A stretch of 38,887 nt of DNA, from contig PLYR01000093.1 in the NCBI GenBank assembly GCA_003153435.1, forward strand, positions 1-38,887, given 5' to 3'. The notes beneath the pieces are model-generated. The model had not been told where the DNA came from, made no database searches, and saw only the letters and a list, made by a program, of their open reading frames with translations. The translations under genes and the position numbers were made by a program. Shown here piece after piece: positions 1 through 38,887 of the stretch (position 1 is its first letter; the number at the start of each line of letters is the position of its first letter). The DNA comes from Bacteroidota bacterium (lineage in GTDB: Bacteria; Bacteroidota; Bacteroidia; Palsa-965).

Positions 1-836
1 CCTCCTGGCAGAATCCAGTTTGTATAGATTCGGTCCCTTCTCAGACCCCCTACACCAATATGTGCCGGAATCCTGCTATCGCCATCCAGCAGGGTACTAC
101 CGATAATGTTAATTTGGACCTTAGCGCAGTGGTTCTGTTCGAAGGTGCTTCAGGAGGAAATATTGACAATATGGACATCGTGAGTGCAGTAAACCGGCAA
201 GCCTATTCCGCTTCTTCCTGGAACCTGTTCGCCGTTACAGCTACCAGTGCAAATGAAACAGAACCTGCCTGTTGTTATAATTCTTACACCAATAATTTCC
301 TGCTTACCTATTTCGATTCTACCAATGCAAGGTTGCCTTATGAGTCTCAGGATCTGAACATCAGTTCACCCTTATCATGGAGCGAGCTATCCCTTCAATA
401 TAACGATGAAAACGCGTCTCTTGCGTCTCCTCATCCCCGTATCGAAGTGAGCCCTCTGCTGCAACAGGCTGCTTTTGTCTGGGTGAATGAAAATCCCGCT
501 AATGGAAATGGAATTGCACTTTTCGATGCAGAATTTTCAGGCCTTGCAACCGGAATTCCTTCCCAGGCAAATCTTGAAAATCAAATTGGCCTTCCCTACC
601 CGGTTCCGGCAAATGAATCGATCCGCATCCCAGTAACGGTATCAGAGAGCCTTCGTATAACGGAGGAAGTGTATGATATTCTTGGAAACCTTGTTAATGA
701 TCCAACAGTTATAAACCTTGCTCCAGGAACTCAGTCAATCGTTATAGCGGTGAATGATCTGCCTGGAGGGGTCTATTTTGCCCACTTAAGTGGACCGGGA
801 CTGAATAGAAGTTTACGCTTTGTGATTCAGCATTAA
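1..836 (+). CDS. secreted protein with T9SS type A sorting domain (5' partial)
   Basis: The reading frame is open from the left edge of the window, so the beginning of the gene is missing. An ATG lies at 60, but in-frame codons continue upstream of it and I do not treat it as the start. The visible part has no enzyme motif I recognise; it is rich in Asn, Ser and Ala, as expected of an extracellular protein. The last ~80 residues look like a type A T9SS C-terminal sorting domain: a proline-containing 'PYPVPA' segment, a 'VYDILGNLV' strand, a 'DLPGGVYFAHL' strand and a final 'RSLRFVIQH'. In Bacteroidota such domains send the protein through the outer membrane by the type IX system and are then removed. 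The function of the mature part is unknown. The sorting domain call is fairly sure. Confidence 0.75.
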   Translation, partial: SWQNPVCIDSVPSQTPYTNMCRNPAIAIQQGTTDNVNLDLSAVVLFEGASGGNIDNMDIVSAVNRQAYSASSWNLFAVTATSANETEPACCYNSYTNNFLLTYFDSTNARLPYESQDLNISSPLSWSELSLQYNDENASLASPHPRIEVSPLLQQAAFVWVNENPANGNGIALFDAEFSGLATGIPSQANLENQIGLPYPVPANESIRIPVTVSESLRITEEVYDILGNLVNDPTVINLAPGTQSIVIAVNDLPGGVYFAHLSGPGLNRSLRFVIQH

Positions 837-855
837 AAGCTAGAAAAATCAAAAG

Positions 856-1260
856 TCAGGGCTTGATTTCCATACAAAGCTCAATAAGCACCCCATGGGT
901 ATCACGGGGATGAAGAAAACAGATCATCTTGTTGTCTGCTCCTCTTTTAGGCTCTTTGTTCAAGAGAGTAAAACCTTCCGCTTCCAGTCTTTTCATTTCA
1001 GAAACCAGGTCCTCCACCTCAAATGCGATGTGATGGATTCCCTCTCCCTTCTTCTCAATAAAACGGGCTATGGGGCTTTCCGGGGTGGTTGCTTCCAGTA
1101 GTTCTATTTTGCTTTCTCCCATATGGAAGAACAGAGTCTTTACGCCTTCGCCCTCTACCAACTCCTCCTTAAAGGGCCCGGCTTTAAATAGCTTCTCATA
1201 TAATTTGGAAGCTGCTTGAATGTCTTTCACGGCAATACCGATGTGTTCTATCTTTTTCAT
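856..1260 (-). CDS. mce: methylmalonyl-CoA epimerase
   Basis: A 134-residue single-domain protein of the vicinal oxygen chelate (glyoxalase) superfamily, the usual size for methylmalonyl-CoA epimerase. This enzyme interconverts (R)- and (S)-methylmalonyl-CoA in the cytosol between propionyl-CoA and succinyl-CoA. It opens with 'KKIEHIGIAVKD' and carries 'KIELLEA', 'GIHHIAFEV' and 'HGVLIEL'. His6, His76/77 and Glu127 look like the conserved metal-binding and catalytic positions of the family. I chose the ATG at 1260. A TTG at 1296 would add 12 residues, but that stretch is a terminator hairpin and its T-run, so coding use is unlikely. No mutase gene is in the window. Alternative: another VOC lyase, but the motif set favours the epimerase. 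Confidence 0.88.
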   Translation of the reverse strand: MKKIEHIGIAVKDIQAASKLYEKLFKAGPFKEELVEGEGVKTLFFHMGESKIELLEATTPESPIARFIEKKGEGIHHIAFEVEDLVSEMKRLEAEGFTLLNKEPKRGADNKMICFLHPRDTHGVLIELCMEIKP

Positions 1261-1263
1261 GGT

Positions 1264-1293
1264 AAAAAAAAATCCCGATACAAGACCGGGATT
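1264..1293 (-). terminator. intrinsic terminator abutting the mce start codon
   Basis: A perfect 7-bp stem (AATCCCG at 1271-1277 with CGGGATT at 1287-1293) with a 9-nt loop is followed on the minus strand by nine T residues (1264-1272). It lies just after the stop of the secreted-protein gene at 1313 and ends three bases before the mce ATG, so it should end the upstream transcript. Confidence 0.75.
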
Positions 1294-1312
1294 CAATTAC
1301 TGTGTTAACAGA

Positions 1313-2113
1313 TTATTTTTTCAGGAATTCCTCGGTGGCATTATCATAATTCAGGAAGTAACCACCTTTGGGAAGACTTTTACAGTCAATAGAAGAACCG
1401 AATCCTTTCTTGACAAGGTTACCGTACTGATCAAAGATTTCGTACATCGTTTCTCCACCGGTGAAGGTTATTTCAGTACTAACTCTTTTGGGAGCCCAGG
1501 TAAGTTTAGGAAGAGTGGAGGTAACTTTCACTTCTTTCGAGTAACGAGGCGTTCCGGAGTAATCGAGTTGCTTAAGTCTGAATTTGTTTTCTCCAGAGTG
1601 TAGGGCTGCTTTAAACGAATAATCATTAGGTCCGTTGGTTCCCAAACCATCAACCTCTCCGACTTTTACCCATTTATTCCAGCGATATTGTTCTATGACG
1701 AAAGCCAGTTTTCCGCTTTCACCTTTGGTTGTATATTTAAGTGTACCATCTGCGGCGAGATCAATCTTCACAACATCAAATGTACTTTTTGGCTTCAGGA
1801 CTTCAGGATTGAGGACTTTGGGCTTGCCCTGACAATCGCCCTTATATTTAATTTTAACCTCTACAGGATCTCCCAATTTAAGCTGAAAATTCTTGAGGTC
1901 GATTTCAAATGCACTGGATGCAATTTCATCGGTGGTCAGATTTCCATTGACAAAAACTTCTGTCACACAAAAACCGACACCGGCATTTCCAAAAGGGTTT
2001 TGAACATAAAGGTTCTTGCCCTGATAATTACCATCCAGTACAAGCACAACCTGAGCGTGAGCGCTTAGTATGGTAAAAATGGAAACAATTCCTAAAATGA
2101 GTTGCTTTTTCAT
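1313..2113 (-). CDS. secreted protein with FN3-like region and probable T9SS type A sorting domain
   Basis: A 266-residue exported protein. Residues 1-20 form a signal peptide (MKK, a hydrophobic core, then AHA before Gln21). Residues ~125-199 have the FN3-like pattern often seen just before T9SS sorting domains, including 'FRLKQLDYSGTPRYS'. The last ~60 residues ('EIFDQYGNLVKKG', 'SLPKGGYFL', ending in Lys-Lys) resemble a compact type A sorting domain. The N-terminal ~100 residues match no family I know. The gene is followed by its own terminator and preceded by a 301-bp divergent intergenic region. Export is well supported; type IX export is likely; function is unknown. Confidence 0.75.
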   Translation of the reverse strand: MKKQLILGIVSIFTILSAHAQVVLVLDGNYQGKNLYVQNPFGNAGVGFCVTEVFVNGNLTTDEIASSAFEIDLKNFQLKLGDPVEVKIKYKGDCQGKPKVLNPEVLKPKSTFDVVKIDLAADGTLKYTTKGESGKLAFVIEQYRWNKWVKVGEVDGLGTNGPNDYSFKAALHSGENKFRLKQLDYSGTPRYSKEVKVTSTLPKLTWAPKRVSTEITFTGGETMYEIFDQYGNLVKKGFGSSIDCKSLPKGGYFLNYDNATEEFLKK

Positions 2114-2414
2114 TTATTTATCAGGCGGGCAAATAGACTTTAACAAGATTTTCCGCTCGCAATATTAAAACCTTATTTCACCAAAACAAAATAAATAATC
2201 AACATTTTGGTATTTTTTTACCCAACCCTTCCTAAACAGGATGGAAACAGGATAAGCTAGCCCATAACATGCCTTTGTTTCCAGCATGGAGGGGCTTTCC
2301 TTCAAATACCTAAATTATTTTGCAAATTGTGAAAGAAAGCCTAATCTTGCACATACTTTGGCTCAATTTAGGTGAATTTTTCTATCTTTTTGATATAAAA
2401 CACATATTCCTGGT
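2114..2414. other. divergent intergenic region (301 bp)
   Basis: AT-rich spacer between the secreted-protein gene on the minus strand and the solute-binding lipoprotein gene on the plus strand. It should hold promoters for both. I see no RNA gene, strong hairpin or open frame with coding character. The only promoter-like element I could pick out is the weak one at 2357-2390. Confidence 0.6.
2357..2390 (+). promoter_or_regulatory. weak Bacteroidota-type promoter candidate for the solute-binding lipoprotein
   Basis: TTTG (2357-2360), 22 bp, then TATCTTTT (2383-2390). This resembles the Bacteroidota -33 TTTG / -7 TAnnTTTG pattern with one mismatch in the -7 box and a slightly long spacer. It would place the transcript start about 15-20 nt before the ATG at 2415. 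Confidence 0.3.
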
Positions 2415-4193
2415 ATGATAAAACGTCCGTTTGTCCTGGGGTTTTTCCTTGCCCTCTTATTAGCCGCTTGTTCCGGCAGCAAACCGTCTGGTTCTAAAAC
2501 AGATTCTGTGGATCGCGTTGCAAAAGGGGATAAAGTCTATGGAGGCACATTCCGCTTCGGAATGACTGAAGAATACCAGACTCTATTTCCAATCAAGATC
2601 GTGGACGTGGCTTCCGCACATATAGCTACACAGATATACGAGGGACTTGTAAAATTCAACCCTTCCGATCTTCATATCAAACCAGCCATTGCAGAAAAAT
2701 GGGATGTGGATGCCGATGGAACCACCTATACTTTTCACCTCCGAAAAGGCATCAAATTTCAGAATGATTCTTGTTTCCCAGGAGGTAAAGGACGGGAACT
2801 TGTGGCCTCGGATGTTCTTTATTCTTTTGAACAGTTGTGCACTTCAAGTCCTGATAATAAGACATTTGATGAAAGCATGAAAGATCATTTGGTGGGCGCA
2901 AATGAATTTTTTACCGAATCAAAAAATGGCAAACCTTCAAAAAATCTGGAAGGCATTAAAATAATTGATGATTATACCGTTTCCTTCAAGCTTACCGCCC
3001 CCAGTTCTTCCTTTCTTTTCAACCTTGCCAATCCATCCTGCTTCATCGTTGCAAAAGAAGCTGTTGCGAAGTATGGAATAAAAATGAAAGTAGGAAGTGG
3101 GCCATTTAAAGTTGCCAAAGAAGTCAGTCCGGGTGAAAAAATAATCCTTTGCAGGAATGAGAATTATTATGGTCAGGATTCCCTGGGCAACCAGCTACCC
3201 TACCTCGACACAATCATCGTTTCTTTCTTCAAGACCAAACATGATGAACTTCTTGAATTTCAAAACGGAAGCCTTAATTTCATTTGGGGACTTCCTTCTG
3301 AATCAATCAAAGACATGGTCGAAAGTCAGATCTCCGACTTTAACAAAAATCCACCCAAATATATACTGGATCGTTCTCCGGAAATGGCAACACAGTTCTA
3401 CACCTTTAATTGCTCGAAGGCTCCATTTAATAATGTAAAGGTCAGGCAGGCATTCTCGTATGCCGTGAACAGGGAAGCTGTCGTTGAAAACGTTCTTCGA
3501 GGCGAGGCTTTCGGGCCCGGTGTAAACGGCATTTCCCCTCCTTCTCTGAAAGGATATGATATTACTCAAATAGCTGGTTATACCTTCAACCCTGTACTTG
3601 CAAAGAAGCTTCTTGCTGAAGCCGGATATCCAGGTGGTAAAGGATTTCCACAGGTTAAGCTGAAACTCAATAGCGGCGGAAAACGAAATGAGAATGTGTT
3701 ATTCGAAATACAAAAGCAATTACATGAAGTACTCGGTGTAAATATTGATTTTGATCTCGTAACCTACAAACAAAGGATGGAAGATGAGGCATCCGGCAAT
3801 GGTGATATTTTCAGGTCTTCCTGGATTGCTGATTATCCAAGTCCTGAAAATTTCCTCTGGCTTTTTTACGGGAAAAGTGTACCTGAGGATTTATCCGCTC
3901 CTTCCTTTCCGAATTCAACACGTTATAAAAATGCTGCCTTCGACAAACTTTTTGAAGCCGGGGTAGCGGCTAAGTCGCAAGAGGAAGCTTATAAGAATTT
4001 TGCTTCAGCTGAGAACCTGATGATGAAGGACGCTCCTGTTCTCATACTCTGGTATGATGAAAGTTGGAGACTTACAAAATCTGATGTTCATGGGTTTCAG
4101 GGAAACCCCATGCGTTATTTCGATTTCTCCCAGGTCTATCTGAAAGCAAGTGAGGCCGCCAAAACTGCCTCTAAGGAGGAAGTTAAGAAGTAG
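2415..4193 (+). CDS. ABC transporter solute-binding lipoprotein, family 5 (oligopeptide/dipeptide type)
   Basis: A 592-residue lipoprotein. The signal sequence ends in a lipobox with Cys19 (LLAAC followed by SGSKPSG), so it should be membrane anchored. The body has the family 5 (DppA/OppA-type) pattern: 'YEGLVKFN' near the N-terminus, 'YTFHLRKGIKFQND', 'SGPFKVA', 'VRQAFSYAVNREAV', then 'YNPVLAKKLLAEAGYPGG'-like and 'SWIADYPSPENF' motifs. The family binds peptides or other solutes for an ABC permease. No permease or ATPase gene is adjacent, so it is an orphan here, like the paralogous family member at 23298-25040. A terminator follows. Family assignment is firm; the substrate cannot be read from sequence. 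Confidence 0.9.
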   Translation: MIKRPFVLGFFLALLLAACSGSKPSGSKTDSVDRVAKGDKVYGGTFRFGMTEEYQTLFPIKIVDVASAHIATQIYEGLVKFNPSDLHIKPAIAEKWDVDADGTTYTFHLRKGIKFQNDSCFPGGKGRELVASDVLYSFEQLCTSSPDNKTFDESMKDHLVGANEFFTESKNGKPSKNLEGIKIIDDYTVSFKLTAPSSSFLFNLANPSCFIVAKEAVAKYGIKMKVGSGPFKVAKEVSPGEKIILCRNENYYGQDSLGNQLPYLDTIIVSFFKTKHDELLEFQNGSLNFIWGLPSESIKDMVESQISDFNKNPPKYILDRSPEMATQFYTFNCSKAPFNNVKVRQAFSYAVNREAVVENVLRGEAFGPGVNGISPPSLKGYDITQIAGYTFNPVLAKKLLAEAGYPGGKGFPQVKLKLNSGGKRNENVLFEIQKQLHEVLGVNIDFDLVTYKQRMEDEASGNGDIFRSSWIADYPSPENFLWLFYGKSVPEDLSAPSFPNSTRYKNAAFDKLFEAGVAAKSQEEAYKNFASAENLMMKDAPVLILWYDESWRLTKSDVHGFQGNPMRYFDFSQVYLKASEAAKTASKEEVKK

Positions 4194-4210
4194 ACCTGAA
4201 ATGATATTTA

Positions 4211-4250
4211 AATAATCCCCCTGCACCACAAGGCATGGGGTTATTTTTTT
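4211..4250 (+). terminator. intrinsic terminator after the solute-binding lipoprotein gene
   Basis: AATAATCCCCCTGC (4211-4224) pairs with GCATGGGGTTATT (4234-4245 region) with one mismatch or bulge and a short loop. A run of T follows to 4250 and beyond. It begins 17 nt after the stop at 4193. Confidence 0.75.
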
Positions 4251-4310
4251 CTTTTTGTGGAATCACTAACCTTCTTGCATCCTAAACGTCCAGAACCTTA
4301 ATCCTTTGTT

Positions 4311-6026
4311 ATGAAAAAACTACTTCTCCTCCCGGCCTTTGCCGTTCTTTCCATGAACCTTCATGCTGGCAATGATCAGCCTGAACAAGCTTTCAAGGTA
4401 CCGATCCAATCTGTCATCGTATACCTTCAGGGTGCGCAGATTACGCAGAGCAAACAGGTGACACTTAAAGCGGGGAGAAATCTAATTACTTTCACAGGAA
4501 TATCCTCCAAATTGATTTCCAAAAGCATCCAGGCCACGGTCACCGGTGAGGTTTCTATATTCGCTGTTTCAGATAAAATGAATTACCTGAGCCTTCAGGA
4601 AGAAAGCCCGCGTGTTAAACAGCTCAAGGATTCATTAAAAATAATGAGCGAAGAAACGTCAGCACTTGATTACGACAGGGAAGCCTATGACACTGAAAAA
4701 AAATTGCTGGTTCAGAACGAAATGATGGGGGGAAAGGATAAAGGGGTCAGCACAGCAGAATTAAAGCTGGCAGCTGATTTCTACCGTTCAAGAATTAAGG
4801 AAATCAATACAGAACTGTTTAAGCTTGATAAAAAGATAGCGAGCCTCGCGCTCATCAGCAGCAAGCTGAACCTTCAGATCAATGCCCTTAACGGAACACG
4901 CAGTGCCCCGACAGCAGAAATCTCCATACTTCTTTCAACCCCTGTCCCTGTAACAGCAACACTCGAGCTCAAATACATCGTGACCAGTGCAGGCTGGGCT
5001 CCAAGCTATGATCTGATTGCAGAAGATATCAATAAACCCATTGAACTAAAATACCGGGCTAAAGTATTTAATAATACCAATGTCGACTGGCAGGATGTAA
5101 AGATGAAAATCTCCTCCGCCGATCCCACACAAAGCGCTTCCAAACCCCAGCTTAACCCATGGTACGTAAATTTCAATACCGGGACACCTTCTTTTTCAAA
5201 TCAATATCAGCAACTCGACAATAATAATTCGGCCGGCTACTATAATGTTGCTCCGTCCAGTGCTGCTTCCGATAACAAAAATCAGGCTACCGAATATGAA
5301 AGTCTGGAAGATCAGGACAAAAAAGACAACAGTTTTTTTAAAGCCACCCAGAAACCAACAGTGACCTATGAGCAGATTCAGGTTTCTGAACTAAGTGCCG
5401 AATTCGACATAAAAAATCCTTACAGTGTTCCTTCTGATTCCAAACCTTATATAGTAGAAGTAACCTCCTACAATCTTCCGGCCACCTATAAATACTATTC
5501 TGTTCCGAAAATAGACCGGGATGCTTTCATGCTGGCACGGATCACCGGATGGGAAGATCTGGATCTGGTTGAAGGTCCTGCTAATGTATATTTTGGGGGC
5601 ACCTTTGTAGGTCAGTCTTATATTTATACCCGAAGTGTGGATGATACACTGGATATCTCCTTGGGGCGGGACAGTAAGATTATGGTTACCCGCACAAAAC
5701 TTAAAGATTTTTGCAATGATAAGGTGATTGGCAATAACAGAAAAGTAACCTACGCATACGAAATGGTTGTAAAGAATAACCGCAAGTCAGCGATCACCAT
5801 CAATCTGGAAGATCAGCTCCCTGTTTCACAGAATAATGATATTACAGTGGATGCGATAGAAATCTCTGGCGCGCAACAGGATCTGCTTACCGGAAGGCTT
5901 ACCTGGACCCGGACTATCCAGCCTGGTGAGCAGCAAAAGATTCAGCTTACCTATTCCGTTAAATCACCCCGCAACAAAAGTATTTCTATGAAGAAATACA
6001 AATCAGCAGCCAGAGCTAAGTTCTGA
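4311..6026 (+). CDS. MuiA-family protein (DUF4140/DUF4139)
   Basis: A 571-residue exported protein of the 'mucoidy inhibitor MuiA' family. Residues 1-19 are a signal peptide (MKKLLLL to HAG). Residues ~28-105 match the N-terminal DUF4140 pattern ('VPIQSVIVYLQGAQITQ'). Residues ~105-190 are charged and helical, a likely coiled coil. The remaining part is the DUF4139 beta-rich domain with 'ELKYIVTSAGWAPSYDLIA' and 'NTNVDWQDVKMKISSADP'. An insertion rich in Asn, Gln and Ser sits around 285-345. The biochemical role of the family is not established. It is 21 bp upstream of the cysteine desulfurase gene on the same strand. Confidence 0.82.
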   Translation: MKKLLLLPAFAVLSMNLHAGNDQPEQAFKVPIQSVIVYLQGAQITQSKQVTLKAGRNLITFTGISSKLISKSIQATVTGEVSIFAVSDKMNYLSLQEESPRVKQLKDSLKIMSEETSALDYDREAYDTEKKLLVQNEMMGGKDKGVSTAELKLAADFYRSRIKEINTELFKLDKKIASLALISSKLNLQINALNGTRSAPTAEISILLSTPVPVTATLELKYIVTSAGWAPSYDLIAEDINKPIELKYRAKVFNNTNVDWQDVKMKISSADPTQSASKPQLNPWYVNFNTGTPSFSNQYQQLDNNNSAGYYNVAPSSAASDNKNQATEYESLEDQDKKDNSFFKATQKPTVTYEQIQVSELSAEFDIKNPYSVPSDSKPYIVEVTSYNLPATYKYYSVPKIDRDAFMLARITGWEDLDLVEGPANVYFGGTFVGQSYIYTRSVDDTLDISLGRDSKIMVTRTKLKDFCNDKVIGNNRKVTYAYEMVVKNNRKSAITINLEDQLPVSQNNDITVDAIEISGAQQDLLTGRLTWTRTIQPGEQQKIQLTYSVKSPRNKSISMKKYKSAARAKF

Positions 6027-6035
6027 CGAATAGCG

Positions 6036-6043
6036 TAACTTTG
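6036..6043 (+). promoter_or_regulatory. perfect -7 box (TAACTTTG) four bases before the cysteine desulfurase ATG
   Basis: TAACTTTG matches the Bacteroidota -7 consensus TAnnTTTG exactly and lies in the 21-bp gap before the ATG at 6048. Transcription from it would start at or very near the start codon, giving a leaderless message. No convincing -33 element was found about 19 bp upstream, so it may be chance. Confidence 0.25.
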
Positions 6044-6047
6044 AAGT

Positions 6048-7199
6048 ATGGGCCCAGCTGTTTATCTCGACCACAATGCAACAACCCCGGTTGATCCACT
6101 TGTGCTTGAGGAGATGCTTCCATTCTTCAGCAAACATTACGGAAATGCATCCAGCCGTACCCATTCCTTTGGTTGGATCGCTGCCGATGCTGTGGAAAGG
6201 GCTCGTAAACAAGTTGCCTCGCTTATAGGATCTGAAGATCAGGAAATCATTTTTACTTCCGGCGCCACGGAGGCCATAAACCTGGGTATAAAAGGGGTTT
6301 TTGAAAACTATAAGCAAAAGGGCAGACATATCATATGCTCCTCTACTGAACATAAGGCAGTGCTTGATACCTGCCGGAGCCTTGAAAAAAATGGAGCCGA
6401 GCTGACCATCCTTCCTGTTGACCGGGAGGGCAAACTCGATCTGATTCACCTTGAAAACGCTATCAGACCCGATACCATCCTTGTTTGCATTATGTATGCC
6501 AACAATGAAACTGGTGCATTAAATCCCATCGACCGCATCGCTGAAATTGTAAATAGCAAAGGAAGCTTGCTGTTCTGTGATTCCACACAAGCAGCAGGGA
6601 AAATCAGAATAAACGTAAAAGATTCTCCGATTGCCCTCCTTTCGATCAGCGCTCATAAACTATATGGACCTAAAGGATGTGGAGCGCTGTTCATCCGGAG
6701 AAAAAACCCGAGAGTGAGTATACATGCCCAGATTGAAGGTGGTGGGCATGAGCGGGGACTTCGTTCAGGGACTTTAAATGTTCCCGGAATTGTGGGTCTG
6801 GGGAAAGCCTGTGAACTCAGTGAAACCAGATTATGGGATGACGGAGATAAAATATCCCGTCTCCGAACCAAGCTGGAGCAGTACCTGCTGGATCTTGAAA
6901 GGGTATATGTAAACGGAAGTCAGCGAGACCGCTTGCCGAATACCACGAACCTTTCCTTCACTGGAATTCGTGCTTCAGAACTGATTCAAAGACTTCCACA
7001 TTTCGCAATGGCTACTGGCTCCGCTTGTACTTCTGCAATCCCTGAACCTTCACATGTATTGAAAGCAATGAGTATGGAGGATGCTCACATTCTTTCCTCC
7101 GTAAGATTTAGCCTGGGGAGGGAAAATACAGAGGAGGAGATTGATCGTGTAATAAGCGAGTTAAGCAGAGCCGTTAAAGAACTAAGAGCAGGAAAATGA
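6048..7199 (+). CDS. cysteine desulfurase (NifS/IscS family)
   Basis: A 383-residue PLP enzyme that takes sulfur from cysteine, giving alanine and an enzyme-bound persulfide for Fe-S clusters or thiolated cofactors. It starts with the classic 'YLDHNATTP'. His102 lies in 'STEHKAVL', Asp178 and Gln181 in the cofactor site ('DSTQAAG'), Lys204 in 'SISAHKLYGPKG' is the PLP lysine, and Cys327 in 'ATGSACTSA' is the catalytic cysteine. The 'RSGTLNVPGIVG' motif is present. Length and the 12-residue active-site loop fit the group I (IscS/NifS) class. No scaffold (iscU/sufU) gene is next to it. Its last bases overlap the thioesterase start (ATGA), suggesting translational coupling. Confidence 0.93.
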   Translation: MGPAVYLDHNATTPVDPLVLEEMLPFFSKHYGNASSRTHSFGWIAADAVERARKQVASLIGSEDQEIIFTSGATEAINLGIKGVFENYKQKGRHIICSSTEHKAVLDTCRSLEKNGAELTILPVDREGKLDLIHLENAIRPDTILVCIMYANNETGALNPIDRIAEIVNSKGSLLFCDSTQAAGKIRINVKDSPIALLSISAHKLYGPKGCGALFIRRKNPRVSIHAQIEGGGHERGLRSGTLNVPGIVGLGKACELSETRLWDDGDKISRLRTKLEQYLLDLERVYVNGSQRDRLPNTTNLSFTGIRASELIQRLPHFAMATGSACTSAIPEPSHVLKAMSMEDAHILSSVRFSLGRENTEEEIDRVISELSRAVKELRAGK

Positions 7200-7642
7200 C
7201 AGACAAAAAAACAATATGGTTTAACAAGGAAGTAAAACCGGCCGATTTTGACTGGATGACCCCCGGTACTATGGGAGAGGCACTGGATATTCAGTTTGCT
7301 GAAATAGGACCCGATTATCTTAAAGCAACAATGCCGGTTGACCACCGTACCAAGCAGCCTTTTGGCCTGCTTCATGGAGGAGCCAGTGTAGCACTCGCAG
7401 AAACTATGGGGAGTGTTGCTTCCTGGCTGGTTGTCAATCCTGAATTTTTTATCGGGGTCGGACTTGAAATTAATGCAAACCATGTCCGTGCAGTAAAAGA
7501 AGGAAGAGTAACAGGCATCTGCTCACCCCTGCATGTGGGAGGCAAAACACATGTCTGGGAAATCAAAATTTACGATGAACAGGAGAGGCTTTGTTGTGTA
7601 AGCCGGATCACGGTAGCGATTATCGGCAAGAATAAAGTTTAG
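7196..7642 (+). CDS. hotdog-fold acyl-CoA thioesterase (PaaI/MenI-like)
   Basis: A 148-residue hotdog thioesterase. The family hydrolyses acyl-CoA or aryl-CoA thioesters in the cytosol; MenI members act on DHNA-CoA in menaquinone synthesis. The signature 'FGLLHGGASVALAETMGS' contains the His60-Gly-Gly and Glu69 of the active site. The C-terminal 'VTGICSPLHVGGKTHVWEIKIYDE' strand is also typical. The start overlaps the cysteine desulfurase stop by 4 nt. Bacteroidota use menaquinone, so a MenI role is possible, but no men gene is in view and the precise substrate is inference. Its stop overlaps the convergent gene by 4 bp. Confidence 0.85.
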   Translation: MTDKKTIWFNKEVKPADFDWMTPGTMGEALDIQFAEIGPDYLKATMPVDHRTKQPFGLLHGGASVALAETMGSVASWLVVNPEFFIGVGLEINANHVRAVKEGRVTGICSPLHVGGKTHVWEIKIYDEQERLCCVSRITVAIIGKNKV

Positions 7643-8304
7643 TTTACGGCTTCCTTTTTCTTGGTAATAGCATCCAATATTTTTTTCTGGGCTTCTATCT
7701 CCGATTTTTTCTTGCTTTGCTCTGTTGAATTTGTAGCAATTTCATCTTCGGCGCTCTTTATTTTCCCTTTATAGTTTTCAATATCACGTTTTAATCCATC
7801 CTGTTCTTTCTCCAGGCTTGTTTGCGCACTCTGCAGTTTCGAAAGTGCCTTCTGAGCATCTTTCAGCTGGTCCGCAATAGCATCATTGGTAGTTTTTTGA
7901 GCAAAATCAAGCATTATCTTTTTAAAGTAATTGTTCTGAGTTGCATGATCGCTTGGGTTCATAAAAGCACCTCCAAGGTTTACAGACACAATGAGTTTGA
8001 ACTCATGGTCATTCACCTTATCAACCTTATAGTAAACATCGCAGGTGTTATTACTCAAGTCTTTAATCACCACATTATCTGCAAGGTGCCCTCCATCTTT
8101 CGTACTAATTTTTCCACTATACCCTTTCATGATGGATTTCCATCCGCTGTTAATATCATCTTCAGTTGCCTCATAAATAGTAACCACCAGGCAGGGGTTT
8201 TTTCCGCCTCCTATATTCATTTTGTCCTCTTCCACTTTTAGCTTCTTCTGAGCAAATGCCTGAAAGGAGAGAAGTGCCAAAATAACAATGAATCCTTTTT
8301 TCAT
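7639..8304 (-). CDS. exported protein with C-terminal coiled coil, function unknown
   Basis: A 221-residue protein with a signal peptide (residues 1-19, ending AFA before Gln). Residues ~25-120 form a globular domain with three cysteines and no motif I recognise. Residues ~125-220 are highly charged and rich in Lys, Glu, Gln and Ser in heptad-like spacing ('LQSAQTSLEKEQDGLKRDI'), so a long coiled coil is likely. It resembles uncharacterised periplasmic proteins of Bacteroidota. It is convergent with the thioesterase gene, the stop codons overlapping by 4 bp, with no terminator hairpin between them. I give no function. Confidence 0.75.
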   Translation of the reverse strand: MKKGFIVILALLSFQAFAQKKLKVEEDKMNIGGGKNPCLVVTIYEATEDDINSGWKSIMKGYSGKISTKDGGHLADNVVIKDLSNNTCDVYYKVDKVNDHEFKLIVSVNLGGAFMNPSDHATQNNYFKKIMLDFAQKTTNDAIADQLKDAQKALSKLQSAQTSLEKEQDGLKRDIENYKGKIKSAEDEIATNSTEQSKKKSEIEAQKKILDAITKKKEAVN

Positions 8305-8386
8305 GGGTTTGGATTTTATAAGGGTAATTACAAAAGATTTTTTGAGTCAATTGAGACGACAAGATAATAATATTGAGGTTTATTTC

Positions 8387-8956
8387 CTAATCAATGTCCG
8401 AAACTCCACCGCTGACAATAAACTTCATCACATCTGAAGCCGGAATATTTAACGGAAGCACACTGGAAACAGGTACAATCAATGTTTGCCCTGCTATGGA
8501 GTATGAGCTGGGTAGGTAAACCGCAACCATTTGTTCTCCGATTCCAAACTCTTTTAAATCACTTTGCGTAATAAATCCCAGTTGCCTGATATCATTTTCT
8601 TTATTCAGAGTAACCAGAACAGGTTTGTTAAATTTTCTTTTGCTACCCACAAAGGCTGAAAGAAAATCCTTAATGGAAGAATAAATTATTTTAACAACAG
8701 GCGCTCTTTCCATCGCATGCTCGAAGGCGTTAAAAACCGCCTTGAAAAGAAAGCTAGAGGCAAATACACCCACTCCCGTGATAAACAAAAAGCCAATCAA
8801 AACAGAGATTACCGGATCAACGTATGGATTAACCAGGTAGTTACTGGGAAGAAAACGACCGACGGCATTAATGATTATGTAGAAAATATAAACTGTCGCT
8901 CCCAACGGAGCCAGAACTACCAATCCCTGCAGAAAAAAACCAATATATTTCTTCAT
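8387..8956 (-). CDS. DUF502 family membrane protein
   Basis: A 189-residue inner-membrane protein. Two hydrophobic segments lie at about residues 5-27 and 46-70. The soluble part carries the DUF502 signature: 'ERAPVVKIIYSSIKDFLSAF', 'GFITQ' and 'VAVYLPSSYSIAGQTLIVP', the last matching the family's 'PTTPNPTSG'-like loop. The biochemical role of DUF502 is unknown. It lies 15 bp downstream of the Lrp-type regulator at the end of a long co-directional run, so it is probably co-transcribed. Confidence 0.85.
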   Translation of the reverse strand: MKKYIGFFLQGLVVLAPLGATVYIFYIIINAVGRFLPSNYLVNPYVDPVISVLIGFLFITGVGVFASSFLFKAVFNAFEHAMERAPVVKIIYSSIKDFLSAFVGSKRKFNKPVLVTLNKENDIRQLGFITQSDLKEFGIGEQMVAVYLPSSYSIAGQTLIVPVSSVLPLNIPASDVMKFIVSGGVSDID

Positions 8957-8971
8957 TAATTACGATACAAT

Positions 8972-9442
8972 TTAGAATCCATAGTTATATGGAATTAGAT
9001 TTGATTCCTTGGCTTTCGATAAGATCACCATGGTTTGCATATGGCTGATCTCTTCTATCGTGGCAATCTTTCTGGCAACCAGTTCTTCAAATGCGTTGAT
9101 GTCACTCACCATTACGTGCAATATATAATCTGCATTTCCGGTAACTTTATAGCAGTCCGTGATCTCCGCTATTTCTGCAATTTGTTTTTTGAACTTATCA
9201 ACCACTCCTTCTGTATGCCTTGGCAGTGTAATAAGCATAAGAGCCTTGATCCCAATGCCCAATTTTGATTCATCGACCTTTGCGTGATAACTTTTAATTA
9301 CCCCTCCTCGCTCCAATTTTTTTACTCTTTCCAGGGTTGGAGCTGGAGACAATCCAATAGTTTGGGACAGCTCAAGATTGGTTATTCTCCCGTTCTGCTG
9401 AAGGATTTTCAAGATGCGAAGATCTGTTTTATCTAAATTCAT
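8972..9442 (-). CDS. Lrp/AsnC family transcriptional regulator
   Basis: A 156-residue regulator of the feast/famine family, normally responding to amino acids. Residues ~3-60 form the winged helix-turn-helix ('LDKTDLRILKILQQNGRITN', then 'LSQTIGLSPAPTLERVKKLE'). The rest is the RAM ligand-binding domain with 'CYKVTGNADYILHVMV'. I take the ATG at 9442, which gives the usual 'MNLDKTDLRIL' start; a GTG at 9463 would add seven residues. It sits between a cyclase-family hydrolase gene and DUF502, with short gaps on both sides. Targets cannot be told from the sequence. Confidence 0.9.
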   Translation of the reverse strand: MNLDKTDLRILKILQQNGRITNLELSQTIGLSPAPTLERVKKLERGGVIKSYHAKVDESKLGIGIKALMLITLPRHTEGVVDKFKKQIAEIAEITDCYKVTGNADYILHVMVSDINAFEELVARKIATIEEISHMQTMVILSKAKESNLIPYNYGF

Positions 9443-9477
9443 AAGTTCAAAATATTCGTACACACGAATTTACTAAT

Positions 9478-10230
9478 TTATCGCACAATCTTATAAAGCA
9501 CAGGTTTACTTGGGCTTGCATCATTTTCAAAGCTTGCTATCTGGAGGTTTAAAAGATATTCCCCGTCAGTAATGTTATTAGGAACATAGATCAGTTCTGT
9601 GATCGTACGCTGGAGTTGCGTATTTCCAGGATACTGCCAAAACGCATGATGAGCCAGCAATTTTCCTCCGTCTACCTCCTTGTCAACACTTGGAACATCG
9701 ATCAGCAAGTGATCAATCCCTCTTTCATTCAACAGCACGGCAGCTTCTTCAAGCATATAGACCGGGTTGGTATTAGAATAATGAAAATTTATTTTCTCCG
9801 GTGGATTTGAGAGGGTGCGGATTACCAAGGCCTCTGGTTTAGCCCCAGAAAGGGCTTTTTCCAGCTGTTGCCGGGTGATAACCCGATCTCCCTCCGCATT
9901 CGTTTCTGGCAAAATGGTTATTAGTTCGGCAATAAAAAAAAACTTCTTCAGGCATTGATTAATGCTATAGTCTTCCCGACTGATGTGACCCACACATTCG
10001 GTATGAGTACCGTTTCCATGCGGATTGAATGTAATATTCCTGAAATTGACGGACCCTCCCTGCTTAACATCTCCAATCCAATCACCGTTACGTACCGGCT
10101 CTATCTTGACAGGATTTACATACCAAGCACTTACGTTTTCATCCCCAGTACGAAGTGGGATAGATATATCCAGCGGTTTGGAGAGATCTGTTTTGAATGA
10201 GCTTCCTTTATGGTTAATAGACGTGAACAT
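9478..10230 (-). CDS. cyclase family protein (kynurenine formamidase-like metal hydrolase)
   Basis: A 250-residue member of the cyclase family (PF04199), which includes KynB arylformamidase, isatin hydrolase and polyketide cyclases. 'LDISIPLRTGDENVSAWYV' opens the fold. The metal motif appears as His71-Gly-Asn-Gly-Thr-His76-Thr-Glu78...His82, a variant of the usual HxGTHxDxxxH: one extra residue after the first His, and Glu in place of Asp. 'HLLIDVPSVD' and 'LLAHHAFW' follow as in the family. Kynurenine formamidase activity is possible, but no other kyn gene is near, and the variant motif suggests a distinct subfamily. It lies 26 bp after hemW and 35 bp before the Lrp-type regulator. Confidence 0.8.
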   Translation of the reverse strand: MFTSINHKGSSFKTDLSKPLDISIPLRTGDENVSAWYVNPVKIEPVRNGDWIGDVKQGGSVNFRNITFNPHGNGTHTECVGHISREDYSINQCLKKFFFIAELITILPETNAEGDRVITRQQLEKALSGAKPEALVIRTLSNPPEKINFHYSNTNPVYMLEEAAVLLNERGIDHLLIDVPSVDKEVDGGKLLAHHAFWQYPGNTQLQRTITELIYVPNNITDGEYLLNLQIASFENDASPSKPVLYKIVR

Positions 10231-10256
10231 GGTTTTTGATTATAGATTGAACACCT

Positions 10257-11399
10257 TCATTTTTCTGTAATAAGTTCCTGAAACAAATCTGAAGCGATCC
10301 GGTCTGCAAACAGCATTCCTTCCTCAGTCAGAAGTAATTTTTCTTCCCTTTGAACTAACAACCCTTTTTGGATGTAGAACTCCGATTCCTCCAGGCAGTG
10401 AGCTGCGAGCTCGGGTCCGAAGCGTTCCCGTATCCATGCAAGATCACAACCCCACATGGTCCGAAGTCCGGTCATTACATATTCGTTGTATTGCTGAATA
10501 AGATGGAGTACTTCTATTTCCATTTCCGGCTTCCCAGCTTCAACAGAACGGATGTAAACATTGTTATTGGATTTATTCCATTGGCGTGAAACCGTATTAT
10601 AGGAATGCGCTGAAGGACCCAAGCCCAGATATGGTTCACCTTTCCAATAGCTGCTGTTGTGTCTGGAGAAAAAGCCTTGCTTTCCAAAATTCGAGATTTC
10701 GTACTGAACAAAATCATGCCAACGCATTTCCTCTTTCATAATCCTGAACTGTTCAGCACTCCGTTCGTCATCCGGAGCTGGTGAGCTGCCTTCCTTTACA
10801 AATTTTGCAAGAGCAGTCCTAGCTTCGACAGTGAGTGAATAGGCAGAGATGTGTTGAATATCCAAAGCAAATGCTTTTTGTAAGTTCTTTCTCCAGTCTT
10901 CATCTCCCAATCCTGGTATCCCATAAATCAGATCTATCGTAATGTTCGTGAATCCGGCATCCTGAGCCTGTTTTACACAGCGTTCGGCTTCCTCACTGGT
11001 GTGGGCGCGGTTCATCCACCGCAGATCTTCCTCCCGGAAACTTTGAATGCCTATACTCAAGCGGTTAACCGGACTCTGCCGGAGCTCAGACAACCTCTCA
11101 GGCAGTAAATCATCCGGGTTGGCTTCCAGGGTGATTTCTGCCGTTGAACTGATCCTGAAATGTTCCTTCAGACTGGAATAAATCTCCATCAGTTCACTCC
11201 CGTTGAGGAGAGATGGTGTACCTCCTCCAAAATAGATAGTATCTATTTCACTCCCACCCAGATAATCCTTTCTCATTGAAATTTCTTTCTTCAGGGCCAA
11301 GATGAAAGCTTGTTTGTTATTTAAAGAGGTGGAGAAATGAAAATCGCAGTAATGGCAGGCCTGTTTACAGAAAGGGATATGAATATAGATTCCAGGCAT
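10257..11399 (-). CDS. hemW: radical SAM heme chaperone HemW (HemN-like)
   Basis: A 380-residue radical SAM protein of the HemW type, often misnamed coproporphyrinogen III oxidase. Residues 11-18 carry the CxxxCxxC cluster motif (Cys11, Cys15, Cys18) in 'HIPFCKQACHYCDF'. The family motifs 'IDTIYFGGGTPSLL', 'ITLEANPDDL', 'RLSIGIQSF' and 'DLIYGIPG' are present, followed by the HemN C-terminal domain near 'YEISNFGK'. The length and the N-terminus starting just before the cluster fit HemW rather than HemN, which has a longer N-terminal region. HemW binds heme and is thought to deliver it to respiratory enzymes. The start lies 9 bp after the stop of the histidine kinase gene, so they are probably one transcript. 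Confidence 0.9.
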   Translation of the reverse strand: MPGIYIHIPFCKQACHYCDFHFSTSLNNKQAFILALKKEISMRKDYLGGSEIDTIYFGGGTPSLLNGSELMEIYSSLKEHFRISSTAEITLEANPDDLLPERLSELRQSPVNRLSIGIQSFREEDLRWMNRAHTSEEAERCVKQAQDAGFTNITIDLIYGIPGLGDEDWRKNLQKAFALDIQHISAYSLTVEARTALAKFVKEGSSPAPDDERSAEQFRIMKEEMRWHDFVQYEISNFGKQGFFSRHNSSYWKGEPYLGLGPSAHSYNTVSRQWNKSNNNVYIRSVEAGKPEMEIEVLHLIQQYNEYVMTGLRTMWGCDLAWIRERFGPELAAHCLEESEFYIQKGLLVQREEKLLLTEEGMLFADRIASDLFQELITEK

Positions 11400-11408
11400 T
11401 CGTTTTGT

Positions 11409-12911
11409 TTACTTATTCAATACGATGCGAAATGTAGTTCCTTTTTCTGGCTCTGACCATTTCACGAATATTTTTCCGCTGTGATAATTCTCCACAATAC
11501 GTTTGGTTAGAGAAAGACCCAGCCCCCAACCTCTTTGCTTGGTAGTATATCCGGGTTCGAACACTGTTTTGAATTTTGATTTCGGAATCCCCTTACCCGA
11601 ATCTGCTACATCGATATACACAAACTGGCTTTCATCTGAAACTTTCAGAGTGATACTACCCTCACCACTCATTGCATCAATTGCGTTCCGGCAGAGGTTT
11701 TCAATTACCCAGGCGAAAAGAGGAATATTGATTGGCGCAAAGATTGGTGAGCCTGTTTCATTAATGAGTGTGAAGTGAACTTTTTCAGTGGTCCGGAGCT
11801 TAATATAATTTACGGCTTCTTCTAAAACTTCCATTATATTCTCTTTCTCGAGTTTCGGCACAGAACCAATTTTGGAAAATCTTTCCGTAATCGTTTCAAA
11901 CCTTTTTACATCCCGAGCTATCTCCTTCACCATCTCTTCATCGGTGCCCTTCAGTTTCATATATTCAAGCCAACCGATAAGCGAGGAGAGTGGTGTACCC
12001 AGTTGGTGAGCTGTTTCTTTGGCAAGGCCCACCCAAACCTGGTTCTGTTCTGATTTGCGGGCAGTGCTGAATAATGTATAAGCTATCAGAAGGAACATTC
12101 CGATGATAGCAAACTGGACGAATGGGTAATATTTAATCTGCTTAAGCAGGAAGGAGTCTTCATAAAAAATATAATTTTTTTCTTTGTTCCCAAGATCCAC
12201 TTCGATGATGTTGCTTTTTGAACGCATATCATCGATAGTTTGCGTCCGGAAATTTTCACTCTTCATTTTCACAGAATCAAGATTCCCGAAGGCAATGACT
12301 CTTTGCCTGGTCGAATCTGTATATACCACAGGCACTGAAGCAGAGTTTATGGCAACCTCACTGATAAATGACTTAATCAGACTATTGATTACGTTTTTCA
12401 GGCTGCTAAACACCTTGGAATCTTTATAGTAAAGAAAATCTTTTTGTCCGGCATAGATATCAATCACAATCGGAGCATATTGCTTCCTCATTGTATCCAG
12501 CTGAGCCCTGAGCCAGGAAGAGTCTTTCGCTTTTACCATATCCAGGTTACGCCAGGATGTGATTTTGCCTTTCATATCGGTAAGGATAACCGGTACTTCC
12601 TCATTTGTCTTGATTACCTCCAGGACAAAAGGGTTCACATTCATTTCCTTTCCAAGCTCCTTGGTGGCTTCGGCCCACAATTCAACTTTTTTTCTTTCGG
12701 AAACAGAAATGGTCTGAAAAATAGAATCGGTCCGCAAAATGAAATTGGCCTTTTCTCTTATGGCGTTTGCCCAAAGCTTTGCCTTGCCGCGTTCATCAGC
12801 AGCAATTTTATCAACCAGGCGGATATTATACCAGAGGGAAACACCGATGATAGTCATGGCGGCAATAAAAAGCCAGAGCTTCCAGCGTTGCTTCTGTGTA
12901 TAAATGCTCAT
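11409..12911 (-). CDS. membrane sensor histidine kinase with internally duplicated sensor region
   Basis: A 500-residue kinase. Transmembrane segments lie at about 12-29 and 263-281, bounding a ~230-residue extracytoplasmic region. The cytoplasmic part has the phospho-acceptor His302 in 'AKETAHQLGTPLSSL', an N-box at 404-414 ('ENLCRNAIDAM'), a G1 box 'DSGKGIP' at 437-443 and a G2 box 'GWGLGLSL' at 461-468. The sensor region holds two related ~60-residue units (about 106-165 and 193-253). Each runs VPV..TD, NLD.VK.K, D.MR and ends YY.DS or FYEDS. No response regulator is adjacent; downstream is hemW (9 bp), upstream the AsmA-like gene (56 bp). The signal sensed is unknown. Confidence 0.9.
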   Translation of the reverse strand: MSIYTQKQRWKLWLFIAAMTIIGVSLWYNIRLVDKIAADERGKAKLWANAIREKANFILRTDSIFQTISVSERKKVELWAEATKELGKEMNVNPFVLEVIKTNEEVPVILTDMKGKITSWRNLDMVKAKDSSWLRAQLDTMRKQYAPIVIDIYAGQKDFLYYKDSKVFSSLKNVINSLIKSFISEVAINSASVPVVYTDSTRQRVIAFGNLDSVKMKSENFRTQTIDDMRSKSNIIEVDLGNKEKNYIFYEDSFLLKQIKYYPFVQFAIIGMFLLIAYTLFSTARKSEQNQVWVGLAKETAHQLGTPLSSLIGWLEYMKLKGTDEEMVKEIARDVKRFETITERFSKIGSVPKLEKENIMEVLEEAVNYIKLRTTEKVHFTLINETGSPIFAPINIPLFAWVIENLCRNAIDAMSGEGSITLKVSDESQFVYIDVADSGKGIPKSKFKTVFEPGYTTKQRGWGLGLSLTKRIVENYHSGKIFVKWSEPEKGTTFRIVLNK

Positions 12912-12967
12912 GTAATAGAAAAATTAGTTCTGAAATGGGGTTTGCTCTCGAAAGTCAAGGCAAGGGA

Positions 12968-15613
12968 TCAGAAGTCCCCATCATCTTTCTTCTCCGGTTT
13001 TTTATTCTTGTTTTTATCATCCCCGTCGAAATTCACATTGAAAGCAGCATCTCCAGGTTTTTTGTTCTTATCGGCGTTCCTTTTGGTTGCGAGCGTATCA
13101 TGCTTAAACATTCCAAACTCTTCGTTAAATATTCCTTTCAGTTTTTCCTTTTCATCTTTTCTTTTTGCAATACGATCCTCTTTAGCCATTTTTTTGTCCC
13201 AGCTAAGTATTGGATTGTTGATATTTCCTTTCATGCTGATGTAGAGTCTGAGCCGGTGGTTATCTTCCGTATCCTGCTCCAGATAATCCGTATTCTCTGA
13301 TCTTTTCTTTGCTTTCGCCGCCAGGAGCTCAGACAGGTAAAGGGCAAAAACATAGTCCACATTTTCATTGAAATCCTGGTTACCTGAAACTTCAATATCC
13401 AGAGCATTCGAATTCACCTGCGTCTCGGCAAGGTAAATAGTACTGTTCCGTATATTCACATTGGTCTTCAAAGTGGCAAATTTCACATCTTCGAGGTCAT
13501 TCACACTTATAAACTTGGACATTGCCTTGAGTGAAGCCAGTTTAATAAGCTCTCCATTGACAACGGTCACATCACAATCGGCAAGAAGTTTTGCCGAATT
13601 CATATTCAGATCAGCACTGCAAGGAACTCCCATCTTTGCTTTGGCAGTGATAGATCCTTTTAGATTCTTATCCGTCATGGTAGTCTGACCGAAATTCTCC
13701 ATGTCAGCGAACAGCTTTGTTACATTTATGCTGTTCAAGTCAGCGTCCAAACTAACTTTCAGCGAATCACTCCGCGTTCCGTCAACATCTCCACTCAAGG
13801 TGATGATCCCATCCATTGTACGGAATCCAAGAGGGTCGGCATAGAGGTGCTTGTCTTTCATTTTCAAAATCCCGCGCATGTCGGTAGCTTCAAACTTACG
13901 AAAAGTGAGATCATCAATCTGGGAGTTCAAAGTCAGATCCAGATACTTGTTAAAACTGACTTTGTAACTTGGATCTGTTTTGGAAACAGGGCCCGAAGAT
14001 TTATCGCTAAGCAGATCATTGAGGTCAATTTTTTTCGACTTGAGTGTCACATCCACTGTGAGGGGTTCATCTTTCAGAAGCGCCCAGGCAATCATGTTTT
14101 TGAATGTTCCGTTAATATTAAAATCGCTATGCGAAACCTTCCCCTGAAAGTCTTGCACGGTAATATCATTGTTTGCAAGGGAAAGTTTGCCACTGAAATT
14201 ATCGAACTTGAGATTGTTTTTGTGCAGTCGGAGATTGACTTCCGAGAAGATCAGATCACCACTTGTTTTATCCTCGTTGACAAAATTGCCTGGGTCTTTC
14301 TTAATATGCCCGGAGAATGATGCATTTATTTTCATGACACCAGACAGGCTCTCAATGGTATCGATTCGAAGAAATTTCTGTAGTTCAGTGAGATTGACAA
14401 TTCCTTCAGCCTTAGCATTCAGCATTGGGTTTGAGAAGTTCTCTATTTTGAAACTTCCATTAATTTTCCCTTCAGGAAGAGTTCCTGTGAATTGAGTCAG
14501 ATCAAACATTCCTTTACCCTGACTGCTGTATTCCCCTTTCAGATCCACATCTTTAAGGGTCAGATTTTCCTTGGTTTGTTTGATCTCTCCTTTGCTGACT
14601 CCGAAGGTAGCTTTGATAACAGGGCTGCTCTTTTTAGTAAGGGACCCATTGACAGATGCCTGGAAATAGAATACACCTTTACTGTCAAATTCATCGATGT
14701 CTTTCCGGAAGCGACCGGGCATCCAGGAGCAGGCAGACTTGATATCCATGTCCTTACCACCGATATCTATGTGGATTATATCTTCTGCTGGTCTGTGATC
14801 AAGGCTTCCGCTAAGAACAAGGGCCAGCTTTTCCAATTTAAGCTCGGATTTCTTAACCGTGTATTTCGTTCCATTCACATCCAGATCAGTTTTTAGGCTG
14901 ATATTCCGGTTATGAATGTAAGTTGTGTTTCCACTGATAATATGATCTACAAAGGTGTTGATGTCTGTCTGAAGTACATACTCCTGACTTGTGAACTGTC
15001 CTTTAAATGTGGCATCATGAATTGTAAAATTATCGTCATCTTTCGTTTGAAGATTCCTGTATTCCACTTTAATGTTTTTCATCACAATCTTGTCCAGGGC
15101 GAAGGCGCTGGTATCCTTTTTTGCCACCGTAGAAGTATCAACAGACGGCTTGAGGAAATGGAAATTATCATTACCGTTTTTATCGACCTTTAATTTAAGG
15201 TCAAGGTCCTTCAGTACAATACGTTTAATGACATAATGCTTGTTAAAAATATCCCGAATATTAAATTGAAGAGATATTTCACCAGCACGAAAAAGGGTGT
15301 CCTTTTTCTGGTCAGGAATTGCATCCAGCATTTTAATATTTCTGAAATTCACAGATGCATTGGGAAAGGTACTGATTACGGAGAAGTCAATATCAGCTGG
15401 ATTAACGATTACCTGAGCATTGAGCTGTTCATTTATTTTCGAGATCACCAGGGCCTTGGCTTCTCCCTGGAATTTCCATACTATTATTCCACCTGCTGCA
15501 ATAAGCAGCAACAGGATTGAAAATACGCTTATAAAAAAGATCTTGAAAAAGCGCTTAAGCCTGGAAGGTTTTTTTTTGTCGTTAGGCGCGGGGGTTACAG
15601 GAAATTCAGCCAT
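12968..15613 (-). CDS. AsmA-like inner-membrane protein
   Basis: An 881-residue protein with a short cytoplasmic N-terminus rich in Lys and Arg, one transmembrane segment at about 24-47, and a large periplasmic body. The N-terminal AsmA pattern is clear: 'INEQLNAQVIVNPADIDFSVISTFPNASVNFRNIKM'-type sequence (residues ~60-95), repeated beta-strand units with 'DLDLKLKVDKNGNDNF', and a C-terminal AsmA-like region with 'LKGSITAKAKMGVPCSADL'. The tail (last ~40 residues) is Lys/Asp/Asn-rich low complexity. AsmA-family proteins are linked to envelope assembly and phospholipid transfer between the membranes; that role is inferred from the family. It lies within a long co-directional run between the rluB-like gene and the kinase. 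Confidence 0.85.
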   Translation of the reverse strand: MAEFPVTPAPNDKKKPSRLKRFFKIFFISVFSILLLLIAAGGIIVWKFQGEAKALVISKINEQLNAQVIVNPADIDFSVISTFPNASVNFRNIKMLDAIPDQKKDTLFRAGEISLQFNIRDIFNKHYVIKRIVLKDLDLKLKVDKNGNDNFHFLKPSVDTSTVAKKDTSAFALDKIVMKNIKVEYRNLQTKDDDNFTIHDATFKGQFTSQEYVLQTDINTFVDHIISGNTTYIHNRNISLKTDLDVNGTKYTVKKSELKLEKLALVLSGSLDHRPAEDIIHIDIGGKDMDIKSACSWMPGRFRKDIDEFDSKGVFYFQASVNGSLTKKSSPVIKATFGVSKGEIKQTKENLTLKDVDLKGEYSSQGKGMFDLTQFTGTLPEGKINGSFKIENFSNPMLNAKAEGIVNLTELQKFLRIDTIESLSGVMKINASFSGHIKKDPGNFVNEDKTSGDLIFSEVNLRLHKNNLKFDNFSGKLSLANNDITVQDFQGKVSHSDFNINGTFKNMIAWALLKDEPLTVDVTLKSKKIDLNDLLSDKSSGPVSKTDPSYKVSFNKYLDLTLNSQIDDLTFRKFEATDMRGILKMKDKHLYADPLGFRTMDGIITLSGDVDGTRSDSLKVSLDADLNSINVTKLFADMENFGQTTMTDKNLKGSITAKAKMGVPCSADLNMNSAKLLADCDVTVVNGELIKLASLKAMSKFISVNDLEDVKFATLKTNVNIRNSTIYLAETQVNSNALDIEVSGNQDFNENVDYVFALYLSELLAAKAKKRSENTDYLEQDTEDNHRLRLYISMKGNINNPILSWDKKMAKEDRIAKRKDEKEKLKGIFNEEFGMFKHDTLATKRNADKNKKPGDAAFNVNFDGDDKNKNKKPEKKDDGDF

Positions 15614-15698
15614 AGTTTCAAAACGAAAAAAGGGGTTGAAAAGTATGTTGGGTTAACTATTAAATTCTATTCGAAAAGTCTCCTCTCACTCTAAATTA

Positions 15699-17552
15699 TT
15701 ATTCACCCGGAACCATTTTAAGCATTGATATTTCAAGTGCAGTCAACAGCCTCCATCTTCCACGAGGAAGATCTTTCTTGGTGAGTCCGGCGAAGTAAAC
15801 GCGGTCCAACTTGACCACATCGTACCCGAGATGTTCAAAAATCCTCCGTACAATCCGGTTCCTCCCAGAGTGCAACTGAATCCCGATCTCATTTTTATCT
15901 TTTCCATCTCCTACATAACTAATATCATCGGCTTTTACAGGCCCGTCTTCCAGCTCTATTCCGTCGGAAATCTTCTGCATATCAGTTTTCGTGAGAGCCT
16001 TATTGAGGGAGACCTGATATATTTTTTTCACACCATAACGAGGATGGGTCAATTTCTTGGTGAGGTCTCCATCATTGGTAAGGAGGAGTAATCCAGTGGT
16101 GTTTCTATCTAGTCTTCCGACCGGATAAACTCTCTCCCGAGTTGCGTTTTTGATCAGCTCAAGTACTGTTTTCCGTCCTTCCGGATCATCCAGTGTGGTG
16201 ATGTAATCCTTCGGCTTGTTCAGGAGCACATACACGGCTTTTTCCTTTCGCAAGGTCTGACCTCCGAAATTAATCTCATCTCCGGGGGAGACTTTAAAAC
16301 CAAGTTCCGTAATGATTTTACCATTCACAGATATGACTCCTGTTTCAATCAGCTTATCCGCTTCCCGTCTGGAGCAAACTCCGGCATTAGCAATATATTT
16401 ATTGAGTCTGATCAGTCCATCTGCGCTTGGAGACTGAGGGGTTGAAAAACTTTTCTTTTCTCTGAAAGGCTTGTCCTGACGGGTTGGCCTCTGTGCGTTG
16501 AAGGGCTTATCCTGACGGGAGGGCCTTTCCTTGTTGAAGGATTTGGGAGTTCTGCCTTCCGAATTCCTTTCACGTTCTTTATCATAGGGTCGGGAGAAAT
16601 TCTTCTTTGCTCCGCGATCATCTTCAGGCTTTTTATAAAACCGCTCTGATTTATCTTCCCTCGGATTTTTATCTCCGAATGAAGATTTGCCATGATCATC
16701 AGGTTTGTTGAGGAAAGCAGGTCTTTCCTTACGGTGAGGTTTATCATCAAATGGTGTTCTTTCTCCGGGAATCCTGGGCCTCTCTTCCCGGGCAGGCTTA
16801 TCCCGGTAAGATCCTTTTTCTTTATACGATTTATAGGATGATTTCTGTTCCCTAGGCTCAGACTCCTCTCTTTTTCCAAAACTGCGTTTTTCTCCCCAAT
16901 CCTTCTTCGGTTCAGAACTCACCGGCTTGTCCTGACGGGATGGCCTTTGTGGGCTGAAGGGCTTGTCCTGACGGGTGGGCTTCTTAGCGTCGAAGGGCTT
17001 GTCACGATAAGTAGGTTTATCGCGGAAAGAAGATTTCTCACCTCGAGGCGATTTATCACCCCATTCCTTCTTTTTGAAAGGTTTATCTCCGAATTCTTTC
17101 TTTTTGTATGGTTTATCCTGACGGGTGGGCCTTTCAGCGTTGAAGGGTTTATCCTGACGGGTGGGCCTTTCAGCGTTGAAGGACTTATCTCCAAATTCCT
17201 TCTTTTTATAGGGCTTATCCCCAAACTCCCTCTTTTTGAAGGGCTTGTCCTGACGGGATGGCCTTTGCGGGCTGAAGGGCTTGTCCTGACGGGTTGGCCT
17301 CTCTGCGTTGAAGGGATTATCCTGACGGGCTGGCCTTTGCGGGCTGAAGGGCTTGTCCTGACGGGCTGGCCTTTCTGCGTTGAAGGGTTTATCTCCGAAT
17401 GAGGGGCTGTTTCCTCTATATGGTTTCTCCTCAAAGTCCGGCTTCTTAGCTCCAGTCGATCTCTTTGGTTTTTCCTCCCCTACCCTTGTTCTTCTGGTTT
17501 TGGGTGGTTTTTCATCTTTACCATGCTTACTTTTCTTCGCTGGACCGGGCAT
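15699..17552 (-). CDS. RluB/RsuA-family rRNA pseudouridine synthase with long repetitive basic N-terminus
   Basis: A 617-residue protein, far longer than the ~240-300 residues usual for this family. Residues 379-617 are a complete enzyme: an S4 RNA-binding domain ('IRLNKYIANAGVCSRREADK', ~381-440), then the catalytic domain with Asp482 in 'GRLDRNTTGLLLLTNDG', 'KIYQVSLNKAL' and 'GRNRIVRRIFEHLGY'. Such enzymes convert a uridine to pseudouridine in 23S or 16S rRNA. Residues 1-378 are low complexity and highly charged. They contain ten RQDKP/RQDNP units, mostly as 12-residue repeats such as 'KPFNAERPTRQD', mixed with 'KKKEFGDKPF' blocks. Repetitive basic extensions occur in Bacteroidota homologues and are presumably disordered and RNA-binding. 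The ATG at 17552 follows a stop-rich 59-bp gap after yraN. Confidence 0.9.
   Translation of the reverse strand: MPGPAKKSKHGKDEKPPKTRRTRVGEEKPKRSTGAKKPDFEEKPYRGNSPSFGDKPFNAERPARQDKPFSPQRPARQDNPFNAERPTRQDKPFSPQRPSRQDKPFKKREFGDKPYKKKEFGDKSFNAERPTRQDKPFNAERPTRQDKPYKKKEFGDKPFKKKEWGDKSPRGEKSSFRDKPTYRDKPFDAKKPTRQDKPFSPQRPSRQDKPVSSEPKKDWGEKRSFGKREESEPREQKSSYKSYKEKGSYRDKPAREERPRIPGERTPFDDKPHRKERPAFLNKPDDHGKSSFGDKNPREDKSERFYKKPEDDRGAKKNFSRPYDKERERNSEGRTPKSFNKERPSRQDKPFNAQRPTRQDKPFREKKSFSTPQSPSADGLIRLNKYIANAGVCSRREADKLIETGVISVNGKIITELGFKVSPGDEINFGGQTLRKEKAVYVLLNKPKDYITTLDDPEGRKTVLELIKNATRERVYPVGRLDRNTTGLLLLTNDGDLTKKLTHPRYGVKKIYQVSLNKALTKTDMQKISDGIELEDGPVKADDISYVGDGKDKNEIGIQLHSGRNRIVRRIFEHLGYDVVKLDRVYFAGLTKKDLPRGRWRLLTALEISMLKMVPGE
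17241..17384 (-). repeat. four tandem 36-bp coding repeats in the RluB-like N-terminus
   Basis: Four consecutive 36-bp units (17241-17276, 17277-17312, 17313-17348, 17349-17384) each encode a 12-residue unit of the type KPFSPQRPSRQD. Further copies of the same unit lie singly or in pairs at about 16465-16530, 16920-16990 and 17110-17185. The period is a multiple of three, so copy-number change would keep the frame. Confidence 0.85.
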
Positions 17553-17611
17553 AATTGCTTGAATTTGACTGCAAAGATAAGAGAAATAGGGGTTGGTTTC
17601 CGTAAATCGGC

Positions 17612-17974
17612 CTAAAGAAGGGGATAAAACGCATCCTCCAGGTGGCGGATCTCCTGCTTATTACCCTTCCGTTCGATGACAATAATATCAAACCTGACTT
17701 CTTCCTTTAACCCATTCATGTTAACATAAGCATTTGCGGCCCGGACAAGATTTCTCTGCTTTTCACGGGTTATCGCTTTTTCCGCTTCCACCGGTTGATA
17801 TCCCTGGCGGGTTTTTACTTCAACCACGACCAGGAACTTGTCCTTTGAAGCAATTATGTCTATTTCATATTTACGATGCCTCCAGTTCATTTCAAGTATG
17901 GCATAGCTTTTGCCAAGGAGGTACTCAGCAGCAATTTTTTCGCCTTCTTCACCTGTTTTATTGTGATCGGCCAT
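17612..17974 (-). CDS. YraN family (UPF0102) nuclease-like protein
   Basis: A 120-residue protein of the UPF0102/YraN family, the usual size. It has the restriction-endonuclease-like core: 'GEEGEKIAAEYL' at the N-terminus, Asp39 in 'YEIDIIA', and Glu52 and Lys54 in 'VVVEVKTRQ', forming the (E/D)-x-K metal site. The family is thought to act in DNA processing, but its substrate is not settled. It is the first gene of the long minus-strand run, 59 bp before the rluB-like gene, and is divergent from the DUF4412 gene. Confidence 0.9.
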   Translation of the reverse strand: MADHNKTGEEGEKIAAEYLLGKSYAILEMNWRHRKYEIDIIASKDKFLVVVEVKTRQGYQPVEAEKAITREKQRNLVRAANAYVNMNGLKEEVRFDIIVIERKGNKQEIRHLEDAFYPLL

Positions 17975-18040
17975 TTTGTTAAATATTTACTATTTTAGTG
18001 CCCGTAACCGTTTTCAACCAACATTCCTAAAAACTCTAAC

Positions 18041-18676
18041 ATGCTAAAAAAATCCGTATTTTTTCTAACGTTCGCTCTTGGTCTTTCCACTGCTATTGTG
18101 GCTCAAGGGTTCGAGGGAATCATTGATTTTAAACAATACACCTCCAAAGATACAACAATCAACACCTATTATGTTAAAGGTAATAAGGTAAAACTTGATC
18201 AGCTTGGAAAAACCTCTCATAAGGCTGAAGGTTCATTCCTTTTTGACCTGACAGGTAATAAAATAACCGGGTTGAACCATAGCCGTAAAGTTTATGATAA
18301 TGTGACTGTCAACAAGAATCAGGCTGTCAACAAAATCGACGAGGTGGTGAAACTGAAAGAAACTAAAACTATTCTTGGTTACAAATGCACAGGCTATACA
18401 GTAAAATCAGCCTCTGACAATTGTCAAATCACCTACTGGCTTGCGAGTGGAAAGTTTGACTTTTTTGGTCCTTCCGTGGTATTATGGAACCGCAAAGACA
18501 AAGCTTCTGTCTATTTCAGATCCATTCAGGATACAAAAGGAATGTTTCCTCTCCTTTCCGTTGAAACAGATATGAATGGTAAAGAGCAGGGTAAGCTTGA
18601 GGTTACCAAAATTGAACCGAAGAAGATTGAAGAATCTACCCTTGAAATTCCAAAGGATTACAAGAAGTTTGAATAG
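18041..18676 (+). CDS. exported DUF4412-like protein
   Basis: A 211-residue exported protein. Residues 1-21 form a signal peptide (MLKKSVFF to VAQ). The mature part starts 'GFEGIIDFKQYTSKDTTINTYYVKGNKVKLD', the typical opening of Bacteroidota DUF4412 proteins, and later has 'TKTILGYKCTGYTVKS' followed by 'ITYWLASG', matching the domain's central strands. The fold is probably an LolA/LppX-like half barrel; its ligand is unknown. It stands alone on the plus strand, divergent from yraN and closed by a bidirectional terminator. Confidence 0.75.
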   Translation: MLKKSVFFLTFALGLSTAIVAQGFEGIIDFKQYTSKDTTINTYYVKGNKVKLDQLGKTSHKAEGSFLFDLTGNKITGLNHSRKVYDNVTVNKNQAVNKIDEVVKLKETKTILGYKCTGYTVKSASDNCQITYWLASGKFDFFGPSVVLWNRKDKASVYFRSIQDTKGMFPLLSVETDMNGKEQGKLEVTKIEPKKIEESTLEIPKDYKKFE

Positions 18677-18689
18677 TCGAATCACGATC

Positions 18690-18725
18690 AAAAAAAAGGC
18701 TGTCTTGAAAGGACAGCCTTTTTTT
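18690..18725. terminator. bidirectional intrinsic terminator
   Basis: GGCTGTC (18698-18704) pairs with GACAGCC (18712-18718) around a 7-nt loop, flanked by eight A on the left and seven T on the right. It can end both the plus-strand DUF4412 gene and the minus-strand LD-carboxypeptidase gene. The stop codon of the latter lies inside the T-run. Confidence 0.9.
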
Positions 18726-19653
18726 ATTCCTGTTTTTCAAAACTAAGAGTGTTTACTTTCCCGGCTACTATTAAACTCACCTTACTTCCCAATCGGAAGG
18801 CTAGATTGCGTGTTGTATGTCCCGCACTGAATCCATAACAGACTGGGTAATTGAATTCCCTTACAGCATCAAAGATGATTTCTTCAGCATTCTTTCCAAA
18901 TGGTATAGCATTGTCTTTCATGTCTGTCATTCCACCGATGACTAATCCTTTGAGTTCGGAAAGTTTCCCGCTACGCTTAAGATTGAGCATCATCCGGTCA
19001 ATATGGTACAGGTATTCATCCAGATCTTCCAGAAAAAGGATCTTTCCTCTCGTATCCAGATCACTCTGGCTATTATTCAAAGCATATAAGAGAGAGAGGT
19101 TCCCTCCAATCAATTCACCTTCTGAAGATCCTTTCCTGCCTGTTAAATTTGATTCCCAGGAATAGCTCAAGGAATCGCCAAAGAGAGAAGCTCTGAGGCT
19201 TTCGGTAGATTCTTCATCCTTTCCGAAGTTAATAGGCATGGTTCCATGCAATGTCTCAACACCAAGAGCGTGCATATGGGAATGGAAAACAGTCATGTCA
19301 CTATATCCAACGAGCCATTTGGGAGACCTGAGGAATGAAGCGAAATTCAGTTTATCAATAATTCTCAGGCATCCATAACCGCCTCTGGCACTAAAAACAG
19401 CTTTAATATTCGGATCATCCAACATATTCTGCATGTCTGATGCGCGTTCTTCATCTGTTCCTGAAAACTGATCCTGGATGCCATAGAGATGAGTTCCTTC
19501 TTTCACCAACAAACCCCAGCTTCGCAATATTTCAATTGCAACGTTCATCTCTTCACGTGAAACCTTACGGGCAGGGGCCACAATGCCCACCGTATCACCT
19601 TTGCAAAGAAAGGGTGGTTTAATCTTTGGAAGGCTTAGCCCAAACGCACTCAT
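18724..19653 (-). CDS. LD-carboxypeptidase (peptidase S66, LdcA-like)
   Basis: A 309-residue cytosolic serine peptidase of family S66, which removes the terminal D-alanine from murein tetrapeptides during peptidoglycan recycling. All parts are present: 'GDTVGIVAPAR' at the N-terminus, 'ARGGYGCLRIID', the nucleophile Ser118 in 'LVGYSDMT', Glu209 in 'LFLEDLDE' and His279 in 'GFSAGHT'. The start overlaps the stop of the M20 peptidase gene by 4 nt, so the two are translationally coupled. Some S66 members act on other substrates, such as microcin C7, but the length and motifs fit the LdcA group. Confidence 0.92.
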   Translation of the reverse strand: MSAFGLSLPKIKPPFLCKGDTVGIVAPARKVSREEMNVAIEILRSWGLLVKEGTHLYGIQDQFSGTDEERASDMQNMLDDPNIKAVFSARGGYGCLRIIDKLNFASFLRSPKWLVGYSDMTVFHSHMHALGVETLHGTMPINFGKDEESTESLRASLFGDSLSYSWESNLTGRKGSSEGELIGGNLSLLYALNNSQSDLDTRGKILFLEDLDEYLYHIDRMMLNLKRSGKLSELKGLVIGGMTDMKDNAIPFGKNAEEIIFDAVREFNYPVCYGFSAGHTTRNLAFRLGSKVSLIVAGKVNTLSFEKQE

Positions 19654-21110
19654 TTATTAAAGTTGAGAATCAGTTGACGATAAAAACAGATACAGTTCAG
19701 GAAATTAGGGCTTGACATTTTTTCGTTGACTCCGTGTATCTTAGTGAGGTCATCAGGACCTGCAATCAGTGGCACGAAGCGATACACATTTTTTGCTACT
19801 TTGGAATAATGCCTGGAATCCGTTCCTGCAATCACGAGTGATGGGGCAGTAAGTGTGTTTGGGAAAATCTGGCAGATACTTTTTTCAAGCGTCTTAAATT
19901 CAGGGCAGTTGACTGCGGAGACAGGGCTTGGCTCACTATGATGTCCAACGAGTTTGATAATTATCCGATCATCTTTGATAGTCTTACGAATATGATTTTT
20001 AACGTCCTCTATCGTTTCACCTGGAAGTATTCTGAAATTAAGTGTTGCAGTAGCGAAATCAGGCAATACATTATCCTTTGTACCGCTCTTGAAAAGTGTT
20101 GGGGCTGTGGTGGTTCTAACAATGGCTCGCCCGGCATTGGAACCTTCATATTTTTTGATAACCAATGAGGAAAACAACCAACGATTTGCAAAAGCTATTT
20201 TCGAAAAGAAAGGCATTTCAGGTCCGATATAATCCAGAAATTGCTGGACCGGTTCTGAAAGCTTACTTTTCATGGGATGCCTTTCCAGAGCGGATACTGC
20301 AGAAGAGAGAATTCCAATGGGCGTTTCCGGTGCAGGCATAGAGGAATGTCCTCCTTCAGCCGAGACGGAAAGTTCAAAAGATGCATATCCTTTTTCCGAA
20401 ATCCCGATTAAGGCTACATTCTTCTCAATACCGGGAACTATACCTGAAGTGATCACCAGGCCTTCATCAAGCAGAAAGCTGGCTTTAACATTTTTTGATT
20501 CGAGGTAATCAGCTATTTTCAATGCTCCGTTCCTTCCTCCGGTTTCTTCATCGCTTCCGAAACAGAGATATAAGGTACGCTCTGGTGTAAACCCTTCCTT
20601 TATCAGCATCTCTACCGCTTCAAGTATACCAATAACAGAAATCTTATCATCCAGAGATCCCCTCCCCCAGATAGCCCCACCTTGTATCGTACCAGCAAAC
20701 GGTGGTTGGGTCCAACTAGAAGCAGAATCAATTACTGCAGGCACTACATCCATATGCCCAATCAGAATCATTGGTTCGAGATCCGGGTTTTTCCCTTTCC
20801 AGGTGTAAAGCAGGTTCAGTCCATTGATCCGCTCTTTATGAAGCAAACTATCTGCCAAGGGGTAGGTTTTCGCCAGGTAGTTGATAAACCCGATGAAAGC
20901 GGAGGAATCTACAGGGATGCCGTTACCATTGGAAATAGTTCTGAATCTAATAGCTTCTGACAGATGCGTTAATGCATTTACGTTCACCCGCTGGTGAGCG
21001 ACTGATTTAACGTTGACTTGCCTGGACTTTAAAGTTATGGTCCGGGTTAACAGCACAGACAATAAAATCAGAATCCCTATTCCGAAACTTTTTAGCAGTC
21101 TAACAATCAT
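19650..21110 (-). CDS. M20 family metallopeptidase (carboxypeptidase S/PM20D1-like)
   Basis: A 486-residue dinuclear zinc peptidase. With the ATG at 21110, residues ~4-24 form a membrane anchor or uncleaved signal ('LLKSFGIGILILLSVLL'). The zinc and catalytic residues are visible: His119 and Asp121 in 'LIGHMDVVP', Asp154 in 'GRGSLDDK', Glu188/Glu189 in 'SDEETGG', Asp215 in 'LLDEG' and a C-terminal His in 'KIHGVNE'. The insertion 'SEKGYASFELSVSAEGGHSS' is the dimerisation domain typical of the CPS1/PM20D1 branch. A longer start at 21254 would overlap the divergent metG and its promoter and would bury the membrane segment at residue 52, so I reject it. It is coupled to the LD-carboxypeptidase gene, which suggests a role in peptide turnover. 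Confidence 0.88.
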   Translation of the reverse strand: MIVRLLKSFGIGILILLSVLLTRTITLKSRQVNVKSVAHQRVNVNALTHLSEAIRFRTISNGNGIPVDSSAFIGFINYLAKTYPLADSLLHKERINGLNLLYTWKGKNPDLEPMILIGHMDVVPAVIDSASSWTQPPFAGTIQGGAIWGRGSLDDKISVIGILEAVEMLIKEGFTPERTLYLCFGSDEETGGRNGALKIADYLESKNVKASFLLDEGLVITSGIVPGIEKNVALIGISEKGYASFELSVSAEGGHSSMPAPETPIGILSSAVSALERHPMKSKLSEPVQQFLDYIGPEMPFFSKIAFANRWLFSSLVIKKYEGSNAGRAIVRTTTAPTLFKSGTKDNVLPDFATATLNFRILPGETIEDVKNHIRKTIKDDRIIIKLVGHHSEPSPVSAVNCPEFKTLEKSICQIFPNTLTAPSLVIAGTDSRHYSKVAKNVYRFVPLIAGPDDLTKIHGVNEKMSSPNFLNCICFYRQLILNFNK

Positions 21111-21170
21111 GGAAGGATAATCAATTTCTCCGCTGCAAATATCATATTTTTTCCTGGCATAGCTACCAGG

Positions 21171-21199
21171 TTGATGAAATGCCTGAATTAGTATCTTTG
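21171..21199 (+). promoter_or_regulatory. metG promoter, Bacteroidota type
   Basis: TTG (21171-21173), 18 bp, then TATCTTTG (21192-21199), an exact match to the TAnnTTTG -7 consensus. It predicts a transcript start near 21205, about 27 nt before the GTG start of metG. Confidence 0.65.
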
Positions 21200-21231
21200 T
21201 CATCCTGAAATAAGTCTCAAAAGACGTATCT

Positions 21232-23286
21232 GTGACTCCGAAACGACACCTCATTACTGCTGCACTTCCTTATGCCAATGGACCATTACATATAGGGCAT
21301 CTGGCAGGATGCTACCTCCCGGCCGATATTTATGTTCGTTATCTCCGGTCCAAAGGTGAGGACGTACTCTTTATATGCGGTTCTGATGAGCATGGTGTTC
21401 CAATTACTATTAAGGCCAAAAAGGAAGGAATTACACCCCAGCAGGTGGTTGACAAGTACCACAAAATGATGGGTGATTCTTTCCGGGAGTTTGGCGTTTC
21501 CTTTGATATTTATTCCCGTACGTCCAACAAGACGCATCACGAGACGGCTTCTGGGTTCTTTCTCAACCTCTATAACAAGGGAGTGTTCTCAGAAGAGGTT
21601 ACCGAACAGTATTTCGATGTAAAAGCTAATCAGTTCCTTGCAGACCGATACATTACCGGCACCTGCCCTAAATGTGGAAATGATAAAGCTTATGGAGATC
21701 AATGCGAAAAATGCGGGTCCACACTTAATGCAACGGACCTGATAAACCCCCACTCTACACTCTCAGGAGAAAAGCCGGTGATGAAGGAAACCAAGAACTG
21801 GTTCCTTCCTCTTGATAAGATGCAGCCTGATATTGAGGCTTATATTGATTCGCATAAAGACTGGAAAACCAATGTATACGGCCAATGTAAAAGCTGGCTT
21901 ACACAAGGTTTACAACCCAGGGCAATGACCCGTGACCTCGACTGGGGAGTAAAAGTGCCGGTAAAGGGTGCTGAAGGGAAAGTACTGTATGTATGGTTTG
22001 ATGCTCCAATAGGATATATCTCTGCTACAAAGGAATATTTTGAAAATCCTCCAGCAGGAAGAAAAAAAGAGGATTGGGAACTTTACTGGAAAAATAAGGA
22101 ATCCAGACTCATTCATTTTATCGGAAAAGACAATATTGTATTTCATTGCATCATCTTTCCTGCCATGTTGATGGCACATGGCGAATACATTCTGCCTGAT
22201 AATGTTCCGGCAAATGAGTTTCTTAATCTGGAAGGAGATAAAATTTCAACGTCACGTAACTGGGCAGTCTGGTTGCATGAATACCTTCTTGCTTTTAAGG
22301 AAAAGCAGGATGTGCTCCGATACACACTTTGTGCCAATGCCCCTGAAACAAAAGATAACGATTTCACCTGGAAGGATTTTCAAGCCAAAAACAATAATGA
22401 GCTTGTTGCCATTCTGGGAAACTTCATCAATCGAACCCTCGTACTCACTCATAAGTATTATGAGGGCAAGATTCCGCTGGCTGATGAATATACTAAAAGT
22501 GATATCCTACTCCTGGAAGAAATCAGTAAATTTCCCGGAAAGATCGCCGCTTCACTCGATGCATTCCGCTTCCGGGAAGCACTCGCTGAACTCATGAACC
22601 TGGCTCGTGCCGGTAACAAATACCTGGCCGACAATGAACCCTGGAAAATAGCAGCCACCGATGAGAAGCGTGTCCGTACAATCATGAATATTTCTCTTCA
22701 GATTTCTGCTAATCTGGCGGTCCTGATGGAACCTTTTCTTCCATTCACTTCTGTCAAACTTTCTGAAATGCTAAACCTGACCGGATTTCGTTGGAGTCAT
22801 GCAGGGCGATCTGATCTCCTTGCTCCTGGTCATAAAATAAATGTTGCTAGCTTACTTTTTGATAAAATAGAGGATCCGGCAATTGAAGAACAAATCTTGA
22901 AATTACAGGAGAGTAAAAAAATGAATGCTGAAGAAAACAAAGTGACCCTTCCTTCAAAACCGGAGACCAGCTTTGAGGACTTTTCAAAAATGGATATTCG
23001 TGTAGGTACTATTCTGGAAGCGGAACGCGTCCCTAAAACAGATAAGCTCCTCAAGCTGAAAATAGATACCGGATTGGATCAGCGCACAGTGGTTTCTGGT
23101 ATTGCCGGGTATTATAAACCGGAAGAAATTATTGGAAAGCAAGTGAGTATCCTTATCAATCTTGCACCAAGGAAAATTAAAGGGATTGAGTCAAAAGGCA
23201 TGATCCTGATGGCTGAGAATACAGATGGTAGTCTTTCCTTTGTAAGTCCGGCAAGCGTTATTACGAATGGTGGATCGATCAAATAA
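21232..23286 (+). CDS. metG: methionyl-tRNA synthetase with fused C-terminal tRNA-binding domain
   Basis: A 684-residue class I aminoacyl-tRNA synthetase that charges tRNA-Met. The HIGH motif is at residues 20-23 ('[10 protein letters not shown]'). A zinc knuckle has Cys145, Cys148, Cys158 and Cys161, and the KMSKS loop appears as KISTS at 337-341. Residues ~575-684 form an EMAP/Trbp111-type tRNA-binding domain ('[20 protein letters not shown]'). This is the long, zinc-containing form common in Bacteroidota. The start is a GTG at 21232: an in-frame TAA lies at 21211-21213 and no ATG lies between it and the HIGH motif. It is divergent from the M20 peptidase gene. Confidence 0.96.
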
Positions 23287-23297
23287 TCCTTCTGAAT

Positions 23298-25040
23298 TTA
23301 TTCCGGTTTTTCTGCTTTGAACCAGGCGGGGTTAAAACCCGGGTTTAACACCGTAACCTCTGTATTTCTAAACCTCCGGCTGATCGCCATCTGTTTAGCA
23401 GGGCTGAAAAGAAAAATAAACGGTGCTTCCTCATGAATGATGAGCTGGACTTGCTTCAACAGTTCCGCCCTTTTTTCTTCGTTGAGCTCTGTGGTGATAG
23501 CTGTGAGTAGCGAGTCACAGACGGGGTTCGAGAAATTCACAAAATTGTCACCGTCCGGCAGGGCTGACTCCGAATGAAATAATTGTTTAAGATCATCTCC
23601 GGAAGGAGATAGCACCCAGGCATTCGAGAACATATCCAGATTGTGTTTTCTCATATTGGCGCTAAGCGTATTCCATTCCTGAGGAACAATATTTATTTTA
23701 ATGCCAACCTTGCGAGCATCTTCCTGAAGTATAGTAGCCTGGTATTTTCGTAATTCCCCTTCCGCATTGATCGTAAAGTTAATCTCGAACTTTTTCTTCT
23801 CTCCGTCAATCAGCTTTTCCAGAATCCCATCTCCATCAGCATCTTCCCATCCATCCTCCTTTAGTAAAGCCTTTGCCTTTCCCGGATCAAATTCATAGAG
23901 CGGAATGGAGGAGTTGTAATTTTTCACATCCGAAGGATGAATTGGACCAACAAGGCGTGTGGCTTGTCCATAGTAGAGGGTTTCGATCATGCGATTGATG
24001 TCTGTGAGCATACACATCGCTTGTCTTGTTTTCTTTCCACTCAGCAATCTGCATTTCGTATTGAGACAGATACAGCTGTATGCAAGATTCATTGCAGAAT
24101 ATAAGTGGAACCGTTTTTTGAAACTTTCATCTTTCTGAAGCTCCATATAATCTTTGGGGTTCAGTGCCATGAGCACATCTAAATCACCCGACTTGAGCGC
24201 TGAAAGTGCTGAGTTCTGATCCTTGATAGTGATATAAATGAGTTTATCCGGAGAAGAAACAAGTAGTGGTACATCTATTGAGATCTGATCCCCCCAATAA
24301 GCCTTCTTCTTGGTAAGTGTCAGACGCTGATTCGCAATCCAACTGGTAAGCTGATAAGGACCGCTTCCCGAGATGTGATCCTTATCTCTCATCCGCAATT
24401 CTGAATTCATATCATCCGCAAACTCCTTTATTCCGGCTTCTGTAGCCAGTTTCTGGCCTTCCTTTCGCAACTGACCAACAGAATATTTGCGCATAAGCCC
24501 TTTAGGGTCGTAGAAATATTCAGGCATAATCAACAGGCTCCCGCATACCGACTCGGATAAAAAATACACCGAATTGCAGATGATGGTTATCTTCCTTGGA
24601 GCTTCCGGGTAGCAAACAACCTCCGACACAAAGTCAAGCGTAGAACGGAGACCTGGATTATTCACTGCAGGATTGAGCATGGCCTTAATAGTAAATTCAA
24701 CATCCTTGCCGGTTACCTGTGAACCATCACTCCACTTTGCCTCCTTACGAATCAGGAATGTAATTCTCATTTTCCCTTCCGATGTTTTTTCAATCATCGG
24801 CCTGCTCTCCGCAAGCACAGGAATAAGTTCAAGCGTCTTGGGGTCGTTGCTCAACAGGGGTTGAAAGATCTGCTGCATAATTGTATTCGCCTGATCATCG
24901 AGCGTGATCAGTGGCTGAAGCATTTCAGGGTCAGAAATTTCCCAGATACGAACAGAACTCTCCTTCAGAGACTCTTTACAGGAGCCGATAAAAAGAATGG
25001 AAATAAGAAAGAGACTAAGAACCTGACTGGATCTTTTCAT
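23298..25040 (-). CDS. ABC transporter solute-binding lipoprotein, family 5
   Basis: A 580-residue lipoprotein with Cys21 in the lipobox (LFIGSC). Family 5 motifs are present: 'IMQQIFQPLLSNDP', 'ITFLIRKEAKWSDGSQVTG', 'DVEFTIKAMLNP', 'SGPYQLTSW', 'ALKSGDLDVLMAL' and 'KALLKEDGWEDADGDGIL'. It is clearly diverged from the lipoprotein at 2415-4193. No permease or ATPase gene lies near it. The ATG at 25040 is 4 bp downstream of the stop of the 1464-residue kelch-SprB protein gene, so the two may share a transcript. The gene is convergent with metG, 11 bp from its stop, with no terminator between them. The substrate is unknown. Confidence 0.88.
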   Translation of the reverse strand: MKRSSQVLSLFLISILFIGSCKESLKESSVRIWEISDPEMLQPLITLDDQANTIMQQIFQPLLSNDPKTLELIPVLAESRPMIEKTSEGKMRITFLIRKEAKWSDGSQVTGKDVEFTIKAMLNPAVNNPGLRSTLDFVSEVVCYPEAPRKITIICNSVYFLSESVCGSLLIMPEYFYDPKGLMRKYSVGQLRKEGQKLATEAGIKEFADDMNSELRMRDKDHISGSGPYQLTSWIANQRLTLTKKKAYWGDQISIDVPLLVSSPDKLIYITIKDQNSALSALKSGDLDVLMALNPKDYMELQKDESFKKRFHLYSAMNLAYSCICLNTKCRLLSGKKTRQAMCMLTDINRMIETLYYGQATRLVGPIHPSDVKNYNSSIPLYEFDPGKAKALLKEDGWEDADGDGILEKLIDGEKKKFEINFTINAEGELRKYQATILQEDARKVGIKINIVPQEWNTLSANMRKHNLDMFSNAWVLSPSGDDLKQLFHSESALPDGDNFVNFSNPVCDSLLTAITTELNEEKRAELLKQVQLIIHEEAPFIFLFSPAKQMAISRRFRNTEVTVLNPGFNPAWFKAEKPE

Positions 25041-25044
25041 CGGG

Positions 25045-28000
25045 CTATCTTACCAGGCTAATATTTCCTTTTCCGGTGATGGCAGCTCCCGATTGCAGTG
25101 TTCCTGTCAGTGTATAGGCAAATACAGCGCTATTCATCATTTCACCTTTATATATTCCATCCCAACAAACATTGAGTGGGTCTTCCGTTTCAAATACTTT
25201 CTCTCCCCAGCGGTCAAATATTACAAATGTGATCGTTTTGATGCAGTTTCCGTAAACGCAGAGTTGATCATTCTTTCCATCGCCATTTGGTGAAAAGAAA
25301 TTAGGTACGAATACGGTCCCGCAGATCTGATCAACAGTTACATCTACACAGGCACTGTCAATGCAACCGAAGGTGTCTTTGACACGAACGCAATAGGCCG
25401 TGGTGGACAAAGGAGTTGCAACCGTGTTCTTACAAGTGTCACAGCTCAATCCCAGAGCGGGAGACCAGAGGTAGGTCCCACCACCCGTAGCAACAAGGGT
25501 TGTACCCGTTCCCTGAAGGATAGTCACATTCGGGCTAACAGTTGCAAAAGGAGTCGTGATGACCTGAACCCCTATGCTCGAAACTTTGGTACAGCCTGCT
25601 GCATCTTTCACCGTGCAAGTATAGGTCCCGGTTGCAAGACCGGTTGCCACAGCGGTATTCCCTCCGGAAGGCGACCAGGAATAAGTATAAGGACCTGTCC
25701 CACCTGACACCGTACAGGAAGCATGTCCACTGTTGGTTCCACAGAAGATACCACTGGTGTCATGAACATTCAGGACCGAGGGTTGGGTAATTGTTACCGT
25801 AATTGTCTGTGAACATCCTCCTGCGTCTTTCACCGTACATGTATAAGTCCCGGCCGCAAGGTTGGCTCCGGTAGCAGTAGTTTGAGGAGGCACTGTGTTC
25901 CAGGAATAGGTATAAGGAGCGGTACCTCCGCCTACAGAAACAGTAGCAGTACCGGTAGCTCCTCCATTGCAGGCGTCATTTATTTGTGAGGCAAGCGTTG
26001 TCGTTGGGCCTCCATTCGAGCCAACGGTTGCCGTAATCGGATGCGTGCATCCGTTCACATCTTTAATTGTGCAAGTATATGTTCCGGGTGCTAATGCGGT
26101 GGCGGTGGCAGCATTTCCTCCGGAAGGTGTCCAGCTGTAGCTAAGGGCACCAGTTCCTCCGGATGCTGTTATGGTAACAGAACCATTATTTCCTCCACAT
26201 CCTGCATTAACAACAACCGAGCTGGCAGTAATTGCAGTCGGTGAGCTAAGTGTTACCGTCTGTGCGGTACTACATCCTCCTGCATCCTTTACTGTTATTG
26301 TATATGTTCCAGCAGCCAGATTATTTGCTGTTGCAGCGGTTCCTCCGGATGGAGTCCAGCTATAGGTGTAAGGACCCGTTCCTGCTGATGCAGTAATAGT
26401 TGCAGAGCCCGTTGTACCACCGTTACAAAGCGGATTGCTCTGAGATGCAACTGTTATGGTCGGGCCTCCAGTTGAATTAATGGTAAGTGTTATTGGCTTG
26501 GAACATCCGCTTGCATCCGTTATATTACAGGTATAGGTTCCCGCAGCCAGGTTATTAGCGGTAGATGCCGTTCCTCCCGAAGGGGTCCAGTTGTAGGTAA
26601 GCGTCCCAGTTCCACCTGAAGCGGTTACCGTTGCAGTACCTGTGCTACCGCCGCAAACTGTATTTGAGAACGTCGAAGTTGCAGTAATTGCCCCCGGTTG
26701 AGTAATGGTTACTGTTTGTGTATTCGTGCATCCTCCTGCGTCTTTCACTGTTATTGTATACGTTCCAGCAGCCAGTCCTGTAGCCGTTGCAGCGGTTCCT
26801 CCAGATGGAGACCAACTATAAGTATAAGGAGCTGTTCCGGAAGCGGCAGTAAATGTGGCCGCACCGGTAGAAGCACCATTACAGTTTTCATTGGTCTGCG
26901 TATTTAGTGTAATGCTTGGGGAAGGGGTGGTATTTATGGTGACAGGAAATCCTTGCGAACACCCATTGGCATCGGTTACATAACAGGTATAGGTAAACGG
27001 ACTAAGATTTGTAGCTGTTGTTCCGGATCCTCCAATAGGTGACCAGCTATAGGTAAGTGTGCCAGTGCCTCCCGATGCGGTAATACTTGCTGATCCTCCT
27101 GAGCCGGAACAGGAAGCATTCGTTGGTGTGGTCGTGCCGGTAATTGCTGTGGGCTGAGTGATCGTAACAGTATAGGTCTGTGAACAAGCATTTGCGTCTT
27201 GAACAGTACAGGTATAAGCACCGGCACTTAAGTTTATACCCATCGCAGCATTCCCTCCAGAAGGCGACCAGCTATATGTGTAAGGCGATGTTCCTCCTGT
27301 GGCGGAAACGGTAGCTGTAGCATTACTCCCTCCGTTACAAAGCAAATTATTCTGTGATGCAAGTGTAACGGTCGGACCGCCACTTGCAGAAACAACAGTT
27401 GTAGTGGATGTAATACATCCTGTTGCATCCGTGATGGTGCAAGTATATGTACCTGCGGCCAGGCCCGAAGCAGTGGTTCCTGTTCCGCCCGATGGGGACC
27501 AGCTGTAAGTAAGCGCGCCCGAACCTCCGGAAGCGGCTACTGTCGCACTACCATTATTGCTTCCACAAGTTGCAGAAGTTGGTGTTAAATTTTCCACAAT
27601 ACCGGCTGATTGTGTGACAGAAACGGTTTGGGTTTGGCTGCACCCTCCTGTTTCTGTAACAGTTACGGTATAGGTTCCTGCAGAAAGGCTACCTATGGTT
27701 TGTGTACTTCCCCCGGTTGACCATGAATACGTATAAGGTGCTGTTCCACTCGTTGGAGTAGCGGTTGCTGTTCCGGTGGAGCCGGCACAACTGGCCTGAG
27801 TACTTCCGGTAGTATACGTAAATCCAGCGGTAGTCGTAATGTTATGGGTGATAGAGTCCTTGATGCCAAAACAATTCTGCACAACGAGCTTAATGGTGTA
27901 TGTTCCCGGGGTTGCAAAAGTATGAGTTGGGCTTGTAGCTACGGAGGTATTGGCCGCACCTGAACCAGGATCTCCGAAGTCCCAGCTAGAGTTCATAATA

Positions 28001-29439
28001 TCCGAACAATTTTGAAGGCTTGTATTTGTAAAAGTAACAATCAAGGGAGCACAGCCGCTGGTTGGACTCATCGTAAATGCAGCAGTTGGTTTGTCTGGAA
28101 TATATTTCCAGAGGTCATTATAATAGGTAAAAGGATTCCCTGCAGCACCTCCCCAGACCCACAATCCTGAATTGTTTTTCCAGGATACAGCTCCCATCCT
28201 TGCTCCAGGATGGTTCGCTGCTGCAGGTACAGTCATGGTTCCATAAACCGAAGGTTGAGCAGGAATAGTCGCTCCACTTACCCAGGTCCATTGATTCGTG
28301 GTCGTATTGTATTTCCACAAATCATTTTGTGATAATGCACCACGTATATCGCGAGCTCCGCCAAAAAGCCATAAGTTTCCGCAATCGTCTGTCCACCTGG
28401 AACGGGTTTCAAGCTTGGAAGGAGGAACATTGGAGGCAGAGGCTGTACATTGTGTTCCATAAACTCCTGGCTGGTTGAAGGTGCTGGAGCCACTCATCCA
28501 TGTCCATTGATTGGAAGGAAGATCATATTTCCACAAGTCATTTCTCATCCCTCCTCCTCCGAAATAACTGGAATCATTTCCACCGAAAATCCAGAAATCT
28601 CCGGTTAAATCTTTCCAGCTTGCATAAACCATTCGGCCCGAAGGTACATTGGTAGGCGCTGTAACTCCAAGGGTGCCCCAGTTACCAGTAGCTGATCCAT
28701 ATTGGCTCCCGTTCATCCAGGTCCAGTTATTACTTGCGATATTGAATCTCCATAGGTCATTGAAGTTGCCATTGCCTTGTCCGCCAAAGAACCAAAGGTC
28801 TCCGGCATTATCAACCCAGGAGGCAGAACATTCAAACCGGTAACTGGGGTTGTTGGCCGCTGCAGCTACACCTTGAGTTCCATAAGATCCATTAGGGAAG
28901 GCTGTGCTAGGTCCTTTCATCCACACCCATTGATTAGAAGCAGTGAGGTATTCCCACATATCGGCATAAGCACCGGAAGGTCCGAATCCTCCCATGAGCC
29001 ATAGGTTGTTATTATTATCACACCAAGTCACAGATCCATATTTTCTGGGTCCTGGATTGTTCGTTGGGGAAGGAACGCCCATCGTTCCGAAGCTGGCATT
29101 ATTGGTAGGGACATTGGGGCCATTCATCCAGGCCCATTGGTTGGTAACCGGATCGTATTTCCAAAGGTCGTTGTACTGATTACCGTTTACAGTTTCATAT
29201 CCTCCATAAAGCCAGAATTTACCATTATTGTCTGTCCATTCAGAAGCCTCATAACGTGCTCCCGGCATATTGCCTGGTGCAGGAAAACCCATTGAACCAT
29301 AACTGCCAAGGTCATTCGTGGTATTTGTACCGTTCATCCAAACCCACATATTATTCTGAGCAGTGAGGCCGGAGCTCAAAGCAAATAAAAGAACCAGTAA
29401 TTTATAAAAATGATTCTTAGGAATAAAGGCTGAAAACAT
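25045..29439 (-). CDS. kelch-PKD-SprB repeat surface protein with T9SS type B (gliding motility-associated) C-terminal domain
   Basis: A 1464-residue exported protein. Residues 1-27 are a signal peptide. Residues ~30-448 hold six kelch-like blades, each ending in patterns such as 'NDLWKYDPVTNQWAWMNG' and containing 'DLWFFGG'; they probably form a beta-propeller. Residues ~451-537 are a PKD domain ('WDFGDPGSG', 'PGTYTIKLVV'). Residues ~547-1302 are ten SprB-type repeats of ~75 residues each ('GGTAPYTYSWSPSGG', 'LAAGTYTCTVKDAGGC'). An Ig-like linker with Cys pairs runs ~1303-1372. Residues 1373-1464 are the gliding motility-associated type B sorting domain ('VPNFFSPNGDGKND', 'IFDRWGEKVFE'). It should be secreted by the T9SS and act as an adhesin-like or binding surface protein; the ligand is unknown. 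Confidence 0.92.
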   Translation of the reverse strand: MFSAFIPKNHFYKLLVLLFALSSGLTAQNNMWVWMNGTNTTNDLGSYGSMGFPAPGNMPGARYEASEWTDNNGKFWLYGGYETVNGNQYNDLWKYDPVTNQWAWMNGPNVPTNNASFGTMGVPSPTNNPGPRKYGSVTWCDNNNNLWLMGGFGPSGAYADMWEYLTASNQWVWMKGPSTAFPNGSYGTQGVAAAANNPSYRFECSASWVDNAGDLWFFGGQGNGNFNDLWRFNIASNNWTWMNGSQYGSATGNWGTLGVTAPTNVPSGRMVYASWKDLTGDFWIFGGNDSSYFGGGGMRNDLWKYDLPSNQWTWMSGSSTFNQPGVYGTQCTASASNVPPSKLETRSRWTDDCGNLWLFGGARDIRGALSQNDLWKYNTTTNQWTWVSGATIPAQPSVYGTMTVPAAANHPGARMGAVSWKNNSGLWVWGGAAGNPFTYYNDLWKYIPDKPTAAFTMSPTSGCAPLIVTFTNTSLQNCSDIMNSSWDFGDPGSGAANTSVATSPTHTFATPGTYTIKLVVQNCFGIKDSITHNITTTAGFTYTTGSTQASCAGSTGTATATPTSGTAPYTYSWSTGGSTQTIGSLSAGTYTVTVTETGGCSQTQTVSVTQSAGIVENLTPTSATCGSNNGSATVAASGGSGALTYSWSPSGGTGTTASGLAAGTYTCTITDATGCITSTTTVVSASGGPTVTLASQNNLLCNGGSNATATVSATGGTSPYTYSWSPSGGNAAMGINLSAGAYTCTVQDANACSQTYTVTITQPTAITGTTTPTNASCSGSGGSASITASGGTGTLTYSWSPIGGSGTTATNLSPFTYTCYVTDANGCSQGFPVTINTTPSPSITLNTQTNENCNGASTGAATFTAASGTAPYTYSWSPSGGTAATATGLAAGTYTITVKDAGGCTNTQTVTITQPGAITATSTFSNTVCGGSTGTATVTASGGTGTLTYNWTPSGGTASTANNLAAGTYTCNITDASGCSKPITLTINSTGGPTITVASQSNPLCNGGTTGSATITASAGTGPYTYSWTPSGGTAATANNLAAGTYTITVKDAGGCSTAQTVTLSSPTAITASSVVVNAGCGGNNGSVTITASGGTGALSYSWTPSGGNAATATALAPGTYTCTIKDVNGCTHPITATVGSNGGPTTTLASQINDACNGGATGTATVSVGGGTAPYTYSWNTVPPQTTATGANLAAGTYTCTVKDAGGCSQTITVTITQPSVLNVHDTSGIFCGTNSGHASCTVSGGTGPYTYSWSPSGGNTAVATGLATGTYTCTVKDAAGCTKVSSIGVQVITTPFATVSPNVTILQGTGTTLVATGGGTYLWSPALGLSCDTCKNTVATPLSTTAYCVRVKDTFGCIDSACVDVTVDQICGTVFVPNFFSPNGDGKNDQLCVYGNCIKTITFVIFDRWGEKVFETEDPLNVCWDGIYKGEMMNSAVFAYTLTGTLQSGAAITGKGNISLVR
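25534..27801 (-). repeat. ten SprB-type coding repeats (~225 bp each), alternating two subtypes
   Basis: Ten units of ~75 codons. Two subtypes alternate. One begins near 'LLCNGGS' or 'NDACNGG' and usually ends 'VTITQP'. The other begins near 'ATCGSNNG' or 'AGCGGNNG' and usually ends 'GGPT.T.A'. The true period is therefore about 450 bp, giving five pairs. Confidence 0.8.
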
Positions 29440-29510
29440 AGCTTCTTGTTTAAGTGTTACTGTTTGGTCTTGTTGCTGGCAGGTTGCTATTCACAGGGAT
29501 GCACCCATCG

Positions 29511-30197
29511 TTAATTTTTTCTGTCTCCCCGCTCTCTTTTTTCTTCTTCGTTCAGAGGATCTTCCCGAAGCATTTTGCCTTTCTTGTCGATAATGATCAT
29601 TTCCTGTTCACGCTTCACTCTGGCTTCTCCTTTCAAAAAAGGATAAGCCATTTTATAGGTAGCGCTTATAACCATCACACCTGAAACATTTATATAACCC
29701 CAATTCGCGTTTTGAACAGGAGCAAATCCCTCGGAAAAATTTCCTGCATCGGTATAGGTACAAGCGATAACAATCTGACCCTGTTTATTGATAAAACCGT
29801 ATTTGCCTGACATGCGAATCCGCGCAAGGCCATCCGAAAAATTATCAGCAAATTCATACTGCAGAGGAATTGCAAATTTTCCCTGAGTATTGATGAACCC
29901 ATACAGATTTCCCTTAGCCACTTTTGCCAGCCCCTGACTGAACAAAGATGCGTCATCAAATTCACAGGGGATGCTGAGCTCACCCTTTTCATTAATAAAA
30001 CCTCTCTTGTTACTTTCCATTACCAGGGCATAACCTTCGCTGAACTCACTGCCTGCAAAATATTTCGCAGGTACAACCACAACACCCTGAGCATTTTTGT
30101 AACCACATTTTCCCTGATCATAAAAACGCTGAAGGGATTGGGCCGAAATACCAATACAGGCTAGGAGACTTAAGGAGAATAATAGATTTCGTTTCAT
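29511..30197 (-). CDS. exported WG-repeat protein
   Basis: A 228-residue protein with a signal peptide (residues 1-19, ending ISA before Gln). It contains five WG repeats with the core pattern [WYR]G[FY]INxxG: 'CGYKNAQG', 'RGFINEKG', 'YGFINTQG', 'YGFINKQG' and 'WGYINVSG', each followed by a 'I....Y..A..FS.G.A' strand. The C-terminal ~30 residues are highly charged (many Glu, Lys, Arg). WG repeats are beta-rich ligand-binding modules of unknown specificity. The gene lies 71 bp upstream of the kelch-SprB gene on the same strand. There is no sorting domain, so periplasmic residence is likely. Confidence 0.88.
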   Translation of the reverse strand: MKRNLLFSLSLLACIGISAQSLQRFYDQGKCGYKNAQGVVVVPAKYFAGSEFSEGYALVMESNKRGFINEKGELSIPCEFDDASLFSQGLAKVAKGNLYGFINTQGKFAIPLQYEFADNFSDGLARIRMSGKYGFINKQGQIVIACTYTDAGNFSEGFAPVQNANWGYINVSGVMVISATYKMAYPFLKGEARVKREQEMIIIDKKGKMLREDPLNEEEKRERGDRKN

Positions 30198-30561
30198 AAT
30201 CTTTTCGAGAAATAGCGTGAGTTAACGACAGTAATTGGCATGAGAGATTAAATATAAACGAATCCTGCCTACCAGCCAATTATTTATTCAACTAGGATTG
30301 GATTTTGGACCGCCTCACGATTCCCATGTGACTATCATTCAATGTCTTAAATAACTATTTCCACCCCCTCAAGGCCCATACCTGAATCTTGGAAATTCTC
30401 CTTCTTTCGAATGAGCACCTTTTCCATTTCTCGTTCGACTTCTGATCAAAGAAGCATTTTGGAATATCATTGCTGCACGAAAGCCGTTAATTTTACCGCA
30501 TAATCAATTTCATATCTTTACGCTTTCAACTTTTAATTCCTTTTTTTCACATTCTAACACC
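30198..30561. other. divergent intergenic region (364 bp)
   Basis: Spacer between the WG-repeat gene (-) and the PD40-OmpA gene (+). I see no tRNA, riboswitch, strong hairpin or coding frame. It must hold promoters for both genes; the only candidate I could place is at 30491-30520. Confidence 0.6.
30491..30520 (+). promoter_or_regulatory. weak promoter candidate for the PD40-OmpA gene
   Basis: TTTT (30491-30494), 18 bp, then TATCTTTA (30513-30520), each one mismatch from the Bacteroidota -33/-7 consensus. It would start transcription about 35 nt before the ATG at 30562. Confidence 0.35.
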
Positions 30562-32121
30562 ATGAAAAGTCACCTTCTCCATTTTCTTTCTGTTTGTTTT
30601 CTGGTTGCCCCATTTAGCTTTTACGGTCAGCAGAGTAAAGATGACTCTGTGAAAGTGAAAATCACAAACCTGGGAAAGACCGTTAATGGGCCCTATGCCG
30701 AATATGCGCCTGTAATTTCAGCAGATGGGTTATTCATGCTTTTTACTTCCAGGAGACCTTTCACAGAGCGTGATATCGCTAAGAAAAAACAAGGGATGGA
30801 GAATGTCTACCAAACTACTTTCGACACAAAAAAGAAATTGTGGACAGTGGCTGAGAGACTGGGGGAGACTATTAACTTGCCCGACCGTCATAATTCAGCA
30901 ATCGGTTTATCGGCCGATGGGCAGCGGATGCTCCTGTACAGGGATGATGAAAATGGAAATGGAGACATTTTCGAATCTGTTCTGAAGGGGAAAATCTGGA
31001 GTGATCCTGTAAAATTACCAGCGCCGATTAATAGCGAAGACAAAGAAACCTCTGCCTCTTTCTCTCCTGATGGTAAAACCATCTATTTTGTAAGCAACCG
31101 AAAAGGAGGAATCGGGGGTCGTGATATCTGGTTCTGTACCATGGGAGATAACAATAAATGGGGAGAAGCTAAAAATGCCGGACCCGTGATTAATACAAAA
31201 GAAGATGAAGAAGGCGTATATATGCACCCGGATGGGAAAACGCTTTACTTCAGTTCAAAAGGTCATAACAGCATGGGTGGATATGATATATTCAGGTCAG
31301 ATCTTAGAAACGGACAATGGTCTGAACCTATAAACCTTGGACCCAAAGTTAACACCAAGGAGGATGATGTTTACTTTGTACTCACAGCCGATGGGAAAAA
31401 AGGATATTATGCTTCAGCTAGGCAAGGGGGACTTGGAGATAAGGATATTTATGAAATCAGCTTTACCTCCACTTCGAAAAAGAAGGAAAAGTGGCCCAGG
31501 GTTACGTTACTAAAAGGAATCGTAATCGATGAAGAGACTATGCTTCCTCTTGGATCGACTATTGAAATAACGGATAATAAAAGCAACAAAGTGATCAGCA
31601 CTCTGGCTTCCAACAGCAGCACTGGTAAATTCCTGATTTCTCTGCCCAGTGGGAAAAACTATGGTATCGCCGTTAAATCTGATGGCTATCTTTTTTATTC
31701 GGACAACCTTACCATCCCTGATTCTGCTGCTTTTGCAGAGATCATTAAAACTGTTCCTCTTAAAAAATTCATCGTCGGAAAGAAGATTGTTTTAAACAAT
31801 GTATTTTATGATTTTGACAAGGCCTCCCTTCAACCTGAATCTGTTTCAGAATTAGAAAGGCTGGTAACCCTCATGAATGAAAATCCTTCTCTGAAGATAG
31901 AGTTGAGCAGTCACACGGATGGAAAAGGCTCTGAAGATTATAACCAGAAACTGAGTCAGGCAAGGGCTCAGACTGTAGTTGATTTGCTCGTCAGTAAGGG
32001 AATTAATAAAGACCGCTTAGTAGCCAAGGGTTACGGAAAATCAATGCCAATCGCTACGAATGAAACCGATGAAGGAAGGCAGCTAAACCGCCGTACTGAA
32101 TTTAAGATCTTAGCTAAGTAG
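30562..32121 (+). CDS. PD40 propeller - CRD - OmpA outer-membrane/peptidoglycan protein (PorE-like without TPR)
   Basis: A 519-residue exported protein. The signal peptide is residues 1-22 (ending FYG before Gln-Gln). Residues ~30-305 hold TolB-like PD40 strands ('ASFSPDGKTIYFVSNRKGGIGGRDIW', in part; 'YMHPDGKTLYFSSKG'). Residues ~313-390 form a carboxypeptidase-regulatory-like domain ('LKGIVIDEETMLPLGSTIEI'). Residues 412-519 are an OmpA C-terminal domain ('YDFDKASLQPES', Asp453 in 'SSHTDGKG', Arg468 in 'SQARAQTV'), which binds peptidoglycan. This is the domain order of PorE of the T9SS, but the N-terminal TPR part of PorE is absent. It is convergent with the second kelch-SprB gene, 12 bp apart. 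A role anchoring envelope or T9SS components is inference. Confidence 0.88.
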   Translation: MKSHLLHFLSVCFLVAPFSFYGQQSKDDSVKVKITNLGKTVNGPYAEYAPVISADGLFMLFTSRRPFTERDIAKKKQGMENVYQTTFDTKKKLWTVAERLGETINLPDRHNSAIGLSADGQRMLLYRDDENGNGDIFESVLKGKIWSDPVKLPAPINSEDKETSASFSPDGKTIYFVSNRKGGIGGRDIWFCTMGDNNKWGEAKNAGPVINTKEDEEGVYMHPDGKTLYFSSKGHNSMGGYDIFRSDLRNGQWSEPINLGPKVNTKEDDVYFVLTADGKKGYYASARQGGLGDKDIYEISFTSTSKKKEKWPRVTLLKGIVIDEETMLPLGSTIEITDNKSNKVISTLASNSSTGKFLISLPSGKNYGIAVKSDGYLFYSDNLTIPDSAAFAEIIKTVPLKKFIVGKKIVLNNVFYDFDKASLQPESVSELERLVTLMNENPSLKIELSSHTDGKGSEDYNQKLSQARAQTVVDLLVSKGINKDRLVAKGYGKSMPIATNETDEGRQLNRRTEFKILAK

Positions 32122-32133
32122 GATTTATACTAG

Positions 32134-35100
32134 TTATCGAACAAGACTGATATTTCCTTTGCCTGTAACGGTCTGCCCGTTCCGAAGGGTTGCCTGAAGG
32201 TAGTAAGCAAATACAGCAGTGTTCATGCTTTGACCACGGAATGTCCCGTCCCAACAAAATCCAGGGTCTTTAGTTTCGAAGACCTTTTCTCCCCAACGGT
32301 CATAAATCGAAAATGAAAGTTCCTGAATGCAGCTTCCATAAACACACAATAAATCATTGACTCCATCCCCATTCGGTGAAAAGAAGTTGGGCACAAATGC
32401 TTCTCCACAGGTTAAATCCACTGTCACCTTTACACATGCGCTATCCCTGCAGCCAGAAAATCCGGTTATAGCGAGACAATAGGTTGTGGTATTTGTAGGA
32501 GCCGCAGTCGGATTAGGGCATGAAGAACAACTGAGCCCTGTGCTTGGCATCCATAGATAACTCCCGGTACCGCTTCCCTGCAAAGTCGTGGAAGAACCTA
32601 AACTTATGGTCACATCAGGACTTACAGTGACAACCGGAATTGTATCGGCTTGGACGGTGACCGTACTCGCCCTCGTGCAACCATTGGCATCCGTTATGAG
32701 ACAGGTATACGTACCAGGTCCTAATCCGATAGCATGAAGTCCGGTTCCCCCTGAGGGCGACCAACTATAGGTGAACACACCTGTTCCGCCACTGGCCAAA
32801 GCTGTTGCTGATCCATCATGCCCGGTACAACTTGCAATGGAACTGGTAGTGACGCTTAGAGCACCTGGCTGCGTAATGGTGACTGTTTGTATTTGCTCGC
32901 AACCGCCCGCATCTGTTACTGTACAAGTATAGGTTCCGACAGCTAAACTGGTAGCCGTTGCTGAGTTACCACCCGATGGTGACCAACTGAAGGTAAATGG
33001 AGCTGTACCACCGGTAGCAGAGATCGTTGCGTTACCCGTGCTCCCTCCGTTACAAAGCAAGTTGGTCTGTGAAGCAATGGCAAGAGCCGGTCCACCATTG
33101 CTATTCACTGAGACTGCCACACCGCTAGTACATCCGTTTGCATCGGTCACTGCGCAATTATAGTTACCTGCAGGAATCCCAGAAGTAGTGGCCGCACTTC
33201 CACCTGCAGGGGTCCAACTATAAGTGTATGGGCCTACACCTCCTGTTATGGATGCGGTTGCCGTTCCGTTACTAGACCCACAACTGGCAGGAGTGGAAGT
33301 TGATGACGCAGTAATCACTGCGGGTTGGGTGATGGTTACGGTTTGTATTTGTTGACACCCGTTGGCATCTTTTACGGTACAGGTATAAGTACCAGCCGAC
33401 AGGCTGATGGCGCTTGCCGCTGTTCCTCCCAATGGAGACCAGCTATAGGTATAAGGAGAGGTGCCACCTGTGGCACTCACAGATGCACTCCCGGTACTAT
33501 TTCCATTGCAGAGCACATTGACCTGACCTGCATTGGTTACTGTTGGGCCACTTCCCGCTACGACGGTTGCCGTTGAAACGGTGGAACAGCCATTCGCATC
33601 TTTCACAGAGCACGTATATGTTCCTGGAGCAAGTCCGGAAGCGGTTGCAGCAGTTCCCCCCGCGGGGGTCCATGAATAGGTAAAGGGCCCTGTTCCTCCT
33701 GTGAGTGTAACAGTAGCAGAGCCGGTACCGGAGCATGAAGCTGCGGTGGGTACAGCAGAGCTGGTAAAAGAAGCGCCTGCAGTAACAGTAACTGGTTTTG
33801 AAATGGAGTCTGTTCCGGCAGTACAGTTATGCACCACAAGCTTCACGGTATAGGTTCCCGGGCCGCTAAAATTATGTACGGGGTTTTGTATACTGCTAGT
33901 ATCTGCTGTACCCGATGCAGGATCTCCGAAATTCCAGGCCCAGGATTTTATTTCATTACAGTTTGGAACACTGTTATCGGTGAAGATTGCTGATTGAGCA
34001 GAGCATGAGCCATTAACAGCAGAGCTAAAGGCAGCGTTTGGTTTATCGGGAACATATTTCCACACTCCAAAATGATGCCAGATAATCGGAGAATGGAACA
34101 GACCAACACCATAGTCATGCCAGTTTGCTCCTCCTATCAGCCAGAGCCCGTCTCCTTTTACATAATAGGCGTTGGCACCTTCCATAGCCTCCGGTTTATT
34201 TCCCGGAGCAGAAACACCTTTCGTTCCCCACACTCCGGGCTGACCGGGAGTATTATCCCCGCTGACCCAGGTCCACATATTCGTTTTAGTACTGTATCTC
34301 CAAAGGTCGTTCCCATCTTCCTCACCCAGCACTCCATCATAATAAGAACCTCCGATAAACCAAAGATTGTCGCAGTCGTCTGTCCACCGCGACCGGTGTT
34401 CGATACGTTGAAAAGGCATGTTGGATGGTGCAGGAACACATTGAGTACCGTAGTTGCCAGTTGGAGTCGCAGTAGATACATTGGAGCCACTCATCCAGGT
34501 CCACATTCCAGTGGTTGTATTGTACATCCACATATCATTCAGATAGTTTTTATTGGTGTTGGAGGCATCAAGTCCTTTTCCTCCCCAGAACCAGATATTG
34601 TCTTTGCTATCTATCCAGCCCAGATGTATCTGCCTGGCTCCAGGCCAGTTGGTTACTGCAGCCACACCAAGTGTCCCATAGACTCCTTTTTGATCACCAA
34701 GTTTATTTCCTCCAACAAATGCCCATTGCACCGAAGTCGGATCAAACTTCCACAGTTCGTTGGAATGGTTCCATACAGTTCCAGCCGAATCAATGCCTTG
34801 TCCCCCGAAATACCAAAGTATTCCATGACTATCAGTCACCGCACAATCTGTTTCCATATGAGCACCCGGCATATTTCCCGGAGCAAAAACACCTTTGGTT
34901 CCATAGACCCCTGCCTGGTTGGTTAGGTTGGTACCTGCCATCCAGGTCCACTGATTAGTGGCAGGATCATAGACCCACATATCGTTATAAAAGAAGTTCC
35001 CTCCGGCTGACTGGCCTCCTCCGTAGAGCCAGAATTTTCCAGTCTTATCAATCCAGGAAGCAGGGCCGAGGTGGCGCGCACCAGGGGTATTTGCAGCAGA

Positions 35101-35451
35101 TGGCACACCCATTGTGCCCCATACGGGTTGCACTCCGGTAACATTAGAACCTTGCATCCAGGTCCATTGATTGATAATGGGATCATATTTCCAGAGGTCA
35201 GAGAAATCAGTCGGGGTCACACCTTGATATCCTCCATAGATCCAGAATTTTCCATTCAAATCTTTCCATTCGGAAGCTTCATAACGTACACCCGGGTAAT
35301 TGGTAGGCGCTGTAGTACCCTTGGTCCCATATACAGGCGCGGCATTGTGTGTGCTGTCGCCATTTATCCAGGTCCACTGATTATAACCTTGACTGTAACT
35401 CAGCAATATCTCGAAAAGGAAGAAATAACAAAAAAGGGAAAGTCGTTTCAT
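32134..35451 (-). CDS. kelch-PKD-SprB repeat surface protein with T9SS type B C-terminal domain (shorter paralogue)
   Basis: A 1105-residue paralogue of the protein at 25045-29439. Signal peptide at residues 1-20. Six kelch-like blades run ~25-470 ('SDLWKYDPIINQWTWMQG' and similar), a PKD domain ~472-556 ('WNFGDPASG', 'PGTYTVKLVV'), five SprB repeats ~566-944, an Ig-like linker with CxxC ~945-1014, and the type B sorting domain 1015-1105 ('VPNFFSPNGDGVND', 'YDRWGEKVFE', ending 'GKGNISLVR' exactly as the larger paralogue does). The main difference from the paralogue is the SprB copy number, five against ten. It should be secreted by the T9SS to the cell surface; its binding partner is unknown. 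A promoter candidate lies just upstream. Confidence 0.92.
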   Translation of the reverse strand: MKRLSLFCYFFLFEILLSYSQGYNQWTWINGDSTHNAAPVYGTKGTTAPTNYPGVRYEASEWKDLNGKFWIYGGYQGVTPTDFSDLWKYDPIINQWTWMQGSNVTGVQPVWGTMGVPSAANTPGARHLGPASWIDKTGKFWLYGGGQSAGGNFFYNDMWVYDPATNQWTWMAGTNLTNQAGVYGTKGVFAPGNMPGAHMETDCAVTDSHGILWYFGGQGIDSAGTVWNHSNELWKFDPTSVQWAFVGGNKLGDQKGVYGTLGVAAVTNWPGARQIHLGWIDSKDNIWFWGGKGLDASNTNKNYLNDMWMYNTTTGMWTWMSGSNVSTATPTGNYGTQCVPAPSNMPFQRIEHRSRWTDDCDNLWFIGGSYYDGVLGEEDGNDLWRYSTKTNMWTWVSGDNTPGQPGVWGTKGVSAPGNKPEAMEGANAYYVKGDGLWLIGGANWHDYGVGLFHSPIIWHHFGVWKYVPDKPNAAFSSAVNGSCSAQSAIFTDNSVPNCNEIKSWAWNFGDPASGTADTSSIQNPVHNFSGPGTYTVKLVVHNCTAGTDSISKPVTVTAGASFTSSAVPTAASCSGTGSATVTLTGGTGPFTYSWTPAGGTAATASGLAPGTYTCSVKDANGCSTVSTATVVAGSGPTVTNAGQVNVLCNGNSTGSASVSATGGTSPYTYSWSPLGGTAASAISLSAGTYTCTVKDANGCQQIQTVTITQPAVITASSTSTPASCGSSNGTATASITGGVGPYTYSWTPAGGSAATTSGIPAGNYNCAVTDANGCTSGVAVSVNSNGGPALAIASQTNLLCNGGSTGNATISATGGTAPFTFSWSPSGGNSATATSLAVGTYTCTVTDAGGCEQIQTVTITQPGALSVTTSSIASCTGHDGSATALASGGTGVFTYSWSPSGGTGLHAIGLGPGTYTCLITDANGCTRASTVTVQADTIPVVTVSPDVTISLGSSTTLQGSGTGSYLWMPSTGLSCSSCPNPTAAPTNTTTYCLAITGFSGCRDSACVKVTVDLTCGEAFVPNFFSPNGDGVNDLLCVYGSCIQELSFSIYDRWGEKVFETKDPGFCWDGTFRGQSMNTAVFAYYLQATLRNGQTVTGKGNISLVR
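32620..33756 (-). repeat. five SprB-type coding repeats (~228 bp each), alternating two subtypes
   Basis: Five units of ~76 codons with the same two alternating subtypes as in the larger paralogue. The order from the N-terminus starts and ends with the 'CG..NG'-like subtype; the 'LLCNG' subtype lies between. Confidence 0.8.
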
Positions 35452-35493
35452 CAGCAGTACTCAACAGGTCTAATTCGGGGAAGTTAGCACTTT

Positions 35494-35524
35494 TAAAAAT
35501 AGAGAGGGTAATGCAATCGATCAA
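35494..35524 (-). promoter_or_regulatory. promoter candidate for the shorter kelch-SprB gene
   Basis: On the minus strand: TTG (35524-35522), 20 bp, then TATTTTTA (35501-35494), one mismatch from TAnnTTTG. It predicts a transcript start about 37 nt before the ATG at 35451. Confidence 0.4.
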
Positions 35525-35552
35525 TAAAAAATGGAATTATTATTGGAAGTTG

Positions 35553-35585
35553 AAAAGGCAGGCTTCTTACGAGGCCTGCCTTTTT
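35553..35585. terminator. intrinsic terminator after the SBBP-repeat gene
   Basis: GGCAGGC (35557-35563) pairs with GCCTGCC (35574-35580), flanked by AAAA and TTTTT. It lies 27 bp past the minus-strand stop at 35612 and separates that gene from the kelch-SprB gene. The hairpin is symmetric, but only the minus-strand gene needs it. Confidence 0.75.
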
Positions 35586-35611
35586 ATGCACTTTGGGGTA
35601 TCCGCAATCTC

Positions 35612-37276
35612 CTATCTGGACACAATCAGTTTGGTCCTTTGAATAGCCCCATTATTAACCAGGGTAACAAAATAGATTCCGTTTGGCTGACTGCTCAGAT
35701 CGAGTTGAAAAGTTGAAGTATTAAACGTTTCCGGTGATTTGATTTCCCGTCCAGTAACATCACATACGGTCATCTGGGTATGGTAATCACTCCCTGCAGA
35801 AGCTTTGAACTGCAGAGAAAAAACCCCCTGACTTGGGTTCGGTGTAAAGGAAATCTGGAGTGGTGTTTCTGTCTCCTCCTTTATGCCTGTTGCAGTTCCA
35901 AGTTTTGCGATAAAGAAATCCTGAGTTCCTGCATTAGTCAGCGTATTACCTCCGATTGGGCAGGAAGCGCTTGTATAGAAGCCGGTAATAAAAGCTTCTC
36001 CATGCCAGTTCACTCCGATTGCAGCTCCTTCATCATCGCCTGTGCCTCCTACACTTTTGGCCCATACAATAGCTCCGGCAGGGTCATACTTTGCAACAAA
36101 AATATTATTGGTGCCGAGGTTGGTGATACTCGAGCTTCCAAAGTTCATAGTAGAGCTTCCGTAATATCCAGTTATATAACTGCTTCCGTCAGCATCCACA
36201 CCAATACTCTGTCCGATGTCATTTTGTGTTCCTCCTGCGGTTTGTGCCCACTGCGCTACTCCGAGCGTATCGTATTTCACGATAAACGCATCATCGTAAG
36301 ACACCAGATGGGTGGTAACGGATCCGCCAAAATGCATCACACTGCTGTTATAAGAACCGACAACATGAGGGCTTCCAAGGGGGTCGAGGCATATGCCGTT
36401 GCCTGATTCGTTCGATACCCCTGTAGGGTTATTCGCCCATTTCACATTTCCGGAAGCATCATATTTTACGATAAACATATCAAGGCCTCCGGAATTTGTA
36501 AGGGATGTGGAGTTAAAAGTACAGGTAGAGCTGGTGAAGAATCCGGTTACATAAGCATTTCCTTTTGCATCGACAGCTATTCCATTTCCCTGATCGGAGC
36601 TAGACCCTCCACCGCTTTTTGCCCAAAGCAGGGCGCCGGAGGGGCTATATTTAGCTACAAATATGTTATAATTCGAACCCAGATTTGTAAGTGAAGTCCC
36701 GCTAAAGGAAATCGTTGGACTTGCATAATACCCGGTAATGTATACATTGCCGCTTCCGTCCACCGAAACACCACTTCCGATATCATTCCCACTGCCACCG
36801 GCGTTTTTTGCCCAGAGCACGTTTCCGGAGGCGTCATATTTTACCAGGAACACATCATCATATCCATACCCGGTAAGTGCGGTAGTCCCGAAAGTTAGGG
36901 AGTGACTATTGGAAGACCCGACCACATAAACATTACCGTTTCCATCTACGGTCACATTGTTTCCGGCATCATTGGAAATCCCGGTAGCCGTTTGTGCCCA
37001 GACCACGGTTCCGGAAGGATCATATTTGGTTAAATAATAATCAAGACCGTTTGCGCTACTGCTATTGGTAAGTGCATGTGTTCCAAAACTGATGGTGCTG
37101 CTATTGTAGCTGCCAGTTACAAAACTGTTTCCGGCAGCATCGGCGCAAACACTAGACCCTCTGTCATCTGCAGGTCCTCCTGCATTTTTTGCCCATGGCC
37201 AGGAAGGAGCCTGAGCATTCATACTAAGGCTAAACATGGTGGCCGCAAGAATAGAAGAAGTAAGGATTTTTTTCAT
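35612..37276 (-). CDS. SBBP (beta-propeller) repeat protein with T9SS type A sorting domain
   Basis: A 554-residue exported protein. Signal peptide at residues 1-22. Residues ~25-465 hold seven repeats of ~62 residues of the SBBP type, each with 'WAKNAGGSGNDIGSGVSVD'-like, 'GNVYITGYY.S.T..FG' and 'IFVAKYDPSG' strands. Seven such units can close a seven-bladed beta-propeller. Residues ~472-554 are a type A T9SS sorting domain ('FTPNPSQGVFSLQF', 'VCDVTGREI', 'SQPNGIYFVTL', ending 'KLIVSR'). The gene lies 141 bp downstream of the LytTR regulator gene, and that gap carries a pair of direct repeats. It is followed by a terminator, so it is probably its own transcript. The function is probably binding or adhesion at the surface. 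Confidence 0.9.
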   Translation of the reverse strand: MKKILTSSILAATMFSLSMNAQAPSWPWAKNAGGPADDRGSSVCADAAGNSFVTGSYNSSTISFGTHALTNSSSANGLDYYLTKYDPSGTVVWAQTATGISNDAGNNVTVDGNGNVYVVGSSNSHSLTFGTTALTGYGYDDVFLVKYDASGNVLWAKNAGGSGNDIGSGVSVDGSGNVYITGYYASPTISFSGTSLTNLGSNYNIFVAKYSPSGALLWAKSGGGSSSDQGNGIAVDAKGNAYVTGFFTSSTCTFNSTSLTNSGGLDMFIVKYDASGNVKWANNPTGVSNESGNGICLDPLGSPHVVGSYNSSVMHFGGSVTTHLVSYDDAFIVKYDTLGVAQWAQTAGGTQNDIGQSIGVDADGSSYITGYYGSSTMNFGSSSITNLGTNNIFVAKYDPAGAIVWAKSVGGTGDDEGAAIGVNWHGEAFITGFYTSASCPIGGNTLTNAGTQDFFIAKLGTATGIKEETETPLQISFTPNPSQGVFSLQFKASAGSDYHTQMTVCDVTGREIKSPETFNTSTFQLDLSSQPNGIYFVTLVNNGAIQRTKLIVSR

Positions 37277-37348
37277 AGGAATAGGAGTTGGGGTGTGATT
37301 GGATTTGATGAAGCTAAACTAATCAAAATTTGACCACATGAAATTGCA

Positions 37349-37379
37349 ATTGAGGGAACCCTGCTCCGGATTGAGGGAA
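37349..37379. promoter_or_regulatory. candidate operator: two perfect 10-bp direct repeats, 21-bp period
   Basis: ATTGAGGGAA occurs at 37349-37358 and again at 37370-37379, on the same strand, 21 bp start to start, or two helical turns. LytTR-type regulators typically bind paired direct repeats with this kind of period. The pair lies 73-103 bp before the ATG of the SBBP protein and just past the end of the LytTR regulator gene. Confidence 0.45.
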
Positions 37380-37417
37380 ACGCTGCTTCGTGGCGATAAA
37401 ACACACCAAACCAACGT

Positions 37418-38164
37418 TTATTCTCCGGACGCCAGGATTTCAAGCAGCGCTTGTCGCTTTTCTCTGGAAACAGGAACTTTGGTCCCATCAGACATAACCA
37501 GATATCCTCCGTCCATCTTGACATACTTTTCGACATGTCGGAGATTCACAATACAGGTTCGGAACACTCTGCAGAAAACAGAGGGGTTCAGCATATTTTC
37601 GTATTCCTTTAGTGTTTTGGTACTGGTGTATTTTTTCCCATCCTGCAAGATGATATGGGTATAGTTGGAATCTGACTCCAGACGGTTAATGAGGTCGGAA
37701 TCGACATATACAATTTCATTCATGCTTGCTATTGCAATTTTATTTCCTCCTTGCATGCCCGCCAACCGTTCGAGTAGTTTTCCGATATCGTTCACGGGTG
37801 ATTTCGTTTCAGACAATACATTTACCTTTCCAACGGCTTCAATCAGTTCGCTGATGATGATCGGTTTGAGGAGATAATCCACTGCATTGTGGCGGAATGC
37901 TTTCACAGCATAGTTGTTATGCGCTGTGGTAAAGATTACCTGAAAGGGCAGGTCTTTTACTTTTTCGAGGAGCTGAAATCCACTCATCCCTGGCATCTGG
38001 ATATCCAGAAATACGAGATCAGGCTGCAACTTTCGGATCTGCTCTACCGCTTTGACTGGATTTGTTTCGCTTCCGATTACGGTGACGTTTTTACAATTTT
38101 GTGCCAGCAGGGAGGAGAGTGCTTCTACTCCATCTATCTCATCATCTATAAGGAATGCTTTCAT
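37418..38164 (-). CDS. LytTR family response regulator
   Basis: A 248-residue two-domain response regulator. The receiver domain (~1-120) has Asp7/Asp8, the phospho-acceptor Asp54 in 'VFLDIQMPGMSG', Thr80 and Lys100 in 'YLLKP'. After a linker, residues ~140-246 are a LytTR DNA-binding domain ('RLESDSNYTHIILQDGKKY', 'FCRVFRTCIVNLRHVEKY', 'KVPVSREKRQ'). It follows the LytS-type kinase gene by 16 bp, forming a standard kinase-regulator pair. Likely targets include the adjacent SBBP surface-protein gene, on the basis of the direct repeats between them; this is inference. Confidence 0.94.
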   Translation of the reverse strand: MKAFLIDDEIDGVEALSSLLAQNCKNVTVIGSETNPVKAVEQIRKLQPDLVFLDIQMPGMSGFQLLEKVKDLPFQVIFTTAHNNYAVKAFRHNAVDYLLKPIIISELIEAVGKVNVLSETKSPVNDIGKLLERLAGMQGGNKIAIASMNEIVYVDSDLINRLESDSNYTHIILQDGKKYTSTKTLKEYENMLNPSVFCRVFRTCIVNLRHVEKYVKMDGGYLVMSDGTKVPVSREKRQALLEILASGE

Positions 38165-38180
38165 AATTTCTAATTAAATT

Positions 38181-38887
38181 TTACTGATGGACCTTTGCGA
38201 TAATCAATGGAAGCAGAAGTGTAACAAGGGTACCGCAAGGTTTACCGTTTGTATCCACTTTATCTTCTATGGTTAAGTTTGCAACACTGTTGTTAAAGGT
38301 GTTCAGGGCTTTGATCCTTTCTTCCGTAAGAGAAAGCCCCATCGATTTGTGTGTTGCCTCTGTGTGTTTTTTCATCCATAAAGACGCCTTTCTGCCCACT
38401 CCATTATCTTCAATCACACATTCCAGCATTTCATTCCTTTTCCTGATCCTGATTTCAATAACACCACTTGCATCCTGTAGAGGCCATAGACCATGAAGAA
38501 TCGCATTCTCAACAAAAGGTTGCAGCAACAGAGGTGGAATAAGAACTTCATAAACAGGAAGTGCCGGTTCAACTTCAATTCTACATGTAAATCTTCCATG
38601 CGCTCTCATCTGTTCCAGTTCAATGTAAAGTTGGAGTGTTTCTATTTCCTGCACCAAAGGTATGTTTTCTGATTTTGAATTTTCAAGGACACTCCGAATC
38701 AGTCGGGCAAACTTAGCGAGGTAATCCTGAGCAGTTCGGCTGTCATTTTTCAGGATATGATTCTGGATACTGTTAATAGCGTTAAAGATAAAATGAGGAT
38801 TCATTTGTGCGCGGATTGCCTTCATCTCCAATCCTGCGATCTGAAGACTGAGCGCTGATTTCCGTTCATCTTTTCTCCGGATGGATC
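38181..38887 (-). CDS. LytS-type sensor histidine kinase (5' partial)
   Basis: The C-terminal part of a histidine kinase, open to the right edge of the window, so the sensor part is missing. A TTG at 38831 is in frame but coding continues upstream of it ('KSALSLQIAGLEMKAIRAQM'), so it is not the start. The visible 235 or so residues have the LytS-type phospho-acceptor motif 'QMNPHFIFNAINSIQNHIL', an N-box-like 'LLLQPFVENAILHGL' and the ATP-binding 'EDNGVGRKAS' and 'MGLSLTEERI'. The coiled segment before the His box is typical. It should phosphorylate the LytTR regulator 16 bp downstream. Confidence 0.92.
   Translation of the reverse strand, partial: SIRRKDERKSALSLQIAGLEMKAIRAQMNPHFIFNAINSIQNHILKNDSRTAQDYLAKFARLIRSVLENSKSENIPLVQEIETLQLYIELEQMRAHGRFTCRIEVEPALPVYEVLIPPLLLQPFVENAILHGLWPLQDASGVIEIRIRKRNEMLECVIEDNGVGRKASLWMKKHTEATHKSMGLSLTEERIKALNTFNNSVANLTIEDKVDTNGKPCGTLVTLLLPLIIAKVHQ

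Follow-up and report, generated by a model that had tools for sequence, protein, structure and literature searches.

Described LytTR operators and the locus under study

LytTR-domain regulators bind sites made of 9–11-nt repeats with 11–13-nt spacers, which are without a common consensus (PMC4847170). The YpdB operator at the yhjX promoter of E. coli, reading GGCATTTCAT-N11-GGCATTTCAT, consists of 10-bp direct repeats with a period of 21 (PMC4847170), and S. aureus AgrA, another LytTR regulator, acts at agr P2/P3 through a pair of direct repeats close ahead of the promoter, with the centre of the proximal repeat near −60 (PMC4227749). Our literature searches found no account of a LytTR operator from Bacteroidota. 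Here, we report a candidate operator near the end of a 38,887-nucleotide stretch of Bacteroidota DNA, referred to as the window.

Comparison with YpdB shows identical repeat geometry, a LytTR regulator paired with a LytS-type kinase, and a site placed ahead of a separate target gene. The two systems differ in their half-sites (GGCATTTCAT for YpdB, TTCCCTCAAT here), in the promoter, which here is of the TAnnTTTG type and served by another sigma factor, and in the sensor, which here is a beta-propeller kinase. As with AgrA, a LytTR regulator is combined with two direct repeats immediately ahead of a promoter; however, the proximal repeat is centred at ~−45 rather than near −60, and the sequence does not fit. 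Assignment as an AgrA-type site was rejected because the half-site consensus is not matched on inspection, in agreement with the initial annotation. The site is a predicted LytTR operator of an already known kind.

The window ends within a minus-strand operon in which a LytS-type histidine kinase gene and a LytTR response regulator gene are followed, after a 141-bp gap (37277–37417, of the length given in the initial annotation), by an SBBP gene. Only the C-terminal part of the kinase (PF06580, 38181–38885, minus strand) lies inside; beyond the window the gene encodes a Reg_prop beta-propeller sensor part and runs to ~C140:40971. Just past the window end at 38887 there is an assembly gap (a run of unknown bases), which splits the kinase gene into two ORFs. 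The regulator (37418–38164, minus strand), the presumed binder of the repeats that its gene adjoins, contains PF00072 and PF04397 domains, the latter at 65.7 bits against a cut-off of 22.6, and carries the motif FCRVFRT in its LytTR DNA-binding domain. Its best NCBIfam model is PRK11697 (E. coli BtsR/YehT) at 132.9 bits, far under the equivalog cut-off of 246, which rules it out as a BtsR equivalog. The half-site of BtsR (YehT) may resemble the present one, with a CTCA-like core repeated at a period of 21. The putative target (35612–37276, minus strand) is an SBBP beta-propeller protein with a signal peptide and a T9SS type A sorting domain.

A unique direct-repeat pair ahead of the SBBP gene

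The perfect direct repeats described in the initial annotation are present exactly as claimed, reading ATTGAGGGAA-N11-ATTGAGGGAA on the plus strand at 37349–37379, with copies at 37349–37358 and 37370–37379 and a period of exactly 21. Read toward the SBBP gene, on the minus strand from 37379 to 37349, the sequence is TTCCCTCAAT-CCGGAGCAGGG-TTCCCTCAAT, that is, two identical 10-bp units arranged head to tail with exactly two helical turns between them, in keeping with the repeat and spacer lengths of LytTR-type operators. The pair is located 73 bp ahead of the SBBP start codon. It occurs once in the 4.02-Mb genome, and even with up to three mismatches it has a single occurrence in the window, against a mean of 0.02 in dinucleotide shuffles. 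Single half-sites are found 15 times elsewhere in the genome, mostly inside ORFs. Genome-wide, pairs with 2–3 mismatches are near chance (12 versus 9 in the control), and in relatives their number is raised, partly through minisatellites.

A −7-like box, TAGTTTAG, lies on the minus strand at 37314–37321, 27 nt after the proximal half-site, with one mismatch to the Bacteroidota −7 box TAnnTTTG, as had been proposed. With this box placed at −12 to −5 (PMC9723704), transcription would start near 37309 with a 5′ UTR of ~33 nt, and the proximal (37349–37358, minus strand) and distal (37370–37379, minus strand) half-sites would lie at about −40 to −49 and −61 to −70, respectively. This placement at a constant distance ahead of a putative promoter (27 nt before the box here, 26–30 nt at many other LytTR-type sites) supports the suggested reading as an operator at an activator position. 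We found no clear −33 element at the SBBP promoter.

The half-site recurs at the kinase promoter and in a same-genus relative

A third copy of ATTGAGGGAA is found at C140:41039–41048, 68 bp ahead of the start of the kinase gene and in the same orientation as in the SBBP gap; the probability that this gap contains an exact copy on that strand by chance is ~2e-4. The kinase promoter reads GCAGTTCCCTCAAT, 27 nt, then TATATT, and its upstream half-site is degenerate (4/10). The composite pattern TTCCCTCAA-N26-30-TAnnTT has two matches in 4.02 Mb, the SBBP and histidine kinase (HK) promoters, both flanking the operon. A control pattern had six matches in the genome; two matches are thus nothing unusual in number, and the weight lies on where they fall. 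The concern that such a pair or pattern might occur at random sites is not borne out: the pair is unique, and half-site plus −7 box occur together only on either side of the operon.

The exact pair is absent from 19 relatives, and no intergenic DNA similarity to the repeat gap was found in relatives; conservation was therefore sought with degenerate composite patterns. Only mismatch-free matches were given weight, and weaker ones were kept only if intergenic and promoter-placed, as matches with up to three mismatches are near chance overall. Without mismatch, GCAGTTCMCTCAA-N28-TAnnTT matches only the HK promoter and the promoter of an SBBP homologue in the relative G002 across four same-genus genomes, with ~0.003 matches expected by chance on our own estimate. 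Among same-genus SBBP homologues, this G002 protein is the closest, at 53% over its N-terminal half. Ahead of its gene, GCAGTTCAC/GCAGTTCCCTCAA recur at a 21-bp period, with TAGTTT following after 27 nt; the two units can also be read as GCAGTTCACC and GCAGTTCCCTCAAA, again 21 bp apart. The upstream half-site is partial there, and the proximal one appears as TTCCCTCAAA. The composite site is present ahead of this closest homologue, which bears on the conservation check set in the initial annotation, and recurs at the operon's own HK promoter; most SBBP homologues (paralogues) are without it.

The closest LytTR orthologue (57%) is also encoded in G002, at a contig end, where adjacency of regulator and target is not confirmable and the available 73 bp of downstream gap contain no repeat. 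Among the variants of the FhRhHRS motif listed for 98 matched proteins, only the window and G002 regulators have F instead of H, a substitution in the DNA-contact motif that is a possible basis of the private half-site. A period-22 repeat (TCATCCCC) at an SBBP homologue in G003 was not counted, as it lies 15–45 bp before the ATG and downstream of a TAnnTTTG box.

Repeats of period 21 are enriched beside LytTR genes

We sampled 200 distinct LytTR genes, mostly from Bacteroidota, considering only gaps that adjoin the gene or its operon and removing satellites. In these gaps (52 kb), period 21 accounts for 14 perfect repeats of 9 bp or more, period 20 for 4 and period 22 for none; the Markov null for period 21 has a mean of 0.54 and a maximum of 5 in 300 runs. 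Unrelated gaps from the same loci contain 5 at period 21 in 76 kb (1.45 times as much DNA) and show no comparable peak. A held-out set of 40 loci, drawn once the first result was known, gave 9 repeats of 8 bp or longer in such gaps, and 6 of them have a period of exactly 21. The proposed link between 21-bp repeats and LytTR regulators is thus upheld by enrichment of the exact period, replicated in fresh loci.

The half-sites differ between loci (TTGGTATACT, CGGATATTCA, CCTGATAATC, CTTACTAAA and others). An exact TAnnTTTG box follows the pair at 28 or 30 nt in L005, L032, L034, L301 and L305, and at 38–40 nt in L336 and L325; where found, exact boxes are oriented like the LytTR operon itself. 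Among these loci, L005 (G000:C123) is a paralogue within the genome studied here, and in it the LytTR stop codon, TTGGTATACT-N11-TTGGTATACT, 28 nt, TATATTTG and the next gene follow one another in the same order as in the window. Some targets adjoining such repeats, including a C10-family peptidase, carry T9SS sorting domains.

Across ~415 kb of sampled stretches of the genome itself, period 21 was the only one of the periods 18–24 represented among perfect intergenic repeats of 10 bp or more. Some of these repeats are minisatellite, and a crude survey of the LytTR-free reduced genome G036 also gave some period-21 repeats; period 21 alone is therefore not specific to LytTR.

Proposed mechanism and alternative explanations

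We consider it probable (about 0.85) that the repeats are the operator of the adjacent LytTR regulator (37418–38164), which would activate the SBBP gene for a T9SS cargo and autoregulate its own operon. The adjacent regulator as binder is strongly suggested by the sequence data, and we infer from the same data its binding to the repeats, the activation and the start site. In the proposed mechanism, the periplasmic beta-propeller kinase would phosphorylate the regulator, and two LytTR domains would bind the half-sites head to tail on one DNA face between about −40 and −70, alongside sigma-A RNA polymerase; the bound regulator would then activate transcription of the gene for the T9SS-secreted SBBP protein, while the half-site upstream of the kinase gene would mediate autoregulation of the HK–LytTR operon. 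Period enrichment, box spacing, the kinase-promoter copy and the G002 site all support this operator reading, which the initial annotation had put forward.

The same site could instead serve a LytTR paralogue from another locus of the genome, which has 15 LytTR domains; several regulators appear to share similar sites, as half-sites of the TYACTCA type with the same geometry precede other exported-protein genes in G000 (this genome), G001 and G003. Yet the sole two composite matches in the genome flank the window's own HK–LytTR operon, and the site co-occurs with an orthologous regulator in G002, making a paralogue an improbable binder. A chance origin, or a neutral local tandem duplication of ~20 bp with no regulatory role, is more improbable still. 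The partial similarity noted after each copy is present, refined here to 8/10 identity with a 1-base offset (CCCTGCTCCG/CGCTGCTTCG; p ~0.009, with random window segments as comparison); as this similarity extends into the spacer with one indel, the pair may have arisen through a local 20-bp tandem duplication, and 21-bp minisatellites exist in the genome and genus. However, duplication leaves unexplained why a further copy stands at the HK promoter, again spaced by 27 nt, as well as the conservation in G002 and the class-wide enrichment, and as the origin of the second half-site it is compatible with function.

Least credible appears a role of the repeats at the RNA level, where they would form a terminator or a structured leader in the LytTR transcript, or their binding by another regulator family. 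A stem (ACGTTG...CAGCGT) is predicted between the LytTR stop codon and the distal repeat, but the fold z-score is only −1.64, an Rfam scan gave no match and there is no terminator-like site on the minus strand; moreover, the repeats are mostly unpaired in the fold and lie upstream of the putative start.

Beyond the operator reading of this single site, we lean towards a broader one, in which the Bacteroidota LytTR promoter grammar would be fixed (10-bp half-site, N11, half-site, 26–30 nt, TAnnTT) and the half-sites regulator-specific, so that operators and regulons could be read de novo, with a recurring module of propeller kinase, LytTR regulator, operator and T9SS cargo or other exported protein. 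Bacteroidota encode many LytTR regulators (15 domains here, up to 46 homologous matches listed per relative), and a fixed spacing rule would predict operators, autoregulation and secreted-protein targets from sequence, making the regulators testable and providing single T9SS cargo genes with a direct transcriptional input.

Related sites and further observations

In line with the check proposed in the initial annotation, related sites lie ahead of several exported-protein genes. Candidate members that share the spacing encode two secreted proteins, one in G002 C55 (TTCCCTCAAT-N11-TTCAATCAAA, 27 nt, TACTTTAG) and one in G000 C10 (42 bp between half-sites, TACTTTAG), and a lipoprotein, in G000 C102 (TTCACTCAAT-N11-TCCACTCAAT, 26 nt, TATATTTG); the lipoprotein site may be that of a paralogue that uses TYACTCA half-sites. 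The TYACTCA-type period-21 pairs of G000, G001 and G003 have TAnnTT 26–27 nt downstream (including L421, L397 and L420) and probably mark the regulon of another, paralogous member of the LytTR family.

The −7 boxes at the HK promoter (C140:41004–41011), L421 and L397 read TAnnTTGY, which is the SM5 box of Flavobacterium psychrophilum, possibly of an alternative sigma factor (PMC9723704), and several TTCCCTCAA sites carry TAnnTTAG; these variants may be systematic. In marine Flavobacteriaceae, period-20 repeats with differing half-sites lie 5′ of LytTR operons (L086, L092, L094, L116 and L137), between the operon and a divergent ~800-aa gene in several genera, with the spacing kept while the sequence drifts. 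Minisatellites of 21-bp period occur within the genus at G000:C39:68771–69090, G001:C5:51641–51732 and G002:C239:39491–39582, the latter two containing TTCCCT/TTCACTCA-like units.

Finally, L378:1501–2182 (G002:C235) contains tandem small ORFs of 68 and 70 aa (MNIFGK..LSSIIGGG.., double-glycine-leader-like) that match no Pfam or NCBIfam model. Each has a half-site (GCAGTTCACTCAAA or GCATTTCACTCAAA) ~86 nt before its ATG, and by these features they look like LytTR-controlled GG-leader peptides.
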